From Acidobacteriaceae bacterium (GTDB taxonomy: Bacteria; Acidobacteriota; Terriglobia; Terriglobales; Acidobacteriaceae): a stretch of DNA of 64,000 bases. Below the pieces are notes generated by a model. The model saw only the letters and a list, made by a program, of their open reading frames with translations. It had not been told where the DNA came from and ran no database searches. Made by a program: the position numbers and the translations under genes. The stretch is taken from contig JAOAPC010000024.1 of NCBI GenBank assembly GCA_025462735.1, positions 1 through 64,000 of the forward strand. The letters run 5' to 3'. Positions 1 through 64,000 of the stretch are shown in pieces. Position 1 is the stretch's first letter. Each line of letters opens with the position of its first letter.

Positions 1-1
1 G

Positions 2-70
2 CAGGTTACCCTTGACCGCTATGCTATAAATGACTTCTTCCCCGCCGTGTACGCGGCGATTCACTCGTAA
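2..70 (+). CDS. C-terminal tail of an upstream gene (partial)
   Basis: An open frame enters from the left edge and stops at TAA 68-70. It gives a 22-residue tail ending in FFPAVYAAIHS. The stop lies 15 bases before the hsdM start on the same strand, so this may be the end of a gene in the same transcription unit. Too little is visible to name a family. Confidence 0.45.
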   Translation, partial: QVTLDRYAINDFFPAVYAAIHS

Positions 71-85
71 TCTCAACGTGGAACT

Positions 86-1540
86 ATGTTTGAACAAGCG
101 TTCAAAAACATCGATGACGTTCTCCGCAAAGAAGCTGGCTGCACTACGGAGCTCGACTACACCGAGCAAACCTCCTGGCTCTTATTCCTGAAGTACCTCG
201 ACAATCTTGAGGATGAGCGGGCCAATATTGCCAAGCTCGAAGGCAAAAAATACAGCCCCATTCTCGATAAGGACCACCAATGGGAAAACTGGGCTGCGCC
301 TAAGGGCCAGGACGGCAAGCTCGACCACAACAAAGCCCTAACCGGAGACGACCTCCGCGATTTCGTGAACGGAAAGCTTTTTCCTTACCTGCAAGGCTTT
401 AAACGAAGGGCCACCGGCCCGAACACGATCGAATACAAAATTGGACAGATCTTTGGCGAGATCAAGAACAAGATTCAAAGTGGCTACAACCTGCGCGAGA
501 TCCTCGACCACATCGACGAACTGCGCTTCCGCTCGCAGACCCAGAAGCACGAACTCTCGCACCTTTACGAAGCCAAAATCCGAAACATGGGCAACGCCGG
601 ACGTAACGGCGGCGAATACTACACGCCGCGCCCACTCATTCGCGCCATCGTCCAGGTTGTAAAGCCTCGCATCGGCGAGCGCATCTACGACGGCGCGGTT
701 GGTTCAGCGGGATTCTTGTGCGAGTCGTACGAGTACCTCACCAAAAATCGAAATCTGACCACTAAGGATGTAAGAACACTCCAGGAACGGACGTTTTATG
801 GCAAGGAGAAGAAGTCCCTCGCCTACGTCATCGCGATCATGAACATGATCCTGCATGGCATCGAAGCGCCGAACATGCTTCATTTCAACACGCTCACTGA
901 AAGTGTGCGAGATATTCAGGAAAAAGACCGCGTCGAAGTCATCATGGCTAATCCGCCATTCGGCGGCAGCGAGCGCAAGGAGATACAGCAAAACTTCCTG
1001 ATCCGCACTAGCGAAACTGCTTACCTTTTTCTCCAGCACTTCATCCGAATGCTCAAGGCAGGCGGCCGCGCCGGGGTCGTGATCAAGAACACATTCTTGT
1101 CGAATACCGACAACGCATCAGTGAGCCTCCGCAAAATGCTGCTTGAAGACTGTAAGCTGCATACCGTGTTGGACTGTCCTCAGGGCACGTTTCAAGGCTC
1201 TGGCGTCAAGACAGTGGTGCTCTTTTTCGAGAAAGGCGCGCCTACGCGCAAGATCTGGTACTACCAGCTCGACCCCGGCCGTAATCTTGGCAAAACTAAC
1301 CCGCTCAATGACGATGATCTTGCCGAGTTTGTGAAGTTGCAAAGGACCTTCGCCGACTCGCCCAAAAGTTGGAGCGTGGATGCCAACAGCATTGACAAGA
1401 CGGCATTTGATCTCTCAGTAAAGAACCCGAATGGGGGCGAGGCGATTAGACACCGTAGCCCGCGCGCGATCATGAAGGAAATCGCTGCTCTGGACATACA
1501 AAGCGTAAACGTCTTGGAAAATATCAAGTCGCTGCTATGA
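86..1540 (+). CDS. hsdM: Type I restriction-modification system, N6-adenine methyltransferase subunit HsdM
   Basis: Modification subunit of a type I R-M complex. It transfers methyl groups from S-adenosylmethionine to adenine in the site chosen by HsdS, and in the full complex it is required for cleavage. The 484-aa protein has the HsdM N-terminal helical domain (about residues 1-150), then GGEYYTPR, a SAM-binding motif I read as YDGAVGSAGF near residues 200-209, and the catalytic NPPF motif near residue 289. The usual motif I in the family is DPACGSGGF, so the Cys is replaced by Val and one Gly by Ala; the fold still looks intact. It overlaps hsdS by 4 bases (ATGA), which points to translational coupling. 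Family assignment is secure; activity is inferred. Confidence 0.93.
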   Translation: MFEQAFKNIDDVLRKEAGCTTELDYTEQTSWLLFLKYLDNLEDERANIAKLEGKKYSPILDKDHQWENWAAPKGQDGKLDHNKALTGDDLRDFVNGKLFPYLQGFKRRATGPNTIEYKIGQIFGEIKNKIQSGYNLREILDHIDELRFRSQTQKHELSHLYEAKIRNMGNAGRNGGEYYTPRPLIRAIVQVVKPRIGERIYDGAVGSAGFLCESYEYLTKNRNLTTKDVRTLQERTFYGKEKKSLAYVIAIMNMILHGIEAPNMLHFNTLTESVRDIQEKDRVEVIMANPPFGGSERKEIQQNFLIRTSETAYLFLQHFIRMLKAGGRAGVVIKNTFLSNTDNASVSLRKMLLEDCKLHTVLDCPQGTFQGSGVKTVVLFFEKGAPTRKIWYYQLDPGRNLGKTNPLNDDDLAEFVKLQRTFADSPKSWSVDANSIDKTAFDLSVKNPNGGEAIRHRSPRAIMKEIAALDIQSVNVLENIKSLL

Positions 1541-2736
1541 ACAATGGATGGAAGGCCAAGAATCTCGGCGACGTGTGCCACGTAATTGGCGGCGGTACCC
1601 CATCCAAAGCAATAGCCAACTATTATTCAGGCGAGATTCCCTGGGCCACTGTCAGGGACATGCGGCATGATGTTATTGCCGATACCGAGTGCAAGATCAC
1701 CACGGACGCCGTCAAAAACAGTGCGACAAATATTATCCCCCGAGGCAATGTGGTTATCGCAACGCGAGTGGGATTGGGAAAAGTCTGTTTGCTCCATCAA
1801 GACACCGCTATTAATCAAGACCTTCGTGGCATTATTCCTAAAGACCCGAAAGCTCCTTTGGTGCGCTATCTCTTCTGGTGGCTAAAGAACATCGCGGAGC
1901 TGATAGTGGCCGAAGGAAAGGGCGCTACGGTACAAGGCGTCACACTTCCGTTCGTAAAAGCCTTGCAGATCCCACTCCCTCCTCTTCCCGAACAGCGGCG
2001 GATTGTCGGCACCCTCGACGAAGCGTTTGAGGGCATCGCCACTGCTAAAGCCAATGCCGCGAGGAATCTCCAAAATGCGGCCGCCCTCTTCCAAAGCCAT
2101 CTCGAATCCATCTTCACCCGGCGCAGGGAGGGATGGGTTGAAACGACGTTGGGGGACATATGTCGGTTCGAGAACGGTGACCGGGGAAAGAATTACCCCA
2201 AACGTGCGGAATATGCCGCATCAGGAATACCGTGGATAAACACCGGGCACATTCAGCCCGATGGAACTCTGTCTGAGAGCGAAATGAATTTTATCTCCCC
2301 CCAAAAATACAAATCACTTCGAAGCGGGAAAATTCAACCCGGAGATTTAGTGTATTGTTTACGGGGCGCAACGCTTGGCAAAACGGCACTAGTCGAGCCT
2401 TTCACTGAGGGAGCCGTAGCCTCCTCTCTAGTCATAATTCGCCCTGGCAAGCAACTGGACCGCCGTTTCCTTTACTACTTCCTAACCAGTCCACCCGGCC
2501 AACGGCTTATCAAACTGTACGATAACGGCGCCGCCCAACCGAACCTCGGAGCTAAGAGCGTAGCCAAGTACACAATTTCAGTTCCAACGCGCGCCGAGCA
2601 AGAGTCCATAGTTCAGAAGCTCGTCGCACTTGCCGCCGAAACCCAACGCCTAGCGAGCCTCTACAAGCAGAAGGTTACGGCGCTGGAGTCATTGAAGAAG
2701 TCGCTGTTACATCAGGCCTTCACCGGCAAGTTGTAA
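1537..2736 (+). CDS. hsdS: Type I restriction-modification system, specificity subunit HsdS
   Basis: DNA-recognition subunit of the type I complex. The 399-aa protein has the standard two-half layout. A first target-recognition domain (about residues 1-150) leads into a conserved spacer containing PLPPLPEQRRIV and a helical linker. A second target-recognition domain (about 200-350) leads into a second helical spacer ending in LLHQAFTGKL. Length is normal for HsdS. It starts inside the end of hsdM and is followed 2 bases later by hsdR, so M, S and R form one operon. The recognition sequence cannot be read from the protein. No truncation or inversion cassette is seen nearby. Confidence 0.93.
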   Translation: MNNGWKAKNLGDVCHVIGGGTPSKAIANYYSGEIPWATVRDMRHDVIADTECKITTDAVKNSATNIIPRGNVVIATRVGLGKVCLLHQDTAINQDLRGIIPKDPKAPLVRYLFWWLKNIAELIVAEGKGATVQGVTLPFVKALQIPLPPLPEQRRIVGTLDEAFEGIATAKANAARNLQNAAALFQSHLESIFTRRREGWVETTLGDICRFENGDRGKNYPKRAEYAASGIPWINTGHIQPDGTLSESEMNFISPQKYKSLRSGKIQPGDLVYCLRGATLGKTALVEPFTEGAVASSLVIIRPGKQLDRRFLYYFLTSPPGQRLIKLYDNGAAQPNLGAKSVAKYTISVPTRAEQESIVQKLVALAAETQRLASLYKQKVTALESLKKSLLHQAFTGKL

Positions 2737-2738
2737 CT

Positions 2739-5159
2739 ATGAACGAAGCCGAAACCAGAGCCGAGCACATTGATCCCGCGCTGAAGCGGGCTGGCTGGGG
2801 CGTGGTTGATGGCAGTCGTGTTCGGCGCGATTACTGGATCGCTCCCGGACGCATCGAAGGCCGCATTTCTGGGGAGGTCCGTCACGGCGAGCCGCTCCGG
2901 GCGGACTACGTGCTGGAATATCGCAACACCAAAATTGGAGTCGTCGAAGCCAAGGCATGGGACAAACCGCTTACTGAAGGGTTGGGGCAGGCCAAGAATT
3001 ACGCCGAGAAGATGGCCATCCGCTACACCTATTGCACCAACGGCCAGGGCGTTTACGGCGTCGACATGGAGAGCGGCAAAGAAGGCAAGCTGCCGGTCTA
3101 TCCCACGCCCGACGAACTTTGGAACCTGACGTTTGCCAAAACCAATGCATGGCGCGACCGCTTCGCTGCCGTGCCGTATCCAGATAAGAGCGGCACGTGG
3201 GACATTCGGTTCTACCAGGAAATTTCAGTCAGTCGCGTGCTCGACGCGATTGCGAACGGACGCAACCGCCTGCTCTTGACGCTGGCGACCGGCACGGGAA
3301 AAACATCCATTGCCTTCCAGATCTCCTGGAAGCTTTTCAACGCGCGCTGGAACCTGCAGGACTGGAAAAGCGGGGGCGAGCCGACGCGTCGCCCGCGCAT
3401 CCTGTTCCTTGCCGATCGCAACAATCTCGCCGACCAGGCCTACAACGACTTCGCGTCGTTCTCCGCATTCTCAGAAGACGCCATGAAGCGGATCGAACCC
3501 GAAGACATCCGCAAAAAGGGCAAAGTCCCGAAGAATGCCAGCGTATTCTTCACCATTTTCCAGACCTTCATGAGCGGCCCGCCTAAAGACGGCGAACCCT
3601 CGCCTTATTTCGGCGAGTATCCACCTGACTTTTTCGACTTCATCGTCATTGACGAGTGCCATCGCGGTGGCGCCAACGACGAAAGCAATTGGCGCGGCAT
3701 CATGGAATATTTTGCTCCTGCCGTCCAGCTGGGGCTGACCGCGACACCTCGTCGCAAAGAGAATGCAGACACATACGCTTACTTCGGCGAGCCGCTCTTC
3801 ATTTACTCGCTGCGCGAGGGGATCAATGACGGCTTTCTCACGCCGTTCCGCGTCAAGCAGATTGCCACCACGCTCGATGATTACGTCTATACGCCGGATG
3901 ATTTAGTGGTGGATGGCAACATTGAAACCGGAAGGCGATACACGGAGAAGGATTTCAACCGGATTATCGAGATCCAGGCCCGCGAAGCGAAGCGTGTGAA
4001 GGTGTTCATGGACCAGATCGACCAAAACGAAAAGACTCTAGTGTTTTGCGCGACCCAGGACCACGCGCTGGCAGTTCGCGACCTCATCAACCAAATGAAG
4101 ACCAGCCCCGACTCACACTATTGCGTGCGCGTGACCGCCAATGACGGCGAACAGGGCAATCAGTATCTGCGCGACTTTCAGGACAACGAAAGGACAATTC
4201 CGACAATTTTGACGACGTCGCAAAAGCTCTCAACCGGCGTGGACGCGCGCAATGTCCGCAACATAGTGCTGATGCGACCGATCAATACCATGATCGAATT
4301 CAAGCAGATCATTGGCCGCGGCACCAGGACCTACGAGGGCAAGGACTATTTCACCATTTATGACTTCGTGAAGGCGTATCTCCACTTCAGCGATCCGGAG
4401 TGGGAGGGCCCGCCGCTTGAACCGGAACCCTGCTCGAAGTGCGGGTCTTATCCCTGTGAGTGCGACAGGGCAGCGCCGCGGCTATGCGCCGCGTGCGGAA
4501 AGCGACCATGTGAATGCCTGGAAGAACCCTGCGCAGTTTGCGGCGAGCAACCTTGCAGGTGCAAGAAGAAAGCGACAGTAAAGCTGGCCGACGGCAAAGA
4601 GCGGTCCATCCAGCACATGGTTGCGACCGCATTCTGGCACCCGGACGGCACGCCGATGTCGGCACAGCAGTTCATGGAATCGCTATTTGGGGAACTGCCG
4701 GAGTTTTTCAAAGACGAAGCCGAGCTACGCACATTGTGGAGCGTGCCGGATACACGCAAGAAGCTTCTGCAGGGCCTCGCTGAAAAGGGTTTTGGCCATG
4801 AACAGCTGTCCGAAATGCAGAGGATTATCAATGCCGAAAAGAGCGATCTGTTCGACGTACTCGCCTATGTTGCCTATGCGCTGCCGCCGCTCACCCGCGA
4901 AGAACGCGCGGCTCGCGCTAAGGTAGCTATTGGCAGCCATTTTTCCAGCAAACAACAGGCTTTTCTGGAGTTCGTGTTGGGCCACTATGTGGGTATCGGC
5001 GTAGACGAACTGGATCCGGAGAAACTGACGCCGCTGCTCCGGTTGAGGTATTCCAACTCCATTGCTGACGCGATTGCTGACCTCGGTAGGCCGGAGGATA
5101 TCGGCAAAGTATTCGTGGGATTTCAAAAATATCTTTATGAGGAGAGAGTTCCCCGATAG
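2739..5159 (+). CDS. hsdR: Type I restriction endonuclease subunit HsdR with Cys-rich insert
   Basis: Motor and nuclease subunit of the type I system, which translocates DNA using ATP and cleaves it. The order is an N-terminal PD-(D/E)XK nuclease (VVEAKAW near residues 68-74), a helicase core with Walker A (ATGTGKTS, near 181-190), the DECH box near 304-307, the TATPRR motif III, and a second RecA domain with QIIGRGTR. The C-terminal part resembles the EcoEI-type HsdR C-terminal domain. Between the helicase and that domain, residues about 563-610 hold three copies of a C-x2-CG-x2-PC-x-C pattern, which looks like a zinc-binding insert. The 806-aa length is within the range of EcoEI-like HsdR proteins. 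The gene closes the hsdMSR operon. Confidence 0.92.
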   Translation: MNEAETRAEHIDPALKRAGWGVVDGSRVRRDYWIAPGRIEGRISGEVRHGEPLRADYVLEYRNTKIGVVEAKAWDKPLTEGLGQAKNYAEKMAIRYTYCTNGQGVYGVDMESGKEGKLPVYPTPDELWNLTFAKTNAWRDRFAAVPYPDKSGTWDIRFYQEISVSRVLDAIANGRNRLLLTLATGTGKTSIAFQISWKLFNARWNLQDWKSGGEPTRRPRILFLADRNNLADQAYNDFASFSAFSEDAMKRIEPEDIRKKGKVPKNASVFFTIFQTFMSGPPKDGEPSPYFGEYPPDFFDFIVIDECHRGGANDESNWRGIMEYFAPAVQLGLTATPRRKENADTYAYFGEPLFIYSLREGINDGFLTPFRVKQIATTLDDYVYTPDDLVVDGNIETGRRYTEKDFNRIIEIQAREAKRVKVFMDQIDQNEKTLVFCATQDHALAVRDLINQMKTSPDSHYCVRVTANDGEQGNQYLRDFQDNERTIPTILTTSQKLSTGVDARNVRNIVLMRPINTMIEFKQIIGRGTRTYEGKDYFTIYDFVKAYLHFSDPEWEGPPLEPEPCSKCGSYPCECDRAAPRLCAACGKRPCECLEEPCAVCGEQPCRCKKKATVKLADGKERSIQHMVATAFWHPDGTPMSAQQFMESLFGELPEFFKDEAELRTLWSVPDTRKKLLQGLAEKGFGHEQLSEMQRIINAEKSDLFDVLAYVAYALPPLTREERAARAKVAIGSHFSSKQQAFLEFVLGHYVGIGVDELDPEKLTPLLRLRYSNSIADAIADLGRPEDIGKVFVGFQKYLYEERVPR

Positions 5160-5207
5160 CTGCTGCTCGGCCTGACGGCCTCGCGTTCTGGCGTGTTGTT
5201 CTGGATA

Positions 5208-5227
5208 CCCAGGGCTGACGCCCTGGG
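5208..5227. repeat. Palindrome of the GCNCTGACGNGC type
   Basis: The 20-base sequence cccagggctgacgccctggg is an inverted repeat with the loop CTGACG. It sits at the broken 3' end of the transposase remnant. It matches the second hairpin of the composite elements near 7.7, 32.4 and 35.4 kb, with a different stem sequence but the same CTGACG-type centre. Confidence 0.75.
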
Positions 5228-5237
5228 CTCCAGTTTT

Positions 5238-5633
5238 TCTTTCAGGCTCTCTTGAGAACGGAGAACGTGGTCGAACGATTCCTCTTGCCAAACTGGGCCT
5301 GAAGAACCGAGCAGCGTGTTCACGCTTCGGGCTGCGGCTCCCTTGATTAACTTGAGAATTGCGGGTAAGCCGTAGGGCCCAGCCTTCTTCGTCTTGGAGT
5401 GGAGTCAACAGGAGATGAGCATGGTCTGGCATTACGACAGCGGCATGAAGGTGAAATCGATTGCTGTGGCCTTTAAGACAGGCTTTCAAAACGATGTCCC
5501 GGGCTTCGGGTTGGAAAGGCTCCCGCGTTAACTTGCAGAATGTCACGAAAAGAGGCCTTGCTGGCTTCTGATGATGCGGCAGCATGCGCCGGTAGTTGTA
5601 CATTCGGTCAAGAGGAACATGTCGAGAATGCAT
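5238..5633 (-). pseudogene. REP-associated tyrosine transposase (IS200/RAYT-like), frameshifted and truncated
   Basis: On the minus strand, the frame from 5633 reads NYRRMLPHHQKPARPLFVTF and then VVMPDHAHLLLTPLQD. The HAH pair is the HUH nuclease motif of Y1/RAYT transposases. Near 5375-5385 the family-like reading leaves this frame and continues in another as LPAILKLIKGAAARSVNTLL and then GPVWQEESFDHVLRSQESLK. One indel therefore broke the gene. The coding match ends at KEKLE, exactly where a 20-bp palindrome (5208-5227) begins, so the C terminus is also lost. RAYT proteins are thought to mobilise REP palindromes, and REP-like copies lie within a few hundred bases. Confidence 0.8.
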
Positions 5634-5644
5634 AGGCTGTGTGG

Positions 5645-5913
5645 CTCGGACATTCTTGTCCGAGTTTTGAATTTATAGCTGAGTCCGGCAATGGAGTCTG
5701 TGATGACTGAACATCTGGTTTGTGCAAACCCCCGGCTTTTTGTCGGACAAGAATGTCCGACCCACAACAGAAGCAAAACCAAAATCAAAGGCGTCGGACA
5801 AGAGTGTCCGACCCACACGGCCTATGCAGCTTTCACGACTTGTCGGACAGGAATGTCCGACCCCACAACAGAAGCAAAACCAAAATCAAAGGCGTCGGAC
5901 AAGAGTGTCCGAC
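5645..5913. repeat. Cluster of five REP-like palindromes, including a tandem duplication
   Basis: Copies of the palindrome gtcggacaagaatgtccgac or close variants lie at 5645-5664 (inverted form), 5741-5760, 5793-5812, 5841-5860 and 5894-5913. The unit from 5741 to about 5816 (two palindromes plus an A-rich spacer) is repeated at 5841 to about 5917 with only a few differences, so a pair was duplicated about 100 bases downstream. Other single copies occur at 7177, 7990, 32302 and 32554. Confidence 0.9.
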
Positions 5914-6091
5914 CCCCATGGTCAAATTGCACCAAAAGCTGGCAGTTCTTGACCGAATCAGGTAAAATAAGAGTGCGTTTGATTTAGCGGTACGCTGCAA
6001 TTAGCAAATCCCGCCTCGTGCGTGAACCGGCTGTGCAGAAGGCCAGCGAAAACTCAGCGCCATATCAACATAAAGGAAACAAAGCACCACC

Positions 6092-6292
6092 ATGGAAACA
6101 GGAACAGTAAAGTGGTTTAACGACGCCAAAGGTTATGGTTTCATCAGCCGCCAGAACGGCGAGGACGTGTTCGTTCACTTCTCGGCGGTTCAAGGCAATG
6201 GATTCCGCAGCCTGCAAGAAGGACAGCAAGTTCAGTTCGACGTAGTCAAAGGCCCAAAAGGCTGGCAGGCCGAGAACGTCAAGGCTGTCTAA
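6092..6292 (+). CDS. Cold-shock domain protein (CspA family)
   Basis: Small RNA/single-stranded DNA-binding protein of 66 residues, the usual size for the family. It begins [20 protein letters not shown], carrying the RNP-1 motif (KGYGFI), followed by RNP-2 as DVFVHFSA. It has a single OB-fold cold-shock domain with no extension. It is preceded by a long repeat-free leader, common for cold-shock genes, and followed directly by a Rho-independent terminator, so it is probably monocistronic. Which paralogue (cspA-E) it represents cannot be told from sequence alone. Confidence 0.95.
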
Positions 6293-6314
6293 AAACCACT
6301 TAACAATTCGTTTA

Positions 6315-6343
6315 AAAGGCGATCCGAAAGGGTCGCCTTTTTT
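6315..6343 (+). terminator. Rho-independent terminator of the cold-shock gene
   Basis: The stem aaaggcga pairs with tcgccttt around a short loop and runs into a T tract. It starts about 22 bases after the cold-shock stop codon. Confidence 0.85.
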
Positions 6344-6356
6344 GTTTGGGGAAGGC

Positions 6357-6487
6357 GTCGTTGGTCGTTGGTCGTTGGTCCCTTCGGCGCTACGCTTCTC
6401 AGGGCGAGCTAAGAGCGGTCGTTGGCGAAAACCGTTCACCACGGAGACACCCTTCGATCGTCCTCAGGGCAGGCTCCGTCACGGAGA
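6357..6487. repeat. Short tandem repeat and palindromic repeat fragment
   Basis: A heptamer (ttggtcg) is repeated three times at about 6359-6380. Further on, cacggagac...ctccgtcacggag (about 6440-6487) is a copy of the 'cctcagggcaggctcc' repeat also seen at about 7205 and 8023. The right end of this repeat supplies the last codons of the neighbouring VKOR gene. Confidence 0.6.
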
Positions 6488-6901
6488 AACATTGCGGACG
6501 GGGCGGCGGACCATGTTGACGAAAACGGTGCCCACCAGGAAAATCGTCATCAGCGAAATTGTGCCCAGCGAGATGGCGCAGTAGAGGCACCAGACTCCAA
6601 GCACGTCTTTTTCGATGTGGGCGAGATATAGCGAGAAGGCCAGCGCGGGGACAGCCAAGATCAGCATCAGGCGATAGGCGCGTTTTACAGCAAGAACGCC
6701 GAGCAGCAGATATCCGGCAATGCCGATGACGGCGACGGGGATGCCGTAAATCATTGCGTAAGGACTGTGATTCACGATGCCGCAGTCCCAGCGTTCGTTG
6801 ATGTCGCAAGGTGCATCGCCGTAGGTGCGGTAGTGCTCGCGGAGCGCCAGAGAAGAGGCGGCGATGCCAAGGAGTGCCAGTACGAGGAGTATGTATCTCA
6901 T
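6479..6901 (-). CDS. Vitamin K epoxide reductase (VKOR) family membrane protein
   Basis: Bacterial VKOR homologues reoxidise periplasmic dithiol oxidases using quinone, replacing DsbB. The roughly 140-aa protein has four hydrophobic helices. It has the loop cysteine pair in APCDINERWDCGIVNHS and the active-site CLYC motif in the last helical hairpin, the expected VKOR set. The ATG at 6901 (MRYILLVLAL) puts the first membrane helix at the N terminus; a longer reading from 6925 is possible. It lies on the same strand as, and downstream of, the CusF-like and TonB-receptor genes, but with repeat-filled gaps, so shared transcription is uncertain. Confidence 0.85.
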   Translation of the reverse strand: MRYILLVLALLGIAASSLALREHYRTYGDAPCDINERWDCGIVNHSPYAMIYGIPVAVIGIAGYLLLGVLAVKRAYRLMLILAVPALAFSLYLAHIEKDVLGVWCLYCAISLGTISLMTIFLVGTVFVNMVRRPVRNVSP

Positions 6902-6920
6902 ATTCTTATCTTCAACTAAA

Positions 6921-6958
6921 CCCACCCTTCGCCAAAATCGGGCGAAGGATGGGGCACC
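6921..6958. repeat. Palindrome cccacccttcgcc / ggcgaaggatgggg
   Basis: Imperfect inverted repeat with a short A-rich loop, immediately upstream of the VKOR gene. It belongs to the same family as 15576-15611 and 35566-35602 (ends in cccaccct...agggtgggg). Confidence 0.75.
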
Positions 6959-7060
6959 CGGCGAGAAGGGGCGAGAATCAGCAATGCATGTCTCATAATT
7001 CGTAGTTACAGCTTAATGGGCGATCCTTCGACTGTCATTCGATGTCGAGCCTTGCTCGAC

Positions 7061-7083
7061 CGGACGGGCGAGGGCGCCCGTCC
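7061..7083. repeat. GC-rich REP-like palindrome
   Basis: Inverted repeat of the cggacgggcg-aggg-cgcccgtcc type. The same family occurs at 7851, 7921, 10366, 11354, 28061, 28433 (inside gyrB) and 44009 (inside yidD). Confidence 0.8.
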
Positions 7084-7176
7084 CCACATGGCCGCTGTTG
7101 GTCACTTCGCGGTAGTACCAAAACCCACCCTCTCGGAAAAAGCGCAATGGCTGGCGCATCCGATTCCATAATAGTT

Positions 7177-7196
7177 GTCGGACAAGAATGTCCGAC
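7177..7196. repeat. REP-like palindrome gtcggac/gtccgac
   Basis: Exact copy of gtcggacaagaatgtccgac, as at 5741, 7990 and 32554. Confidence 0.85.
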
Positions 7197-7256
7197 CCTT
7201 CGGCTTCGCTCAGGGCAGGCTCCACATGGCCGCTGTTGGTCCCCACATGGCCAATT

Positions 7257-7637
7257 TTACTTTGTTGCTGGCGCGGAGGAGTGCCCTGTGATGGCAACGT
7301 TCTCGAGCCATGCGCCCTCGTCTTGCACGAGCAGGTCGGCGGCGATGACGTCGCCGGGATGCAGCTGGTTGAGTTCGCTCTCCGGCTTAACTTTGTATGG
7401 CATGGTCATCGCGTCCATAAATCCGGGGATGGGTTCGCTGTCCACGTTGAGCATTTTGCCCTGCTTGTCGATAGAGACGACTTTGCCCTTGAGGTGGTAG
7501 TGCTTGGACGGGACGCTGGCCGTCCGCTGAGCTGCGTTTTGAGTTGTGTCTTGAGTTGATTTCTTGTCACACGAGGTAGCCAACAAGGCGAACAGGAAAG
7601 ACGCAAACAGACATGAAGTGCTCATTGTTAGTTTCAT
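7257..7637 (-). CDS. Lipoprotein with CusF-like copper-binding domain
   Basis: Predicted exported lipoprotein of 126 aa. The N terminus has a hydrophobic stretch ending in LLATSC, a fair lipobox with Cys about residue 23. The rest matches the CusF/copper-binding fold: HYHLKGKVVSID, then the metal-site region MDAMTMPYKV, then LHPGDVIAADLLV. In CusF the Met pair and an upstream His bind Cu(I). A role in periplasmic copper binding is inferred. The gene is downstream of and codirectional with the TonB-dependent receptor, but a 438-base repeat-filled gap separates them. Confidence 0.8.
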   Translation of the reverse strand: MKLTMSTSCLFASFLFALLATSCDKKSTQDTTQNAAQRTASVPSKHYHLKGKVVSIDKQGKMLNVDSEPIPGFMDAMTMPYKVKPESELNQLHPGDVIAADLLVQDEGAWLENVAITGHSSAPATK

Positions 7638-7694
7638 GGTTTCTCACAGTTCTTAGTATGTGTTGTCCTCTCGGGGCTCGTCCATAAACGTGTC

Positions 7695-7773
7695 GTCCCT
7701 TCGGGACTCGGTTGATCGCCCTTACAACCCCGGCACTGACGTGCCGGGCTATCATATGCCGCCCCTTCGGGGC
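7695..7773. repeat. Composite three-hairpin element
   Basis: Three small palindromes occur in fixed order: gtcccttcgggac (7695-7707), cggcactgacgtgccg (7731-7746) and gccccttcggggc (7761-7773). The first two occur with the same order and similar spacing at 32355-32438 and 35356-35437. Confidence 0.8.
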
Positions 7774-7850
7774 TTAACCGATTTCGGTCCAGGCTCTCGG
7801 CATGGTAAGCCTTATCCTTTTAAAATTCGACACAGCGCAAAGCTGGCTTG

Positions 7851-7936
7851 GGCGGACGAGGGCGTCCGCCCCTACATGGCTTGTGCAACTTCATTTTGTG
7901 CGACTTCATTTGTGAAGCCTCGGACGCCCTCGTCCG
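7851..7936. repeat. Pair of GC-rich REP-like palindromes in opposite orientation
   Basis: ggcggacgagggcgtccgcc at 7851-7870 and cggacgccctcgtccg at 7921-7936. The centres (gaggg against ccctc) show the two are inverted relative to each other, a layout typical of BIME-like pairs. Confidence 0.75.
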
Positions 7937-7989
7937 GACTCCACCGCGGCATCAGCACAGCCGCTGAGCATCAACATATCTCTACTTTT

Positions 7990-8046
7990 GTCGGACAAGA
8001 ATGTCCGACCCTTCGCCTTCGCTCAGGGCGGGCTCCTCACGGACAC
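7990..8046. repeat. REP-like palindrome with adjoining cctcagggc-type repeat
   Basis: gtcggacaagaatgtccgac at 7990-8009, followed by cttcgcctt...gctcagggcgggctcctcacgga. The same two modules are joined at 7177-7225. Confidence 0.75.
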
Positions 8047-8075
8047 TGCTTATGCCACACGGACATTGCTCATCC

Positions 8076-10346
8076 TCAGTAATGGAATCTATACCGTAGT
8101 TCAACATAAATTTCTCGGGGATTATTCCAGTGAAAGCCGCCGAAGGTCACGCTATTGTCCAGTTCTACGCGGCGGTTGGCGACGTTTAATGCGTTGAGCG
8201 AGGCGGAGAAGCGCTCGCCGAAATCTTTGCCGAATGACAGATCAAAAGTCGTGTGCTGCGGCAGGTAGGCGCCAGGGTAGGGATGTCCGGGAAAAGCGTT
8301 GGTGAATCCGGAGCCATAGTACACGTTGGTGGAGGCGAAACTGTGGGACGGCAGGGCGACGTTGCCGCCGACGTTTAGCGTGTTGCGCTGGTCGTGATCG
8401 AGCGGACCGAAATCCAAGACGGAAAAATCGGTTAGACCGCCGGTGATCGCGCCGCCGGCTTCCGCAATTTGATTCGAGTACGCCAGATGGATTTGCGCTC
8501 GATTCGCGATCCGCGGCGAACGCAGAGTAGCTTCCCAGCCGCGAATTACAGCACGCTCGATCGTGATCGGAAAGAAAAGGTTCGATTCACCGATATTGTT
8601 GTGATCGAAAAAGTTTGCCGCGCTGGTTCGAAAGGTATCCGCGTCGAGCGTCCATCCGCGATAGGGAATGGTCACCCCAAACTGGTGTTCTTCGTCACGT
8701 TCCCCGTGGAGAGACACAAAAGCGACGTTGTTCCTCGTCGAAAATTGCAAGAGCGGACCTGATGCTGTGACGAGCGGAGGCGCCTGATAATAGTGGCCGT
8801 AAAACGCCCGGAAGGTCCACTTCAAATGCGGCACCGTCAGTGCGGCACCGAAGCGCGGGCTGATCGCACTCTCGGTCTGGCCCCCGGAGAAGCGGGTGGG
8901 CCGAATTCCAGCTGAGAGGGTCAGCCAAGGCGTGACGTGGAACTTGTCATCCAGGAACACAGAGACCAAGTTGCCGGAGGGATGCTCGACGTCGCTGAAG
9001 GCCGGAGCGCTGCTGTCATGGAATACGACGCCGAAGAACTGATTGTCGCTCTGGTGAAAGCTGTAGAGTCCGGCTTGCAGATCGTTCTTCGCCAAGTTTG
9101 CACTGAAGCTTACTTGCCCTCCGGCGTAGGTCGACCCCCGATGCTGGGTTGACGATGTGGGAAAGTCATTTGGAGAGCTGTCATAATTCGCGCGGTTGTA
9201 GTGATAGAAGGGGGAAACCGTCAGCAGCAGCCGCGAGTTGAAAGTGTGCACCCAGGAAAAGGTCGCTAGCGCGTCGGATTCGCGGTCGACATCCCGCAAA
9301 CCAATGCTGGGGTACTGCGCTGCAAAACCGTTCGCGGCAATGGGAGCGTTCTCGATGTCGTTCGGGAAAGGATCGTAAGGAATTTGGTAGTAGTCCTTGC
9401 GTAGCGATGTGACAAACCGAAGCTGATTCGATGCATCTGGATTAAAGATTAGCGATCCGAAACCGCCGTAACCGTTTTCCGCGTCGTGAACAACCTGCGG
9501 CACAGGAGTTTCAATTCCGAGATTGCTGCGATTCGCATTCACACTGGCGTAATAGGCAAAGCGCTGAGTGTGGCTGCCGATGTTGAATTCGTCGTTCGTC
9601 TGATAGAAATTTCCAAAACTGCTGATCAACTCGGCTTGATTGTTACGCTCGAAGCCGGTGCGCGGGACGATATTGAAAACCCCGTAGGTGCGATCGCCTA
9701 GTTCAGCGCCGTAGCTGCCGCGATCAACTTCCATATAGTCGATATCCTTAGGATCCAGCTGCGGGCCGAGATTAGAAGCGATGTTGGTATTGGGCACGGG
9801 CACGCCATCGATCAGCCAGCTGGTTTGGTGTCCGCCGCGGATGTGAAGCTGATCGTGAGTGATGTAGGAACCGGGCACGTAGTCGGTAATCATGGCAAGA
9901 CTGTTGGTGCGATCGGCCCCGGGCGTGCTCTCGATTTGCGCGCGATCGACCAGAGTGGTGGGAGTCGCCGAGTCAGTGGGAGCGATTTCCGGCGCGCCGG
10001 AGACATTCACGGTCTCACCTTTTGCCGCCACTTTCAACGCCAGGTGTAACACCGGCTCGGTGCCGGAGCGGACAGCTACCGTCTGCGATACCTCGCTAAA
10101 ACCCGGTGCGGCCACAACCACCGTGTATTCGCCAATGGGGACAGCGTTGAATTCAAATTGTCCATTGTCGTCGGTGTTGGTGCTCTTGGCCCAATCGGAA
10201 GAATTTGCCCGAAGCATCACCATCGCGCCTTGCAGTGGGCGGTGTTGCGGGTCGTGAACAATGCCGCGCACGGAACCGAAGATTGTCGCGGCAGCGGTTC
10301 CGACCAACATTAAGATGAACAGTAACGGAGCGGTCTTCCGCGTCAT
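8076..10346 (-). CDS. TonB-dependent outer-membrane receptor with carboxypeptidase-regulatory domain
   Basis: Outer-membrane active transporter of 756 aa. It has a signal peptide (about 1-22) and a carboxypeptidase-regulatory-like beta-sandwich (about 23-105: SVRGIVHDPQHRPLQGA, DDNGQFEFNAVPIGEY). A plug domain follows with RTNSLAMITDYVPGS and HQTSWLIDGVPVPN. The C-terminal beta-barrel ends in a terminal aromatic-rich strand (YVELRYRFHY). The size suits a transporter rather than the roughly 1100-aa Oar-like proteins common in this phylum. Neighbours (CusF-like lipoprotein downstream, a Cys/His-rich secreted protein upstream) suggest a metal substrate, perhaps copper; the receptor itself does not show this. 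Confidence 0.9.
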   Translation of the reverse strand: MTRKTAPLLFILMLVGTAAATIFGSVRGIVHDPQHRPLQGAMVMLRANSSDWAKSTNTDDNGQFEFNAVPIGEYTVVVAAPGFSEVSQTVAVRSGTEPVLHLALKVAAKGETVNVSGAPEIAPTDSATPTTLVDRAQIESTPGADRTNSLAMITDYVPGSYITHDQLHIRGGHQTSWLIDGVPVPNTNIASNLGPQLDPKDIDYMEVDRGSYGAELGDRTYGVFNIVPRTGFERNNQAELISSFGNFYQTNDEFNIGSHTQRFAYYASVNANRSNLGIETPVPQVVHDAENGYGGFGSLIFNPDASNQLRFVTSLRKDYYQIPYDPFPNDIENAPIAANGFAAQYPSIGLRDVDRESDALATFSWVHTFNSRLLLTVSPFYHYNRANYDSSPNDFPTSSTQHRGSTYAGGQVSFSANLAKNDLQAGLYSFHQSDNQFFGVVFHDSSAPAFSDVEHPSGNLVSVFLDDKFHVTPWLTLSAGIRPTRFSGGQTESAISPRFGAALTVPHLKWTFRAFYGHYYQAPPLVTASGPLLQFSTRNNVAFVSLHGERDEEHQFGVTIPYRGWTLDADTFRTSAANFFDHNNIGESNLFFPITIERAVIRGWEATLRSPRIANRAQIHLAYSNQIAEAGGAITGGLTDFSVLDFGPLDHDQRNTLNVGGNVALPSHSFASTNVYYGSGFTNAFPGHPYPGAYLPQHTTFDLSFGKDFGERFSASLNALNVANRRVELDNSVTFGGFHWNNPREIYVELRYRFHY

Positions 10347-10365
10347 GAACTCTCCTCATTGAGCA

Positions 10366-10381
10366 CGGGCGGGGACGCCCG
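10366..10381. repeat. GC-rich REP-like palindrome
   Basis: cgggcggggacgcccg, 20 bases upstream of the TonB receptor start. A shorter relative of the 7061 palindrome. Confidence 0.6.
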
Positions 10382-10408
10382 CGCCTCCAACAAAAGACGA
10401 TTGGGAAT

Positions 10409-10753
10409 TTAGAGAAGAGAGATGGGCGGCGCTCGCGCGGAGAGATTGCGGAGCGCTAATAGAGAATAGGAAGAAGATCGCTTATAAGTTACGACGCCAG
10501 CTACCTCAAGTAAAGCAATGCGGAATTTTGCCGGTTCTAAACCGAAGGCCGCCCGCGGAGAAAGGGGGCCCGAATACGGGCAAGTATGCGCTTTGGAATG
10601 AAATCCGGCTTCGTTCGAGGGCGCCTGGCAATGATGTGCTCCAGCGTGCATGCAGCAAGCGTGCAGAGAAGATTCCTGTGCTGCGACTACGAGCGGCGCA
10701 AAAAAACTGGCATAGATTGCCGCGAGCGCGAGATGGGCAGCAAACCGCCGCAT
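10409..10753 (-). CDS. Small secreted Cys/His-rich protein
   Basis: A 114-aa protein not recognised as a named family. It begins with a clear signal peptide (MRRFAAHLALAAIYASFF, cleavage probably near VVAAQ). A dense metal-ligand-like patch (HACCMHAGAHHC) follows, then HSKAHTCPY. The ATG at 10753 is preferred over a TTG four codons upstream. The next gene downstream on the same strand is the TonB receptor, 62 bases away, so the two are probably cotranscribed. The Cys/His patch recalls small proteins found beside copper-related TonB receptors. Metal binding is an inference from composition only. Confidence 0.65.
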   Translation of the reverse strand: MRRFAAHLALAAIYASFFAPLVVAAQESSLHACCMHAGAHHCQAPSNEAGFHSKAHTCPYSGPLSPRAAFGLEPAKFRIALLEVAGVVTYKRSSSYSLLALRNLSARAPPISLL

Positions 10754-10841
10754 ATATTTCCGCAAATCTTAGCAGGTTTGCAGAGAAGCTTGTAATCAGC
10801 GTGTCGAAAATCAATGCTTGCCGATGCGCGATCGAGAAACA

Positions 10842-11228
10842 TTAATGCATCAACACGTATCTTCCGCCGTCAGTAAATAGGACCACGAGACAGATGACCA
10901 GGAAAGTCAAATCATAGTGCCAGCCCGAGGCTTTTTCGCCCCAGAAGCCTGTATGCCAGGCAAAGATTTTCTTGTAAATGGCTCCGAGGATGATCAGAAT
11001 CAGCCCGATGGCGGCAAGCTGCTGGAGCACGCCAAGCATGATTCCGAGGCTGCCGGCAATCTCCGCAGAGCCGAGGAAAATTGTGAACCCTTTGCTCATG
11101 CCGATGCTTTTGCTGCGTGTGGTTGGATCTTTTACGTGGTTCCAGCCGCTGCTGAGAAAGACAATGCCGATCATCAAGCGGAGCAGGAGTAAGCCGAGGT
11201 CGGTGAAGCGGGCGAGCTGAGGGAACAT
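10842..11228 (-). CDS. DoxX family membrane protein
   Basis: A 128-aa integral membrane protein with four hydrophobic helices and the DoxX-type pattern LLLLRLMIGIVFLSSGWNHV near the N terminus. DoxX-family proteins are found with thiosulfate:quinone oxidoreductases and in oxidative-stress membrane complexes, but most members have no known reaction. A GAGG ribosome site precedes the ATG. It is codirectional with the Cys/His protein and TonB receptor, 88 bases upstream of the former. A second DoxX gene is at 33566. Confidence 0.85.
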   Translation of the reverse strand: MFPQLARFTDLGLLLLRLMIGIVFLSSGWNHVKDPTTRSKSIGMSKGFTIFLGSAEIAGSLGIMLGVLQQLAAIGLILIILGAIYKKIFAWHTGFWGEKASGWHYDLTFLVICLVVLFTDGGRYVLMH

Positions 11229-11290
11229 GGGGACCTCACCCAGGCAAACGTCTTTTAAAGACTACAAGAAAATAAGGGTGCTCGCATTTT

Positions 11291-11377
11291 GTCGGACAGA
11301 TCGGACAGAAGTGTCGGATCCAGAACGTAGAGAGTCGTCGAGCTTAGCTCGACCGGACGGGCGAGGGCACCCGTCCG
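11291..11377. repeat. Degenerate REP-like copy next to a GC-rich palindrome
   Basis: gtcggacagatcggacagaa and following bases (11291-11319) look like a partly duplicated, decayed gtcggac repeat. The palindrome at 11354-11377 (cggacgggcgagggcacccg core) is a close match to 7061-7083, including the following cacatggcc. Both lie upstream of the EF-G-like gene. Confidence 0.7.
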
Positions 11378-11481
11378 CACATGGCCTGTGCTGATCGTGA
11401 CCTCCTTACCCGGCTCATCCTGAGTTGAGCCCGCAATTTCGGCTGTGGTAGATTCTTGGCTTCGCTCGAAGGAGCACAATC

Positions 11482-13587
11482 GTGAAAGTCTATGCAGGCG
11501 AAAACGTCAGGAATGTCGTTCTAGTCGGCCACGGGCACGCCGGGAAAACCTCATTAGTCTCGGCGATGCTCTACACGGCCGGCGCAACTCAGCGGCAGGG
11601 GCGGGTGGACGATGGGAGCGCCACCACCGATTACGACGACGAAGAAATCTCGCGCAAGATGTCGATTGCGACCAGCCTGGCCTACGCTGAATGGGGGCAA
11701 ACGAAAATTAATTTTGTCGATACACCGGGCTTCAACATGTTTGTCCACGAGGCCAAGATGGTGCTGCCCGTGGTCGACGCGGCACTGGTAGTCGTGGACG
11801 GCGTGGCTGGCGTGGAAGTCGTGACCGAACGCGTGTGGAATTATTGCGAGGAATATAAAACGCCGCGCGTGATTGTTGCCAGCCGCATGGACCGCGAGCG
11901 CGCAGATGCGGAGCGCGTGCTGGAATCCCTGACCAGGGCATTCGGTAGGGCTGTCGTCCCGCTGGAGCTTCCGATCGGGAAGGAAAAGAATTTGTCGGGC
12001 GTAGTGGACCTGGTCAATATGAAGGCTTACACCTACGATCTTGGCGGAAACGGCAAAGGCAGAGAAGGCGAGATTCCCGCCAACATGAAAGACGCTGCGC
12101 AGGAGGCACACGAGAGGCTCGTCGAACTGGTCGCGGAAGGCGACGATGCACTGATGGAAGAGTTCTTCGATAAGGGCACAATTCCAGTCGAGCACCTGAT
12201 TCCGGCACTGCACAACGCGATCCGCGAGGACAAGCTCTTTCCTGTGCTGTTTGCTTCCGGGCTAGGAAACGTGAGCACCGACCGGCTGATGGATTTCATT
12301 GTGGATTTCACTCCCGCCGCCACGGAGCACGAATCTATTACTGGCGAAGTCACGTCTGGCAATGGCGAGCCGCCCGCACGCAAGGAATCGGATTCGGAGC
12401 CGGTTTCGGTATACGTATTCAAGACTGTCTCGGATCCATTTGCTGGTCGAATCTCTTATTTCAAAGTATTTTCCGGCGTGCTGAAGAATGATTCGTCGCT
12501 CACAAATTACTCCCGCAGCTCGCAGGAGAAGTTCGCGCATATTTCCGTTATGCAAGGGAAAACGGCGGTCCCGGTCAACGAGCTGCACGCTGGCGATATT
12601 GGCGCAGTCGCGAAATTAAAAGACACGCTCACGGGAGACACTCTGGGCGATAAGTCTGCGCCGATTCAATACCCACATGTAAAGCTGCCCGAACCGGCAA
12701 TCACGTTTGCCATCGAGCCCAAGAGCCGCGCCGATGAAGACAAGCTCGGGCCGGGTATTCACAAAATGCTGGAAGAAGATGCCATGCTGCGTTTTTTCCG
12801 CGACGGGCAAACCAGGGAATTCCTGATTGCTGGCACCGGGCAGCAGCATATTGAAGTCGTGGTCGCGAAGCTGAAGAAGCGCTACCACACTGAGGTCGTG
12901 CTGAAGGCGCCGAAGGTCCCCTACCGCGAAACCATTCGCGGACGCGCCGATGTGCAGGGACGCCACAAAAAGCAGACTGGCGGCCACGGCCAGTATGGCG
13001 ATTGCAAAATCAAGATGGAGCCGCTGCCGCGCGGGTCGGAGTTCGAGTTTGTGAACGATATTTTCGGCGGCGCGATTCCCAAGAACTACATTCCGGCGAT
13101 CGAGAAAGGTATTAAGGACGCTGCGTCGCGCGGATACCTGGCCGGCTTTCCTATGGTGGACTTCCGGGTCGTCCTCTACGACGGGTCGTATCACGACGTG
13201 GATTCGAATGACATGTCATTTCAGATGGCGGGCCGTATCGCTTTCCGAAAAGCCATGGAGCAGGCCAAGCCGACAATCCTCGAGCCGATAATGCACGTCG
13301 AGATCACGGTGCCCGACGAATTTGCCGGCTCGATCATGGGCGACCTGAACGCGCGGCGCGGACGCATTCAGGGCATGGACAACAAGGGTGGCAACACCAT
13401 CGTGAAGGCCGAAGTGCCGATGTCAGAGATGCTGACTTACGGCGTCGATCTCACCGCCATGACCCAGGGCCGCGGCAGCTTCAACATGGAAATGCATCAT
13501 TATGATGTCGTCCCTGGACAGCTGCAAGAAAAGATTATCGAGAAGGCAAAGGCGGAGAGGGGAGAGGTGAAGGTAGAGGAGGAGTAA
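11482..13587 (+). CDS. Elongation factor G-like translational GTPase
   Basis: A 701-aa protein with the whole EF-G domain order: G domain, domain II (VYVFKTVSDPFAGRISYFKV), III, IV and V (YGVDLTAMTQGRGSFNME). The G1 motif is GHGHAGKTS (about 17-25) instead of the AHVDHGKT of main EF-G. The G3 motif is DTPGF and the G4 position reads SRMD instead of NKMD. These changes are typical of the second EF-G lineage (EF-G II/FusA2-like), often present with a normal fusA elsewhere. Whether it acts in translocation or ribosome recycling cannot be told. The GTG start at 11482 is supported by AAGGAG 8 bases upstream. It stands alone on its strand. Confidence 0.88.
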   Translation: MKVYAGENVRNVVLVGHGHAGKTSLVSAMLYTAGATQRQGRVDDGSATTDYDDEEISRKMSIATSLAYAEWGQTKINFVDTPGFNMFVHEAKMVLPVVDAALVVVDGVAGVEVVTERVWNYCEEYKTPRVIVASRMDRERADAERVLESLTRAFGRAVVPLELPIGKEKNLSGVVDLVNMKAYTYDLGGNGKGREGEIPANMKDAAQEAHERLVELVAEGDDALMEEFFDKGTIPVEHLIPALHNAIREDKLFPVLFASGLGNVSTDRLMDFIVDFTPAATEHESITGEVTSGNGEPPARKESDSEPVSVYVFKTVSDPFAGRISYFKVFSGVLKNDSSLTNYSRSSQEKFAHISVMQGKTAVPVNELHAGDIGAVAKLKDTLTGDTLGDKSAPIQYPHVKLPEPAITFAIEPKSRADEDKLGPGIHKMLEEDAMLRFFRDGQTREFLIAGTGQQHIEVVVAKLKKRYHTEVVLKAPKVPYRETIRGRADVQGRHKKQTGGHGQYGDCKIKMEPLPRGSEFEFVNDIFGGAIPKNYIPAIEKGIKDAASRGYLAGFPMVDFRVVLYDGSYHDVDSNDMSFQMAGRIAFRKAMEQAKPTILEPIMHVEITVPDEFAGSIMGDLNARRGRIQGMDNKGGNTIVKAEVPMSEMLTYGVDLTAMTQGRGSFNMEMHHYDVVPGQLQEKIIEKAKAERGEVKVEEE

Positions 13588-13595
13588 GGGCGCCT

Positions 13596-13988
13596 CTAAG
13601 TTGTACAGAGTTCTATGTCCGTACGCGCGAAATCCTGACCTTTTGCTAAGAGCGGCTCACCTGACCATTTCGCCAAAGCATACGTGAAGCAGTCCCCGAA
13701 ATTCAGCGCCGCCGAGTGACGCCCTTTCCCAAAACTGCGCCAAGCGGAACGAGCGATCTCGACTTGCTCAGCATCGACGGGAACAATCTCAAGATTTGTT
13801 CTAACCACGAAAAGGTCGAATTCGCGACCAGCCGATTCGCCGCGTTTGGATTCCAGCACGATTCCACTTTCAAGCACACTGGCAGCCGAAATCAGTCGCT
13901 TGCCTGACTGAAGAATTAAATCCAGAAATGCTTTGCGCTCGGGTTCCGCGAGAAAAATCGCGAGCACCGCTGACGTGTCGATAACCAT
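13596..13988 (-). CDS. vapC: VapC-type PIN-domain toxin
   Basis: Type II toxin ribonuclease of 130 aa with the PIN fold. It begins MVIDTSAVLAIFL with the first catalytic Asp at residue 4. A conserved Glu lies near SVLESGIVLE, and the later acidic pair sits in NFGDCFTYALA. Length and start are typical of VapC. It overlaps the antitoxin gene by one base at 13988, consistent with coupled translation and autoregulation by the VapBC complex. The 3' end faces the convergent EF-G-like gene with only 8 bases between the stops. Confidence 0.93.
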   Translation of the reverse strand: MVIDTSAVLAIFLAEPERKAFLDLILQSGKRLISAASVLESGIVLESKRGESAGREFDLFVVRTNLEIVPVDAEQVEIARSAWRSFGKGRHSAALNFGDCFTYALAKWSGEPLLAKGQDFARTDIELCTT

Positions 13989-14242
13989 CAGCGCGGCAAT
14001 CCGTGCTCGTCGTAGCCGAGAATTTCATCGGGAGAACGATTATCTTGCGTCGGCATGGCGTCAACGCGCTGAAGAATGTCCTCAATTTGGCGGGACAAAA
14101 CGCGAGCGCGACGGCGCGCTTTCAGCCTCTGCCATCGTTCCTCGAGAGACTTCTGAATCGCTTCAGTGATAGATTCGCCGGTCTCGTCCGCCACTTGGCG
14201 CGCGAGCCGCTCGGTAGCGTCGTTTTTTATACTGAGTGGCAC
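13988..14242 (-). CDS. vapB: VapB-type antitoxin (Rv0623/PSK family)
   Basis: An 84-aa antitoxin. The N-terminal part (MPLSIKNDATERLARQVADE, then TGESITEAI) matches the ribbon-helix-helix DNA-binding domain of the Rv0623-like antitoxins. The C terminus is the toxin-binding tail. It neutralises the adjacent VapC and probably represses its own promoter. The AT-rich stretch just upstream (14243-14300) is the likely promoter-operator. Confidence 0.9.
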   Translation of the reverse strand: MPLSIKNDATERLARQVADETGESITEAIQKSLEERWQRLKARRRARVLSRQIEDILQRVDAMPTQDNRSPDEILGYDEHGLPR

Positions 14243-14388
14243 GGGATGATTATAGCAAACAATACATCTTTATATAAATACAACTAATTTATGTAAGCTA
14301 CAGATACAAAAGCACTATTCCTCGGGATTGTGTACTTCACGCAAGGTGGCCTACTATGGTGGACGCCTATCGGGCGGGAGCGTGAGTT

Positions 14389-15309
14389 TTGGACGATCAG
14401 TTATGCCAAGCACTTGCTTCAATCGCGCTATTCAGTATGGCCGCAGCATACATGCTGGCAACGGGGGCCACTGAAATGCCGCAGGGTCGTGTATCCCGAG
14501 GTCAAGAAAAGGTGCTGGCGAGGCGAAAGAAAAAGATCAAAAGAGTTCTTCGCGGAGTAGGTCTAACAACATTCGTAATAGCAGTGGCTACCTTTTTAAC
14601 CACTTTCGCGCCGGATTACCCAGAAATGTTCTGGTGTTTCGCCGCGTGCATTTATATCGCGTTCGCTTCAATCGCCGCTGACATTTGGTACGAAGAACTG
14701 GCACTGTGGATTAAATGGGGAGCGGTTACGATCATCTTTGCTATGGCTATATTTTTCAGCTTCTATATAGTTTGCAGATCAGCCCCCTTGGACATCGTTG
14801 CAACATCGAGCGAGGGTAACTATAAAGACGGAGAAAACGTTGAGGGTATTACATGGCGGCCAGCTTATTCCGAGTTGAGAATTGGAATAACCAATCCCAC
14901 AAACCTTGATTATAACAACGTTGACATTCGTATTGTTCCCGCCCTATGGGTGGTAGAGCAGGTCATTGTGTCGGAGAGCTCATCGTGTCACTTTGAGGCC
15001 GCCTCGCCGCATTTTTCTGCGGTCGCACACGGGACGGACGCCAATGGTAAGCCCTTTGATGAGCCATTCAAAGGGAAGGGACCGAGAAGCTCCGGATTAA
15101 GGATACGATGCGACAAATTCCCCCGCAACGACACCTTGGCAATCCTAGTAGCGGTAATGAATGTTGATTTGAAAAATAATCCCGCCTCAGCGGTTCCAAT
15201 ATTCAGGCCACAAAGGAAGGTCAAATGTCCTTGGGTGTACGTGAAAGGCCAATTCACGCTTCTTCAGAGACCTCATCACATTGAATACACCTACGCTACG
15301 CAGCAGTAA
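14389..15309 (+). CDS. Hypothetical membrane protein
   Basis: Not recognised. The 306-aa protein, read from a TTG start at 14389 with GGGAG 8 bases upstream, has hydrophobic segments near residues 8-26, 55-75, 80-97 and 104-125. A soluble C-terminal half (about 130-300) follows and would lie on one side of the membrane. A basic stretch (ARRKKKIKR) follows the first segment. The gene looks more AT-rich than its surroundings by eye and sits between VapBC and an IS1595-type remnant. The remnant's stop codon lies inside its last codons, so this gene's 3' end may come from transposon DNA. It is probably horizontally acquired cargo. Confidence 0.55.
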   Translation: MDDQLCQALASIALFSMAAAYMLATGATEMPQGRVSRGQEKVLARRKKKIKRVLRGVGLTTFVIAVATFLTTFAPDYPEMFWCFAACIYIAFASIAADIWYEELALWIKWGAVTIIFAMAIFFSFYIVCRSAPLDIVATSSEGNYKDGENVEGITWRPAYSELRIGITNPTNLDYNNVDIRIVPALWVVEQVIVSESSSCHFEAASPHFSAVAHGTDANGKPFDEPFKGKGPRSSGLRIRCDKFPRNDTLAILVAVMNVDLKNNPASAVPIFRPQRKVKCPWVYVKGQFTLLQRPHHIEYTYATQQ

Positions 15310-15505
15310 GCTCTCTATATTCAAGATGCTTGGAATGAATGAGTCTCAGCATTGTGTCGCGGAACAGGTAAGGATTCTTGCGATTGTCGAAACGCCATGT
15401 CATTTCGTTTAGGTAGGCTTGCAGATGCTTTGCGCTAACACGATGCCACGTTTCAACGATGCCGCGATTCAAGAGCGAGAACGCGATGTGGGAATTCGTC
15501 GACGG
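15296..15505 (-). pseudogene. IS1595-type (ISXO2-like) transposase, 3' fragment
   Basis: On the minus strand, an open stretch ending at the TAG complementary to 15296-15298 reads NRGIVETWHRVSAKHLQAYL, then NEMTWRFDNRKNPYLFRDTM, and ends LEYRELTAA. This is the C-terminal end of ISXO2-like DDE transposases (typically GTWHRVSAKHLP...RFNNRKNPYLFRDTL). Nothing upstream of about 15505 continues the match, so only about the last 70 codons remain. The end overlaps the hypothetical membrane protein gene by 14 bases in the opposite direction. Confidence 0.82.
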
Positions 15506-15634
15506 CCTTCCGCTCGGAATGACAGTTGAAAATTAATTTCGTACGGGCGTACGCTGGGTGATAGCGGGTCAAAATCCCCACCCTGTCGCAAACAGCGCGA
15601 CAAGGGTGGGGCAACCGCAGCTTCAGGTCAAGTG
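15310..15634. other. Gap with transposase remnant and palindrome
   Basis: Apart from the ISXO2-like 3' fragment (left two-thirds) and the palindrome at 15576-15611, nothing further is seen. The palindrome sits just beyond the gyrA stop and could act as a terminator hairpin, though no T tract follows. Confidence 0.65.
15576..15611. repeat. Palindrome ccccaccctgtcgc / gcgacaagggtgggg
   Basis: Inverted repeat with a short loop 24 bases from the gyrA 3' end. It belongs to the cccaccct/agggtgggg family (6921, 35566). Confidence 0.75.
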
Positions 15635-18292
15635 TTACTGTATCAATCCGCCGTTGGGTTCTTCATCTGGCGGAATCACTACCGCTGCGGCCACGCGGTC
15701 GCCGGCTTCCATGTGGAGAAGGCGGACACCCTGCGCGCTGCGGCCGGATTCGCGGATGGTGCTCGAATCCATGCGGATGATTTTGCCGTACTGGCTGATC
15801 AGCATGACTTCGGAGCTTTCTGAGACCTGTGCGATCCCGCTGACTTTGCCGTTGCGCTCGGTGGTCTTGACGTTGATCACGCCAGAACCGCCGCGCCCCT
15901 GCAGTCGGTATTCGTCCGCAGGCGTGCGCTTGCCGTAGCCGTTTTCAGTGATCGACAAAATCAACGAGCCTTTAATCGGGATGGTCGCGTCGGTAGCAGT
16001 CGCTTCCGGCACTCCGGCTTCGGCTTTGGCTTTTTGAAGTTCGGCTTCGGCTTTCTTCGGATCTTTCGGCGTGATGGCCATGCCAACGATGTAATCTTTT
16101 TCGTCGAGCTTCATGCCGCGAACCCCGTAAGCTGGACGGCCCATGTCGCGCACGTCGGCTTCGTCGAAGCGGATGGCCTGGCCGTCGTGCGAGGCCAGGA
16201 AAATAATCTGGCTGCCGTCAGTCAGCGTAGTGCCGACCAGTTCATCGCCTTTGTCGATGCCGATGGCGATGATGCCGCGCGACATCACATTGCAGAAATC
16301 CTTCAGCGGAGTCTTCTTTACCGTCCCATTGCGCGTGGCGAAGAAAATGAAGCGGCCTTCTTCTTCGAGGTTGCGCACTGCGAGCATGTTGCGCACGGTT
16401 TCGCCAGGCTGCAATGAAACCAGATTGCCCACATGCTTGCCTTTGCCTGCTGCGCCCACGTCGGGGATTTCATATACCTTCAGCCAGTACACGCGGCCGG
16501 TGTTGGTGAAGATAAGAATGTAGGCGTGCGTCGAGGCAATGAACAAATGCTCGACAAAATCCTCGTCGCGCGTCTTCATACCGGTGCGACCCTGGCCTCC
16601 GCGGCGCTGCTGACGGTAGGTGGAGATGGGCGTGCGCTTTAGGTATCCGCTGTGGCTGACCGTGACCGCGACTTGTTCGTCGGCGATCAGGTCTTCCAGC
16701 ATGATCTCGGCAGCTTCGTCTTCGATTACGGTGCGACGTTCGTCGCCGTATAGCTTCTTGATCTCTTCCAGCTCGGTGACGATGACTTTGCGCAGCTTCT
16801 TCTCGGAGCCCAGAATCGATTCGAATTCGGCGATGTTTTCACGCGCCGTACCCAATTCTTTGTTGATTTCGTCGATCGACAGGCGCGTCAGGCGATGCAA
16901 TTGCAGTTCGAGGATTGCGTCGGCTTGAATTGCGGTGAACGGTTTCTCCGGACTGAGCTTCGGAGCGCGTCCGGTAACGTTGATTTCGATCTTTTTTCCA
17001 CCGAAGTACAACACCAAGTTTTCGCGAGCGTCGGCGCGATTGGAACTGCCACGGATGATCGCGATCACGTTGTCGAGATGATCGAGCGCGGTTAGGTAAC
17101 CCTCTAAAATGTGCTCGCGGTCTTTGGCTTTTTGCAGCAGGAACGCGGTGCGGCGCCTGACCACATCGACACGGTGATCGATGAAGTGCTGGATCGCCTG
17201 GATCAGCCCCATTTCCTTCGGCTGGTTGTGCACTACCGCCAGCAGGATCATGCTGAAGTTTTCCTGCATCTGCGTGTGCTTGAAAAGCTTGTTTAGCACG
17301 ATCTGCGGTTCGGCGCCGCGCTTCAGTTCGATTACCATCCGCATGCCATCGCGGTCGCTCTCGTCACGAATGTCGGAGATGTCTTCGATGGTCTTGTTAT
17401 TTACCAGCTCAGCCATGCGCTCGATCAGGTAGCGCTTGTTCACCTGATAGGGAATCTCGGTGACGATGATAGCTTCACGGTCTTTCGAAAAAGTTTCGAT
17501 CGCGGCCTTGGCGCGCATCATGAAGCGTCCGCGACCGTGTTTGTAGGCGTCGAGAATTCCAGACTTGCCGTGGATGATTCCGGCGGTCGGGAAATCGGGG
17601 CCTTTGACGATCTTCAGAATTTCCGGAAGCGTAGTGGCAGGATTGTTTACCAGCGTGATCGCGGCATCGACGATTTCGGTCAAATTGTGCGGCGGGATTT
17701 TTGTCGCCATGCCCACGGCAATTCCGTCGGAGCCGTTGATAAGTAAGTTGGGGATGCGGGAGGGCAGAACGTCAGGCTCGACTTCGCTGCCGTCATAGTT
17801 CTCGCGGAAATCGACGGTGTCTTTATCCAGATCTTCGAGCAGAGCGCTCGCAACCCGGGTGAGGCGAGCTTCGGTATAACGATCAGCCGCAGGCGGATCG
17901 CCATCGACGGAGCCAAAATTCCCTTGTCCATCGACGAGCGGATAGCGCATAGCAAACGGCTGCGCCATGCGGACCAATGCGTCATAAACCGCCAGGTTGC
18001 CGTGCGGATGGTACTTACCCATGGTCTCGCCGACGATGCGGGCGCACTTGCGGGTAGCTCGGTTGGGCTGCAGGCCCATCTGCTGCATGGTGTAAAGAAT
18101 GCGGCGATGCACCGGCTTGAGCCCGTCGCGAACGTCGGGCAGCGCACGTCCAATAATGACGGAGAGTGAATAGTCGAGGTACGACCGTTTCATCTCCTCT
18201 TCAATGTTGACCGGCTGAATGTTGGCCGCGCCTGGGCCACCGTCGCCCGGAGGAGGAGTTAGGGGTAATTGCGGGTTCTGATCATCTGCCAT
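15635..18292 (-). CDS. gyrA: DNA gyrase subunit A
   Basis: Breakage-reunion subunit of DNA gyrase, 885 aa. The N-terminal domain begins with NIEEEMKRSYLDYSLSVIIG and contains the catalytic Tyr in the DRYTEARL motif (about residue 139) and NLLINGSDGIAVGMATKI. The C-terminal beta-pinwheel carries the GyrA-box as QRRGGQG (about residue 560), which separates GyrA from ParC. Length is normal. The start is followed at residues 10-30 by a Pro/Gly-rich leader. A duplicated copy of the start region lies 106 bases upstream. It is not adjacent to gyrB, which is 10 kb away on the same strand. Confidence 0.97.
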   Translation of the reverse strand: MADDQNPQLPLTPPPGDGGPGAANIQPVNIEEEMKRSYLDYSLSVIIGRALPDVRDGLKPVHRRILYTMQQMGLQPNRATRKCARIVGETMGKYHPHGNLAVYDALVRMAQPFAMRYPLVDGQGNFGSVDGDPPAADRYTEARLTRVASALLEDLDKDTVDFRENYDGSEVEPDVLPSRIPNLLINGSDGIAVGMATKIPPHNLTEIVDAAITLVNNPATTLPEILKIVKGPDFPTAGIIHGKSGILDAYKHGRGRFMMRAKAAIETFSKDREAIIVTEIPYQVNKRYLIERMAELVNNKTIEDISDIRDESDRDGMRMVIELKRGAEPQIVLNKLFKHTQMQENFSMILLAVVHNQPKEMGLIQAIQHFIDHRVDVVRRRTAFLLQKAKDREHILEGYLTALDHLDNVIAIIRGSSNRADARENLVLYFGGKKIEINVTGRAPKLSPEKPFTAIQADAILELQLHRLTRLSIDEINKELGTARENIAEFESILGSEKKLRKVIVTELEEIKKLYGDERRTVIEDEAAEIMLEDLIADEQVAVTVSHSGYLKRTPISTYRQQRRGGQGRTGMKTRDEDFVEHLFIASTHAYILIFTNTGRVYWLKVYEIPDVGAAGKGKHVGNLVSLQPGETVRNMLAVRNLEEEGRFIFFATRNGTVKKTPLKDFCNVMSRGIIAIGIDKGDELVGTTLTDGSQIIFLASHDGQAIRFDEADVRDMGRPAYGVRGMKLDEKDYIVGMAITPKDPKKAEAELQKAKAEAGVPEATATDATIPIKGSLILSITENGYGKRTPADEYRLQGRGGSGVINVKTTERNGKVSGIAQVSESSEVMLISQYGKIIRMDSSTIRESGRSAQGVRLLHMEAGDRVAAAVVIPPDEEPNGGLIQ

Positions 18293-18400
18293 AGTTCAGT
18301 TCTCGTGGTTGGAGATCCCTCGCTTCGCTTCGGGACGGCAGCTGCGGGCTCAGACGCCCGCAAATCGCTGCCGGTTGGGGATTCTGATCGTCTGCCATAG
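18274..18400. repeat. Duplicated gyrA start segment flanking a palindrome
   Basis: The 21 bases 18274-18294 (end of gyrA start, ttctgatcatctgccatag) recur at 18380-18400 with two differences. Between the copies lie tccctcgcttcgcttcggga (18310 area) and an inverted repeat ggcag...gcgggctcagacgcccgc...ctgcc (about 18341-18373). Confidence 0.75.
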
Positions 18401-18782
18401 AAAGAAGCTCTTAGCTGCTAGCTGCTAGCTGCTAGCTTTTTGACGCTCAGCTGGATCGATTGTTTAGCCCTTGGCTGGCCCAGGAAATCAGTCTCATTCT
18501 AAATCCCTAAGTACATGAAAAATAAATACGTTATGGGCTTATCCAGCGTGCTTCCATTATACCATGGGAGTCTCGTGAACGGGCACCAGACTACGATACG
18601 GCGCATTGTCAAAGGGAGTTCTGCTTTGCAGCAATACGGGATGTTTGCTGAGCCGGGAGAAGTGTACCAATCAAGCCCCGCTTAAAAGTCGCCCGAGAGG
18701 CCCTACTTCCGGTAACCCTAAGCACTGCTTGTACTCACGTTCCGAATCGTACAAAATAGTGGCCTTCTCATTGGAGGCCATC
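18293..18782. other. Gap between divergent gyrA and VWFA-like genes
   Basis: Contains the duplicated gyrA start segment and hairpin (18293-18400), then a short tandem repeat of tagctgc (18411-18437). An apparently ordinary AT-richer stretch (18480-18560) follows that could hold both promoters. The open frame from 18606 to 18782 is read as leader, not protein. Confidence 0.55.
18411..18437. repeat. Tandem heptamer repeat
   Basis: tagctgc repeated three times followed by tagcttttt. Confidence 0.7.
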
Positions 18783-20552
18783 TTGCGGCGCTGTTCGTTC
18801 GTGTTTGCTATGGTTTTGAGTTTCCTGCTGAGTTTGCCTGCAATTGCTCAGAATCCCGCGCCAAAGGGTGAGTCGGACCCGAGCGCCACATCGGTACCCT
18901 CGGTTACGCTGCATGTCTCCACGCGAATGGTGACGGTGGAAGTAGTTGCCAGAGACCACGGCCGTCCGGCAATCGGCCTTACTGCGAACGACTTTCAGAT
19001 ATTCGATCAACCTGCTGGTTTTCGGAAGGAAAAACGAGAGCAAAAAATCGCAGCATTTCGCGCACTCGGGATCACGGACTTGGGGTCACGAGATAGCAAC
19101 AGCCTGCAAGTTCCCGCCGGAGTGTACACCAATCTCGTCACAGTGCAGAAAGACCCAGTGCCCCCCACTATGATCCTTGTTGACGGACTTAACACTGACA
19201 TTACTTCTCAAATGCAGGTCCATCAGCAGATGCTGCATATGCTTGGTTCGCTTCCCGAGGACGTTCCGGTTGCAGTGTTCCTGCTCGGCAGGCGCTTACG
19301 CATGCTGCAGAGCTTTACCACCGACCCCAAGCTGCTGAAGTCCGCGCTCGAGAAAGCGTCCACGGTTGAAGCGAACGGGCTAAGGCAGGCGGATCCGCGC
19401 GATGACCCCGGTTCGCTCTCTTCATTTCAGGAAGAGATGACAGGCGTGTCGTCTGACGCACTCCAACGGTTTGAACAGGAAGCCTATGCGTTCACCATGG
19501 ATATCCGCGTCCGCGAAACGATCGAAGCGTTGCGTTCTATTGCCCTCCACGTTGCGGGATATCCCGGACGGAAGAACCTGCTCTGGATTTCCTCTTCGTT
19601 TCCCATCGCAATCAATCCGGACATTAATAGCTTCGATCCTTTTCGCGGGTACGCTTCCGAGGTGCAGGAATTAGCCAGCATATTGGGTGACGCAAAAATT
19701 GCGGTTTATCCCATCGATCCTGGTGGCGCCCAGCCGCCTTCTGCAATGCAGGCAAGTCGCCGGTCTCGTGGCAGATTTGGCGGGCGTTCAGCGGATGCAC
19801 TTAGCCGCGAATCGCAGATGCAGATGAATTCGCGTGCGACTATGGAAATCCTTGCCGGAGATACAGGTGGTGAAATCTGCACCGATAACAATGATTTGGG
19901 ATATTGCGTGAGAAAGGCTGTAAAAGACAGCAGCGCCTTCTACGAAATCGCCTACTATCCCGACAGCTCTGAATGGCACGGCGAGTTCCACAAGATTATT
20001 GTGAAGACGACACACCCCGGGCTCCATCTAGCCTATCGTCAAGGCTACTTCGCAAGGCCCCGGGGCGGCGACGCATCCGATCCTAAGGCCGCAACCGCCC
20101 AAATTCAGCAGGCGGCATGCGAAGATTTCCTGACCGCGACTTCCGTCAGCATGGCGGTAAGAGTCCTAACTCCAGATTCACCACAAACCCTAAAATATTG
20201 GGTGATGATCGATCCAGAAATGATCAGCTTTCCTTCGGCGACCGAAAACGGACGCCAACTGGATCTGATGATTGCGGCATGCACTTTCGACAAATCCGGC
20301 AAGCCTGTTCAACTTCTGGAGGACCCGATCCGGCGGAAGCTGACTGACCACGAATACAAGACGCTTCTGGCCCAGCATTTCGTGCCCCATACATTCCAAA
20401 TGGCCACTCGACCTGGCACAGCCATGGTGCGAGTGCTAGTGAAAGATATTCCCAGCGGACGAATAGGCTCGGTCAACGTTCCTTACCAGCAGGCGCCGGC
20501 CCCAGCCGCCTCGGCTGGCGACGCTATACCACAAGCTCCAACCTCGCATTGA
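18783..20552 (+). CDS. VWFA-related secreted protein (acidobacterial type)
   Basis: Exported protein with a von Willebrand A-like domain, of a family abundant in Acidobacteriota. The TTG at 18783 is preferred: GGAGG lies at 18773-18777, and it gives a signal peptide (MRRCSFVFAMVLSFLLSL, cleavage near AIAQ). The open frame continues upstream to 18606, but those residues are not leader-like. After the signal come SVTLHVSTRMVTVEVVARDH and the FQIFDQ motif typical of the family. A MIDAS-like DGLNTD stretch follows (MILVDGLNTDI), then GYPGRKNLLWISSSFPI. About 589 aa. Function is not known for the family; surface adhesion or protein interaction is a guess. Confidence 0.85.
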   Translation: MRRCSFVFAMVLSFLLSLPAIAQNPAPKGESDPSATSVPSVTLHVSTRMVTVEVVARDHGRPAIGLTANDFQIFDQPAGFRKEKREQKIAAFRALGITDLGSRDSNSLQVPAGVYTNLVTVQKDPVPPTMILVDGLNTDITSQMQVHQQMLHMLGSLPEDVPVAVFLLGRRLRMLQSFTTDPKLLKSALEKASTVEANGLRQADPRDDPGSLSSFQEEMTGVSSDALQRFEQEAYAFTMDIRVRETIEALRSIALHVAGYPGRKNLLWISSSFPIAINPDINSFDPFRGYASEVQELASILGDAKIAVYPIDPGGAQPPSAMQASRRSRGRFGGRSADALSRESQMQMNSRATMEILAGDTGGEICTDNNDLGYCVRKAVKDSSAFYEIAYYPDSSEWHGEFHKIIVKTTHPGLHLAYRQGYFARPRGGDASDPKAATAQIQQAACEDFLTATSVSMAVRVLTPDSPQTLKYWVMIDPEMISFPSATENGRQLDLMIAACTFDKSGKPVQLLEDPIRRKLTDHEYKTLLAQHFVPHTFQMATRPGTAMVRVLVKDIPSGRIGSVNVPYQQAPAPAASAGDAIPQAPTSH

Positions 20553-20570
20553 ATTTGCTACGGTGCGGAA

Positions 20571-21239
20571 CTACGGACGAATCATCACTTCATCAGGGCC
20601 GGATGGTAGCTCGAAAGCGACACCGCGTTCGTGGTTTTTTCTGAGGGTGGCCGGAATATCGAGATCGGCAATTTGGATAGTTCGCGTCCAGGCGCCGGTG
20701 CTCCAGTAATCTGCCTTGGTGTAGATCGATTCGCCGATGATGGAATAACTGCTGAGTTCTTCAGTATGCCCGTCGCGATAGACGAGGATTGCGGGGGGCA
20801 GCGGTTTAGATGGAGCCCGTGGTACAGTGTCGGCGGCCAGGGCACGCGCCGAAGATTCGCCAAAGTTCCTAACTCGCACCCACTGGCTGCCATGCAGTTC
20901 GAGCAGTACGGGATCGGGCAAGGGTTCAGTCTTAACTTGCGCAGCTGGTGCAGGCGGTTCCGGCGGCGGTTGGGGTGGGGGATATTCCACCTCATACGGT
21001 TCGTAGTAATCCGAATACGAAAATGGCAGACCGTAATAGCCATACGCGGGGTAGAAAGGGCGACGCCCATGGCTTCTGGTGATCATCGGGCGTCCTCTGC
21101 TGAAGTGGCCGAAAGCGGAAGCTCCTGGCGCAAGCCGACCCGACATCCCCGTTTGACTTTGGGCCAAGGCACTCGTAGCGAGGAGTGCAACAACAACGGC
21201 GTATCGAGAAATTTTGTGCACTGAGGCTGAGGCCCTCAT
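20571..21239 (-). CDS. Secreted protein with C-terminal DGH-motif domain
   Basis: A 222-aa exported protein. It has a signal peptide (1-26, ends TSALAQ), a Gly/Tyr/Pro-rich middle (PYPPPQPPPEPPAPAA-like stretch), then a compact domain. The domain reads ILVYRDGHTEELSSYSIIGE, then SIYTKADYW, and finishes IQIADLDIPATLRKNHERGV. The same domain ends the neighbouring gene at 21291 and, more diverged, the one at 35706. The two neighbours are 51 bases apart and codirectional, probably a tandem duplication and operon. No named family is recognised; a cell-envelope location is inferred. Confidence 0.7.
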   Translation of the reverse strand: MRASASVHKISRYAVVVALLATSALAQSQTGMSGRLAPGASAFGHFSRGRPMITRSHGRRPFYPAYGYYGLPFSYSDYYEPYEVEYPPPQPPPEPPAPAAQVKTEPLPDPVLLELHGSQWVRVRNFGESSARALAADTVPRAPSKPLPPAILVYRDGHTEELSSYSIIGESIYTKADYWSTGAWTRTIQIADLDIPATLRKNHERGVAFELPSGPDEVMIRP

Positions 21240-21290
21240 AGCGGTGACGCCCGCGCTAAGCGCCGGTCTTTCACATTCACACTCGCAAAT

Positions 21291-22070
21291 TCAGTTCAAC
21301 GCCGTCGCCGTGGGCAGTTGGAACTCAACTCCGCGCTGGTCATTTTCTTTCACTGTAGCCGTGAGATTAAGGTCCGCAAGCTGGACTTTCTTGCTGCGTC
21401 CGTCACTCAGGTCGTAGAGCGTATTACCTACGATGGCATAGTTCGATATCTCCTGCTGATGGCCGTCCTTGAAGACCAGCACCGTGCTGGGCTCAGGCAC
21501 GACCGGCTCGGTGTTCGGCTTGGGACTTTGTTCGTTTTGCGTGTTCTGCTGCGAACTCTGGTCTCTTGGTGGATTAAGTCCGGCACGATAATCTTCGTCG
21601 AGAATTTGGTGATCATCGTAAGCACGCGGCGACGGGCGGTCGTAAGCCGTCGGGTCGTCCTGGGTGTAATCGTCCGGGTTCAGATCATAGGGATAGGGGT
21701 ACATGCCATAACCGTAGTATCCGCCATAGTACGGACTGTAGAAGCCGTCGAAATGCTGGTGATGCCTGCCCTCGAACGGCCGTTCGTGAAAACCATTCCG
21801 TGCGCCGAAGCCGTGAGAAGACCCGCCGTCACGAAAACCGCGGAACGTGGGCTGGGATCCAAAGCCCAATGAGGTCACGCTGGCCGGAACGCCGTGAGGG
21901 CCAGGGTGTCCACCGAATCCGATAGAGGTCACGCTGGCGGGAACGCCGCGTGGAGCGATTTCGCCGCCGTGAAATCCATGCATCTGGGCTGCAGCCGAGG
22001 CGGCTAGTAAAGTCATGATTCCCAGGCCAAGAAAAAGAACTGCGAATGGGTTGTTAAGTGGAGTACGCAT
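21291..22070 (-). CDS. Secreted His/Gly/Tyr-rich protein with C-terminal DGH-motif domain
   Basis: A 259-aa exported protein, paralogue of the downstream gene at 20571. It has a signal peptide (1-28, ends ASAAAQ) and two tandem copies of a HGVPASVTS-type repeat near residues 40-70. A low-complexity Gly/Tyr/Phe/His segment follows, then a polar linker and the C-terminal domain. That domain reads VLVFKDGHQQEISNYAIVGN, then LYDLSDGRSKKVQLADLNL, ending RGVEFQLP. GGAGG precedes the ATG. Function unknown. Confidence 0.7.
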   Translation of the reverse strand: MRTPLNNPFAVLFLGLGIMTLLAASAAAQMHGFHGGEIAPRGVPASVTSIGFGGHPGPHGVPASVTSLGFGSQPTFRGFRDGGSSHGFGARNGFHERPFEGRHHQHFDGFYSPYYGGYYGYGMYPYPYDLNPDDYTQDDPTAYDRPSPRAYDDHQILDEDYRAGLNPPRDQSSQQNTQNEQSPKPNTEPVVPEPSTVLVFKDGHQQEISNYAIVGNTLYDLSDGRSKKVQLADLNLTATVKENDQRGVEFQLPTATALN

Positions 22071-22153
22071 ATCCGCCTCCTACACATTAGAACGATTCAC
22101 TCGCCCGAAGGATGCGACAAGTTACTTAACTTTACGATGACCCTGGTGCAGAT

Positions 22154-23437
22154 TCAACGTCCTATTCGAGACAGGGCGGCGACGTCCCAAAAGCAGTTTG
22201 CGCATACAAGTCCCACAACGATCGCTGTAACGATCTCCGAGGCTTCGGTTTCGAGGAGGTCGGCCGCAATACCAGCGATAAAGACAAACAGAAACACGAC
22301 CGCGGTCAGAACGAAAACTGAGCCGCTAGCATGAGGCGATAGCAGCCGAAGAAGAAGAAACAACCCCGCCATGAGGAGGGGAGCGGTGTTGCCGAAATAA
22401 CGCGCACGCCGCCACCCAACGTATACGCCCAACGCAGCCGGAGCAAGCAGAAGCAACACGGGCCCACTTTCGGCTACTTCCCTTAACAGCAGGAGGTAAG
22501 CGCCTGGCATTTTGATTAAAGGCCAGCTTGCATCGAGGAGTCGCGCGTGTCTCAGGCCTCGGATAAAAAGTCCGGGATGGAAAAAGTATGAAGCAAACAA
22601 CAACAGCAGCGCAATGAAGCAAGCAGAAGCGAGAATGACGGCCACGGCGGCCTTTCGATCAGGGGCAAGATAAAGCATGAACGCCAATAGCGCTGGAATT
22701 ATTACCGCAAGTCCGAACTGCGATCCTGTCGCGAGCGTGAGCGATACGCCCAGAAGCACGATTCGCCGCCAGTTCCACAGCACGACTTCGCGCGGGGCGT
22801 AGAGAGTATGGGAGACGGCGATCGCGGTGAACACGGCTCCGAAAGTGCCCCAGGCTCCGGCAACATCTGGCGGCGCGGCCCACAATGCGCTGCTGCGAAT
22901 CACTGCCGGCGAGAAGCAGTAAAGCCCGAGTGCAATGTATCCCCCGGCATTCCCGTATAGCCGGCGAGAGACATACCACAGAGACGCCCCGAGCAGTGTC
23001 CCAAACAGAATGTACGGTGCGCGGGTCAGCCATAGCCAAAGGCGTGAATCCGGTGAGACATGGAAAACATAGACCGGAGCCGGAGCGATGAGATACCAAA
23101 GCGGTGAATGATGAGGATCGTAGCGGTCACCATCCGCAGACGGCAGTTCGATTGGGGCGGTCCTGACCGAAGGGGTGCCTGCAATGCCGTGCCCATGCCA
23201 TTGCGCGAGACCTTCCTCGATACGCGCAAACTCGCCTTCATTACTCAACATCGCGCCTGGGTACTCATGCGCGACCAGCCACGCGCACTCGCCCACGAAG
23301 ACAAGCAGCAGCAATCCTGCGAGAAGTTGTGGACGGCCGAAGCGCTGCGTTGAAAAGATCGTGCCCATTGGGGAGACGGATTGTTTTACCATGTCTCGGC
23401 ACGGTCGAGGAAACCCATACATGGATGAACCATCCAC
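22154..23437 (-). CDS. Polytopic membrane protein, glycosyltransferase-39-like
   Basis: About 427 aa with roughly ten hydrophobic helices. After the first helix there is a loop with SNEGEFARIEEGLAQWHGHG and later YDPHHSPLWYLIAPAPVYV. This resembles the first periplasmic loop of GT-C/PMT-like mannosyltransferases and ArnT relatives, where acidic residues bind the metal and lipid-linked donor. A role in adding sugars to envelope components is inferred. The start is uncertain: a GTG at 23437 would overlap the divergent protease gene, while ATG codons at 23389 and 23368 would shorten it. No partner genes are nearby. Confidence 0.6.
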   Translation of the reverse strand: MDGSSMYGFPRPCRDMVKQSVSPMGTIFSTQRFGRPQLLAGLLLLVFVGECAWLVAHEYPGAMLSNEGEFARIEEGLAQWHGHGIAGTPSVRTAPIELPSADGDRYDPHHSPLWYLIAPAPVYVFHVSPDSRLWLWLTRAPYILFGTLLGASLWYVSRRLYGNAGGYIALGLYCFSPAVIRSSALWAAPPDVAGAWGTFGAVFTAIAVSHTLYAPREVVLWNWRRIVLLGVSLTLATGSQFGLAVIIPALLAFMLYLAPDRKAAVAVILASACFIALLLLFASYFFHPGLFIRGLRHARLLDASWPLIKMPGAYLLLLREVAESGPVLLLLAPAALGVYVGWRRARYFGNTAPLLMAGLFLLLRLLSPHASGSVFVLTAVVFLFVFIAGIAADLLETEASEIVTAIVVGLVCANCFWDVAALSRIGR

Positions 23438-24404
23438 AAATCCTGCAAACTATTCAATGGATGCAAGCCCCTCACCTGCTCCGCTGGTCCCGGAACAGAA
23501 GCCGGCATCCATGCATTCGATCTTCATCGGGCCAAATGGTCTGCGGGCGGGCTGGCGTTTTACAATCTACATAGCCGCGTTTTTCGCGTTGCTGGCGGCA
23601 ATCTCGTTTGCAATAAGGCCGTTACTACCTCTGCATCCGCACGAGAGGCCTCCGGTCTGGGTTTTCGTGGTAGGGGAGGTGGAATCGCTTGTTGCGGCCG
23701 TGCTTCCCGCACTAGCAATGGCACGATATGAACGCCGTCCGTTCGGCGCCTACGGCCTGCCTCGACAAGGCGCCTTCGCCAAACAATTCTGGGTGGGGGT
23801 GGTTTGGGGAATTTGCGCGATCAGCCTGTTGTTACTTGTGATGCGCGGCATCGGCGTCTTTTATTTCGGAGGCTTGGCGCTGCATGGTGCACGCATTCTA
23901 GAGTTTGCGGCTTTCTGGTGGGTTTCGTTTTTGGTCGTTGGCTTATTTGAGGAATTCTTCTCGCGCGGATATACCCAGTTCACACTGGCGCAAGGCATGG
24001 GTTTTTGGCCGGCGGCGGTGCTACTGTCATCCGCATTTGGCGCCATTCACCTGGAAAACCAGGGGGAGGCTTGGGTTGGCGCACTGGCTGCGGCTTTCAT
24101 TGGACTGTTTTTCTGCCTGACCCTGCGGCGTACTGGAACACTGTGGTTTGCCGTGGGTATGCACGCAGCATGGGATTGGGGAGAGAGCTTCCTGTACTCC
24201 ACGCCTGATAGCGGCACCCTCACGCCCGGCCACCTTCTGCACTCCTCCTTCAACGGACCACGGTGGCTCACCGGAGGCTCAGTCGGGCCGGAAGGCAGCG
24301 TGTTAGTGTTCGTGGTGATCGCGGCAATGTGGCTGGTGTTTGACCGAATGTATCCGGAAGTGAAGTACGGAAGAGCCGAGAGGACGCAATCAGCTTCGTC
24401 CTAG
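23391..24404 (+). CDS. CPBP family intramembrane metalloprotease
   Basis: Membrane protease-like protein of the CPBP (CAAX/Abi) family, about 337 aa from the ATG at 23391. The ATG at 23421, which has GAGGAA 8 bases upstream, is an equally good start. It has seven or eight hydrophobic helices. The family motifs are visible: EEFFSRGY (paired Glu and Arg, motif 1), SAFGAIHLEN (motif 2 His) and HAAWDWGES (motif 3 His). These residues form the active site in the family. The substrate is unknown. It is divergent from the membrane protein at 22154 with overlapping 5' ends. The C terminus is followed by an inverted repeat. Confidence 0.88.
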   Translation: MSRHGRGNPYMDEPSTNPANYSMDASPSPAPLVPEQKPASMHSIFIGPNGLRAGWRFTIYIAAFFALLAAISFAIRPLLPLHPHERPPVWVFVVGEVESLVAAVLPALAMARYERRPFGAYGLPRQGAFAKQFWVGVVWGICAISLLLLVMRGIGVFYFGGLALHGARILEFAAFWWVSFLVVGLFEEFFSRGYTQFTLAQGMGFWPAAVLLSSAFGAIHLENQGEAWVGALAAAFIGLFFCLTLRRTGTLWFAVGMHAAWDWGESFLYSTPDSGTLTPGHLLHSSFNGPRWLTGGSVGPEGSVLVFVVIAAMWLVFDRMYPEVKYGRAERTQSASS

Positions 24405-24420
24405 TGACCGCCAAGAGCTT

Positions 24421-24510
24421 TAACCACAGAGGGCACAGAGGTACACGGAGGAAGTTAATAGCTGTTTCTGTGTGAACCTCTGTGCACCTCTGTGTTCCCG
24501 GTGGTTAATC
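24421..24510. repeat. Inverted repeat of the accacagaggcacagagg type
   Basis: taaccacagagggcacagag at the left pairs with ctctgtgttcccggtggtta at the right. Internal repeats of cagag/ctctg extend the stem. A related element lies at 31020-31104. Placed between two convergent genes, it could also terminate transcription from both sides. Confidence 0.75.
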
Positions 24511-24540
24511 TATTGACTCGATAAACACACAGGACGTCTC

Positions 24541-26133
24541 CTACCACGAATAGTGGACCGTATAGGTGATCACCTGCTCGCCGTTGGGCGCGATGCTCGC
24601 AGGAAACTCAATCGTGTGCGCATCCTTCTTGTGAAAGTCTGCAGACTGCTCGGTGATCTTCCAATTCGTCCAGCGATACAAATGTTCGACCGCTCGCACT
24701 TCCACCGGATCCTTCTTGTGGTTGCGAATGCGAATCTCAAACGATTCGTCCATCCAGTGTTGGTTTGAATCCACGTGGTAGTTAGTGCGCTTGCGCTCCC
24801 CGACAACGTCGAAGGCATTGCCGGTGTACACGCGGATGGTTTCGTCTTTGGGTGTGTGGTCGATCGTATTCTCGCCTACGAACTCCAGGTGACCGTCGGT
24901 GTCGCGACGATAAAACCGCAGTTTGCCTTTGGGCAGCGGAATGCCGAGATGGTTAGTGTCGGAATTCTTGAACTCTTCCATGACCCAGACTTTTGGGTTG
25001 GAAGCGGTGCCATAGTTCGCGTCGGTGCGGATTTGCTCGGGATTGTAATAGCCGTATTGCGCCATTTGCGCGCCGTCATAAATCAAAAGCCGCTGCGCGT
25101 GAATGCCGGTCGAACTCACGAACTCCACCTGCTTGGTCTGTTCGTCGCGCAGAGTAGTCGCGCGCTGCACCGTGTAGAGATGGAACTCGTCAAAAGATTT
25201 TTCCCGGACAGCTGGCGCCATCGCATCTTCACTCATGGCCATCGCTTTCGCGGCGTACACTCGGCCACCGAGGGTCGGCTCCTGAATCTTGCTGACGTCG
25301 CCTGCCAACAGCTTGATGCGCGCGTTCTCGAATGTTTTCCCGCTCTGGTTGCGCATGGTGATCCACCCGACCATGTCGAGCAGATCGGTCTTCTTGCCAG
25401 GATCGTCCTGTACTACCACGTTGTAATCCGACTGCCAGGTCATGCCGCCGCTGACATAAGAAAGTTCCGCATCGAACTTGCCCGGAGAATTAGTCTGAAG
25501 CAGCCAGCTCAGCGTGGGCTTGAGGATCGAGTCGGCGCTGAGCGCGGGAAACCTGGGCTCGCCCGGAAGTCCGAAGCGCAAAATGCCATTCACTTCGACA
25601 ATCGGTTGTGTCGAGGCCTGCTGCGGATATCCGTTGATGTAGTTTGGGGGAATGTATCCGCTGCGGATGATTTTGCCCTGGATTTTGACATCGCTGCCGT
25701 CCGCATTTCTGGCCACGGAAAAATCGATGGTTTTTCCTTCGTAAAAGGAAAGCAGGAGTTCCTGCGAGATTGGATCGTTGCGATAGTTCTGCTCAAGAAT
25801 CTGCAGCGCGCGCCCGCTGGGATCGCGCAGAATAACGGAGTCAGGCTCCAGGTGTGCGGCCACCCCGGTGTACTGGGCTTCGTTGACTCCAGGCTTCAAG
25901 TCGAGCGGTACATGCTCGCGTGCGACAAAGAAATTCTGGTTGTAGATGGTCAGCGCGGGAGAGGAGTCGTCGAACTTTTCTTTCGCGGAATTTTCTTGCT
26001 GGACCGTCCCGTCGGAGGCAGCAAATGCATTGTCCACTTTAAAGCTGAACACCAGCAGCAGCGCAAACAAACCACCACCCAGCAAAGCCAGACTCATGCG
26101 CGAAAAGCGCAAGTATCCGAAACGCTTGTTCAT
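24541..26133 (-). CDS. DUF4139 domain-containing protein
   Basis: A 530-aa protein with one N-terminal hydrophobic segment (about 14-38), which acts as a signal anchor or signal peptide. A long beta-rich region follows, with YNQNFFVAREHVPLDLKPG near the start and SGGMTWQSDYNVVV in the middle. It ends NGEQVITYTVHYSW, the usual end of DUF4139 proteins. The domain's function is unknown, though eukaryotic relatives are mucoidy-inhibitor-A-like. It is probably periplasmic or membrane-attached. A candidate structured leader (26257-26320) sits upstream of its start. Confidence 0.8.
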   Translation of the reverse strand: MNKRFGYLRFSRMSLALLGGGLFALLLVFSFKVDNAFAASDGTVQQENSAKEKFDDSSPALTIYNQNFFVAREHVPLDLKPGVNEAQYTGVAAHLEPDSVILRDPSGRALQILEQNYRNDPISQELLLSFYEGKTIDFSVARNADGSDVKIQGKIIRSGYIPPNYINGYPQQASTQPIVEVNGILRFGLPGEPRFPALSADSILKPTLSWLLQTNSPGKFDAELSYVSGGMTWQSDYNVVVQDDPGKKTDLLDMVGWITMRNQSGKTFENARIKLLAGDVSKIQEPTLGGRVYAAKAMAMSEDAMAPAVREKSFDEFHLYTVQRATTLRDEQTKQVEFVSSTGIHAQRLLIYDGAQMAQYGYYNPEQIRTDANYGTASNPKVWVMEEFKNSDTNHLGIPLPKGKLRFYRRDTDGHLEFVGENTIDHTPKDETIRVYTGNAFDVVGERKRTNYHVDSNQHWMDESFEIRIRNHKKDPVEVRAVEHLYRWTNWKITEQSADFHKKDAHTIEFPASIAPNGEQVITYTVHYSW

Positions 26134-26256
26134 CGAATCCTCCCGAATTGTGCGGACCTGGAAGGGGAGGCTTTTCCGGTCCTATCCAGAGAACGTGCGC
26201 CAAGTGCGGGCTTGCAAGGTATGTTCAACGCGGTGAGAAGTGCAGGTAACCAAAGA

Positions 26257-26320
26257 GAGTTACGAGGTAAATCTACGCCCGGACCGGGTGCAAGTCCGAT
26301 CCGGGCATGGATTGTAACTC
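26257..26320 (-). ncRNA. Candidate structured RNA in the leader of the DUF4139 gene
   Basis: Two nested perfect 7-bp stems are visible. The outer stem pairs gagttac (26257-26263) with gtaactc (26314-26320). The inner stem pairs gcccgga (26277-26283) with tccgggc (26300-26306). The internal loops are 13 and 7 bases and the apical segment has 16. An alternative inner pairing cggac/gtccg exists. The element lies 124-187 bases upstream of the DUF4139 start. It is not recognised as a known riboswitch. It could equally be a terminator-like hairpin or a repeat. Confidence 0.35.
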
Positions 26321-26354
26321 CCGGTCACAGTCGAGCAAATCAATGTTGGGTAAA

Positions 26355-26771
26355 TCAGTGACCTGCAATGTCGGCAATTATTGGTTTAGCGTTATCGGGA
26401 GGAGTGCTGGCAGCGATGTAGTGTTTTTCGCGTTTTCCCATGGGCACAATCTGCGCCATCCCATTCACGGTGACTTCCTGAAGAAACCACCGTTCCCCGT
26501 ACCGGCGAAAGCGAAGAAAGCTTCGCGATTCTCCGGAGTGCCATGACTGGGTTGTGAGCAGGAAGGTCGGCGTCGACCTGTAGGGTTTTAAAGTGACAAG
26601 GCCTCGGCCCCTGTCAACTTCGACTATGTAGTCACCAGCTGGTGAGGTTACTCTGCCGACCATGAACGAGAACGGCACATTGACCCGCACCTGATGTGAA
26701 ATCTGGCCGCTGGCCGCGATTGCGGTAAGCAGCATGGCGATGCCTGCGAGGTTTCTGATGTGTCTTTGCAT
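26355..26771 (-). CDS. Small exported hypothetical protein
   Basis: Exported protein of about 138 aa from the ATG at 26771; a longer frame to 26840 lacks a plausible leader. Its signal peptide (MQRHIRNLAGIAMLLTAIAA) ends near ASGQ. The mature part reads VNVPFSFMVGRVTSPAGDYI, a pattern recurring in small secreted acidobacterial proteins (VPFxFxVGxxxxPAGxYxV). No function is known. GGAG lies 12 bases before the ATG, which is a weak placement. Confidence 0.7.
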   Translation of the reverse strand: MQRHIRNLAGIAMLLTAIAASGQISHQVRVNVPFSFMVGRVTSPAGDYIVEVDRGRGLVTLKPYRSTPTFLLTTQSWHSGESRSFLRFRRYGERWFLQEVTVNGMAQIVPMGKREKHYIAASTPPDNAKPIIADIAGH

Positions 26772-26996
26772 ATCTTTGCCTGTCTCCTTATTTTGTGGGG
26801 GTGAAGCGTCGGATGAAGATTGCTGAGCCCGTGCTTCCATCCCTATATCGGAAGCTGCGAGAAAAACTGTAGGGTTTCAGGAGCAGGAATTAGTACAACG
26901 AAAATATTGGAGGAAGTTAGACGCGGATGCGCGAATGGCCAAGAGAATCTCGCGCTTGTTGATCCGACTCCTAAGTGTTTTCCGACGCGGTGACTT

Positions 26997-27734
26997 TCAA
27001 GCTCCTTTAACAGGCGGCACAAACAGAGTCCGGACCACCCATCGCAAGACGCGCCATAGTACCGCTGCGCCGATCAAGATGGTGGCAAGCCATAAAAGGA
27101 TTGCAGGAATGTAAAAGACGAACGAGGCCATTGCAGTGGCGTAATCTCCGATGCCGTCGGTCCCGTCGCGGACTGCGAGTTTGAGTTGATATAACGGCCG
27201 CCAGTGCAGTCCAAATAACTGCGCCTCAGCTTCCGCGCGTAAGGAAACCGTTAGCGCGACAGTCGATACTTGCTTTGAAAGGGCGTCGAATTCAGCCTGC
27301 TGCTGTTCGATTTCGCCGCGGACCTCGTTCAGTTTGTCGCTGACCTCGACCGTGTCTTTGACTGTCCTGGCTTGTTTCAAAATTCCGAGGTACTGCGTTT
27401 CCTGGGCACGGAGATTGCGCAAGCGCGCCGCGAGATCGACGTATTGCTTGGTGACATCTTGAGCCTCAAGCTTTTCGCTTTCTACGCGTAGTCCGAGGCT
27501 TCTGATTTGAGCTCTAACCTGTTCAAATTTGTCCACCGGGACACGAATCGTCAATGACGCGCTCGAGGCGTTTTCGCCACCATTCGTCTCGGAACTCACC
27601 AGGAAACCGCCGGCTTGCTCGGCAAGAACGCGAATTTTTTCAGATGTCTGTCTTGGATTTGTCACAAGCAGATCCATCGAAGCGGTCCGGATCATCTTCC
27701 GCTCTGGCTCGGCCCCCGAGAGGGCTGCAACCAT
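26997..27734 (-). CDS. DUF4349 domain-containing protein (possibly split)
   Basis: A 245-aa protein with the DUF4349 layout. A conserved start (RKMIRTASMDLLVTN) is followed by TNGGENASSASLTIRVPVDK, then a coiled-coil of about 60 residues (LRNLRAQETQYLGILKQA to LNEVRGEIEQQQAEF). A C-terminal membrane helix (ASFVFYIPAILLWLATILIG) comes last. DUF4349 proteins usually have an N-terminal membrane or signal segment before this start. Here that segment appears in the separate 64-aa frame just upstream, which ends 2 bases before this ATG. The pair may be one gene with a frameshift or two coupled genes. Function is unknown. Confidence 0.75.
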   Translation of the reverse strand: MVAALSGAEPERKMIRTASMDLLVTNPRQTSEKIRVLAEQAGGFLVSSETNGGENASSASLTIRVPVDKFEQVRAQIRSLGLRVESEKLEAQDVTKQYVDLAARLRNLRAQETQYLGILKQARTVKDTVEVSDKLNEVRGEIEQQQAEFDALSKQVSTVALTVSLRAEAEAQLFGLHWRPLYQLKLAVRDGTDGIGDYATAMASFVFYIPAILLWLATILIGAAVLWRVLRWVVRTLFVPPVKGA

Positions 27735-27736
27735 CG

Positions 27737-27931
27737 TCAGTTTGTTCGCGCTTCCCCGGCTTCCTCAAACTGCGCATTAATTCGATTATCTCCGCGTTCA
27801 GTGTCGTAAAGGGCCATTCGTCTCCGCATGAGGTTTGGCACCCCTATCGCAACAAGAATGCCCACCAAGATAGTTGCAGCCACGCCGGCCCAAAACTGTC
27901 GATTGGCAATAAAGTTGAGCTGTGGGTTCAC
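27737..27931 (-). CDS. Short membrane-anchored protein, possibly the N terminus of the DUF4349 protein
   Basis: A 64-aa frame with one strong membrane helix (FWAGVAATILVGILVAIGVP) followed by basic residues and a polar tail (ALYDTERGDNRINAQFEEAG). The TGA at 27739-27737 is followed two bases later by the ATG of the DUF4349 gene. That spacing suits translational coupling, but also a one-base indel in a once continuous gene. The content fits the missing N-terminal anchor of the downstream protein. Confidence 0.5.
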   Translation of the reverse strand: MNPQLNFIANRQFWAGVAATILVGILVAIGVPNLMRRRMALYDTERGDNRINAQFEEAGEARTN

Positions 27932-28060
27932 GGATTTCGCCTCTGCAAGTATTGACGGATGTTACGGGCTTTTTAGTTCCAGCAACAAACGTTTCCAGAG
28001 GAGGAACGGTAAGTGCGATTTGGCTTGCAGAAAAACTAGAGGACGGGAGATTGAAAAAGG

Positions 28061-28076
28061 CGGGCGAGGGCGCCCG
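28061..28076. repeat. GC-rich REP-like palindrome
   Basis: cgggcgagggcgcccg, about 20 bases from the gyrB 3' end. It may serve as the gyrB terminator hairpin, but no T tract follows. Confidence 0.7.
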
Positions 28077-28096
28077 CCCCACACAGAAGTGAAGAA

Positions 28097-31166
<3,070 letters not shown>

Positions 31167-32282
31167 ATGAGTGTTCCTGTTTCGCAGATGTGGACGGTGG
31201 CTACCTATGTGCTTGGGCAGAAGATTGCCCGGCGCAAGCAGTACCCGCTGGTCCTGATGCTTGAGCCTTTGTTCCGCTGTAATCTGGCCTGCGCCGGATG
31301 CGGCAAGATCCAATATCCCGCTCACATTTTGAAGCGCCAGCTCACACCGGAAGAGTGCTTCAAAGCCGTCGATGAGTGCGGCGCTCCCATGGTGTCGATC
31401 CCCGGCGGCGAGCCGCTGCTGCATCCGCAGATTGCGGAAATTGTCGAAGGCCTGGTCGAGCGCAAGAAATACATTTATCTGTGCAGTAATGCGCTGCTGC
31501 TCAAAGAGAAGATTGACCTGTTCAAGCCTTCGAAATATTTGACTTTCAGCATTCATCTGGACGGCCAGCGCCAACATCACGACATGTCAGTTTGTCTTGA
31601 GGGTGGCTACGACAAGGCTTTCGAAGGTGTGCGTGAGGCGGTCAATCGCGGATTTCGCGTGACCACGAATACGACATTGTTTGACGGCGCCGATCCGAAG
31701 AGCGTGCGCGCTTTCTTCGACGAGATGATGGAGCTGGGCGTCGAAGGCATGATGCTTTCGCCCGGGTACTCCTACGATAAGGCTCCCGACCAACAGCATT
31801 TTCTGGGACGCGCGAGGACGCGAAAATTATTCCGCGCGATTTTGGCGAACCGCAAAAAGACCTGGCGGTTCAACCAGTCAGTTCTGTTCCTCGAATTCCT
31901 GATGGGCAAACGCCATTACGCCTGCACCCCTTGGGGAATGCCTACCTACAACATCTTCGGCTGGCAGAAGCCCTGCTATTTGCTGCAGGACGGCTATGCG
32001 GATTCATTCCAGGAATTGCTCGAGACAACCGAGTGGCAGAATTACGGGACGGAATCTGGCAATCCGCGATGCGCCAATTGCATGGTGCATAGTGGATATG
32101 AAGCAACTGCGGTCAACGATACGTTCGGGTCTCTGCGCGGCTTTATGGATACGGTGAAGGCGACATTATTCACTCGGCATCAGGATGCCGGGGCAATGAG
32201 GTTGCTAGATGAAATTTCGTCTGAGCACGCGGGTCCTCTAGTGCAGATTGAGTCGCAGACGTTCGAAGAGACGCGGGCGTAG
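31167..32282 (+). CDS. hpnH: Hopanoid biosynthesis radical SAM protein HpnH
   Basis: Adenosylhopane synthase, a radical SAM enzyme that joins the 5'-deoxyadenosyl radical to diploptene in making extended (C35) hopanoids. The ATG at 31167 gives 371 aa starting MSVPVSQMWTVATYVLGQKI. The [4Fe-4S] motif C-x3-C-x2-C is at Cys38, Cys42 and Cys45 (CNLACAGC). SIPGGEPLLHPQI and TFSIHLDGQRQHHD follow, as in HpnH. The C terminus has further cysteines (CTPWGMP, CANCMVHSGYEA). The other hopanoid genes (shc, hpnG and others) are not in this window. The frame extends upstream through a repeat, which is not considered coding. Confidence 0.92.
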   Translation: MSVPVSQMWTVATYVLGQKIARRKQYPLVLMLEPLFRCNLACAGCGKIQYPAHILKRQLTPEECFKAVDECGAPMVSIPGGEPLLHPQIAEIVEGLVERKKYIYLCSNALLLKEKIDLFKPSKYLTFSIHLDGQRQHHDMSVCLEGGYDKAFEGVREAVNRGFRVTTNTTLFDGADPKSVRAFFDEMMELGVEGMMLSPGYSYDKAPDQQHFLGRARTRKLFRAILANRKKTWRFNQSVLFLEFLMGKRHYACTPWGMPTYNIFGWQKPCYLLQDGYADSFQELLETTEWQNYGTESGNPRCANCMVHSGYEATAVNDTFGSLRGFMDTVKATLFTRHQDAGAMRLLDEISSEHAGPLVQIESQTFEETRA

Positions 32283-32301
32283 CCGACCACAGGCCATGTG
32301 G

Positions 32302-32321
32302 GTCGGACATTCCTGTCCGAC
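32302..32321. repeat. REP-like palindrome gtcggac/gtccgac (inverted orientation)
   Basis: gtcggacattcctgtccgac, 19 bases after the hpnH stop. The centre is the complement of the copies at 5741 and 7177. Confidence 0.85.
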
Positions 32322-32354
32322 GTTAATGGTGATTGCTGTCGAACGATTTGTGCC

Positions 32355-32438
32355 GTCCCTTCGGGACTCGGAATCATTCGCAAACGTATTCCCAGCACTG
32401 ACGTGCTGGGCTATTTAAATGTCGCCGCCCGTGGCGGC
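32355..32438. repeat. Composite three-hairpin element
   Basis: gtcccttcgggac (32355-32367), cccagcactgacgtgctggg (32391-32410) and gccgcccgtggcggc (about 32424-32438). Same order as at 7695 and 35356. Confidence 0.8.
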
Positions 32439-32553
32439 TAGGTTAATCGCGAAGCGATGTTATCAAATTTACCCAACACGTAAGTGTTGGGAACAGTGCA
32501 CCGCAAATTTAGCCAGAGTCCGGACGGACGACACGTAATTACGAAAGCAGATT

Positions 32554-32573
32554 GTCGGACAAGAATGTCCGAC
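32554..32573. repeat. REP-like palindrome gtcggac/gtccgac
   Basis: Exact copy of gtcggacaagaatgtccgac, ending 13 bases before the next start codon, so it lies in that gene's leader. Confidence 0.85.
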
Positions 32574-32586
32574 CCACACAGTCCAT

Positions 32587-33009
32587 ATGAGCGTTCCACA
32601 ACGAGGCGTCACCAATCCCGAAGAGCTCGAACACGCACCCGGGCGTGAGCGCGAAAATCTGGAAGGCTGGATTCCGGAGCTGGCCAACGGGGAAGAAATC
32701 CGTCGCGCCCTGGAAAAAGCGTTCGACTTTCGCGGAGATGTCACTCTCACTTTGAAGAGCGGTGAAAAGATCGAAGGTTATATCTTCGATCGCCGCAGCG
32801 GACTTTCGCTGGCTGACTCCGTCGTTCGGCTCTATTCGAAGACGGGCAATCAGAAAATTTCTGTTTCCTACGCTGATATTGCGGCACTTGCGTTCACTGG
32901 CAAAGATACCGCCGCTGGGAAAACCTGGGAAGCCTGGATGAAGAAGTACAACGAGAAAAAAGCGGCGGGGGAAAAGAACATCGGTTTACGTCCGGAAGCG
33001 CTGGAGTAA
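32587..33009 (+). CDS. Conserved-looking hypothetical protein
   Basis: A 140-aa soluble protein, not recognised. It has a charged N terminus (HAPGRERENLEGWIPELANG). A small beta-rich core follows: FDFRGDVTLTLKSGEKIEGY, then IFDRRSGLSLADSVVRLY and ISVSYADIAALAFTGKDTAA. The GDVTLTLKSGEKIEGYI stretch looks like an Sm/SH3-type small barrel. It lies downstream of hpnH on the same strand, but 300 bases of repeats intervene. The REP-like copy directly upstream leaves little room for a ribosome site. Confidence 0.6.
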   Translation: MSVPQRGVTNPEELEHAPGRERENLEGWIPELANGEEIRRALEKAFDFRGDVTLTLKSGEKIEGYIFDRRSGLSLADSVVRLYSKTGNQKISVSYADIAALAFTGKDTAAGKTWEAWMKKYNEKKAAGEKNIGLRPEALE

Positions 33010-33077
33010 GGAAGTCTGCGCGCGGGATGGACGCTTTTGTTTCCGGAATCGCGTCGAAAGACTTCTGGACCTCAGTT

Positions 33078-33431
33078 TCACCCCCCGACGCTGGCACTCG
33101 TCGCACCTACTCGATCCGCGTCCTGCCACTTGCGCGCCATCCGTTCCAACTCGCCGAGAACTCTCTCGATGTCTTTCATCCGGTGTGTGATTCCGTAGGT
33201 CACCGAGGGCGGTATGGTTTGCTCATAGTCCCGATACACGAAGCCATGCCGCTCCAGCAGTCGCAAGCGTTCAGTTAACAGGCGCGCGGAGATCCCTTCA
33301 ACTCTCGACTTCAAGTGGCCAAAGCGCGCCGGCCCCTGCGTGCTCAGCGCGTAAAGAATCTGCAGCACCCAAGGCTGGGCCAGAACTTCGATCAAATCGT
33401 GAATAGGACATGCAGGTTTCGGGCGTGGCAT
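33078..33431 (-). CDS. HxlR family transcriptional regulator
   Basis: A 117-aa winged-helix DNA-binding protein. It starts CPIHDLIEVLAQPWVLQILY, the HxlR signature (Cys near the N terminus, then the W-x-L-x-I-L helix). FGHLKSRVEGISARLLTERL (recognition helix) and RLLERHGFVYRDYEQTIPPS (wing) follow. The N-terminal Cys in HxlR/YodB-type proteins can sense electrophiles or oxidants. It is divergent from the DoxX gene at 33566, with 134 bases between, a usual layout for a regulator and its target. Confidence 0.9.
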   Translation of the reverse strand: MPRPKPACPIHDLIEVLAQPWVLQILYALSTQGPARFGHLKSRVEGISARLLTERLRLLERHGFVYRDYEQTIPPSVTYGITHRMKDIERVLGELERMARKWQDADRVGATSASVGG

Positions 33432-33565
33432 CCGGGGAATCTTCCCTCCGTGGTTATTCTAGCGTAACTAAGTACTTTTCGCATTCAACTACTCTTTTGT
33501 ATGTTGATTATTATTTGTAACCATAGATGCGACTTCCTCATCCAATCGCGGGAAGGAGAAAAACT
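33432..33565. promoter_or_regulatory. Divergent promoter region, likely HxlR operator
   Basis: AT-rich 134-base gap between the HxlR gene and the DoxX gene. It contains the near-palindromic taactaagtacttttcgc area (33466-33482), with agtact as a 6-bp palindrome. HxlR proteins usually bind a palindrome in such a gap. The exact operator is not certain. Confidence 0.4.
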
Positions 33566-34033
33566 ATGTCGTCCCAAGCTATTTCCAGCACGCAAACAAG
33601 GTCTTCTGTATCGGGCGTTACTGCTGGCGCAGGAAGCCTCAGTGCTTTACTGGTCCCGGTGGCGCGTCTCTTCTTTACGCTGATCTTTCTGTTCGCCGCG
33701 CCTAATCACTTCGCCAAAGCCACTATCGCGTACGCCGCTTCGCAGGGAGTTCCGTTTGCGTCTGTACTCGTGCCCATCTCCGGCGTGCTTGCGCTTGCTG
33801 GTGGATTAAGCGTGCTGCTTGGTTACCGCGCTCGCCTCGGCGCATGGCTCCTGGTTCTGTTTCTGGTGCCAGTGACGGTCATGCTGCACAATTTTTGGGC
33901 GGTCACCGATCCGATGATGCACCAGATCCAGCAGGTCATGTTCTTCAAGAATGTCGCGATGCTGGGCGGAGCGTTATTGATTGCGCACTTCGGCGCCGGA
34001 CCCTACAGCGTGGACGCGCGCCGCAACGGCTAA
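33566..34033 (+). CDS. DoxX family membrane protein
   Basis: A 155-aa membrane protein with four helices. The ATG at 33566 is chosen because GGAAGGAG lies 7 bases upstream; the longer frame from 33527 lacks this. It contains LLVPVARLFFTLIFLFAAPN, then SGVLALAGGLSVLLGYRARL and LHNFWAVTDPM, matching the DoxX/quinol-oxidase-like family. It is probably controlled by the divergent HxlR regulator, and the pair suggests a response to reactive or electrophilic compounds (inference). It is only distantly like the DoxX protein at 10842. Confidence 0.88.
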   Translation: MSSQAISSTQTRSSVSGVTAGAGSLSALLVPVARLFFTLIFLFAAPNHFAKATIAYAASQGVPFASVLVPISGVLALAGGLSVLLGYRARLGAWLLVLFLVPVTVMLHNFWAVTDPMMHQIQQVMFFKNVAMLGGALLIAHFGAGPYSVDARRNG

Positions 34034-34034
34034 T

Positions 34035-34745
34035 TCACTCACGGGCCGCTTTCGCAGAGTGGGGAGCTTGTTTTCCCGCGACGAAGTTCAGGTTTGCGAG
34101 CAGGTCATCTACCTCGTCCTGGCTGCCGCCGACGAACGTGAATGACACGATGTAGCCTTTCTCGATCATGACCAGCGAACTCTGCCACATGGTCAGCTTG
34201 CCGTGTTGTTTGCTGAAGTCGGCGCGCGCGAGTTGCTTTGTCCCGAGCGAAGAAGCGTACGGCTGATTCACCACCTTGAATCCGCGCTGCTCGGCGAGTT
34301 CGCTGATGGGGTTGAGATAGTCGGCGGCGATCTTGATTCCGTGATAGTTCGCCAGCGGTTCGGCGGCGATCACCACGGCGGAATTGATCGCATCTCCCGG
34401 AGCGGCCGGGGGACGTTCGAAGACGGCCAGCAGAGTCTCGGAAGAGGCTGAACTTGCCGGCTTCGGTTGATCGGATGTGCCGCTGGTCGTGTTCCCCGAT
34501 TCCGCATTCGCCGATTGATCCGGCAAACTTTCATCTTGCTGCATGTCAGCAGTGCGATCCACCCAGCCAAAAATGACTTTGTAGGTGAAGCCGAATTGTG
34601 GGCATCGGAGAACCTGACCGGCCAGCGGACCACATTTCTCATCAGTTGTCGTCTTGGGCGACGATGCGGGTTTGTGGGTTTGAGCGTGGGCTGCCGCGGC
34701 GAAGGCTAGAGTGGCAATCAGGATAAAAAAGCGGAGCGGGATCAC
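34035..34745 (-). CDS. Secreted hypothetical protein
   Basis: A 236-aa exported protein with signal peptide (1-22, ends AAAHAQ). A Cys-containing segment (EKCGPLAGQVLRCPQFGFTY) may form a disulfide. A Ser/Thr/Asn-rich linker (about 80-105) leads to a C-terminal domain with TKQLARADFSKQHGKLTMWQ and SLVMIEKGYIVSFTFVGGSQ, which resembles PsbP/DcrB-like small folds. No firm family assignment. Its 3' end is one base from the DoxX stop on the other strand. Confidence 0.65.
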   Translation of the reverse strand: MIPLRFFILIATLAFAAAAHAQTHKPASSPKTTTDEKCGPLAGQVLRCPQFGFTYKVIFGWVDRTADMQQDESLPDQSANAESGNTTSGTSDQPKPASSASSETLLAVFERPPAAPGDAINSAVVIAAEPLANYHGIKIAADYLNPISELAEQRGFKVVNQPYASSLGTKQLARADFSKQHGKLTMWQSSLVMIEKGYIVSFTFVGGSQDEVDDLLANLNFVAGKQAPHSAKAARE

Positions 34746-34779
34746 ACCTCTATCCTACTGAAAACTGAAAGTGCACAGG

Positions 34780-34840
34780 TTCCTTCGACTACGGGGATCA
34801 TTCGCCAGCGAATGATCCCACTTCGCTCAGAATGACAAAC
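34780..34840. repeat. Repeat of the tccttcgact...cgctcagaatgaca type
   Basis: Contains the perfect 22-base palindrome gatcattcgcc-agc-gaatgatc (34797-34818) framed by ttccttcgac and cttcgctcagaatgaca. Related frames lie at 46908-46966 and 51081-51121. Confidence 0.65.
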
Positions 34841-34877
34841 TAGATCGTCACGACTGAAGGACCAAATTCGGGCTTGT

Positions 34878-35294
34878 TCATGCGGCCCTGGCGCCGACCG
34901 GCTGGGTGCAGTGGGCGCAGCGGCGGGCGTCGATGGGAATTTCGCTCAGGCATTCGGGGCATTTTTTTGTGGTGGGATCCGCGGGCGCGGCAGACCTGTG
35001 CATGCGCGCGACCAGGAGATTCACCGGCGTGACGACAAAATAGTAAACTGCGGCCGCGACCAGCAGAAAAGCGATGACCGCGTTGATGAAATCACCCAGC
35101 ATGAACTTGCTGTTGTGAATGGTGAAAGTGATCGCCGAGAAATCCGGTTTCCCCGCGATGGCGGCAATCAAAGGCGTGAGCAGGTCTTTGGTGAGTGCGG
35201 AGACTACAGTGGCAAAGGCCGCGCCTATGACGACGCCGACTGCCATGTCCACAACATTGCCACGAAGAATAAATTGCTTGAACCCGCTGAGCAT
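34878..35294 (-). CDS. mscL: Large-conductance mechanosensitive channel MscL
   Basis: Inner-membrane pressure valve that opens under hypo-osmotic shock. The 138-aa protein has MLSGFKQFILRGNVVDMAVG followed by VVIGAAFATVVSALTKDLLT (TM1, conserved pore) and FINAVIAFLLVAAAVYYFVV (TM2). The C-terminal tail holds two C-x2-C pairs (CPECL, CAHC), a small zinc-ribbon-like extension present in some MscL proteins. The GGAGGCGCTC before the ATG is a good ribosome site. It is monocistronic by position. Confidence 0.95.
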   Translation of the reverse strand: MLSGFKQFILRGNVVDMAVGVVIGAAFATVVSALTKDLLTPLIAAIAGKPDFSAITFTIHNSKFMLGDFINAVIAFLLVAAAVYYFVVTPVNLLVARMHRSAAPADPTTKKCPECLSEIPIDARRCAHCTQPVGARAA

Positions 35295-35355
35295 GAGCGC
35301 CTCCGTAGGGACAACAGAGTATTACTCGGATGATGCGTCGTCAATCGGGAGTGCC

Positions 35356-35437
35356 GTCCCTTCGGGACTCGATCAAGTCGCCCTATGCTTTCCCAGCACT
35401 GACGTGCTGGGCTAAGTAAATGACGTCGCTGTGCGAC
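35356..35437. repeat. Composite three-hairpin element
   Basis: gtcccttcgggac (35356-35368), cccagcactgacgtgctggg (35392-35411) and gtcgctgtgcgac (35425-35437). The first two hairpins are identical to those at 32355. Confidence 0.8.
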
Positions 35438-35565
35438 TCACGTGAAGGTCAGGCAAGCAGATAGCGTCACTGCGCGACTGGGAAACATGCGCCCGACTGT
35501 TTGTGGCGGCAAGCATGCAATCGCTGGAAGTTCTTTCACATGAGGCCCACTCTTCGTCAAATGAG

Positions 35566-35602
35566 GTGCCCACCCTTCGAAAAGCGTGAAGGGTGGGGCA
35601 CC
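35566..35602. repeat. Palindrome gtgcccacccttc / gaagggtggggcac
   Basis: Long inverted repeat around a short loop. It belongs to the cccaccct/agggtgggg family (6921, 15576). Confidence 0.75.
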
Positions 35603-35705
35603 CAGAATCCATCTCGTCGACAAGAGCGTAGGAACGTCTCCTAAGCTTGTCGCGAGTAGGACAATCACGAGGTTTTCGCCGCGGTCTTTCCCACTGCTCA
35701 TTACC

Positions 35706-36638
35706 TCATTGCTGAACTGCCTCACTGCTCACCGACTTCCTCGAGTGCAGCGAGAACTCCACGTTGCGTTCCTGATTGACTTTGACGGTTTGCGCCAAGT
35801 CGACCAGCGCAAGCGGCACGTTCTGCTCCGCACCCTCCTGCGAAACGCAATGAATATCCGTGCCTTCCACCCAGTACCGGCTGGCCAACAATGCCGTGCC
35901 CGCCTGGAGCGCTATCACTGTTACTTGGCCATCACTCCTTGCGGCCGGGCCCGACTGCGGCTGGCTGTAAGTGATGCGTCGCACGACGGGAGCATCCGAC
36001 TGCGCAGTTGAAGCCGGCTGATACAGCGAGGGCGAAGTCGACTGGTAGCTGCTAGGGCGATAGCGCGGCGGCATGGGAACTGAGGCTGTCGCGAATGGCA
36101 CCTCAACATCATCCATTAGACGCAGGGTCAGGCGGCTCTCTCCCTTGAGCGCAGGAACTGGTCCTCGCGCCGGCAGGGTCATAATTTTGACCGGCCAAAA
36201 CAGGGGAACGGTCCAGAGCAACGCATCGCGCGTGGGATGGCCTTTGCCGCGTATGTCGCCATGTGGATCTACCTTGTAATGAGGGGCAGATATGACTTTG
36301 GCGGAGAGCGGCAGAATCTGCGCGCCGGGCAGAATCATGTGATCGAACTCTATTGTGAGCGAGCCTTTGCCCACGAAGTGACCAGGATTTTTGTAGTCCT
36401 GGAGGTGGCCGCCGAGCTGAGCGCCGCGGGGGAACACGGAGTGTCCAAACGATCCCAAAGGACCGAGATTACAAAGGACGGGATCGCCCACCAGGGCAGT
36501 TTTCGATGAAAAATTAGGCTCGTCCATGGTGCAGTGCAGGAGTGTTCCGGCGGGAATGATGTCCCTGACTGCAGCTTGAGCGAGAAGGGCTATAGAACAG
36601 AAAGCTGAAAGGATTAGAAGCAGGTACTTCCGAGACAT
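35706..36638 (-). CDS. Secreted protein, distant DGH-domain paralogue
   Basis: A 310-aa exported protein with signal peptide (1-22, ends LLAQA). A beta-rich N-terminal half follows (IPAGTLLHCTMDEPNFSSKT, then VGKGSLTIEFDHMILPGAQI), which looks like an envelope-stress or conjugation-type barrel. A Ser/Pro/Tyr-rich linker leads to a C-terminal domain (TVIALQAGTALLASRYWVEG, then ALVDLAQTVKVNQERNVEFS). The last domain aligns by eye with the ends of the proteins at 20571 and 21291 (xxYxxxG...LADLxxTVxxNxxRxVxF), but the DGH is replaced. A strong GGAGGCGCC ribosome site precedes the ATG. Function unknown. Confidence 0.65.
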   Translation of the reverse strand: MSRKYLLLILSAFCSIALLAQAAVRDIIPAGTLLHCTMDEPNFSSKTALVGDPVLCNLGPLGSFGHSVFPRGAQLGGHLQDYKNPGHFVGKGSLTIEFDHMILPGAQILPLSAKVISAPHYKVDPHGDIRGKGHPTRDALLWTVPLFWPVKIMTLPARGPVPALKGESRLTLRLMDDVEVPFATASVPMPPRYRPSSYQSTSPSLYQPASTAQSDAPVVRRITYSQPQSGPAARSDGQVTVIALQAGTALLASRYWVEGTDIHCVSQEGAEQNVPLALVDLAQTVKVNQERNVEFSLHSRKSVSSEAVQQ

Positions 36639-36755
36639 GGCGCCTCCTCATGACTTCGCTGAGAACACGCCCCCTTCTCGGTACCCGAGATAGGTAGGGA
36701 TTTTAGCATGGAACAGTGTGCGTTTTCACGCAAGTTTTTTGCGTGAAGCAGCCGG

Positions 36756-37871
36756 TCAGATCCGCATGGGCATGACGATGTAGCGGTACTTGTAGTCTTC
36801 GCTCTCGGCGGGGCGGAGCTGGCCAGCGGATTGAGAGTCTTTGAGTTCCAGGCGAACGTCACCGGCGCCCGCGGCCTTTAGGAAATCAATGATGTACTGG
36901 GCGTTGAAGCCGACAGTGAGCGGCTCGCCATTGTAGTCGACCTCGATGGAGTCTTCGGATTCGCCGGTTTCGGTCGATGACGCCGAAAGCTTCAGTTCGC
37001 CTTTCTCCAACTTCAGGCGCACGGCGCGGGAACGCTCGTCGGCAAACTGGGCCACGCGTGCGATGGCCGCGCCCAAGTCTTCGCCGTGCAGCGAAATGAT
37101 TCGAGTGTTGTCCTTGGGAAGCACGGCTTCGAAATTGGGGAACTGCCCGGTCAGTTGGCGGGAGGTCAACAGCCGCTGACCGATGCGGAAGAAGAGGGTC
37201 GAGTCGTCTTTGGCAAATTCAATGGTCTCGACGTCGGTCGAGTCCACCAAAGACCTGAGTTCGTCCATCGCCTTCTTCGGAACGAGAGTTTTCAATTCCC
37301 CGGAAACGCCTTCGAACTTTTCGTTGCTGCGTTCCACGTGAGCCAGGCGATGGCCGTCAGTCGCCACCATGGTTATGGACTCCGGCTTGAGCACCATCAA
37401 CGCGCCGTTCAGGGTGTAGCGGGATTCTTCATTGGCGATGGCGAAACTGGTGCGCGCAATCATGCCGCGCAGGACCTGGGCTGGAATTTTTACCACGTTG
37501 GCGGTCGGAAACACCGGCAGGCTGGGGAAATTTGACCGGGCCATGCCGACCATCTTTGTGTTGGAACGTCCGCAGCGAATGCTTACCCAGTGATTTTCGA
37601 GCAGCTTGATGGTGATGTCGGCATCCGGCAGCAGCTTTACATAGTCGTGCAGCTTGCGGGCGGGAATCGTGCACGCGCCTTCTCTCTTCACCTTGGCATT
37701 GCAGGAGGTGCGCAGGCTCAGATCGAGGTCGGTTGCCGTCAGCGAAAGCCGGTCGCCACCGGCTTCGAATAAATAATTTGAGAGGATGGGAATCGTCGTC
37801 TTGCGCTCGACCACTCCCTGGGTCGCGGCCAACTCCCGGAGTAGTTCGAACTTGCTGATGGTGATTTCCAT
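36756..37871 (-). CDS. dnaN: DNA polymerase III beta subunit (sliding clamp)
   Basis: Ring-shaped processivity clamp of the replicative polymerase. The ATG at 37871 is preferred because DnaN proteins start here (MEITISKFELLRELAATQGV); an upstream frame reaches 37916. It reads VVERKTTIPILSNYLFEA near the start, then GHRLAHVERS, and ends YIVMPMRI, the usual DnaN C terminus. Length about 371 aa is normal. It lies directly downstream of dnaA on the minus strand with a 391-base gap. Confidence 0.96.
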   Translation of the reverse strand: MEITISKFELLRELAATQGVVERKTTIPILSNYLFEAGGDRLSLTATDLDLSLRTSCNAKVKREGACTIPARKLHDYVKLLPDADITIKLLENHWVSIRCGRSNTKMVGMARSNFPSLPVFPTANVVKIPAQVLRGMIARTSFAIANEESRYTLNGALMVLKPESITMVATDGHRLAHVERSNEKFEGVSGELKTLVPKKAMDELRSLVDSTDVETIEFAKDDSTLFFRIGQRLLTSRQLTGQFPNFEAVLPKDNTRIISLHGEDLGAAIARVAQFADERSRAVRLKLEKGELKLSASSTETGESEDSIEVDYNGEPLTVGFNAQYIIDFLKAAGAGDVRLELKDSQSAGQLRPAESEDYKYRYIVMPMRI

Positions 37872-38262
37872 CGTGGAGGTTCCAATTGCGGAGGATGCGA
37901 TCGCTTCTACCGGCATAAGACCAAAGACCCCTGCTTGTGTGATGCGACCATCCTGAACGATCCAATTCAGGGTGTGGGCGCCTTACTTCTAGTACTTCCT
38001 TATATCAAATCAAAATACATTAAAACCAGTAGTAACCGTAGGTGGTTCGGAAAAGTGGAAATCTAAACCAAGTGTAATGCTTCCTTCACGTCCCGCCACT
38101 ACCTTCGTGTCCAAGATCAGACCCAATTGGAGGAGCCCATCACCGTACAAAGGGGAGCATTCCTGAGTTCCTCTCCTGGTATTTCACAACTTCCACAGCG
38201 TTCCCACAGCTACCGTTGCGCAAGACCCGCCGAAAACTGGAAATCACGAACGAAACCACTCT
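37872..38262. other. dnaA-dnaN intergenic region
   Basis: AT-rich at 37995-38030. Weak DnaA-box-like words occur (atttcacaa at 38181, cttccacag at 38190, gttcccaca at 38200, tggaaatc nearby). None is a close match to TTATCCACA. It probably holds the dnaN promoter; an origin here is possible but not supported strongly. Confidence 0.4.
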
Positions 38263-39645
38263 TTATCCGCCAAGTTGCTCGGTCAGCTTGTTGAGCATCC
38301 TGTTCAAATCTTTGTCGTTCTTTCGCGCCCCTTCAATTTTCTCGACCGAGTGGAGGACCGTGGTGTGGTGCTTGCCTCCAAACTGGCGACCGATTTCGGG
38401 AAGAGACGCTTCGGTCAGATGCTTGGCCAGATACATCGCAATCTGCCGCGGATAGACGATGGCCCGCGAGTTGTTTTTTGCCTTGATCTCCAGCAGCCTC
38501 AGGCCAAACTGCTCGGCGACGGCTTTTTGAATGGACTCAATCGTGACCTTGCGCGCCTGAGAGTCTATGAAGTTCTTCAGCACCTGTTGGGTGTAGGGAA
38601 GCGTGATCTCAGTGTTGGTCAGGGATGAGTGCGCTACTAGTCGGATCAGCGCGCCTTCGAGTTCACGCACGTTAGAGCGAATGTTCGAGGCGATGAACAA
38701 AGCGACGTCGGTGGGAAGCGTGATCCGCTCCTGCTCGCCTTTCTTTTGCAGAATCGCGACCTTGGTTTCGAGATCAGGAGGCTGGATGTCGGCGATCAGT
38801 CCCCATTCAAACCGGCTTCTCAGCCGGTCTTCGATCTCGGCCAGTTCTTTCGGCGACCGATCGCTGGCGATCACGATCTGTTTCATCGACTCGTGCAGCG
38901 CATTGAAAGTATGGAAGAACTCTTCCTGGGTGCGTTCCTTCTGCGCGAGGAACTGAATATCGTCGATCAGCAGGACGTCGACATTGCGGAACTTGTCCCG
39001 GAAGGTCGTCATCTTGTCATAACGCAGCGAGTTGATCATTTCATTGGTGAACTTCTCGCTGGAGACATAGCAGATGGAAGCCTGCGGCATCGCGCGCTTC
39101 ACCTCGTGCCCGATTGCCTGCATGAGATGAGTCTTGCCCATGCCAACACCGCCGTACAGGAACAGCGGGTTGTACGCTTTCGAAGGACGCTGCGCGACCG
39201 CCTGGCAGGCTGCGTGTGCGAACTGGTTGCCACTGCCAATGACGAATGCGTCGAAGGTATAGCGGGCGTTGAGTTGCGCCGCGCCGTCCCAATCGAAGCG
39301 CGATTGCGCAACGTGGATACCCGTGGAAGCCGCCGGGGGCGCGGAAAGCCCGCCATCGTGTCGGACCGGAGTCGCGGCAGGATCGTCCTCCGGTGTGACG
39401 AACTCCACGTCACGATAATCCATGTTGAGATTATCGAGCGCTTCCTGGATCAGGTCGGCGTATTTATCTCCCACATGGCGGAACTCCACGGTGGGAACGC
39501 GAACGTACATGATTCCGTTGCTCGAGTGACTATAGCGGGTGGGCTTAAGCCAGGTATCGTAAGAGTGCCGGTTGATTTTCTTTTCGAGCGCATCCAGGAT
39601 GCGCAACCACGGATTCGGAGAAAGAGTAGGAGTCGGAACGGACAT
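38263..39645 (-). CDS. dnaA: Chromosomal replication initiator DnaA
   Basis: Initiator ATPase that binds DnaA boxes and opens oriC. The protein has domain I (PNPWLRILDALEKKINRHSY), a short linker, then the AAA+ domain with Walker A GGVGMGKTHL and Walker B VLLIDDIQFL. Domain IV has the DnaA signature GRQFGGKHHTTVLHSVEKIE. The ATG at 39645 is preferred over a TTG two codons upstream. About 460 aa, normal. It is divergent from rpmH, but separated from it by about 3.3 kb instead of the usual few hundred bases. Confidence 0.97.
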   Translation of the reverse strand: MSVPTPTLSPNPWLRILDALEKKINRHSYDTWLKPTRYSHSSNGIMYVRVPTVEFRHVGDKYADLIQEALDNLNMDYRDVEFVTPEDDPAATPVRHDGGLSAPPAASTGIHVAQSRFDWDGAAQLNARYTFDAFVIGSGNQFAHAACQAVAQRPSKAYNPLFLYGGVGMGKTHLMQAIGHEVKRAMPQASICYVSSEKFTNEMINSLRYDKMTTFRDKFRNVDVLLIDDIQFLAQKERTQEEFFHTFNALHESMKQIVIASDRSPKELAEIEDRLRSRFEWGLIADIQPPDLETKVAILQKKGEQERITLPTDVALFIASNIRSNVRELEGALIRLVAHSSLTNTEITLPYTQQVLKNFIDSQARKVTIESIQKAVAEQFGLRLLEIKAKNNSRAIVYPRQIAMYLAKHLTEASLPEIGRQFGGKHHTTVLHSVEKIEGARKNDKDLNRMLNKLTEQLGG

Positions 39646-40110
39646 AATCAAAAATTTAAGAGGGGCCGCTGGCTGGGGCAGCGCCTTGGCTAAACCAACT
39701 TACTGTTACGGTATATCGCTTCGTTTACCAGAGAGAAGCTGCGTTCGACGAAATGGCGGCGGAACCGAATTCGATCAGGTTCAACAGAGCGTCATGCTAG
39801 CACAAAATTTTTCTGTTTGTGGAAATCTTTTCCAGAAAAATTTTTGCGATGTTTATTCCAACCGCTAAGAAAATTTTCTGTCAAGTAGCAGAGTTGTAAA
39901 TGCCGCGAGAGTTGTGCAAAGAAGCGGTGCACGAACCGCGCGCAGCGCCGGCGATCAGGATTTTTTCTTAGCCATTGCGAAATTATTTGTTCACGCGCTC
40001 CCGTCCAAAAGATTTTGCGCTTGTGCTTCGAAAATATTTGCAGCCCGAGAGTCTACACCTTTTCTTCCGATTTGTATGTGACGCATTCTTACTTCAAGGA
40101 GGGAAGGCTG
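39646..40110. other. Upstream region of dnaA, possible part of oriC
   Basis: The stretch 39800-39900 is strikingly AT-rich (acaaaatttttctg, cagaaaaatttttgcg, aagaaaattttctg), as expected for a duplex-unwinding element. A DnaA-box-like word lies at 39816 (tttgtggaaat, complement atttccaca), with weaker words at 39912 and 39987. It also has to hold the dnaA promoter. Functional origin status is inferred from position only. Confidence 0.45.
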
Positions 40111-41802
40111 TTACGGATTTGTAAGCGCGGCAGTGCGGCACTCCTGCGGAGAGTAGAGCAGCTCAAAACGTTCCGGCAGTTTTGCGTCGGCACGCTGATA
40201 ATGGGCCGCGATGTACTCGACGAGCCTTGGATTTGTGCGAACAAGCTCCAGGCTTTCGCGGCCATTCATCGCGGACTCAGGATTGAGCAGGATGAGCGCC
40301 GTCCGACTCTGCTGCAATGCGTCGATGTGGGCTTGTTGCACCTGATCGCTTCGCGGCCACAAGTAATACGTGTCCCAGAAGGGCGCGCGCGTGTTCAGGA
40401 ACGCATACAGGCCCGGGTAATACGGCGCCTCCATGAATTTTCCGTCCCCCGGTCCGCACTGGCGAAATGCCGTCTCGACAGTCTTCATTAGTTCGGCTTG
40501 CGCTGCGTCAACTTCGAAAAGCCTGCCGTCGATTCTGATTTGTTCCACGCTCGCTGGCGCATAGTGTCTCGTCCTGAGATGCTGGACCAAAGGCTCCATA
40601 GGCAGCCAGCAGGCAAGAATGAGAAATGCGAGAACACAAAAGACAGCCACAGACCAGCGTCGCGCAGCTGTGCGCCACAGATGAGCGGAGAATGCGCCGG
40701 CGGCGATCACGAAGGGCACAACACCTTGTGCTATGTGGAAAAAATCGGAGGTGTAAAAGGCGTGAACCAGAAAACCGACGCCGGCTGCCGATGCGGCAAC
40801 GGAGAGCCATTCCGCTCCGTCGAGTTCAGCTCTGGATCGCGCGGCGCGCCAGAGTAAGAACGCGTACGTGACCGGGACGGCTACACACAGCCAGGAAACT
40901 GCCCGGGCCTGTAGCAAATCCAGTCCATGCAGTCCTCTTAAATGAACGTGCCAGGGGAATGGAATTGGCAGCGACCACGACCAACTTGGAGTCATGAGGA
41001 TGGAATCCCAAAACGGGGAAGCGAAACTGTGAACTCCTAGGATCATGAAGAGGACAGGCGAATAGCCGATAGCGATTCCTCCCGCGACAGCGGCGAGCAC
41101 GCGAGTGAGCCGAGGCGTTTCACAACGAATTCTTAGCAACACATAGCCGATGACGGCGGCGATTGAACAAAATACGCCGGAGTTTCTTCCGACGAACGCC
41201 GTCAATCCGATCACGAAGCCGAGAAGCAGCCATCTCTTAAACCGTTGCGGAGCAGCAAACAAGAACGCAATTGCCGCGACGGCAATCAGTGACAGCGTCT
41301 GTTCATAAATTTTGTGACGGGGGAAGCCAAGCACGACCCCAAGCAGGAGAAGAATCAATATCCGCCAGGAGCGGCTGAGACCGGCGCGAAACATTGCAAG
41401 ATAAGCGAGTGCTAACCCAACTATCGCGAACAGATAATTTGCCAGTAGCTGCTCGAAGAAGCCGCTTCTGCCGAGCAGCTTGAAAACAGCCGCGGACCAG
41501 TAGTACCTGCCGGGGTCATAGCTGAAGAAGTCGCGGAGCGGAACATCTCCCAAGGCGGTGCGCTGACTTATGTACCACAGCCAGCCTTCGTCGCCCAAGT
41601 TGAAGCCGTAGCGACACTGAAGCGACAAAACAGTCAGCGAGACCGCAGCGCTGAGTAGTAAAGCTTCTGAGATGTTGAGCCATTTCGCAGGCGGCACTTC
41701 GGTCCGCAGCTTGTCGACCGCCGCTGGAGAGGTCGTTTGCCCCCGCGATGCGAACGATGTACCGAAGACGACAGTGACGAGCGCAATTAACAGGCGCGGC
41801 AT
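40111..41802 (-). CDS. Polytopic membrane protein, GT-C-like
   Basis: A 563-aa protein with about ten to twelve hydrophobic helices and a soluble C-terminal domain (about 430-560). The first periplasmic loop has FNLGDEGWLWYISQRTALGD, then DVPLRDFFSYDPGRYYWSAA. This pattern (acidic residues, then YDPG) resembles dolichyl-phosphate-mannose-type glycosyltransferases of the GT-C fold. The C-terminal domain has APYYPGLYAFLNTRAPFWDT. The exact sugar donor and acceptor are unknown. It lies between dnaA and rpmH, where such genes are not usual, so it is probably a later insertion. Confidence 0.65.
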   Translation of the reverse strand: MPRLLIALVTVVFGTSFASRGQTTSPAAVDKLRTEVPPAKWLNISEALLLSAAVSLTVLSLQCRYGFNLGDEGWLWYISQRTALGDVPLRDFFSYDPGRYYWSAAVFKLLGRSGFFEQLLANYLFAIVGLALAYLAMFRAGLSRSWRILILLLLGVVLGFPRHKIYEQTLSLIAVAAIAFLFAAPQRFKRWLLLGFVIGLTAFVGRNSGVFCSIAAVIGYVLLRIRCETPRLTRVLAAVAGGIAIGYSPVLFMILGVHSFASPFWDSILMTPSWSWSLPIPFPWHVHLRGLHGLDLLQARAVSWLCVAVPVTYAFLLWRAARSRAELDGAEWLSVAASAAGVGFLVHAFYTSDFFHIAQGVVPFVIAAGAFSAHLWRTAARRWSVAVFCVLAFLILACWLPMEPLVQHLRTRHYAPASVEQIRIDGRLFEVDAAQAELMKTVETAFRQCGPGDGKFMEAPYYPGLYAFLNTRAPFWDTYYLWPRSDQVQQAHIDALQQSRTALILLNPESAMNGRESLELVRTNPRLVEYIAAHYQRADAKLPERFELLYSPQECRTAALTNP

Positions 41803-41828
41803 GAGGCGAATCGTACCTCAGCGGCAGA

Positions 41829-41905
41829 TATGTGGATATTTACCGTCAGAGAACGTGGGAACTAAATCCGCCAACGTCAATGAGTGATATGGCGATTTAT
41901 CAACA
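41829..41905. promoter_or_regulatory. Two DnaA-box-like words
   Basis: tgtggatat at 41831-41839 (complement atatccaca) and ttatcaaca at about 41898-41906 each differ from the DnaA box TTATCCACA by one base. They lie between the GT-C-like gene and a small membrane protein gene. The second word lies at the end of a repeat described at 41877. Confidence 0.4.
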
Positions 41906-42262
41906 GTTGTCACACAGGAGACTGGCGGGTAGTGGGTTAATTTGAAATCTTATACATGAACTCCTGCATAGAAGAAAATGGCACCGAGATAAGAAATTGC
42001 GACCAGACACCAGAACGTCTTCGGGTCTTTGGCGCGGTAGATCAAGCCCTGACCGCGTGTTATGGCTGTTCCTGTAAACGTTTCAATCACGGCTACGAGC
42101 AACAAAAGGCTTCCCAAGAGGAAGAAGCGATCGGTAAACAGGGATGCAACACGATCCTCCATTTGTCTCCGTACTCCCACCGCCATGCTCTCGGACTCTC
42201 AAGCAGCGTGCAAGCCCAGGAAGAGCCTGAAAGCCCCTCAATGAGTGTAATGGCGATTTATC
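41877..42262. repeat. Direct repeat tcaatgagtg..atggcgatttatc
   Basis: The word tcaatgagtgatatggcgat (from 41878) recurs at about 42238 as tcaatgagtgtaatggcgat with two changes, both followed by ttatc. A third, inverted partial copy (gttatcactcattgacc) lies at 42840-42856. The copies bracket the two small minus-strand genes at 41950 and 42296. Confidence 0.75.
41950..42186 (-). CDS. Small membrane protein
   Basis: A 78-aa protein, not recognised. It has two hydrophobic helices (RFFLLGSLLLLVAVIETFTG and FWCLVAISYLGAIFFYAGVH) joined by a polar loop (RGQGLIYRAKDPKTF). Starts at 42186 and at 42162 (GGAG 5 bases upstream) are both possible. It is flanked by the direct repeat at 41877 and 42238. 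The size and the regular helix-loop-helix pattern argue that it is real. Confidence 0.55.
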   Translation of the reverse strand: MAVGVRRQMEDRVASLFTDRFFLLGSLLLLVAVIETFTGTAITRGQGLIYRAKDPKTFWCLVAISYLGAIFFYAGVHV

Positions 42263-42295
42263 GCCAACCGACCAGCTCTGTCTTTCCTTTTGCGT

Positions 42296-42847
42296 TCAAG
42301 CGTTGTCCTCCGCAACGACATTGCCGAAATGTATGAAAGATTGTTCTCGCGCGACATAAATGTGCACCGAGGCAGGCTCCGAGCACCAAGCGGCTTTTAT
42401 GAGTGCGTCTCCAATGGCGTGAGGCAATTCTGGATGGACGAATGGGCAATCGCTGTCCCGCAATGCTTGGAGGTGCTGAAGCAGAGCACGGTTCGGCCCA
42501 GCTTGCTTCTCTGGATTCGCTACGACATCGGTCCTTTTTAAGTCGGCCTGATAGCGCACATCCGAACGAACGAAGAGGTGAATACTCCAGTGTGGATTGA
42601 ACAAATCCTCAATTTCGCCGGAGTGGATAAAGGCGGACAGGCGGCCTACTGGCGTGAAAAGTCGTCCCCCGGCACTGTTGCGGAGAACATGGGAGACTTC
42701 CGCTATAACTGCGCCTGCTGATTTGTACTCAGGTAGGGCGATGTACTCGCCGTCCAGAAGCTCAATCCCGTTTCTCATTCGCTCAGAAAAGGCTGGCATT
42801 GGGAAATTCAGTCTACCAGTATGGTTGACGCAATCAGGCGTTATCAC
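42296..42847 (-). CDS. Hypothetical protein
   Basis: A 183-aa soluble protein of unknown family, read from a GTG at 42847. It contains LLDGEYIALPEYKSAGAVIA, then FIHSGEIEDLFNPHWSIHLF, and ends YVAREQSFIHFGNVVAEDNA. Alternative starts (ATG at about 42799) would lose a short N-terminal stretch. The start overlaps an inverted copy of the tcaatgagtg repeat. It lies in the block that separates dnaA from rpmH. No function is suggested by the sequence. Confidence 0.5.
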   Translation of the reverse strand: MITPDCVNHTGRLNFPMPAFSERMRNGIELLDGEYIALPEYKSAGAVIAEVSHVLRNSAGGRLFTPVGRLSAFIHSGEIEDLFNPHWSIHLFVRSDVRYQADLKRTDVVANPEKQAGPNRALLQHLQALRDSDCPFVHPELPHAIGDALIKAAWCSEPASVHIYVAREQSFIHFGNVVAEDNA

Positions 42848-42859
42848 TCATTGACCTTC

Positions 42860-42998
42860 TAAAGCCCTTAGGGCGTAGCGGAAGTTTGCCCGGAGTGTAC
42901 TACCGGGTCGTTTTACCTTATCCGCAGCTGTCATTTATACTTTCATTTCACTCAAATTAAGCAATGCACTAGCTGAGGACAGGAGCGCAAGACTTTTC
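42860..42998 (+). promoter_or_regulatory. Upstream region of rpmH with -10-like element
   Basis: A small hairpin (cccggagtgtactaccggg, about 42889-42907) is followed by an AT-rich segment with TATACT at about 42936. A suitable -35 is not clear. AGGAGCG lies 15 bases before the rpmH start. Confidence 0.35.
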
Positions 42999-43154
42999 AT
43001 GCCGAAACGTACATTCCAGCCGAACCGCCGCCACCGTTCGAAGACGCACGGCTTTCGCACACGTATGAAGACCCAGGGCGGACGCGCGGTGATTTCCCGG
43101 CGCAGAGCCAAAGGGCGCAAGCGAGTTTCTGTAAAGCCGGGATTTCGCGAATAA
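42999..43154 (+). CDS. rpmH: 50S ribosomal protein L34
   Basis: A 51-aa ribosomal protein beginning [20 protein letters not shown], followed by [20 protein letters not shown], the invariant L34 pattern, and ending KPGFRE. It heads the rpmH-rnpA-yidD-yidC-jag series that classically lies next to dnaA. It was located by reading the sequence; it is shorter than most open-frame length cut-offs. Confidence 0.97.
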
Positions 43155-43291
43155 GATTTCTGAGTAGAACCGCTCCGGGCCACGGGACTTGGAACTATAG
43201 ATTTCAGATCATCCGATTTCGGACGCAATTCAAAAAATCTGCAATCTCGATACGCTTTCTGAAATCCTATCCCTGGCGACTGGAGCCGGAT

Positions 43292-43693
43292 TTGCCCAAC
43301 CCCGCTCGGCAACACGCAGCGAAAAAGTTTCCGAAAGGTCGTCGATTGTTACGGCACTCGGACTTTGAGCGAGTTTACAAGCAGGGGCGGAGACATTTTG
43401 CGGCGCACCTCACGGTGTTTTACCTGCTGCGGGAAACGGAACAGGACCTGAACGGTTTGCGTATTGGCTTTACAGTGGGCAAGGCGCTTGGCGGCGCGGT
43501 CCAGCGGAACCGCATCAAGCGCCGTTTACGCGAAGCCGTCCGGTTGGGTGGATTTTCGCCTGGCGTTGCCGTTGACGTGGTCATTAATCCGAAGCGGTCG
43601 GCGTTGGCCGCGGATTTCAACGAACTGCAGAGCGAAGTCGCAAAGGCTTTCCGGGTGCTTGAGAGATCGTTAGAGAAAGGTAAGCTGAACTGA
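43292..43693 (+). CDS. rnpA: Ribonuclease P protein component
   Basis: Protein subunit of RNase P, which helps the catalytic RNA process the 5' ends of tRNA precursors. It is 133 aa from a TTG start at 43292. It reads RRLLRHSDFERVYKQGRRHF and contains the RNR signature FTVGKALGGAVQRNRIKRRL. The start is not certain because the N terminus is variable and no strong ribosome site is seen. It follows rpmH by 137 bases and precedes yidD by 3 bases. Confidence 0.95.
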   Translation: MPNPARQHAAKKFPKGRRLLRHSDFERVYKQGRRHFAAHLTVFYLLRETEQDLNGLRIGFTVGKALGGAVQRNRIKRRLREAVRLGGFSPGVAVDVVINPKRSALAADFNELQSEVAKAFRVLERSLEKGKLN

Positions 43694-43696
43694 TCG

Positions 43697-44098
43697 ATGC
43701 CAGCCTTTGAGGTGCCAGGTTCCGGACCCCACATTTTGATAAGTAAACGGCTTGGAGTCGCGACAAAGGTGGTTTTATTGTGGCTGCTGCGCGGATATCA
43801 ACGCGCGATATCACCTTTGTTTTTGCCTTCTTGCCGCTACGTACCGACTTGCTCGGAATACGCCGCTGAAGCCGTAGATAAATATGGAGCGGTGCGCGGC
43901 TCCATGATGGCGTTGGGCCGCCTGCTTCGCTGCCATCCCTTTGTGCGCGGCGGGTTTGATCCGGTCCCGAATCGCGACGCTCGTGTGCAGGACGAGATTG
44001 AGATTTTCCCCCGGACGAGGGCGTCCGGGGCTACGCGAGCCGCTGCTGCACGAGCCGTGGCTATAGCGGACCGAATCTGTTCCCATACCACCCACTGA
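43697..44098 (+). CDS. yidD: Membrane protein insertion efficiency factor YidD, with palindrome-derived tail
   Basis: Small amphipathic membrane-associated protein that helps YidC insert proteins. The conserved core is residues about 25-95 ([20 protein letters not shown], then [15 protein letters not shown], with three conserved Cys). [17 protein letters not shown] follows. At 133 aa it is longer than typical YidD (about 70-85 aa). An unusual N-terminal extension and a 35-residue C-terminal tail account for this. A GC-rich REP-like palindrome at 44009-44030 supplies part of the tail ([12 protein letters not shown]). It lies between rnpA and yidC as expected. Confidence 0.93.
44009..44030. repeat. 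GC-rich REP-like palindrome inside yidD
   Basis: ccccggacg-aggg-cgtccgggg, a perfect inverted repeat around a gaggg-type centre, in the 3' end of the yidD frame. The following ctacg matches the border of other copies (7851). Confidence 0.85.
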
Positions 44099-44103
44099 GT
44101 CGA

Positions 44104-45855
44104 ATGGCAGAGTATAAGAGCCCGCAATCCGAACCAGGTACGGAGCAGCGCTTCGTACTGGTATTCCTGCTGATGGCTGGCGTCATTTTCGGTGCCCAGT
44201 TCTTAATGAAGAAGTATGCGCCGACGCCGCCAAGCAGCGCGCATCCGAACCAGGCGGTTCAATCCGCTCCGGTCCAGCCCCCAGTTTCGGCCGCGGCGAC
44301 AGCAGCGCCGCACCAGAAGCGTGCTGCAAGTTCGGCGACCGCTCCGGCCGAGCAGGCAGAGTCAGAATCCGAAGCGGTTATTGAGAACGATCTCTACCGG
44401 ATCACCCTTACCAACCGCGGTGCGCAGGCGAAGTCGTGGATATTGAAAAAATATTCAGATGATCAGGGGCATCCGCTCGACTTGGTAAACCCGCAGGCTG
44501 CGGCAAAGTATGGATACCCACTGTCGTTATGGACCTATGATGAGTCGCTCCGCAATAAGCTGAATTCGGCGCTGTATGTCGCCTCTAAAACGGGCACGAC
44601 TAGTGCCCCGACGAGTCTGGCATTTGAGTATTCCGATTCCGGACTCACGGTGCGCAAGGAGCTGGAATTCGATCACAGCTATGTAGTGCATGTTCAAACA
44701 TCGGTGTTTTTGAACGGGAGCCCGGTGTCTGCGTTCCCGGCCTGGCCAGCAGGGTTCGGCGATCAGACCACTCCTTACGCGTATGCTCAAGGGCAATTTG
44801 AATACCAGCTCAACAACAATACTGAGCACGTTCCCGCCAAGAAAATTTCGAATGGCAATACGCTTCACGGAACATTCAACTGGGTAGGAACAAGCAGCGC
44901 CTTCTTTGGCGCTGTGTTCATTCCGGACAAAATTGACGACCTTTATGTAGTGACGCTGCATAACGCCATCGACATCGCTCCGGATCCGAGCAAGCCCAAC
45001 GAGACCAAACCGGCAGATGTTTTGGGAGTGGCGGTGGGGCATCCCGGCGAAACGAGTGCACGATTGTTTGTTGGTCCGAAGGCGCTCGAAGTCCTCTACT
45101 CGATCCCGGTACCGAGCATAGTCGGCGCCGATAAAGACTTGCGCAATGTATTGAATTTCGGGTGGTGGGGGGCGATTGCCCGGCCGCTCTTCTCCTGGCG
45201 GTACATCGGCCTGCGTTGGTTTCACCAATACACGCACAACTGGGGCTGGGCGATTGTGCTGCAAACGTTGATCATCACCCTGGCGCTGCTGCCATTGCGT
45301 ATTTATCAGATGAAATCTGCACTCAAGATGCAGAAGCTGCAGCCGCAGATGAAGTCCATCCAGGAGAAATACAAGAAGTACGGCATGCGCGATCCGCGAA
45401 AGCAGGATATGCAGAAGGAAATCGCGGAGCTCTATAAACGGGAGAAGGTGAACCCGGTCAGCGGATGCCTTCCGCTGCTTGTACAAATGCCATTTCTGAT
45501 CGCGTATTACAAAATGCTTGGCGCCGCAATTGACTTGCGCCAGGCGCACTGGTTGTGGATCCACGACCTGTCGGCGAGCGACTGGATTCTGCCGCTGATC
45601 ATGGCGGCCAGCATGTTCCTCATGCAGCGTATGACCCCGCAGCCCGGAATGGACCCGGCGCAGCAGCGCATGATGACCTTTCTGATGCCGATCATGATGG
45701 GCGTCTTCTTCTTCAAGCTACCCGCCGGCCTGAATCTTTATTATGCGGAGAGCAACTTGATCATGATTGCCCAACAGGCGATTATGAACCGCACAGGATT
45801 GGGGCGGGAGATGAGGGAGATTGCGGCCAAGCGGGCGAGGAAGAGGGACAAGTAG
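44104..45855 (+). CDS. yidC: Membrane protein insertase YidC
   Basis: Inner-membrane insertase and chaperone, 583 aa, Gram-negative type. It has an N-terminal membrane helix (FVLVFLLMAGVIFGAQFLMK), an Ala/Pro-rich linker and a large periplasmic P1 domain (about 95-350). The conserved insertase core follows with WGWAIVLQTLIITLALLPLR, the cytoplasmic hairpin KMQKLQPQMKSIQEKYKKYG, and later helices including MTPQPGMDPAQQRMMTFLMP. It starts 5 bases after yidD, so the genes are probably cotranscribed. Confidence 0.97.
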   Translation: MAEYKSPQSEPGTEQRFVLVFLLMAGVIFGAQFLMKKYAPTPPSSAHPNQAVQSAPVQPPVSAAATAAPHQKRAASSATAPAEQAESESEAVIENDLYRITLTNRGAQAKSWILKKYSDDQGHPLDLVNPQAAAKYGYPLSLWTYDESLRNKLNSALYVASKTGTTSAPTSLAFEYSDSGLTVRKELEFDHSYVVHVQTSVFLNGSPVSAFPAWPAGFGDQTTPYAYAQGQFEYQLNNNTEHVPAKKISNGNTLHGTFNWVGTSSAFFGAVFIPDKIDDLYVVTLHNAIDIAPDPSKPNETKPADVLGVAVGHPGETSARLFVGPKALEVLYSIPVPSIVGADKDLRNVLNFGWWGAIARPLFSWRYIGLRWFHQYTHNWGWAIVLQTLIITLALLPLRIYQMKSALKMQKLQPQMKSIQEKYKKYGMRDPRKQDMQKEIAELYKREKVNPVSGCLPLLVQMPFLIAYYKMLGAAIDLRQAHWLWIHDLSASDWILPLIMAASMFLMQRMTPQPGMDPAQQRMMTFLMPIMMGVFFFKLPAGLNLYYAESNLIMIAQQAIMNRTGLGREMREIAAKRARKRDK

Positions 45856-45860
45856 CTCTC

Positions 45861-46000
45861 AGCCGTCAGCCATCAGCCGTCAGGAAACCGGCTGATGAGA
45901 TGCGGTATGCGTCTGCGGTAAACCTGGCGGGGTTCACGGCGAATACGAGTCTTGAGTGCAAGAGATTTTACTGAGGGCTGACGGCTGATAGCTGACGGCT
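45861..46000. repeat. Inverted repeat flanking a 94-base spacer
   Basis: agccgtcagccatcagccgt (from 45861) pairs with acggctgatagctgacggct (to 46000). The arms are 23 bases with internal agccgtcag duplication. The element lies between yidC and jag, with the right arm 8 bases before the jag start. Confidence 0.85.
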
Positions 46001-46008
46001 TCTTTTCT

Positions 46009-46518
46009 ATGAATAAAATCGAATCTGCAAACCAGCTCAATGGGTTTCTGAACGGCGTGGTCAAGCATGCCGGGCTCAAGCTGAAGTACCGCATCACCGT
46101 CGACCCTGCGATTGCCGACGACCGCGACTGGGAGCGGCCGGATATTCTTGTGGAATTCGCCGGGCCGGATTCGTCGCTTCTATTGGAGCGTGGCGCCGAA
46201 CTGTTGCGTTCGCTCGAACTGCTGGCTATGGAGATGCTTCGCCTGCCTGGCAATGAGCACGAAAAAATCAACTTCGACTGCATGGGACAGAGAAAGGCGC
46301 GGCTGGAAGAACTGCGCTTGTCCGCGAGCGTTGCTGCCGAGAAGGTCCGGCAGAGCGGGACTCCGTACCATTTTGCGCCGATGTCCTCGCGCGAGCGCCG
46401 CATTGTGCACCTGGCATTGCGCGACGAGCACGATCTGGTAACCGAAAGCACCGGCGAGGGCCTGCGAAGGTCAGTGGTGCTTTACCCGAAGGACCAGAAG
46501 AGCTCTCAACGCATCTAG
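46009..46518 (+). CDS. jag: RNA-binding protein Jag/KhpB (R3H domain)
   Basis: A 169-aa RNA-binding protein with a KH-like domain (about 30-90: RPDILVEFAGPDSSLLLERG, then ALLRSLELLAMEMLRLPG). A C-terminal R3H domain follows (about 105-165: MSSRERRIVHLALRDEHDLV, then TESTGEGLRRSVVLYP). The N-terminal Jag_N domain of longer homologues is absent. In firmicutes KhpB acts with KhpA in cell elongation control. It is the last gene of the rpmH-yidC series. The right arm of an inverted repeat abuts its start, so no good ribosome site is seen. Confidence 0.9.
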   Translation: MNKIESANQLNGFLNGVVKHAGLKLKYRITVDPAIADDRDWERPDILVEFAGPDSSLLLERGAELLRSLELLAMEMLRLPGNEHEKINFDCMGQRKARLEELRLSASVAAEKVRQSGTPYHFAPMSSRERRIVHLALRDEHDLVTESTGEGLRRSVVLYPKDQKSSQRI

Positions 46519-46595
46519 GCGCACTCAATAATTGCTAGTGGGGGACGAGCGTCCCGCCCGTGTTTCTCACACCCAAAATCCCTGATCGATTGACC

Positions 46596-46820
46596 TCAGT
46601 GTCGAATCCTTCCGATCAAATACAGAATCACCGATATGACCACGCTCAACAGGATCGACGTGGCCAGCGGAAAATAAAACGTGGTGTGCTTCCCGCGATA
46701 AAGAATGTCGCCAGGCAAACGGCCGATCGGAAGGTTAGTGCGGCCAACGAGAATCAAAACTAGTCCAATGGCGACCAGGACCACGCCGAAGAACAACAGC
46801 ATCTTGCCGATTTCGGTCAC
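46596..46820 (-). CDS. DUF2905 family small membrane protein
   Basis: A 74-aa protein with two membrane helices (LLFFGVVLVAIGLVLILVGR and ATSILLSVVISVILYLIGRI). The conserved linker NLPIGRLPGDILYRGKHTTF with the P-G-D-I motif is typical of DUF2905. Function unknown. It is convergent with jag and followed by a 77-base gap. A weak hairpin (ggcctccgcaggagcgaaggcc) lies upstream at 46845-46866. Confidence 0.9.
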   Translation of the reverse strand: MTEIGKMLLFFGVVLVAIGLVLILVGRTNLPIGRLPGDILYRGKHTTFYFPLATSILLSVVISVILYLIGRIRH

Positions 46821-46907
46821 CTATCAATTCTAAAAGGAAAAGGCCTCCGCAGGAGCGAAGGCCATAAGCGGTGGAACGGGCGTCATTTGGCTCAAAAGCG
46901 AACACAA

Positions 46908-46966
46908 GGTCCCTCGACTGCGCGTGATTTCCGCTTCGCTCAAATCACGCTCCGCTCGGGATGACA
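46908..46966. repeat. Repeat of the ggtccctcgact...cgctcgggatgaca type
   Basis: Frame ggtccctcgactgcg ... ctccgctcgggatgacag, with the inner palindrome gcgtgattt...aaatcacgc. It is related to 34780 and 51081. Confidence 0.65.
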
Positions 46967-47013
46967 GTATTGTGGTGAGCCGCGGTGGAAGATGGGAAAG
47001 CGCCTCTCCGGTT

Positions 47014-47241
47014 TTACTTCTTCTCTGCAGTAGCTGGAGTGTTCTTGGCGTACTTGCGGCGAAAGCGCTCGACGCGGCCCGCGGTATCCATGAGCTTTTG
47101 CTTGCCGGTGAAAAACGGGTGGCAACTGGAGCAGATTTCTACGTGGATATCGCCCTTATGCGTGGAACGAGTGGTGAAACTGCTCCCGCAGGCGCAGAGC
47201 ACGCGGATTTCGTTGTATGCAGGATGAATGGCTGCCTTCAT
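47014..47241 (-). CDS. rpmE: 50S ribosomal protein L31
   Basis: A 75-aa ribosomal protein beginning [20 protein letters not shown], then [20 protein letters not shown], the L31 pattern. The Cys pairs (CAC, CSSC) mark the zinc-containing form rather than the Zn-free paralogue. It ends [16 protein letters not shown]. Standard length, with no neighbour in an operon. A paralogue elsewhere cannot be excluded. Confidence 0.96.
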
Positions 47242-47394
47242 AGTGTCTCCAATGAATTACTGAGCATTTGATTCTAAAGGAGCGGCGCGGGATTCAGCAA
47301 ACCGTACGCCTCGCTAAGACAGCACTTGCCGCGGTTTTCGGGCGTCGGTTTGAACCTCTTCACTGTGCTCGTGCATAATCTTTCCGGAGCAACT

Positions 47395-49194
47395 ATGAAG
47401 ATGACCCTGCTTGTGGCTTTTTTCCTTTTTGCATTTGCCATCGTGCTCGAAGCGCAAACCCCTGGTTCGCCCACCCTTGCCGAAGCCGAACAGTTCATGA
47501 ATAAGGCCGAATCGCGCCTGGCCGAGCTCAGCGTAAAGGTCAGCCAGGCGAACTGGGTGCACGACAATTTCATCACTGACGACACCGAGGCCCTGGCAGC
47601 CAACGCGAATGACGAAATAACCGCGGTCACCACTGAACTGGTGGAGCAGGCCAAGCGATTCGATGGAATGAAGATGCCTCCGGACCTGGCGCGGAAATTC
47701 TTGTTGTTGAAGCTTTCAGTTACCGCACCAGGACCGAAAGATCCAGCGCTGAGAAAAGAAATGAGTGAGATTGCAGCGTCGCTCGAATCCGATTACGGCA
47801 AAGGCAAATTTTGCGACGGATCCGGGAAATGCCTGGACATTACTGCGGTTGAAAAGATCATGGGCGACAGCCGCGATCCTAACCAGCTCAAAGAAGTGTG
47901 GGCGGGGTGGCATGCGGTCGGCGCTCCCATGCGGAAGAAGTACACGCGCTTCGTTGACCTTTCCAACCAGGGTGCGCGCGATCTGGGTTTCAGAGACACG
48001 GGCGTGCTGTGGCGCGCAGGATACGATATGCCGCCGCAGCAATTCGACGCCGAAGTCGACCGGCTGTGGGAGCAGGTGCGGCCTCTCTATCTTTCGTTGT
48101 ACACATTCGTGCGGGCGCGCCTGTCGCAGAAGTATGGTGCGCAAGTAGTGCCGCCAAATGGACCGATTCCTGCCCATGTTCTCGGCAATCCTTGGGCGCA
48201 GGCGTGGGGCAATGTTTTTCCGATTCTCGGTCTGCCGGCGAACAGCAGCGGCTACGACCTGACCGAATTGCTTAAAGCCAAGAATCTCGATGCGCACGGC
48301 ATGGTGAAATACGGTGAAAACTTTTACAAGTCGTTGGGATTCGCGCCGCTGCCGCCCACTTTTTGGGAGCGGTCGTTGTTTATCAAACCTGCTGATCGAG
48401 ACGTTGTATGTCACGCCAGCGCATGGGACATTGACAACAAAGACGACGTACGGGTGAAAATGTGCATTCAGATCCGCGACGTGGATTTTGTGACCATCCA
48501 CCACGAACTGGGTCACAACTTCTATCAGCGAGCATATAAAAACCAGCCCCCCATGTTTCAAGGTGGCGCAAATGACGGATTTCATGAGGCGATTGGCGAC
48601 ACCATAGCGCTCGCCATCACGCCGGAGTACCTGAAGCAAATTGGCCTGCTGGAGCAGATACCGCCTCCGGAGGCCGACATTCCGATTCTGCTTAAACAGG
48701 CGCTCGACAAAGTTGCGTTTCTTCCCTTTGGCTTGCTGATCGACAAATGGCGATGGCAGGTTTTCTCCGGCGAGATCAAGCCCGGGGACTACAACAAATC
48801 GTGGTGGGACCTGCGGCTGAAGTATCAGGGCGTGGTGCCGCCGGTCGAGCGCAGCGAAGCCGACTTCGATCCGGGCGCGAAGTATCACGTGGCGGGGAAC
48901 GTTCCCTACATGCGCTATTTCCTGGCCGACATTTACGAGTTCCAGTTTTATCGCGCGCTTTGCCGGGAGTCCGGATATAAAGGGCCGTTGAACCGCTGCA
49001 CATTTTTTGGATCGAAAGCGGCGGGGGCAAAGTTCAACAAGATGCTCGAAATGGGACAGAGCAAACCCTGGCCTGACGCGATGGAAGTGGTCACCGGCCA
49101 GCGTGAAGCCGACGCGAGCGCCATCATCGAATACTTCGCACCGCTTAAGAAGTGGTTGGATGAGCAGAATAAGGGGATGAAGGCGGGCTGGTAG
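47395..49194 (+). CDS. M2 family peptidyl-dipeptidase (ACE-like metallopeptidase)
   Basis: Secreted zinc metallopeptidase of the angiotensin-converting-enzyme family, about 599 aa. The ATG at 47395 gives a signal peptide (MKMTLLVAFFLFAFAIVLEA). The zinc site is HELGH near residue 371 (TIHHELGHNFYQRAYKNQPP) with the third ligand Glu in NDGFHEAIGDTI. The C-terminal half carries KSWWDLRLKYQGVVPP and FQFYRALCRESGYKGPLNRC, as in M2 enzymes. It probably removes C-terminal dipeptides outside the cytoplasm. Its TAG stop (49192-49194) lies inside the 38-bp repeat of the tRNA-Glu cassette. Confidence 0.93.
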   Translation: MKMTLLVAFFLFAFAIVLEAQTPGSPTLAEAEQFMNKAESRLAELSVKVSQANWVHDNFITDDTEALAANANDEITAVTTELVEQAKRFDGMKMPPDLARKFLLLKLSVTAPGPKDPALRKEMSEIAASLESDYGKGKFCDGSGKCLDITAVEKIMGDSRDPNQLKEVWAGWHAVGAPMRKKYTRFVDLSNQGARDLGFRDTGVLWRAGYDMPPQQFDAEVDRLWEQVRPLYLSLYTFVRARLSQKYGAQVVPPNGPIPAHVLGNPWAQAWGNVFPILGLPANSSGYDLTELLKAKNLDAHGMVKYGENFYKSLGFAPLPPTFWERSLFIKPADRDVVCHASAWDIDNKDDVRVKMCIQIRDVDFVTIHHELGHNFYQRAYKNQPPMFQGGANDGFHEAIGDTIALAITPEYLKQIGLLEQIPPPEADIPILLKQALDKVAFLPFGLLIDKWRWQVFSGEIKPGDYNKSWWDLRLKYQGVVPPVERSEADFDPGAKYHVAGNVPYMRYFLADIYEFQFYRALCRESGYKGPLNRCTFFGSKAAGAKFNKMLEMGQSKPWPDAMEVVTGQREADASAIIEYFAPLKKWLDEQNKGMKAGW

Positions 49195-49225
49195 CGCTAC
49201 CGGGAATCGAACCCGGGTTTGAAGA
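49188..49225. repeat. Direct repeat, left copy of the tRNA-Glu 3' part (attachment-site-like)
   Basis: The 38 bases 49188-49225 are identical to 50340-50377, the 3' part of tRNA-Glu (acceptor 3' strand, T arm and the next bases). They overlap the stop of the M2 peptidase gene. The arrangement is that left behind by site-specific insertion into a tRNA gene. Confidence 0.9.
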
Positions 49226-49266
49226 CTAACAACTTACATCGGAAAGACTGTGCCCTCTTTTTCACA

Positions 49267-50241
49267 CTACCATCCGGCAAAATCTTTGCTTTCGAGCAGG
49301 CGCATTGTGTCCGACGAGCGTATTCGCCATTTGCCGTCAAGTGCTGCTGATTCAGTTAGCTTCGACAATTCCGTCTGAGGCCAATCTGTAGGGAAGGGTT
49401 CGTTAGGCTGTTTAGTGTCCCAATCGAAGTAGAGGAAGACACGAAAAAAGGAACTCGGTGTTGGCTGGGGAGTCTCACTGAGTTTGTAAATCTTTTGGAT
49501 TTCCAGACAGACCGCTTTTTGCAAGGGCTCCACGAGTTTTGCCAGCTGCAGCAAGAACTGCGGATCAGGATACTTACCTCCGTGGAACAGTGCGTTTCGG
49601 GCCCGCCCCCATATTTCATTGTCAAAGATTTTTCTTTCGCACGTCGGATTTGCAGCGCTAAACAGTTCCCAAGCCCGATTCCTGTCCGCGCCGCGGTGAC
49701 TCACCCCTTTCGTACAATGGGGACATTTGGAAACGATGTCCGTGTCCCCAGCTAGTTCTTCAAAGGCCAGCCAAGCAAATAGGAATTTCTCCAAAGTCAG
49801 TTGGCGTTGGTTGCTATAACGAAGCCAACATAATGGTAGGATAGGGCCCCGGTCGCAGTCGCATATCGATTGAGCTGCCTTGATTGCCGTTTCTTCCAAT
49901 TTGACTCCCTCCTGCGGTGCATTCTGCCCCACGTACCTACCTTTTCTCTTGCTGCTACCGGTTTCGTCCTTCAGCAGAAGTTCACATTCCCTAAGCAGGA
50001 GAGCTCGCCCGGAGGTCAATGCCAAAGCATCTAGACATGGAGGAATGACTGATCCAGAACAGAGCGAGAACGCTGCTTCATGATCGGAAGCCTCGACTGT
50101 GACCCGCGTCAAGATCGACGAGTCGCCGTCCTTTTTCGTGGAGAAAAGAAATGACAGGTCGTACTCGGAACTCTTGAGAGATACGTCATTTGCCGAACTG
50201 AGGGCAGTGGTTACACGATAATACAGTTGGTAGCGCGGCAT
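49267..50241 (-). CDS. HEPN-motif protein in a tRNA-bounded cassette
   Basis: A 324-aa soluble protein. The ATG at 50241 is chosen because AAGGAG lies 8 bases upstream; the frame extends to 50322 without support. The C-terminal half has the helix QRQLTLEKFLFAWLAFEELA, a CPHC pair (Cys173, Cys176), and WGRARNALFHGGKY with R215-N-x3-H220, the RX4-6H motif of HEPN RNases. The N-terminal half (PRYQLYYRVTTALSSANDVS) is not recognised and may be a sensing or binding domain. It is the only gene between the two 38-bp repeats. HEPN proteins in such islands are often antiviral or toxin RNases. That role here is inference. Confidence 0.75.
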   Translation of the reverse strand: MPRYQLYYRVTTALSSANDVSLKSSEYDLSFLFSTKKDGDSSILTRVTVEASDHEAAFSLCSGSVIPPCLDALALTSGRALLLRECELLLKDETGSSKRKGRYVGQNAPQEGVKLEETAIKAAQSICDCDRGPILPLCWLRYSNQRQLTLEKFLFAWLAFEELAGDTDIVSKCPHCTKGVSHRGADRNRAWELFSAANPTCERKIFDNEIWGRARNALFHGGKYPDPQFLLQLAKLVEPLQKAVCLEIQKIYKLSETPQPTPSSFFRVFLYFDWDTKQPNEPFPTDWPQTELSKLTESAALDGKWRIRSSDTMRLLESKDFAGW

Positions 50242-50339
50242 CCGGGTGACTCCTTGGCACCTCAAGGATGGGTGCTTTCGTTGGATTCTAGCCGTTCTAC
50301 GCGGGACGGCACCCGTTACCACGAGATGGCAGAAGATAG

Positions 50340-50377
50340 CTGGTAGCGCTACCGGGAATCGAACCCGGGTTTGAAGA
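50340..50377. repeat. Direct repeat, right copy within tRNA-Glu
   Basis: Right copy of the 38-base repeat, forming the 3' part of the intact tRNA-Glu gene. Distance to the left copy is 1152 bases. Confidence 0.9.
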
Positions 50378-50415
50378 TTGAGAATCTTCCGTCCTAACCC
50401 CTAGACGATAGCGCC
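50341..50415 (-). tRNA. tRNA-Glu (anticodon CTC)
   Basis: 75 bases including the encoded CCA. On the minus strand the acceptor GGCGCTA pairs with TAGCGCT (one G-T pair). The anticodon stem GAAGA/TCTTC holds the loop TTCTCAA with anticodon CTC. The T arm CCGGG-TTCGATT-CCCGG is perfect. All arms are intact, so the gene should be functional despite the cassette adjoining its 3' end. Confidence 0.96.
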
Positions 50416-50594
50416 ATATGAGCCGAAGGCGGGTACAACTGCGTCGAACTCAGCGTCGATTATAACAAGGCGCTGAGACTTTCTCGCGCAGGAGCCGGGG
50501 CTTCGTTCCCGCACGAAATATCCGTACAGGCCTTAGTCGGCGCGCGACAACGTGCTTCGACGTGCGGCGAAATACGAAAATTGGCCCGTGCCCG

Positions 50595-50957
50595 CTATCC
50601 GTGGTGGCGGCGAGTTTCGTGCAGAATCATTGCGAAATTACGTCCTCCAAGGCTGAAGCCCTGCTGGATGGTTCCAGTCACAGCCGCGTTGGTGCCTTTA
50701 CCGGGGACACCGAAATTGCTGCTGTAAACCCATAAGCGTCCGGTGCCGTCGTCGATTTCAAACGCGCCTACGCCCATCACATTAAAAGAATTCACTACGC
50801 GCCCGGCAATGGTGACTTCGTGATTGCTAAAGCGTGCCGGATCACGATTGATCGATTCGATGCTCCTGCGCGGCGGGCAGGCGGCCAGCAATAATGTTGC
50901 GGCAAGAAGGCAGGAGATTGCAGCGATTCGGGTGATGGCATTTGATGAGTAGGTCAC
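50595..50957 (-). CDS. Lipoprotein with OB-fold-like domain
   Basis: A 120-aa exported lipoprotein from a GTG at 50957 with GGAGG upstream. Its leader ends LLAATLLLAAC, a good lipobox. The mature part reads NRDPARFSNHEVTIAGRVVN, then AFEIDDGTGRLWVYSSNFGV and GKGTNAAVTGTIQQGFSLG. This is a small OB-like fold as seen in periplasmic BOF/YdeI-type proteins. Function unknown. It lies upstream of, and codirectional with, the phosphatase at 51143. Confidence 0.75.
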   Translation of the reverse strand: MTYSSNAITRIAAISCLLAATLLLAACPPRRSIESINRDPARFSNHEVTIAGRVVNSFNVMGVGAFEIDDGTGRLWVYSSNFGVPGKGTNAAVTGTIQQGFSLGGRNFAMILHETRRHHG

Positions 50958-51080
50958 AGTTCCTCCGGGGGGTTACAAAGCCAGATTATTTGAACACAGG
51001 CCGCGAGTAAAAGTTTGTCTGGGTTTTACTAAGAGTCGAGATTTTTCCCGATGGCGGCACGGGCGATGCAAAAAGACGTA

Positions 51081-51121
51081 AGGTCCCTCGCTCGCCCTGA
51101 GAGGGCGAACTCGGGATGACA
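51081..51121. repeat. Repeat aggtccctcgc...aactcgggatgac with inner hairpin
   Basis: Inner palindrome tcgccctgagagggcga (51092-51108). It is related to the repeats at 34780 and 46908, and lies 22 bases beyond the phosphatase 3' end. Confidence 0.65.
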
Positions 51122-51142
51122 ATTTGATGGAGCGGGCTGAAT

Positions 51143-53299
51143 TTAACGCGCACGCGCCAGGACCAGCGTGACATCGTCGGGCTGCTCGGCGGCGCCGATC
51201 CAGTCATCGACCGCGGCGGTGACAATTTCGGTGATGCGTGCGAGCGGGAGGTCGCGGTTCTCCTGCACCAGTTCGATCAGGCGCTGCTCCCCGAATTCTC
51301 CGAAATCATTTTCAGGCTCGGTCACGCCATCGCTGTAGGCGAGGAAAATCTCGCCGGGACGAAGTTGGACGAAATCTTCGTCATAAGTAATGTCGTCGAA
51401 CAGGCCAACCACGGTGCCGCCGTCCTCAAGCCGCTTGACGATGCCGGTTTCGGAGAGCACCACAGGAGGCAGATGCCCAGCGTTGCTGAAGGTGAGGCGG
51501 CGATCATCGGCGTCATACATGGCGAGAAACAAAGTTGCATATTTTTCCTGGGGAGTGCTGTGGTAAAGCTGATGATTCAACAGCGAAAGCAGCTTACCGG
51601 GCCATGCTTCCGCGCCCTCGATGACTGAGTCAACCCTCGAGACCAGCGCGGGGCGGCCGCCGACCGCCTGCACCTGGCGCAGCGCAGGTACACCTTCGAC
51701 GGAGTAGGCGCGGACGGCGGAGTGGATAGTCGCCATCAGCAGCGCGGCGGAAATTCCTTTACCGCTGACATCGCCTACGGCAAGCAATAGCCGTTCAGGA
51801 CCGAGCGAGAGAAAATCGTAGTAATCGCCGCTCACGCTGCGCGCCGGACGGCAGAAGCCGTGTACCTCCAGACTGGGTAATTGCGTGATGTGACGGGGAA
51901 AAAGCTGGGCCTGGACTTCCTGGGCGATTGTGATTTCGTTTTCCAGACGCTGTTTTTCTTTTTGCTCGACAATCAATTTCTGGGTCGATTCCGTCATCGA
52001 ATTGAAGGAATTCGCCAGCGCGGCGAGTTGGTCGGTGGAGGTCACGGGAATGCGGTGGCTGAAGTCTCCGCGATTAACGTGCGTGGTTGCGAGGTAGAGC
52101 TGCGCTACGGCCCCAGTGATGGAACGCGACAGGCGTGAGCCAATGAATAAAGCGACCGCGAGGATTACGGCCAAGACGATGGTAGCGACCACAAGAATGA
52201 TTTCAAGGGTAGGAGCAAACTCTCCCGGTGCAGCAAACAGCTGTTCGTATAGCGCGGAAAGACGCGTGTGCACCTGGATCGCTGCTGGTTCCGAAGTATT
52301 GCCGTCTATCCAGTTCACGACTGCTATGGATGTAGGGAAGCGCACTGAAAAGTCGAAAATGCGAGTGGGGGGCGGAATCGCACCGACTACGTATGTCGGC
52401 TTGGGCGGGCCTGCTCCCGTATCGAGGTAGTTTGCACCCTTTTGGGTGGGGTTTTTGGAGGATACGTTGAAGCCAGGCAGGGACGCCGCATCTTGATCGA
52501 GTTGCCGGATGGTCAGTCCTGAGGCGAACAGGGTAACTTCACCTAAATTCGCCGCGAGCTCCTGCAACAGGCTGCGGTCAAGAGGCTTGCTGGAGATTAC
52601 GGCCAGCTTTCCGTGTTTAGTTTGAAGGGCTACAGCCGAGCGAAGGAACAGGCGCCCCTCATCGCGCACAACCTGGTTGAAATCGGCCGGAAGATATTTG
52701 GGAAGCACTGGAGTTGTCACGCGTTCGCCTAACGGCGGATCAGCAAACAAAAATTTGTCGTCGAGCCACCCGGTGATCTGTAGCTCGCGTAGCTCACCAG
52801 GTTTGTTGGTCTCGTGGCGGCCAAAGTCGCTTTCCCGATTGCTATCGAGATCGTTTGCAATTTTGTAAGCGAGTACCAAATCATTGGCCCGCAAGGCTCG
52901 GAGATGGAGTTCAAGTTTCGAGGTAACGATGTAGGTGGCAAACTGGCCAGAAAACAGATATAGCGTGAGACCCGCCAGGGCGGCAAGTACAAGCAGGGGA
53001 AGAACACCGACGAAGGCGTAAGTAACGATAAGTCGATTTCGCAGGCGCCATAACAGACGGGCCGAAACCGTTCGCGCAGCAAGAAGGCTGAGCAGCGCGA
53101 ACGAGAGAAGAGTTAGAAAGATAATCCAGCCGCTGAGAGAGGCGCCAACTGAGCCGCGGAACATTCCCACTACTTTCTCGATGACTAACAGCAGCAGGTC
53201 GAGCGCCAGCACATATAACGTGAAAAAAGACAGCTTTCCGCGAGGAAAAAGGCCGTTATGATCCAGCCAGACGCGCGCGCGTAAAAGGCGAGAATGCAT
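51143..53299 (-). CDS. Membrane PP2C-type phosphatase with HAMP domain (RsbU/SpoIIE-like)
   Basis: A 718-aa signalling protein. It has N-terminal membrane helices (three hydrophobic segments within residues 26-120) and an extracytoplasmic sensor region (about 130-370). A second membrane segment (IILVVATIVLAVILAVALFI), a HAMP linker and a short coiled coil (QKLIVEQKEKQRLENEITIA) follow. The C-terminal PP2C/SpoIIE domain has GDYYDFLSLGPERLLLAVGD, then GKGISAALLMATIHSAVRA, NAGHLPPVVL and AYSDGVTEPEN; the Asp residues bind metal. Such proteins dephosphorylate anti-sigma-factor antagonists in partner-switching. No partner is nearby. Confidence 0.9.
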   Translation of the reverse strand: MHSRLLRARVWLDHNGLFPRGKLSFFTLYVLALDLLLLVIEKVVGMFRGSVGASLSGWIIFLTLLSFALLSLLAARTVSARLLWRLRNRLIVTYAFVGVLPLLVLAALAGLTLYLFSGQFATYIVTSKLELHLRALRANDLVLAYKIANDLDSNRESDFGRHETNKPGELRELQITGWLDDKFLFADPPLGERVTTPVLPKYLPADFNQVVRDEGRLFLRSAVALQTKHGKLAVISSKPLDRSLLQELAANLGEVTLFASGLTIRQLDQDAASLPGFNVSSKNPTQKGANYLDTGAGPPKPTYVVGAIPPPTRIFDFSVRFPTSIAVVNWIDGNTSEPAAIQVHTRLSALYEQLFAAPGEFAPTLEIILVVATIVLAVILAVALFIGSRLSRSITGAVAQLYLATTHVNRGDFSHRIPVTSTDQLAALANSFNSMTESTQKLIVEQKEKQRLENEITIAQEVQAQLFPRHITQLPSLEVHGFCRPARSVSGDYYDFLSLGPERLLLAVGDVSGKGISAALLMATIHSAVRAYSVEGVPALRQVQAVGGRPALVSRVDSVIEGAEAWPGKLLSLLNHQLYHSTPQEKYATLFLAMYDADDRRLTFSNAGHLPPVVLSETGIVKRLEDGGTVVGLFDDITYDEDFVQLRPGEIFLAYSDGVTEPENDFGEFGEQRLIELVQENRDLPLARITEIVTAAVDDWIGAAEQPDDVTLVLARAR

Positions 53300-53451
53300 G
53301 CGATGTCGCTTGAATTATAGATGTTGGGCCTATGCCGAAAAGCACTAAGAATTACGCCATGGGCGTCTTTGTGGACATATGGTTATCGTTTTTTAGGCCA
53401 CTGTCGGCAGGAGGTGAATGGCGCAGAGCAAACCCGTTCGCTGCTGCTAAA

Positions 53452-54216
53452 ATGCTCGCTGTGTATCTGAAAATCTTTGTGCTAATCGCGATCGCGGCTG
53501 CAGCCTGGATGTGCTGGGCACAGGAACCGAACGCTCCGGCTGCACCGAAGGTCAGAGTAAATGTGCTGAATGTGTGTTCTCCTTCGGCTGAAGAACAGCA
53601 GGAGATTTCTTCCGCGCTTGCGCGTATTCCGAAGCGTCCCACTTTCAGCCCGGACTTTGAAGTGGACCGCGGCCGCTCAGTGCTCGATCCAAACGCGAAC
53701 CCGCTGATCGCGGCTGGCGCTGCGATTGGCACCGGGAGCGGCAACGCACATATCTCATCGCAACAGGCAGTGGCGCAATTCGTCCGTATTCGGCACGATT
53801 TTCCAAACAGTTTTACGTTTTCGACTGTGCAATATTCTTTCAGCCGCGACACTCAAGAAATGGTAGAGACGCTCGTCTTCCGTGTGCGCGAACCGAAGGA
53901 CCTGCTGGAGATTTCGATTGAATCCAGCGCCTCTTCGGTGACGACGGCGACAGCCATGCTCACAGCAAGCACGCCCGCTCGCCGAATCAAGCTGGAAAGG
54001 TTCGGAAAATCCTCTGTGGTACTGGCGCGTTGCTCGGGCACGAACGGCCCGGCGCCCGACCAGAGTGCGTACCAGCCGCTTTTTTCTTCGGCGTCTTCGA
54101 TACTCACGGATTATCGCGAGCTGTTGGACGCGAAGAAATTGATTCCGGCGGAGCTGGCCAGGATAGGCGGCAGTGTGGCGCGCCATAAGGACGAGAGTTC
54201 AGCACATCACCCGTGA
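53452..54216 (+). CDS. Exported hypothetical protein
   Basis: About 254 aa from the ATG at 53452, with a signal peptide (MLAVYLKIFVLIAIAAAAWM, cleavage near CWAQ). A longer frame from 53332 is not leader-like. The mature part reads VRVNVLNVCSPSAEEQQEIS and PTFSPDFEVDRGRSVLDPNA, then SRDTQEMVETLVFRVREPKD. No known family is recognised. It is divergent from the PP2C phosphatase and followed 58 bases later by the thioredoxin-reductase-like gene. Confidence 0.65.
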   Translation: MLAVYLKIFVLIAIAAAAWMCWAQEPNAPAAPKVRVNVLNVCSPSAEEQQEISSALARIPKRPTFSPDFEVDRGRSVLDPNANPLIAAGAAIGTGSGNAHISSQQAVAQFVRIRHDFPNSFTFSTVQYSFSRDTQEMVETLVFRVREPKDLLEISIESSASSVTTATAMLTASTPARRIKLERFGKSSVVLARCSGTNGPAPDQSAYQPLFSSASSILTDYRELLDAKKLIPAELARIGGSVARHKDESSAHHP

Positions 54217-54274
54217 TCGCCGCCTCGCGTGGGGCGGTTGCGACCGATTTTCAGTTCTGTAATCTAACAAGCGT

Positions 54275-55207
54275 ATGGGCATACGAAACGTTGTGATCGT
54301 GGGATCTGGCTGTGCCGGACATACGGCGGCCCTCTACACCGCCCGCGCGAAGCTCGAGCCACTGGTGCTGGAAGGACATGAACCGGGCGGCCAGCTTTCT
54401 CTTACTACACTGGTAGAGAATTTCCCCGGATTTCCGGAAGGCATTCAGGGTCCGGAATTGATCGCGAATATGCGCCGCCAGGCAGAGCGGTTTGGAGCGG
54501 AGTACCAACTGGCACATGTCATGAGCGCCGACCTGCGCACTAGCCCGTTCACTTTGACAGTTGGAAAAGAGACGGTGCAGACACGAAGCCTGATTATTGC
54601 CAGTGGGGCGTCTGCGCGCTGGCTCGGGTTGCCTAGCGAACACGCGCTTATTGGGCACGGCGTTTCTTCATGCGCGACGTGCGACGGATTTTTTTTCTCC
54701 GGCAAAGATATTGCGGTAATTGGCGGCGGCGATTCCGCCATGGAAGAAGCGATTTTTCTTACCCGGTTTGCAACCAAGGTCTCGCTTGTTCACCGTCGCA
54801 ATGAGTTTCGCGCATCCAAGATCATGCTGGAACGGGCACAGCAGCACGAAAAGATCGAGTTCATCCCCAATACCGTAGTCGAAGAAGTGCTTGACCCTTC
54901 TAAAAAAGAAGTCACTGGGCTGAAACTTCGCAACCTTCAAAGTGGGAAAGCTTCGAACCTGCCAGTTAGCGCGATGTTTCTCGGGATTGGCCATGTTCCG
55001 AATGCCAAGATTTTCGAAGGGCAATTGGATATGGACCAAGACGGATATCTGAAAACCACGAATAACGTTTTCACTAAGATCCCGGGAGTTTACGCTTGCG
55101 GCGATGTGCAGGACCGGCGCTATCGCCAAGCCATAACGGCCGCGGGCTCTGGCTGCATGGCCGCGCTCGAAGTCGAGAAGTATCTTGAAGATCAAGGGAT
55201 TGAGTGA
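54275..55207 (+). CDS. trxB: Thioredoxin reductase-like FAD/NAD(P) disulfide oxidoreductase
   Basis: Flavoprotein of 310 aa that passes electrons from NADPH through FAD to thioredoxin-like disulfides. The FAD site is at the N terminus (VIVGSGCAGHTAALYTARAK). The redox-active CATC pair (SSCATCDGFFFSGKD) is near residues 134-137. The NADP motif GGGDSAMEEAIFLTRFATKV and the C-terminal YACGDVQDRRYRQAITAAGS complete the family set. Length is standard. It is the only gene of this type in the window; other trxB paralogues cannot be excluded. Confidence 0.94.
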   Translation: MGIRNVVIVGSGCAGHTAALYTARAKLEPLVLEGHEPGGQLSLTTLVENFPGFPEGIQGPELIANMRRQAERFGAEYQLAHVMSADLRTSPFTLTVGKETVQTRSLIIASGASARWLGLPSEHALIGHGVSSCATCDGFFFSGKDIAVIGGGDSAMEEAIFLTRFATKVSLVHRRNEFRASKIMLERAQQHEKIEFIPNTVVEEVLDPSKKEVTGLKLRNLQSGKASNLPVSAMFLGIGHVPNAKIFEGQLDMDQDGYLKTTNNVFTKIPGVYACGDVQDRRYRQAITAAGSGCMAALEVEKYLEDQGIE

Positions 55208-55311
55208 AACGCAGAAGCGCTTCCTTTTGCATTTAGTTACTTTTGTGCTCGCCCAGATTCCACTCCGGTAATCTTTTCGGTTTTTGGGAAAACACCTAAA
55301 TTGAAGGTGTT

Positions 55312-55644
55312 ATGAGGCTCTCTTCCCTTTTCCTGGTAGTACTGCTCGGTTTAGTGATGGTCTCCCACGCGGAATCTGCAGGTGCACAGAGCGCGAACGA
55401 ATCCAGCCGAAAAATAGTTAACAAGGTAGCTCCCGCTTATCCAGCCATGGCTCGGGGCATGAACCTTGCCGGCACTGTGAAACTCGAGGCAGTCGTGTTG
55501 GCGAATGGCACGGTGAAGTCGATCCAGGTGAAAGGCGGCAACCCGGTGCTGGTGCAGGCGGCGCAGCACGCGGTGCGCGACTGGAAGTGGGTAAAGTCTG
55601 ACCACGATTCCACAGAATCACTGGAATTCAGGTTCACACCCTAG
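55312..55644 (+). CDS. Small secreted TonB C-terminal-domain protein
   Basis: A 110-aa exported protein with signal peptide (1-26, ends SAGAQ) and a single TonB C-terminal fold. The fold reads RKIVNKVAPAYPAMARGMNL, then GTVKLEAVVLANGTVKSIQV, ending AQHAVRDWKWVKS. It lacks the N-terminal membrane anchor and proline-rich spacer of true TonB, so how it would act is unclear. Free TonB-domain proteins of this size are common in Acidobacteriota. No ExbB/ExbD is nearby, and the TonB receptor is 45 kb away. Confidence 0.85.
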   Translation: MRLSSLFLVVLLGLVMVSHAESAGAQSANESSRKIVNKVAPAYPAMARGMNLAGTVKLEAVVLANGTVKSIQVKGGNPVLVQAAQHAVRDWKWVKSDHDSTESLEFRFTP

Positions 55645-55760
55645 TCAAAGAAGTCCCCTTTCAAGTCCTCCCTCGAACCACTCTCCCAATTTGTGGTAAA
55701 ACTTCCTGTGATCTCGGCGGCGAACAGGGAAAGTCAGGGCCCGACCTGCGCAGGAAGCTC

Positions 55761-56687
55761 GTGCTGAGAGCATCACTCATTTCCCTTTCCGAAAGCCGCA
55801 CGCTGCGAGCGCTGGCCGAAAAATCTTCTATTGGCCAGCGAATGTCCGGGCGTTTCGTTGCCGGCACTCAAGTCGAAGACGCACTGCGTGCCGCCACCGT
55901 TTTGAATCAGGCCGGCCTGAGTGTTTCGCTCGACAATCTGGGCGAGAATGTAAGCACGGCCGAAGAAGCCCGCCACAGCGCGCAACTCTACGATCGACTT
56001 CTCTCAGAAATTTCCGCGCGCGGGTTGAACGCAAATGTGAGTCTCAAGCTCACGCACATGGGAATCGATGTTGACCCGCAGCTCGCGTATTCGAACGTTG
56101 TCGGATTGGTGGAAAAAGCCGCGGCCATGACGCCGAAGAATTTTGTCCGCGTTGACATGGAGGGTTCTCCGTACACGCAGCGCACGTTGGATATAGTCCA
56201 CCAGCTGCACCGGCAGGCTGGAAGCGGCGCTTGCGTGGGCGCCGTGATCCAAAGCTACATGCGCCGTTCGGAAGATGACGTAGCCAAGCTGCTGCAGGAT
56301 GGAATCCGCATACGTCTTTGCAAAGGCGCGTACAACGAGCCTGCCGAGATTGCATACCAGAAAAAATCTGAGGTCGATTCGAATTACGTCAGACTGATGA
56401 GGATGTTGCTGAAGAGCGGAATTTATCATGGCCTGGCGACGCATGACGAAAAGATCATTCGTGAGGCCCAAGCATTTGCCAGTCGGGAGAACATTTCGCG
56501 CGATGCCTTCGAATTTCAAATGCTGTACGGAATCCGGCGGGACCTGCAGCAATCGCTACTTCGTGAGGGATGGCGGATGCGAGTATATGTTCCGTTCGGT
56601 ACGGAGTGGTATCCATACCTGATGCGGCGTTTGGCTGAGCGACCCGCGAACCTGCTATTTGTAGCGCGAAACCTACTGAGGAAATGA
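55761..56687 (+). CDS. Proline dehydrogenase
   Basis: FAD enzyme that oxidises proline to pyrroline-5-carboxylate. A single PRODH domain of 308 aa (monofunctional, no fused P5C dehydrogenase). It reads RMSGRFVAGTQVEDALRAAT, then SVSLDNLGENV, VSLKLTHMGID, RVDMEGSPYTQRTLDI, VGAVIQSYMRR and IRIRLCKGAYNEPAEIAYQK. It ends YVPFGTEWYPYLMRRLAERP, containing the conserved YxxRRxxER motif. The GTG at 55761 is supported by AGGAAG 6 bases upstream. The P5C dehydrogenase gene is not in the window. Confidence 0.94.
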   Translation: MLRASLISLSESRTLRALAEKSSIGQRMSGRFVAGTQVEDALRAATVLNQAGLSVSLDNLGENVSTAEEARHSAQLYDRLLSEISARGLNANVSLKLTHMGIDVDPQLAYSNVVGLVEKAAAMTPKNFVRVDMEGSPYTQRTLDIVHQLHRQAGSGACVGAVIQSYMRRSEDDVAKLLQDGIRIRLCKGAYNEPAEIAYQKKSEVDSNYVRLMRMLLKSGIYHGLATHDEKIIREAQAFASRENISRDAFEFQMLYGIRRDLQQSLLREGWRMRVYVPFGTEWYPYLMRRLAERPANLLFVARNLLRK

Positions 56688-56749
56688 GCGGCTGGCCTAG
56701 CTGCTGAAGTCGGCGCCAAACGCCTGTCCCCGACGATCCTCAACAGCAT

Positions 56750-57655
56750 TCACCGAGGCGGACGCGGAATGTAGCGCTGCGGGCCGCTGCCGGGTTGATC
56801 TGATGGGGACCCGCCGGACTGCGACGGCGCAAGCGGCAAACGCGCAGTGTTGTTGAGAATCTGCTGTTCCTGCGGTGAGAACTGGCTGAATCGGCCGGAC
56901 TGAAGCGCCCTCTGACGAGCGTCGGGCGGCATGGCGCGCAAGCTCTGGATAGCGTTTCTCACAGCACCTTGGCGATCAGGAGGCAGATTCCGAAACTGCG
57001 AATCCACGGAGCGAAACTGCTGCTTCTGTTGCGGCGTCAGATGTTCCCATGTTTCCATCCGTTGAAGAACCTGCTGCTGCTGGTTCGCAGGCATGCTGTC
57101 GAAGTGTTGCAACCGTTGCTCCAGTTGCTGCTGCCGTTGCGGTGGCAAGCGGCGAAAGTTTGGATCGTTTTGCAGCGCGTGTCTTTGCTGGTCGAGGGGC
57201 TGCTGACGAGCTTGGTTCAGCCATTGTCCAGAATGATGGCCTTGCGCTGGAGGCGAATATGGCCTCGGAACCTCGCGCCCTTGTTGCGGTGTCGATTCAT
57301 ATCGCCCTTGTTGCGCGGGTTGATATCCCCGCTGCGACGAGGGATAGCCTCTTTGTTGTGAAGCTTCAGATCCCCGTTGCGGTGCCGGCTGGTATCGTTG
57401 CGGTGCCGATTGATATCCCCGCTGTGGTGCGGGTTGAGATCTCTGCTGCGGTGCCGACTGATAGCGCGGCTGCGCTTCGGGCCGGCTTGACCTTTGCTCC
57501 TGGCGGCTTGGTTGCGAGCGGCTGGGCTCTTGACGACGGGGGGGCGGCGCAGAGTTCTGGTTGCGATGGTCCTGAGCGAGAGATGGCGCCGTTGCCATGG
57601 CCAGCATTACGCTGAACACGGCCAGCACCCGCCCGAACTGTGCGCTTGCTTTCAT
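56750..57655 (-). CDS. DUF3106 domain-containing secreted protein
   Basis: About 301 aa from the ATG at 57655, with GGGG directly upstream and a signal peptide (MKASAQFGRVLAVFSVMLAM, ending PSLAQ). The frame upstream to 57946 overlaps the anti-sigma gene and is not coding. A long Gln/Arg/Pro/Ser/Tyr-rich region (QRGYQSAPQRYQPAPQRGSE type repeats, residues 30-170) is followed by the DUF3106 domain. That domain contains Gln-rich helices (PNFRRLPPQRQQQLEQRLQH, EHLTPQQKQQFRSV). It is the last gene of the sigma/anti-sigma operon, so it may be a target or partner (inference). Confidence 0.8.
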   Translation of the reverse strand: MKASAQFGRVLAVFSVMLAMATAPSLAQDHRNQNSAPPPRRQEPSRSQPSRQEQRSSRPEAQPRYQSAPQQRSQPAPQRGYQSAPQRYQPAPQRGSEASQQRGYPSSQRGYQPAQQGRYESTPQQGREVPRPYSPPAQGHHSGQWLNQARQQPLDQQRHALQNDPNFRRLPPQRQQQLEQRLQHFDSMPANQQQQVLQRMETWEHLTPQQKQQFRSVDSQFRNLPPDRQGAVRNAIQSLRAMPPDARQRALQSGRFSQFSPQEQQILNNTARLPLAPSQSGGSPSDQPGSGPQRYIPRPPR

Positions 57656-57699
57656 CCCCTTTTTCCCCGGACTCTTCCCGTAACTCTGCGTCCGCAATC

Positions 57700-58188
57700 C
57701 TACGGATTCGCGTTTACATCTTCCTGGACCTGCAAATCGTCCAGCAAGTCTGAATCTGAGTAAATATCGTGGTTCGTGTCCAAAGCTTGCAGATCGCCAA
57801 CTGCGGTGCCAGGCACGATGTTGGCGGCCACTGGCCCATTCTTCGAACGGCGAATTTTCTTTTCCTCTAGCCGGAATACAGCCGCGCCCACAACTACAAT
57901 CGCCGCCAACGAAAGGGCAAGCGCAGGACGGCTCAGTTTCATCCACGCCATCCAGCGGGAAGGCTGCTTTGCAGCTTCCTCTCGTAAACGCGCTTGCAGC
58001 CGAACATCAAAATAAGGCGATGGCTCGGGCGCCTGCCACTCGTCGAGCAACGCCATTGTCTTGCGGAACTCCTCAAGCGTTCCCGCGCAATCGACGCAGG
58101 CACGAAGGTGATCGTTGACCTCTGGCTCGGCAGCGGCGAGTCCGGCGGCCAGATCCGGAAACAGTTCGCGAATTTCACTACACTTCAT
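57700..58188 (-). CDS. Membrane-bound anti-sigma factor with zf-HC2 domain
   Basis: A 162-aa anti-sigma factor. The N-terminal zinc-binding domain has C3 and the H-x3-C-x2-C motif (NDHLRACVDCAGTLEEF), typical of ZAS/zf-HC2 proteins that hold an ECF sigma factor. A single membrane helix (ALALSLAAIVVVGAAVF, about residues 85-103) is followed by a polar periplasmic tail. It is immediately downstream of the sigma factor gene (45 bases), the usual arrangement. Confidence 0.88.
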   Translation of the reverse strand: MKCSEIRELFPDLAAGLAAAEPEVNDHLRACVDCAGTLEEFRKTMALLDEWQAPEPSPYFDVRLQARLREEAAKQPSRWMAWMKLSRPALALSLAAIVVVGAAVFRLEEKKIRRSKNGPVAANIVPGTAVGDLQALDTNHDIYSDSDLLDDLQVQEDVNANP

Positions 58189-58233
58189 AGTTCTTTCCTT
58201 TGCAATCTCGCGTGAGGGCTTTGGCGTCCGCTC

Positions 58234-59004
58234 TCACACGAATTCTTTCAACTGCGTCCGCAATGTTTCATACGCGCGGAACAGCAGAGACTTGGTGGCT
58301 GACTCACTCAACTTCAAAACATCCGCAATCTGGCGGTAGTCCATCTGTTGGTACTTGTGCATGAGCACCGCCATCTTTTGTCTTTCCGGGAGCGCCTCAA
58401 CTTTTTGCCGGATCGCCCGCAGGCGTTCGCGGCGCATAATTTCTTCTTCTACACTGGGCGTCTTATCTGCCAGATCGGGCGTCTGCCCAGTTTCCTCATC
58501 CGGCGCGTCCAGATTCATTACGTTCTCAGGACGCTCGTGCCGGGAGTCGCGGGAATAATTCATGCCCAGGTTAGTCGCGATCCGGTATAACCAGGTCGTA
58601 AATTTTGCGCTGGCCTCGTAGCTCGAACGGGACCGATACACCCGCAGAAAAACTTCCTGCGCCAAGTCTTCGGCGATGGCGGTATTATGCGCCATCCGGT
58701 ACATAAAATTTATGATGGGACGGCGGTATTTCTGCACCAAAAAATCAAACGCCGAATCATCGCCGGCCTTCACGCGAAGCATCACTTCCGCGTCAGTGAG
58801 TTCTCCGGCGACTGCGCCGGCCGCAGCTGCTTTCGGTTGTACGCCCATTGCGGGCAGCCCGTATTGGAGTGCCACGCTGCTCACATTGGAGTTAACCCCA
58901 TCCGTCTCAGAAAGTTGCGGCTCTTGTGAGGACGGAGTAGCCTCGTAAGCCTCTTCTTTAGAGTGGGTTAGAGGGGGATCTGCGGGTTTGTGTCTCTTCC
59001 ACAT
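58234..59004 (-). CDS. ECF-type RNA polymerase sigma factor
   Basis: A 256-aa sigma-70 family protein. It has region 2 (FDFLVQKYRRPIINFMYRMA, AEDLAQEVFLRVYRS, TWLYRIATNLGMNYSRDSRH) and region 4 (ALPERQKMAVLMHKYQQMDY, then ADVLKLSESATKSLLFRAYE). An N-terminal extension of about 65 residues is longer than normal, and the linker (about 165-195) is acidic. The gene is upstream of the zf-HC2 anti-sigma factor and the DUF3106 gene, forming a three-gene unit. The start is uncertain; an internal ATG could remove part of the extension. Confidence 0.92.
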   Translation of the reverse strand: MWKRHKPADPPLTHSKEEAYEATPSSQEPQLSETDGVNSNVSSVALQYGLPAMGVQPKAAAAGAVAGELTDAEVMLRVKAGDDSAFDFLVQKYRRPIINFMYRMAHNTAIAEDLAQEVFLRVYRSRSSYEASAKFTTWLYRIATNLGMNYSRDSRHERPENVMNLDAPDEETGQTPDLADKTPSVEEEIMRRERLRAIRQKVEALPERQKMAVLMHKYQQMDYRQIADVLKLSESATKSLLFRAYETLRTQLKEFV

Positions 59005-59333
59005 TCAGAGTTGAAATTGAGAGCGCCCCCAAGACTCGATCGCGGCCGGACTTCTGCTGATGGCAGAGTTTCTCGGCATGAATGTCTATTCGCATTCCCG
59101 CGAACAGAACGTAGCCTAACACGGGTGTGGAGAGCCAAGGAATCGCGCTGGCTCTGAAGGGCACAACTTGAGTCTGCGATCGTGTCGCCTTTTGTTCGCT
59201 GCGATACACACACGAGCAAACATTAGCGGAACTCCGGATTTTCAGGCCACCTGCTGATATGCGGTTGACTCTAAGCCCGAGCGTCGCTTCGGACCTCAAG
59301 AAAAACTGAACTGAAATTAAGGAGAGATATTTT
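59005..59333. other. Divergent promoter gap
   Basis: 329 bases between the sigma factor gene and the secreted protein gene. A TTGACT word lies at about 59263 but lacks a good -10. AAGGAG precedes the 59334 start. No repeat element or other gene is seen. Confidence 0.5.
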
Positions 59334-59837
59334 ATGAGAACGCGCACATACACTCTTGCGCTGCTGATTTGTGCTCTTGCACTTATTGCAGCCGCGCCTG
59401 CAGCAAATGCTCAAGGATTCATTCCGATCACACCTCAAACCCTTAGCCTTGGCGGCGGGCAAGCAGGAACCCTCACTGCCATAAAAATCACAAATATCGG
59501 AGTCGTCAACGGGCAGTTGGTGGCGAGCGGACTTGCGACCGTGAACACGGCGTCTGGGACTGCGGTCGGCGTATTTCAAAACCAACCGCTGGCGGCAACC
59601 ACGGTGGCGAGCAAGAATTCGTGTCCAATCTTGCACTTAGTGATTGGCCCCATCAGGCTGAACCTGTTAGGTCTAGTGGTGACAACCAACAAAATTGTGT
59701 TGGATATCACCGCTGTTCCGGGGGCAGGTAATCTGCTTGGAAACTTGCTCTGCGCGGTGGCTAACTTGCTGAATCAGACCCCGGCACCGCTATCAGAGGT
59801 GGCGGCACTGTTAACGCAAATCCTCAGCTCTTTGTAA
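59334..59837 (+). CDS. Small secreted protein with LNLLGL motif
   Basis: A 167-aa exported protein of unknown function. The signal peptide is residues 1-26 (ends AAPAANAQ). The mature part reads CPILHLVIGPIRLNLLGLVV, then NKIVLDITAVPGAGNLLGNL and LCAVANLLNQTPAP. This hydrophobic block (I/L-rich, GPxxLxLLGL...DITAxPGxGNLLGNLLC) occurs in secreted proteins of many bacteria. Two Cys may form a disulfide. AAGGAG precedes the ATG and a strong terminator follows, so it is monocistronic. Confidence 0.75.
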   Translation: MRTRTYTLALLICALALIAAAPAANAQGFIPITPQTLSLGGGQAGTLTAIKITNIGVVNGQLVASGLATVNTASGTAVGVFQNQPLAATTVASKNSCPILHLVIGPIRLNLLGLVVTTNKIVLDITAVPGAGNLLGNLLCAVANLLNQTPAPLSEVAALLTQILSSL

Positions 59838-59847
59838 GAATTCGTAG

Positions 59848-59876
59848 AGAGGGGCTGCAATGCCCCTCTTTTTTTG
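59848..59876 (+). terminator. Rho-independent terminator
   Basis: agaggggc pairs with gcccctct around tgcaat, followed by a T tract. It starts about 11 bases after the stop codon of the secreted protein gene. Confidence 0.88.
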
Positions 59877-60077
59877 TTTGATGGAGTACCAAAGAAGCTG
59901 CGAATACGACCGGCAAGCCAGTACAGAGTGCCGTGACCTGCGATTTGCGGCTTCCATTTACAAACCCCCGATCAATCCCTGTCATCAGAATCCCGGAGCA
60001 GTACGCGTTTTCGTCGTGTCGACAGAAGCCGGGCCGAGCAACGGATCGGCCGACGCGAAATGAAGGAGGCAGGAATA

Positions 60078-60509
60078 ATGGCAATACTTAACACCGCAGC
60101 GAGACTGGTGCTCAAACCGGTGCCCAGGTTTATTTCTCCCAAAGGTCACGCAATCATCGATTACATGACCATAGGATCGTTTTTCATGAGCGCCGCTTGG
60201 TTCTGGTCGCGCAGCAAGCGAGCGGCACTGGCGGCCGCAATCTGCGGCGGGGCGGAACTTGCCATCAGCCTGATAACTGATTATCCCGGCGGGATGAAGA
60301 AGGCCATCGCCTTTCGTATTCATGGGGACATTGACTTGGGTTTGGCAACAATGACCGCAGCCATGCCCGAATTCCTTGCCTTCGAAGATGACCACGAGAA
60401 AAAATTCTTCCTGGCGCAGGGGGCGATGATTACGGCAGTGCGCGAACTCACAAAGTTTTCCAGGCCGAGTCTTGCGGAGCGAACACGGCGGACGACAAAG
60501 GCGGCATAG
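60078..60509 (+). CDS. Hypothetical membrane protein
   Basis: About 143 aa from the ATG at 60078, which is preferred because of GGAGG and AGGAAT upstream; the frame opens at 60060. It has hydrophobic segments near residues 28-45 and 50-70 (IDYMTIGSFFMSAAWFW, ALAAAICGGAELAISLITDY). A polar tail with many Arg/Lys follows. Its stop overlaps the start of the YihY-family gene by one base (TAGTG), so the two are translationally coupled. Function not known. Confidence 0.7.
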   Translation: MAILNTAARLVLKPVPRFISPKGHAIIDYMTIGSFFMSAAWFWSRSKRAALAAAICGGAELAISLITDYPGGMKKAIAFRIHGDIDLGLATMTAAMPEFLAFEDDHEKKFFLAQGAMITAVRELTKFSRPSLAERTRRTTKAA

Positions 60510-61420
60510 TGACTATGCCCTCACTTTGGAAATTCGGCGGGCTCACGCCGCTGAAGCTAACACAATTGACAGTCAAGAAAATCGGGACGGATGAACTTTC
60601 AACCCGTTCGGCGGCACTGTCTTATTACTTCCTGTTGGCGCTGTTCCCAATGTTCTTGTTCTTGATGTCTCTGGTCGGAGTTTTTTCGGGCCCTGAGTTG
60701 AGGGAAAGTATCATCGCAGCCTTCGGGCGGCTCGCACCGGGCTCGGCGTCGCAATTAGTTCACAACGTTATAAACCAGACTTTTCAATCCAGCACAGGCG
60801 TAAAACTTGCCGCGGGTATTATCGGAGCGTTATGGGCTGCCTCCGGCGGCATGAGCGCAGTTGTGATCTCGCTCAACGTCATCTATCGCACTCCTGAAAC
60901 TCGACCGTGGTGGAAACAAAAGCTCACGATTCTTGGGTTAACGATTGCTCTTGCGGGATTGATCATCGTTGCGCTGATTTTGGTTTTGTACGGCGGAAGA
61001 ATCGGGCAATTAATAGCGGAACACGTCGGGTTGGGAGGAGTGTTCAGAGCCGCGTGGCAAGCGCTGCATTGGTCCGTATCATTCGCGGCGATGTTCCTGT
61101 CGTATTCGCTCATCTACTACTTGGCCCCGAATGTGGCGGAACGCAAGTGGCACTGGGTAACACCCGGAGCCGCGGCTGGCGTAGGACTGTGGCTACTTGC
61201 ATCCATCGGATTTCGTATCTACCTGCACTTTTTCAATAGTTACAGCGCCACATATGGATCCCTTGGAGCCGTGATCATTCTCATGCTGTGGCTGTACATT
61301 ACTGGCTTCGCAATTTTAGTCGGCGGCGAAATCAATTGGGTTATCGAGAACGAGGACAAGAAGAAAGAAGTGTTCGAGACGAAGATGCGTCAAATTGAAG
61401 AGCACATGAAAGCTGCATAG
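60509..61420 (+). CDS. YihY/BrkB family membrane protein
   Basis: A 303-aa protein with six hydrophobic helices and the YihY/UPF0761 pattern. It reads STRSAALSYYFLLALFPMFL near the start, then GIIGALWAASGGMSAVVISL and YYLAPNVAERKWHWVTPGAA, ending LGAVIILMLWLYITGFAILV with GGEINWVIE. The family was once called RNase BN in error and its function is unsettled. A GTG at 60509 overlaps the previous stop, with an ATG two codons later. It shares an operon with the preceding small membrane protein. Confidence 0.92.
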   Translation: MTMPSLWKFGGLTPLKLTQLTVKKIGTDELSTRSAALSYYFLLALFPMFLFLMSLVGVFSGPELRESIIAAFGRLAPGSASQLVHNVINQTFQSSTGVKLAAGIIGALWAASGGMSAVVISLNVIYRTPETRPWWKQKLTILGLTIALAGLIIVALILVLYGGRIGQLIAEHVGLGGVFRAAWQALHWSVSFAAMFLSYSLIYYLAPNVAERKWHWVTPGAAAGVGLWLLASIGFRIYLHFFNSYSATYGSLGAVIILMLWLYITGFAILVGGEINWVIENEDKKKEVFETKMRQIEEHMKAA

Positions 61421-61481
61421 GGACTGAGAATCCGTTTTGCGCAGAGCGCAATGCCAGTGAAACCGAACATGGGAGGACGTT

Positions 61482-61940
61482 ATGAAAGCATTCTTGACCG
61501 GCTTGGGAATTGGAGTAGGGCTCGCTGTCTTGTTTGCGCCAGAGAACGGCGAATCGACGCGGGGCAAGGTACGAGAGCGAATCGGCGAGTGGTCGGATAC
61601 ATTGTTTGAGCAAATAGATCGCACTAAAGACGCGATTGCGAAACAAGCGGATCGATTTTCCGCTGGTGGTTCTCACGGACAAGAAGAACAAAGGGAAAAT
61701 CGTTCGGTCAAAAAGATGCCGCGCAGGGAGTCCCATCGTTCAAACGGCGACCTTATCAACACCATCAGCAAAGAGGAACTTTTAAGCGTGCACGGTATCG
61801 GCCCCGTGCTGGCGGACCGAATCATTTCCGGGCGACCCTACGCGTCACGGCAAGAGTTGATCGAGCGCCGAGTTCTTTCCCAGAATACCTTTGAGGAGCT
61901 CGAGCGGGAGCTGGGACGCCGCACTCGGAAAACCGCATAA
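61482..61940 (+). CDS. YtxH-like N terminus joined to a helix-hairpin-helix domain
   Basis: A 152-aa protein. The N-terminal 40 residues (MKAFLTGLGIGVGLAVLFAP, then ENGESTRGKVRERIGE) match YtxH-like membrane-anchored stress proteins with the LFAP motif. A polar linker follows, then a ComEA-like double helix-hairpin-helix (INTISKEELLSVHGIGPVLA, ADRIISGRPYASRQELIERR) that can bind DNA. It combines a membrane anchor with a DNA-binding module. Whether it acts at the membrane on DNA is unknown. It lies downstream of the YihY gene by 61 bases and may share its transcript. Confidence 0.75.
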   Translation: MKAFLTGLGIGVGLAVLFAPENGESTRGKVRERIGEWSDTLFEQIDRTKDAIAKQADRFSAGGSHGQEEQRENRSVKKMPRRESHRSNGDLINTISKEELLSVHGIGPVLADRIISGRPYASRQELIERRVLSQNTFEELERELGRRTRKTA

Positions 61941-62023
61941 GCGTGCAGGCGGGCGACAACTGCACTAGCCTCATCGCGAGGGGTTTGACGGAAACGAATG
62001 CAACTGTTTGAATAAAAACAGTT

Positions 62024-62098
62024 GGGCGCTTAACTCAGCGGTAGAGTGCCATCCTCACACGGTGGAAGTCATAGGTTCGAATCCTATAGCGCCCACCA
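62024..62098 (+). tRNA. tRNA-Val (anticodon CAC)
   Basis: 75 bases including the encoded CCA. The acceptor GGGCGCT pairs with AGCGCCC. The D arm is ACTC-AGCGGTA-GAGT. The anticodon stem CCATC/GGTGG (one T-G pair) holds the loop CTCACAC with anticodon CAC. The T arm is ATAGG-TTCGAAT-CCTAT. All arms are intact. A hairpin-like caactgttt...aaacagttg (62000-62022) lies directly upstream. Confidence 0.96.
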
Positions 62099-62410
62099 TT
62101 AATCATAGGCGGACGGCATCCTATGGCTCGCCGTTCGCACCATTTGGAACGTGAGAGGTGATTCGTTTCAGAACGAATTCCCGGATCAGATTCGACACAG
62201 CCTCGGCACCCGTAGAAGCCAAACCATTGAACGAGCGTTGAGGAGGATGACACTTCGGCCAGCTGAATCGCTGTTATCGCCCTTTCAGTATTCTCTACAC
62301 CAGTTCTGACTACTGCTGTCGTTAAACGCCAAACAACTTTAGAACCAAGGTGTCGATCGGGATATTTCCTGCACTCAACAGCAACGCTACCTTAATTGAA
62401 ACCTTGCTAA
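62099..62410 (+). other. Gap between tRNA-Val and the restriction gene
   Basis: 312 bases with no convincing gene. No second copy of the tRNA-Val 3' end is seen here; if an island is inserted at this tRNA, its other end is outside the window. The last 60 bases become AT-richer and probably hold the promoter of the following gene. Confidence 0.5.
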
Positions 62411-64000
62411 ATGACCGAAACCTCTATTTCGCCGCCTCTTAAGATTTTGCGTAGCTTTGCAGCCCAGGTCGCAACGAAGTTCGCACTACCAGTACAGTTC
62501 TCGCCTGAAGACCAGCTCAAGGGACCGACAGAGGAACTCTCAAAGTCGCTCGGTGCCCTTCTTAAGAAAGCAGTAGATGTCGTTACTGAGGTGCATTTGA
62601 GCGATGTTTCTGGCCGTCCGGACATGGGCGTAACCGTCGATCATCTTTTAGCGGGTCACATCGAATTGAAAGCCCCTGGTAAAGGAGCAGACCCGAAGAA
62701 GTTCAAAGGCGCCAACAAGAATCAGTGGACCAAATTCCAGGACTTGCCAAATCTGATTTACACCGACGGGAATGAGTGGACGCTGTTTCGCAACGGACAG
62801 AGAATCGGCGCGATGGTGAGACTGTCGGGCGATATTACCGAAGATGGAGCTAAAGGGGTTGTCGAAAAAGATGCTGAAGCGCTAAGCAAACTGTTTTACG
62901 ACTTCTTATCATGGCATCCCATTGTTCCGTCCACTCCCAAAGCCCTTGCCGAACTACTCGCGCCGCTTTGTCGCCTTTTGAAGTCCGACGTGCTGGCAGC
63001 AGTCCAGGACCCTATGTCCGATCTCAGCACGCTTGCGAAGGACTGGCGTACTTATCTGTTTCCTGATGCCGATGACAAGCAATTCGCCGATGCCTATGCA
63101 CAAACCCTTACATACGCCCTTCTTCTCGCGCGATTCTCGGGTGCATCAGATGTCACAACGGATGGTGCGGCGAAAGCAATCAAAGCTGGACATAGACTCC
63201 TTTCTGACGCGTTGAAAATCTTAACAGTCGACGAAGCCCGCAATGCAATTGAAGTTCCGGTCAGCCTGCTTGAACGTGTAATGGCAGAAATCGACGTTGC
63301 CAAACTCACAAGCAAGTCCAAAGGGGACCTTTGGCTCTACTTCTACGAGGATTTCCTTGCCGCCTATGACATCAAGATGAGGAAAGACCGAGGCGTGTAC
63401 TACACGCCGGTTGAGGTGGTGCAAGCTCAGGTTCATTTGATAGATGAACTCTTAACAGGAAAATTCCTGGCGGAGCACTCGTTCGTGGATGAGAAGGTTG
63501 TGACGCTTGATCCTGCATGTGGCACAGGCACCTACATATTGGCGGCGCTTCGGTTTGCACTTAACAAGGTTGAAAATGCAAAAGGCCCTGGAATGCGTGT
63601 GTCAGCGGCAAGCACAGCGGCAAGTAACCTGCATGCATTTGAACTGCTCGTCGGTCCATACTCGGTAGCCCATCTACGTTTGACTCAGCAACTTTCCAGC
63701 GAGAAAGCGGCAATACCTGAAGACGGCGTGCACGTTTATTTGGCCGATACATTGGAATCTCCACATGCGTTACCGCCAAAACACCTTCCACTCACTTACA
63801 AAAATCTGGGTGAAGAGCATAAGCGAGCGCAGAAGATAAAGTCGGGGACTCCGGTTCTTGTTTGCCTTGGAAACCCTCCGTATGATCGCCAAGAAATCGA
63901 AGATGATGACACCTCGCTAGAACGACGAAAAGGGGGGTGGGTTCGGTTTGGTGATACAGGAGTGGATGGAACTGGCATACTGCAGGATTTCATCGTTCCG
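62411..64000 (+). CDS. Nuclease-methyltransferase restriction protein (type IIG/ISP-like), 3' end outside window
   Basis: The ATG at 62411 opens a frame that stays open to the window edge (530 codons) and is incomplete. The N-terminal domain has a PD-(D/E)XK-like core: SGRPDMGVTVDHLL and then HIELKAPGKG (E-x-K). A helical region (about 140-310, LYFYEDFLAAYDIKMR) leads to a class-gamma adenine methyltransferase core. RGVYYTPVEVVQAQVHL is followed by motif I LDPACGTGTYILAAL and motif IV NPPYDR near residue 480. Nuclease and methylase are thus in one chain; no helicase motifs lie between them, as in Eco57I-like or helicase-less ISP-like enzymes. The specificity part lies beyond the edge. Confidence 0.85.
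   Translation, partial: MTETSISPPLKILRSFAAQVATKFALPVQFSPEDQLKGPTEELSKSLGALLKKAVDVVTEVHLSDVSGRPDMGVTVDHLLAGHIELKAPGKGADPKKFKGANKNQWTKFQDLPNLIYTDGNEWTLFRNGQRIGAMVRLSGDITEDGAKGVVEKDAEALSKLFYDFLSWHPIVPSTPKALAELLAPLCRLLKSDVLAAVQDPMSDLSTLAKDWRTYLFPDADDKQFADAYAQTLTYALLLARFSGASDVTTDGAAKAIKAGHRLLSDALKILTVDEARNAIEVPVSLLERVMAEIDVAKLTSKSKGDLWLYFYEDFLAAYDIKMRKDRGVYYTPVEVVQAQVHLIDELLTGKFLAEHSFVDEKVVTLDPACGTGTYILAALRFALNKVENAKGPGMRVSAASTAASNLHAFELLVGPYSVAHLRLTQQLSSEKAAIPEDGVHVYLADTLESPHALPPKHLPLTYKNLGEEHKRAQKIKSGTPVLVCLGNPPYDRQEIEDDDTSLERRKGGWVRFGDTGVDGTGILQDFIVP

Follow-up and report, generated by a model that had tools for sequence, protein, structure and literature searches.

A repeated four-cysteine array in the linker of EcoEI-type HsdR proteins: distribution, exchange and a putative role as metal-stabilised tether

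Introduction

The mechanical coupling between the HsdR motor of type I restriction enzymes and the methyltransferase core, and the way in which translocation leads to cleavage, are still incompletely understood. As far as described in the available part of PMC5248579, the HsdR of the type IC enzyme EcoR124I consists of a nuclease, two RecA domains, a short linker and a helical domain; this C-terminal helical domain, connected to helicase domain 2 by the short linker, has a part in ATPase activity, translocation and cleavage and is thought to contact HsdM. The HsdR studied here is encoded at the start of a stretch of 64,000 nucleotides from an Acidobacteriaceae bacterium, the whole of which is called the window below. 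It has the same order of parts, but its linker contains three cysteine-rich units in a row, whereas the EcoR124I linker is described as short and the available part of the source mentions no Cys array (PMC5248579). What is this array, how widely is it found among HsdR proteins, and what may it do in a restriction motor? A literature search, mostly of open-access papers, found no paper on a cysteine or zinc array in HsdR: in the accessible part of PMC3874165 'zinc' occurs 0 times and 'cysteine' once, concerning ArdB, and in the accessible part of PMC12707154 'zinc' occurs once, in a reference on RloC, and 'cysteine' concerns phosphorothioation.

Results

The HsdR of the window and its cysteine array

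A type I restriction operon, complete in its three genes, lies at the start of the window. The expected type I neighbours, hsdM and hsdS, are present directly upstream of hsdR, with only 2 bases between hsdS and hsdR:

86..1540, forward strand: hsdM, 484 aa, N6 DNA methylase (PF02384, 208 bits; PADLOC MTase_I)
1537..2736, forward strand: hsdS, 399 aa, specificity subunit (PF01420, 141.8 bits; PADLOC Specificity_I)
2739..5159 (stop included), forward strand: hsdR, 806 aa, EcoAI/FtnUII (EcoEI-type) R subunit, type I restriction
4413..4577, forward strand: approximate extent of the replaceable linker cassette, by analogy with the DNA-identity breaks in four sister pairs of relatives
4431..4463 (aa 565-575), forward strand: unit 1, CSKCGSYPCEC, sequence motif
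4485..4517 (aa 583-593), forward strand: unit 2, CAACGKRPCEC, sequence motif
4530..4562 (aa 598-608), forward strand: unit 3, CAVCGEQPCRC, sequence motif
4665..5138 (aa 643-800), forward strand: EcoEI_R_C domain, helical in the predicted model

HsdR is a full-length match to the EcoAI/FtnUII family model NF046051 (aa 1-801, 783 bits, cut-off 550) and has a clear EcoEI_R_C domain (PF08463, 107.9 bits, cut-off 24). Residues D56, E70 and K72, which we take to be nuclease residues, and G185-T-G-K188-T189, presumably the Walker residues, are invariant in 75 aligned rows. The closest solved structure is 3h1t, a fragment of the HsdR of Vibrio vulnificus YJ016 (aa 1-561, E 3e-133, Foldseek TM 0.84 by target); this match stops at aa 561, just before the array, and 3h1t therefore provides no structure of the linker. 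In Foldseek searches the full HsdR model resembles, next to 3h1t, the HsdR of EcoR124I (4beb, 2w00, 6h2j) and RadD.

The initial annotation had reported a triplicated C-x2-C-G-x2-P-C-x-C motif in HsdR, and this was borne out: the frame is open, the three units are present, with coordinates right to within a few bases, and all three have the same internal spacing C-x2-C-x4-C-x-C. The array lies, as had been proposed, between the helicase core and the C-terminal domain, flanked by Helicase_C (aa 424-530) and EcoEI_R_C (aa 643-800). The linkers between the units had been described as Glu/Pro-rich; with the sequences DRAAPRL (7 residues) and LEEP (4 residues), this description fits the present protein in part only. 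The last unit is followed by a basic tail (KKK).

The units hold 12 of the 16 cysteines of HsdR within 44 residues. When the protein was shuffled 20,000 times, one trial had at least one quartet and none had two or more. At the DNA level the units of this hsdR share just 55-67% identity, indicating that the repeat is old, and a recent tandem duplication as origin of the array is ruled out by these values; Tandem Repeats Finder does not list the array. When units are compared between proteins at the seven non-Cys positions, those at the same position in the array are slightly more alike (0.40, 0.45, 0.48) than those at different positions (0.35, 0.37, 0.42); small as the difference is, the unit positions appear to be old and to have escaped homogenisation.

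The DNA around the end of hsdR has features of its own. The palindrome GTCGGACAnGAATGTCCGAC is found in five copies in the window (at 5742, 5842, 7177, 7990 and 32554), two of which form a tandem array just downstream of hsdR; it looks like a dispersed REP-like element. A 302-aa reverse ORF (4725-5633, reverse strand) overlaps hsdR at its end. The first part of this ORF, VVMPDHAHLLLTP, resembles, we presume, a REP-associated tyrosine transposase, and a Pfam search with this ORF returned no family match.

The array is found in many phyla and in varying copy number

A whole-protein scan of genome contigs identified 353 relatives, of which the best 80 were kept, a sample biased towards the query. 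These best 80 span 15 named phyla or candidate phyla, with one record unplaced, and the array is found in 62 of them, across 11 of the 15 phyla. A survey of Acidobacteriota added 30 loci, and 108 HsdRs were extracted after three duplicates had been dropped. The LADGK-type C-terminal region is shared by 91 of the 108; of these, 60 have three units, two have two, two have four and 27 have none. Universality of the array among EcoEI-type proteins was thus checked and not found: in this query-biased sample 64 of the 91 LADGK-type HsdRs carry it and 27 lack it.

Proportions were lower in surveys with the family model. In Acidobacteriota (396 genomes), 36 members exceed the cut-off and 4 of them have the array. 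For Pseudomonadota (398 genomes), 53 members were listed and 49 read; the array is present in 9 of those read, one of which, L239, is truncated within it. For the phylum to which the Trichlorobacter genome G396 belongs (297 genomes), 44 members were listed and 41 read, 8 of them with the array. Seven listed members outside these counts match the family model in part only, and some survey sequences stop ahead of the linker, for example L103, L198 and L240.

Altogether, 217 distinct EcoAI/EcoEI-type HsdRs were collected: 69 have three units, 12 two, five four, one five, two have one (L239 and L249) and 128 have none, the last including L195, which has no quartet and whose motif VI escaped recognition. 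No quartet was found outside the linker region of the 217 proteins. The HsdR of the window has the nuclease, SF2 motor, EcoEI_R_C domain and adjacent hsdM and hsdS in common with the EcoAI/EcoEI (type IB-like) family (NF046051/PF08463), but the family models leave the array unmatched, and its absence from 128 of 217 members agrees with the initial view that it is no part of the general HsdR plan. The array is thus widespread over many bacterial phyla, neither unique nor universal.

Among the more distant members, two units are present in L217, L222 and the Bacteroidota-survey loci L243-L248, four in L219, L223 and L225, and five in L226; partial or altered units are found in L079, L234, L239 and L249. 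No array was found in EcoAI-like loci with another C-terminus (L083-L098, L146-L198). The HsdR of a Segatella hominis plasmid (L242, 4324-6720) belongs to a divergent branch, has a non-LADGK C-terminus and two units, perhaps the result of cassette transfer between HsdR branches. The HsdR of E. coli ET82, a sediment isolate, has three units (WP_370621069.1). When its gene was compared at the DNA level with 5,426 E. coli genomes, no second full-length match was found, a search that distant matches could escape; two E. coli MADS-type HsdRs examined have no array.

In several relatives additional genes are found ahead of hsdR. The plasmid relatives L113 (3277-3973) and L114 (3318-3997) have a Phd/YefM antitoxin and a PIN/VapC toxin between hsdS and hsdR, the plasmid relative L115 (1-79) has a PIN gene ahead of hsdR, and in E. 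coli ET82 (L255, 7155-9008) a DUF262 gene separates hsdS from the hsdR that encodes the array; a gene for a recombinase lies close by. A link between the array and extra hsdS-hsdR DNA, such as a toxin-antitoxin pair, found no support: a gap of more than 300 bases is present in 42 loci with array and absent from 11, and present in 13 loci without array and absent from six (Fisher p 0.36).

Single units occur outside HsdR

The array was searched in 694 genomes (297 + 198 + 199), using as query the 55-aa stretch encoded by 4413..4577, which comprises the Pro/Glu lead-in, the three units and the basic tail; 28 places were turned into loci. The search of 297 genomes, which allowed E values up to 1, gave weak matches in 191 genomes; the best 20 places became loci and comprise four three-unit HsdRs (L116-L119), 14 sequences without a quartet and two with a single quartet (L124, L129). 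All matches in the 198 and 199 genomes (7/7 and 1/1) are HsdRs, and arrays of at least two units are restricted to HsdR among the 28 loci. Both single quartets are from Acidobacteriota: L124 (1471-1701, E 0.01) has the unit CGACGKNPCEC in a short, basic, non-HsdR ORF of 76 aa, and L129 (1498-1590, E 0.015) has CVGCGKNPCEC in a broken non-HsdR frame. The short ORF common to both combines a CxxCGKNPCEC unit with a SIAEFREWIL-type tail and is a putative protein with no known function. These single units speak against strict HsdR specificity of the unit. A plasmid search gave six matches, two of them under E 1e-3 (Methylomagnum, Segatella), both HsdRs; a phage search with the array gave three matches, none with an E value under 4, and a scan of viral contigs with the whole HsdR found no relative.

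The L124 ORF bears on the possibility that the knuckles grip DNA, or a surface of HsdM or HsdS, as a zinc-knuckle clamp that would hold the duplex while helicase domain 2 pumps. Many small Cys4 knuckles bind nucleic acid, the array adjoins the motor and the last unit is followed by the basic KKK tail; a single unit within a short basic protein would fit too. Yet the loop residues are only partly basic, the gaps are rich in Glu and Pro and close relatives do without the array altogether, and we regard such a grip as unlikely.

Cysteines are conserved, most other positions are not

In an alignment of 67 three-unit arrays the only invariant columns are the 12 cysteines and one proline, while most other positions vary. 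As these rows were chosen for having three quartets, the number of cysteines over 206 linkers is the fairer measure of conservation: 126 linkers have 0-2 cysteines, 80 have at least six and none has 3-5. Across 192 units, position 5 is G in 177 and position 8 is P in 180; the commonest residues give CPKCGCYPCVC for unit 1, CPVCGKRPCEC for unit 2 and CPKCGQRPCVC for unit 3. Both Cys codons are found at all 12 positions (68 proteins), and the identity of the cysteines is therefore kept at the protein level. On sequence grounds this looks like selection for four-Cys sites, a pattern that is silent on which metal would be bound.

The linker is exchanged against Cys-less versions

The clearest case is offered by L017 (from a Syntrophales assembly) and L048 (from a Syntrophaceae assembly). 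Their HsdRs are about 95% alike on either side of the linker, yet the array is present in only one of them, the other having a Pro/Glu linker free of Cys. Their hsdR genes are 92.7% identical over the 1,641 bases before the linker and 90.1% over the 586 bases after it; in between, 159 bases encoding three units stand against 102 bases encoding the Cys-less linker. The two loci also match in parts of the upstream hsdM and of a downstream gene; L017 has extra DNA between hsdM and hsdS relative to L048, L048 has about 0.86 kb between hsdS and hsdR that are absent from L017, and the two HsdS proteins share no more than 36% likeness, which is what different target-recognition domains would lead one to expect. 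In three further sister pairs (L012/L066, L080/L109, L022/L057) the match between the hsdR genes is interrupted at this position too. Most of these cases are metagenome assemblies, of which single ones could be chimeric, but recurrence in several pairs speaks against this. Nine of 27 Cys-less linkers end with KRQ-x-[IV]-K, even though they are scattered over the tree; this shared ending suggests that the linker has been swapped as a ready-made cassette rather than having decayed repeatedly. As near-identical HsdRs carry a Cys-less linker, catalysis as such probably does not depend on the array, provided that the Cys-less enzymes are active, as we would expect.

A FastTree tree was built from linker-free HsdRs (116 rows; L216, L118 and short and distant HsdRs were left out). 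With 42 starred and 40 open branches out of 113, changes between presence and absence of the array are also given at higher branch support: there are at least 21, of which 13 are at support of at least 95 and six at 99. Shuffled array labels gave on average 32, 22 and 14 changes at the same three levels; the lower observed numbers indicate that the state of the array is also partly inherited. So many flips could be expected of a neutral linker of low constraint that became Cys-rich by chance in some lineages. Such a linker would hardly keep 12 cysteines invariant in 67 rows in which most non-Cys positions vary, nor G at position 5 and P at position 8 in more than 170 of 192 units, and it would not leave the range of 3-5 cysteines empty in all 206 linkers; we consider this explanation very improbable.

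Units are mostly spaced in steps of three residues

Between neighbouring quartets of all HsdRs collected, the gap is 1+3n residues long in 160 of 169 cases, namely 1, 4, 7 or 10, plus one gap of 22 in L079, which extends over a broken unit. Nine gaps deviate and are found in L029 (8 and 6), L219 (5), L223 and L225 (8), L243, L244 and L248 (6) and the E. coli protein L251 (9). Pro makes up 38% of the gap residues and Glu 17%. Counted from the DG motif up to the first Cys, the lead-in is also 1 mod 3 in 74 of 78 cases; the tail after the last Cys has 7 or 9 residues in 74 of 79 and is outside the 1+3n rule. Whole-linker length was used as control: Cys-less linkers fall into the three mod-3 classes with 13, 13 and 9, and three-unit linkers (57-63 residues) follow no single class either, because of the variable tail, which makes length a weak control.

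On the tree, three-unit proteins have undergone 11 changes in gap length, and the only two that alter the mod-3 class are both in L029, where they cancel (8 + 6 = 14); proteins with other unit numbers bring further exceptions. The preference is partly due to common descent. A polyproline-II strand makes one turn per three residues, and gap lengths that change by three residues would leave the knuckles in phase on such a strand, as far as can be judged from the sequences; the steps may also stem from duplication of tripeptides, a simpler source.

Structure predictions and comparison with known metal sites

In the AlphaFold model of full HsdR the array has pLDDT values of 53-64; array-only prediction (57 rows) gave 71-78 and no secondary structure. 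Searching Pfam and NCBIfam with the array identified no significant model; in Pfam the array of the window was unmatched, and the best value among 67 members was E 0.18. In the PDB the best match is the zinc ribbon of ribosomal eL37, with a non-significant E of 0.04. Retroviral-type zinc knuckles have the spacing C-x2-C-x4-H-x4-C. A classification as CCHC zinc knuckle was rejected, as the spacing C-x2-C-x4-C-x-C differs. Array units are, like these knuckles and the eL37-type zinc ribbons, short, Cys-rich and contain CxxCG, a resemblance in the way of working only; they differ by their 2-4-1 spacing, four Cys and no His, and have no significant match.

The weak eL37 alignment does not pair the four cysteines of one unit, but the CxxC of unit 2 with the CxxC of unit 3, and a metallothionein (1jjd) is in the PDB list at E 3.8. 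Both would agree with a metallothionein-like cluster, in which the CxC of one unit and the CxxC of the next share ions within one small domain, and so would the eight gaps of a single residue (CxC-P-CxxC). However, gaps of 1-10 residues and 2-5 units are hard to fit into one cluster, it is mostly whole quartets that are lost or gained (L079, L234, L239 and L249 being the partial or altered cases), and one unit can stand alone, as in L124. Cross-unit sharing is, in our judgement, distinctly unlikely.

With 12 cysteines in 44 residues, the array could also hold Fe-S clusters or disulfides and switch restriction in response to oxygen or metal stress. Fe-S clusters occur in other nuclease-helicases (AddB, Cas4, XPD), but we know of no Fe-S spacing that resembles the array, its carriers include, judging by what we take their names to mean, anaerobic as well as aerobic groups, and the Cys-less state of a sister protein would make the switch dispensable. 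We find a sensor of this kind rather improbable.

Discussion

Judged from sequence, the zinc-knuckle reading is the likeliest. Each C-x2-C-G-x2-P-C-x-C unit would be a self-contained four-Cys site, most likely for one Zn(II); the range of 2-5 units, gaps down to one residue and the lone unit of L124 favour one putative site per unit. The three knuckles of the window protein would sit like beads on a Pro/Glu-rich strand linking the helical C-terminal domain with helicase domain 2, and as a gap step of three residues corresponds to one polyproline-II turn, neighbouring knuckles would face the same way. The array would thereby act as a metal-stabilised tether between motor and tail, probably a fairly rigid one, that sets distance and orientation of the motor relative to the HsdR region believed to dock on the methyltransferase, and it would be one interchangeable version of the linker. 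To this metal-stabilised tether we give an even chance. Several points count against it: a single tetrahedral site would have to fit the tight spacing C-x2-C-x4-C-x-C, the array matches none of the solved or curated zinc families, AlphaFold confidence is only moderate and the predicted array has no secondary structure. The spacing rule has nine exceptions, comes from related sequences and does not extend to the tail, and some units are partial. Linker exchange fits, moreover, a linker whose sequence hardly matters.

A bolder version, which we put forward tentatively and would sooner bet against, is an undescribed modular 'knuckle rod' in motors of the EcoEI branch: 2-5 putative zinc units in three-residue steps, with the knuckles on one side, would set the geometry of motor-methyltransferase coupling and recombine with the Cys-less linker, a swappable hsd cassette beside the target-recognition domains of HsdS.

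Our data extend the initial annotation by the presence of the array in many phyla, with 2-5 units, mostly three-residue steps and exchange for Cys-less linkers. The array looks like a putative metal-site module that is unnamed in the libraries searched, and the domain that would couple the motor to the methyltransferase core hangs on this linker. The natural pairs of near-identical HsdRs with and without array are a ready-made experiment, and the copy in E. coli isolate ET82 opens the array to study in E. coli. Cassette exchange and the steps of three residues are the parts of the finding most worth testing.
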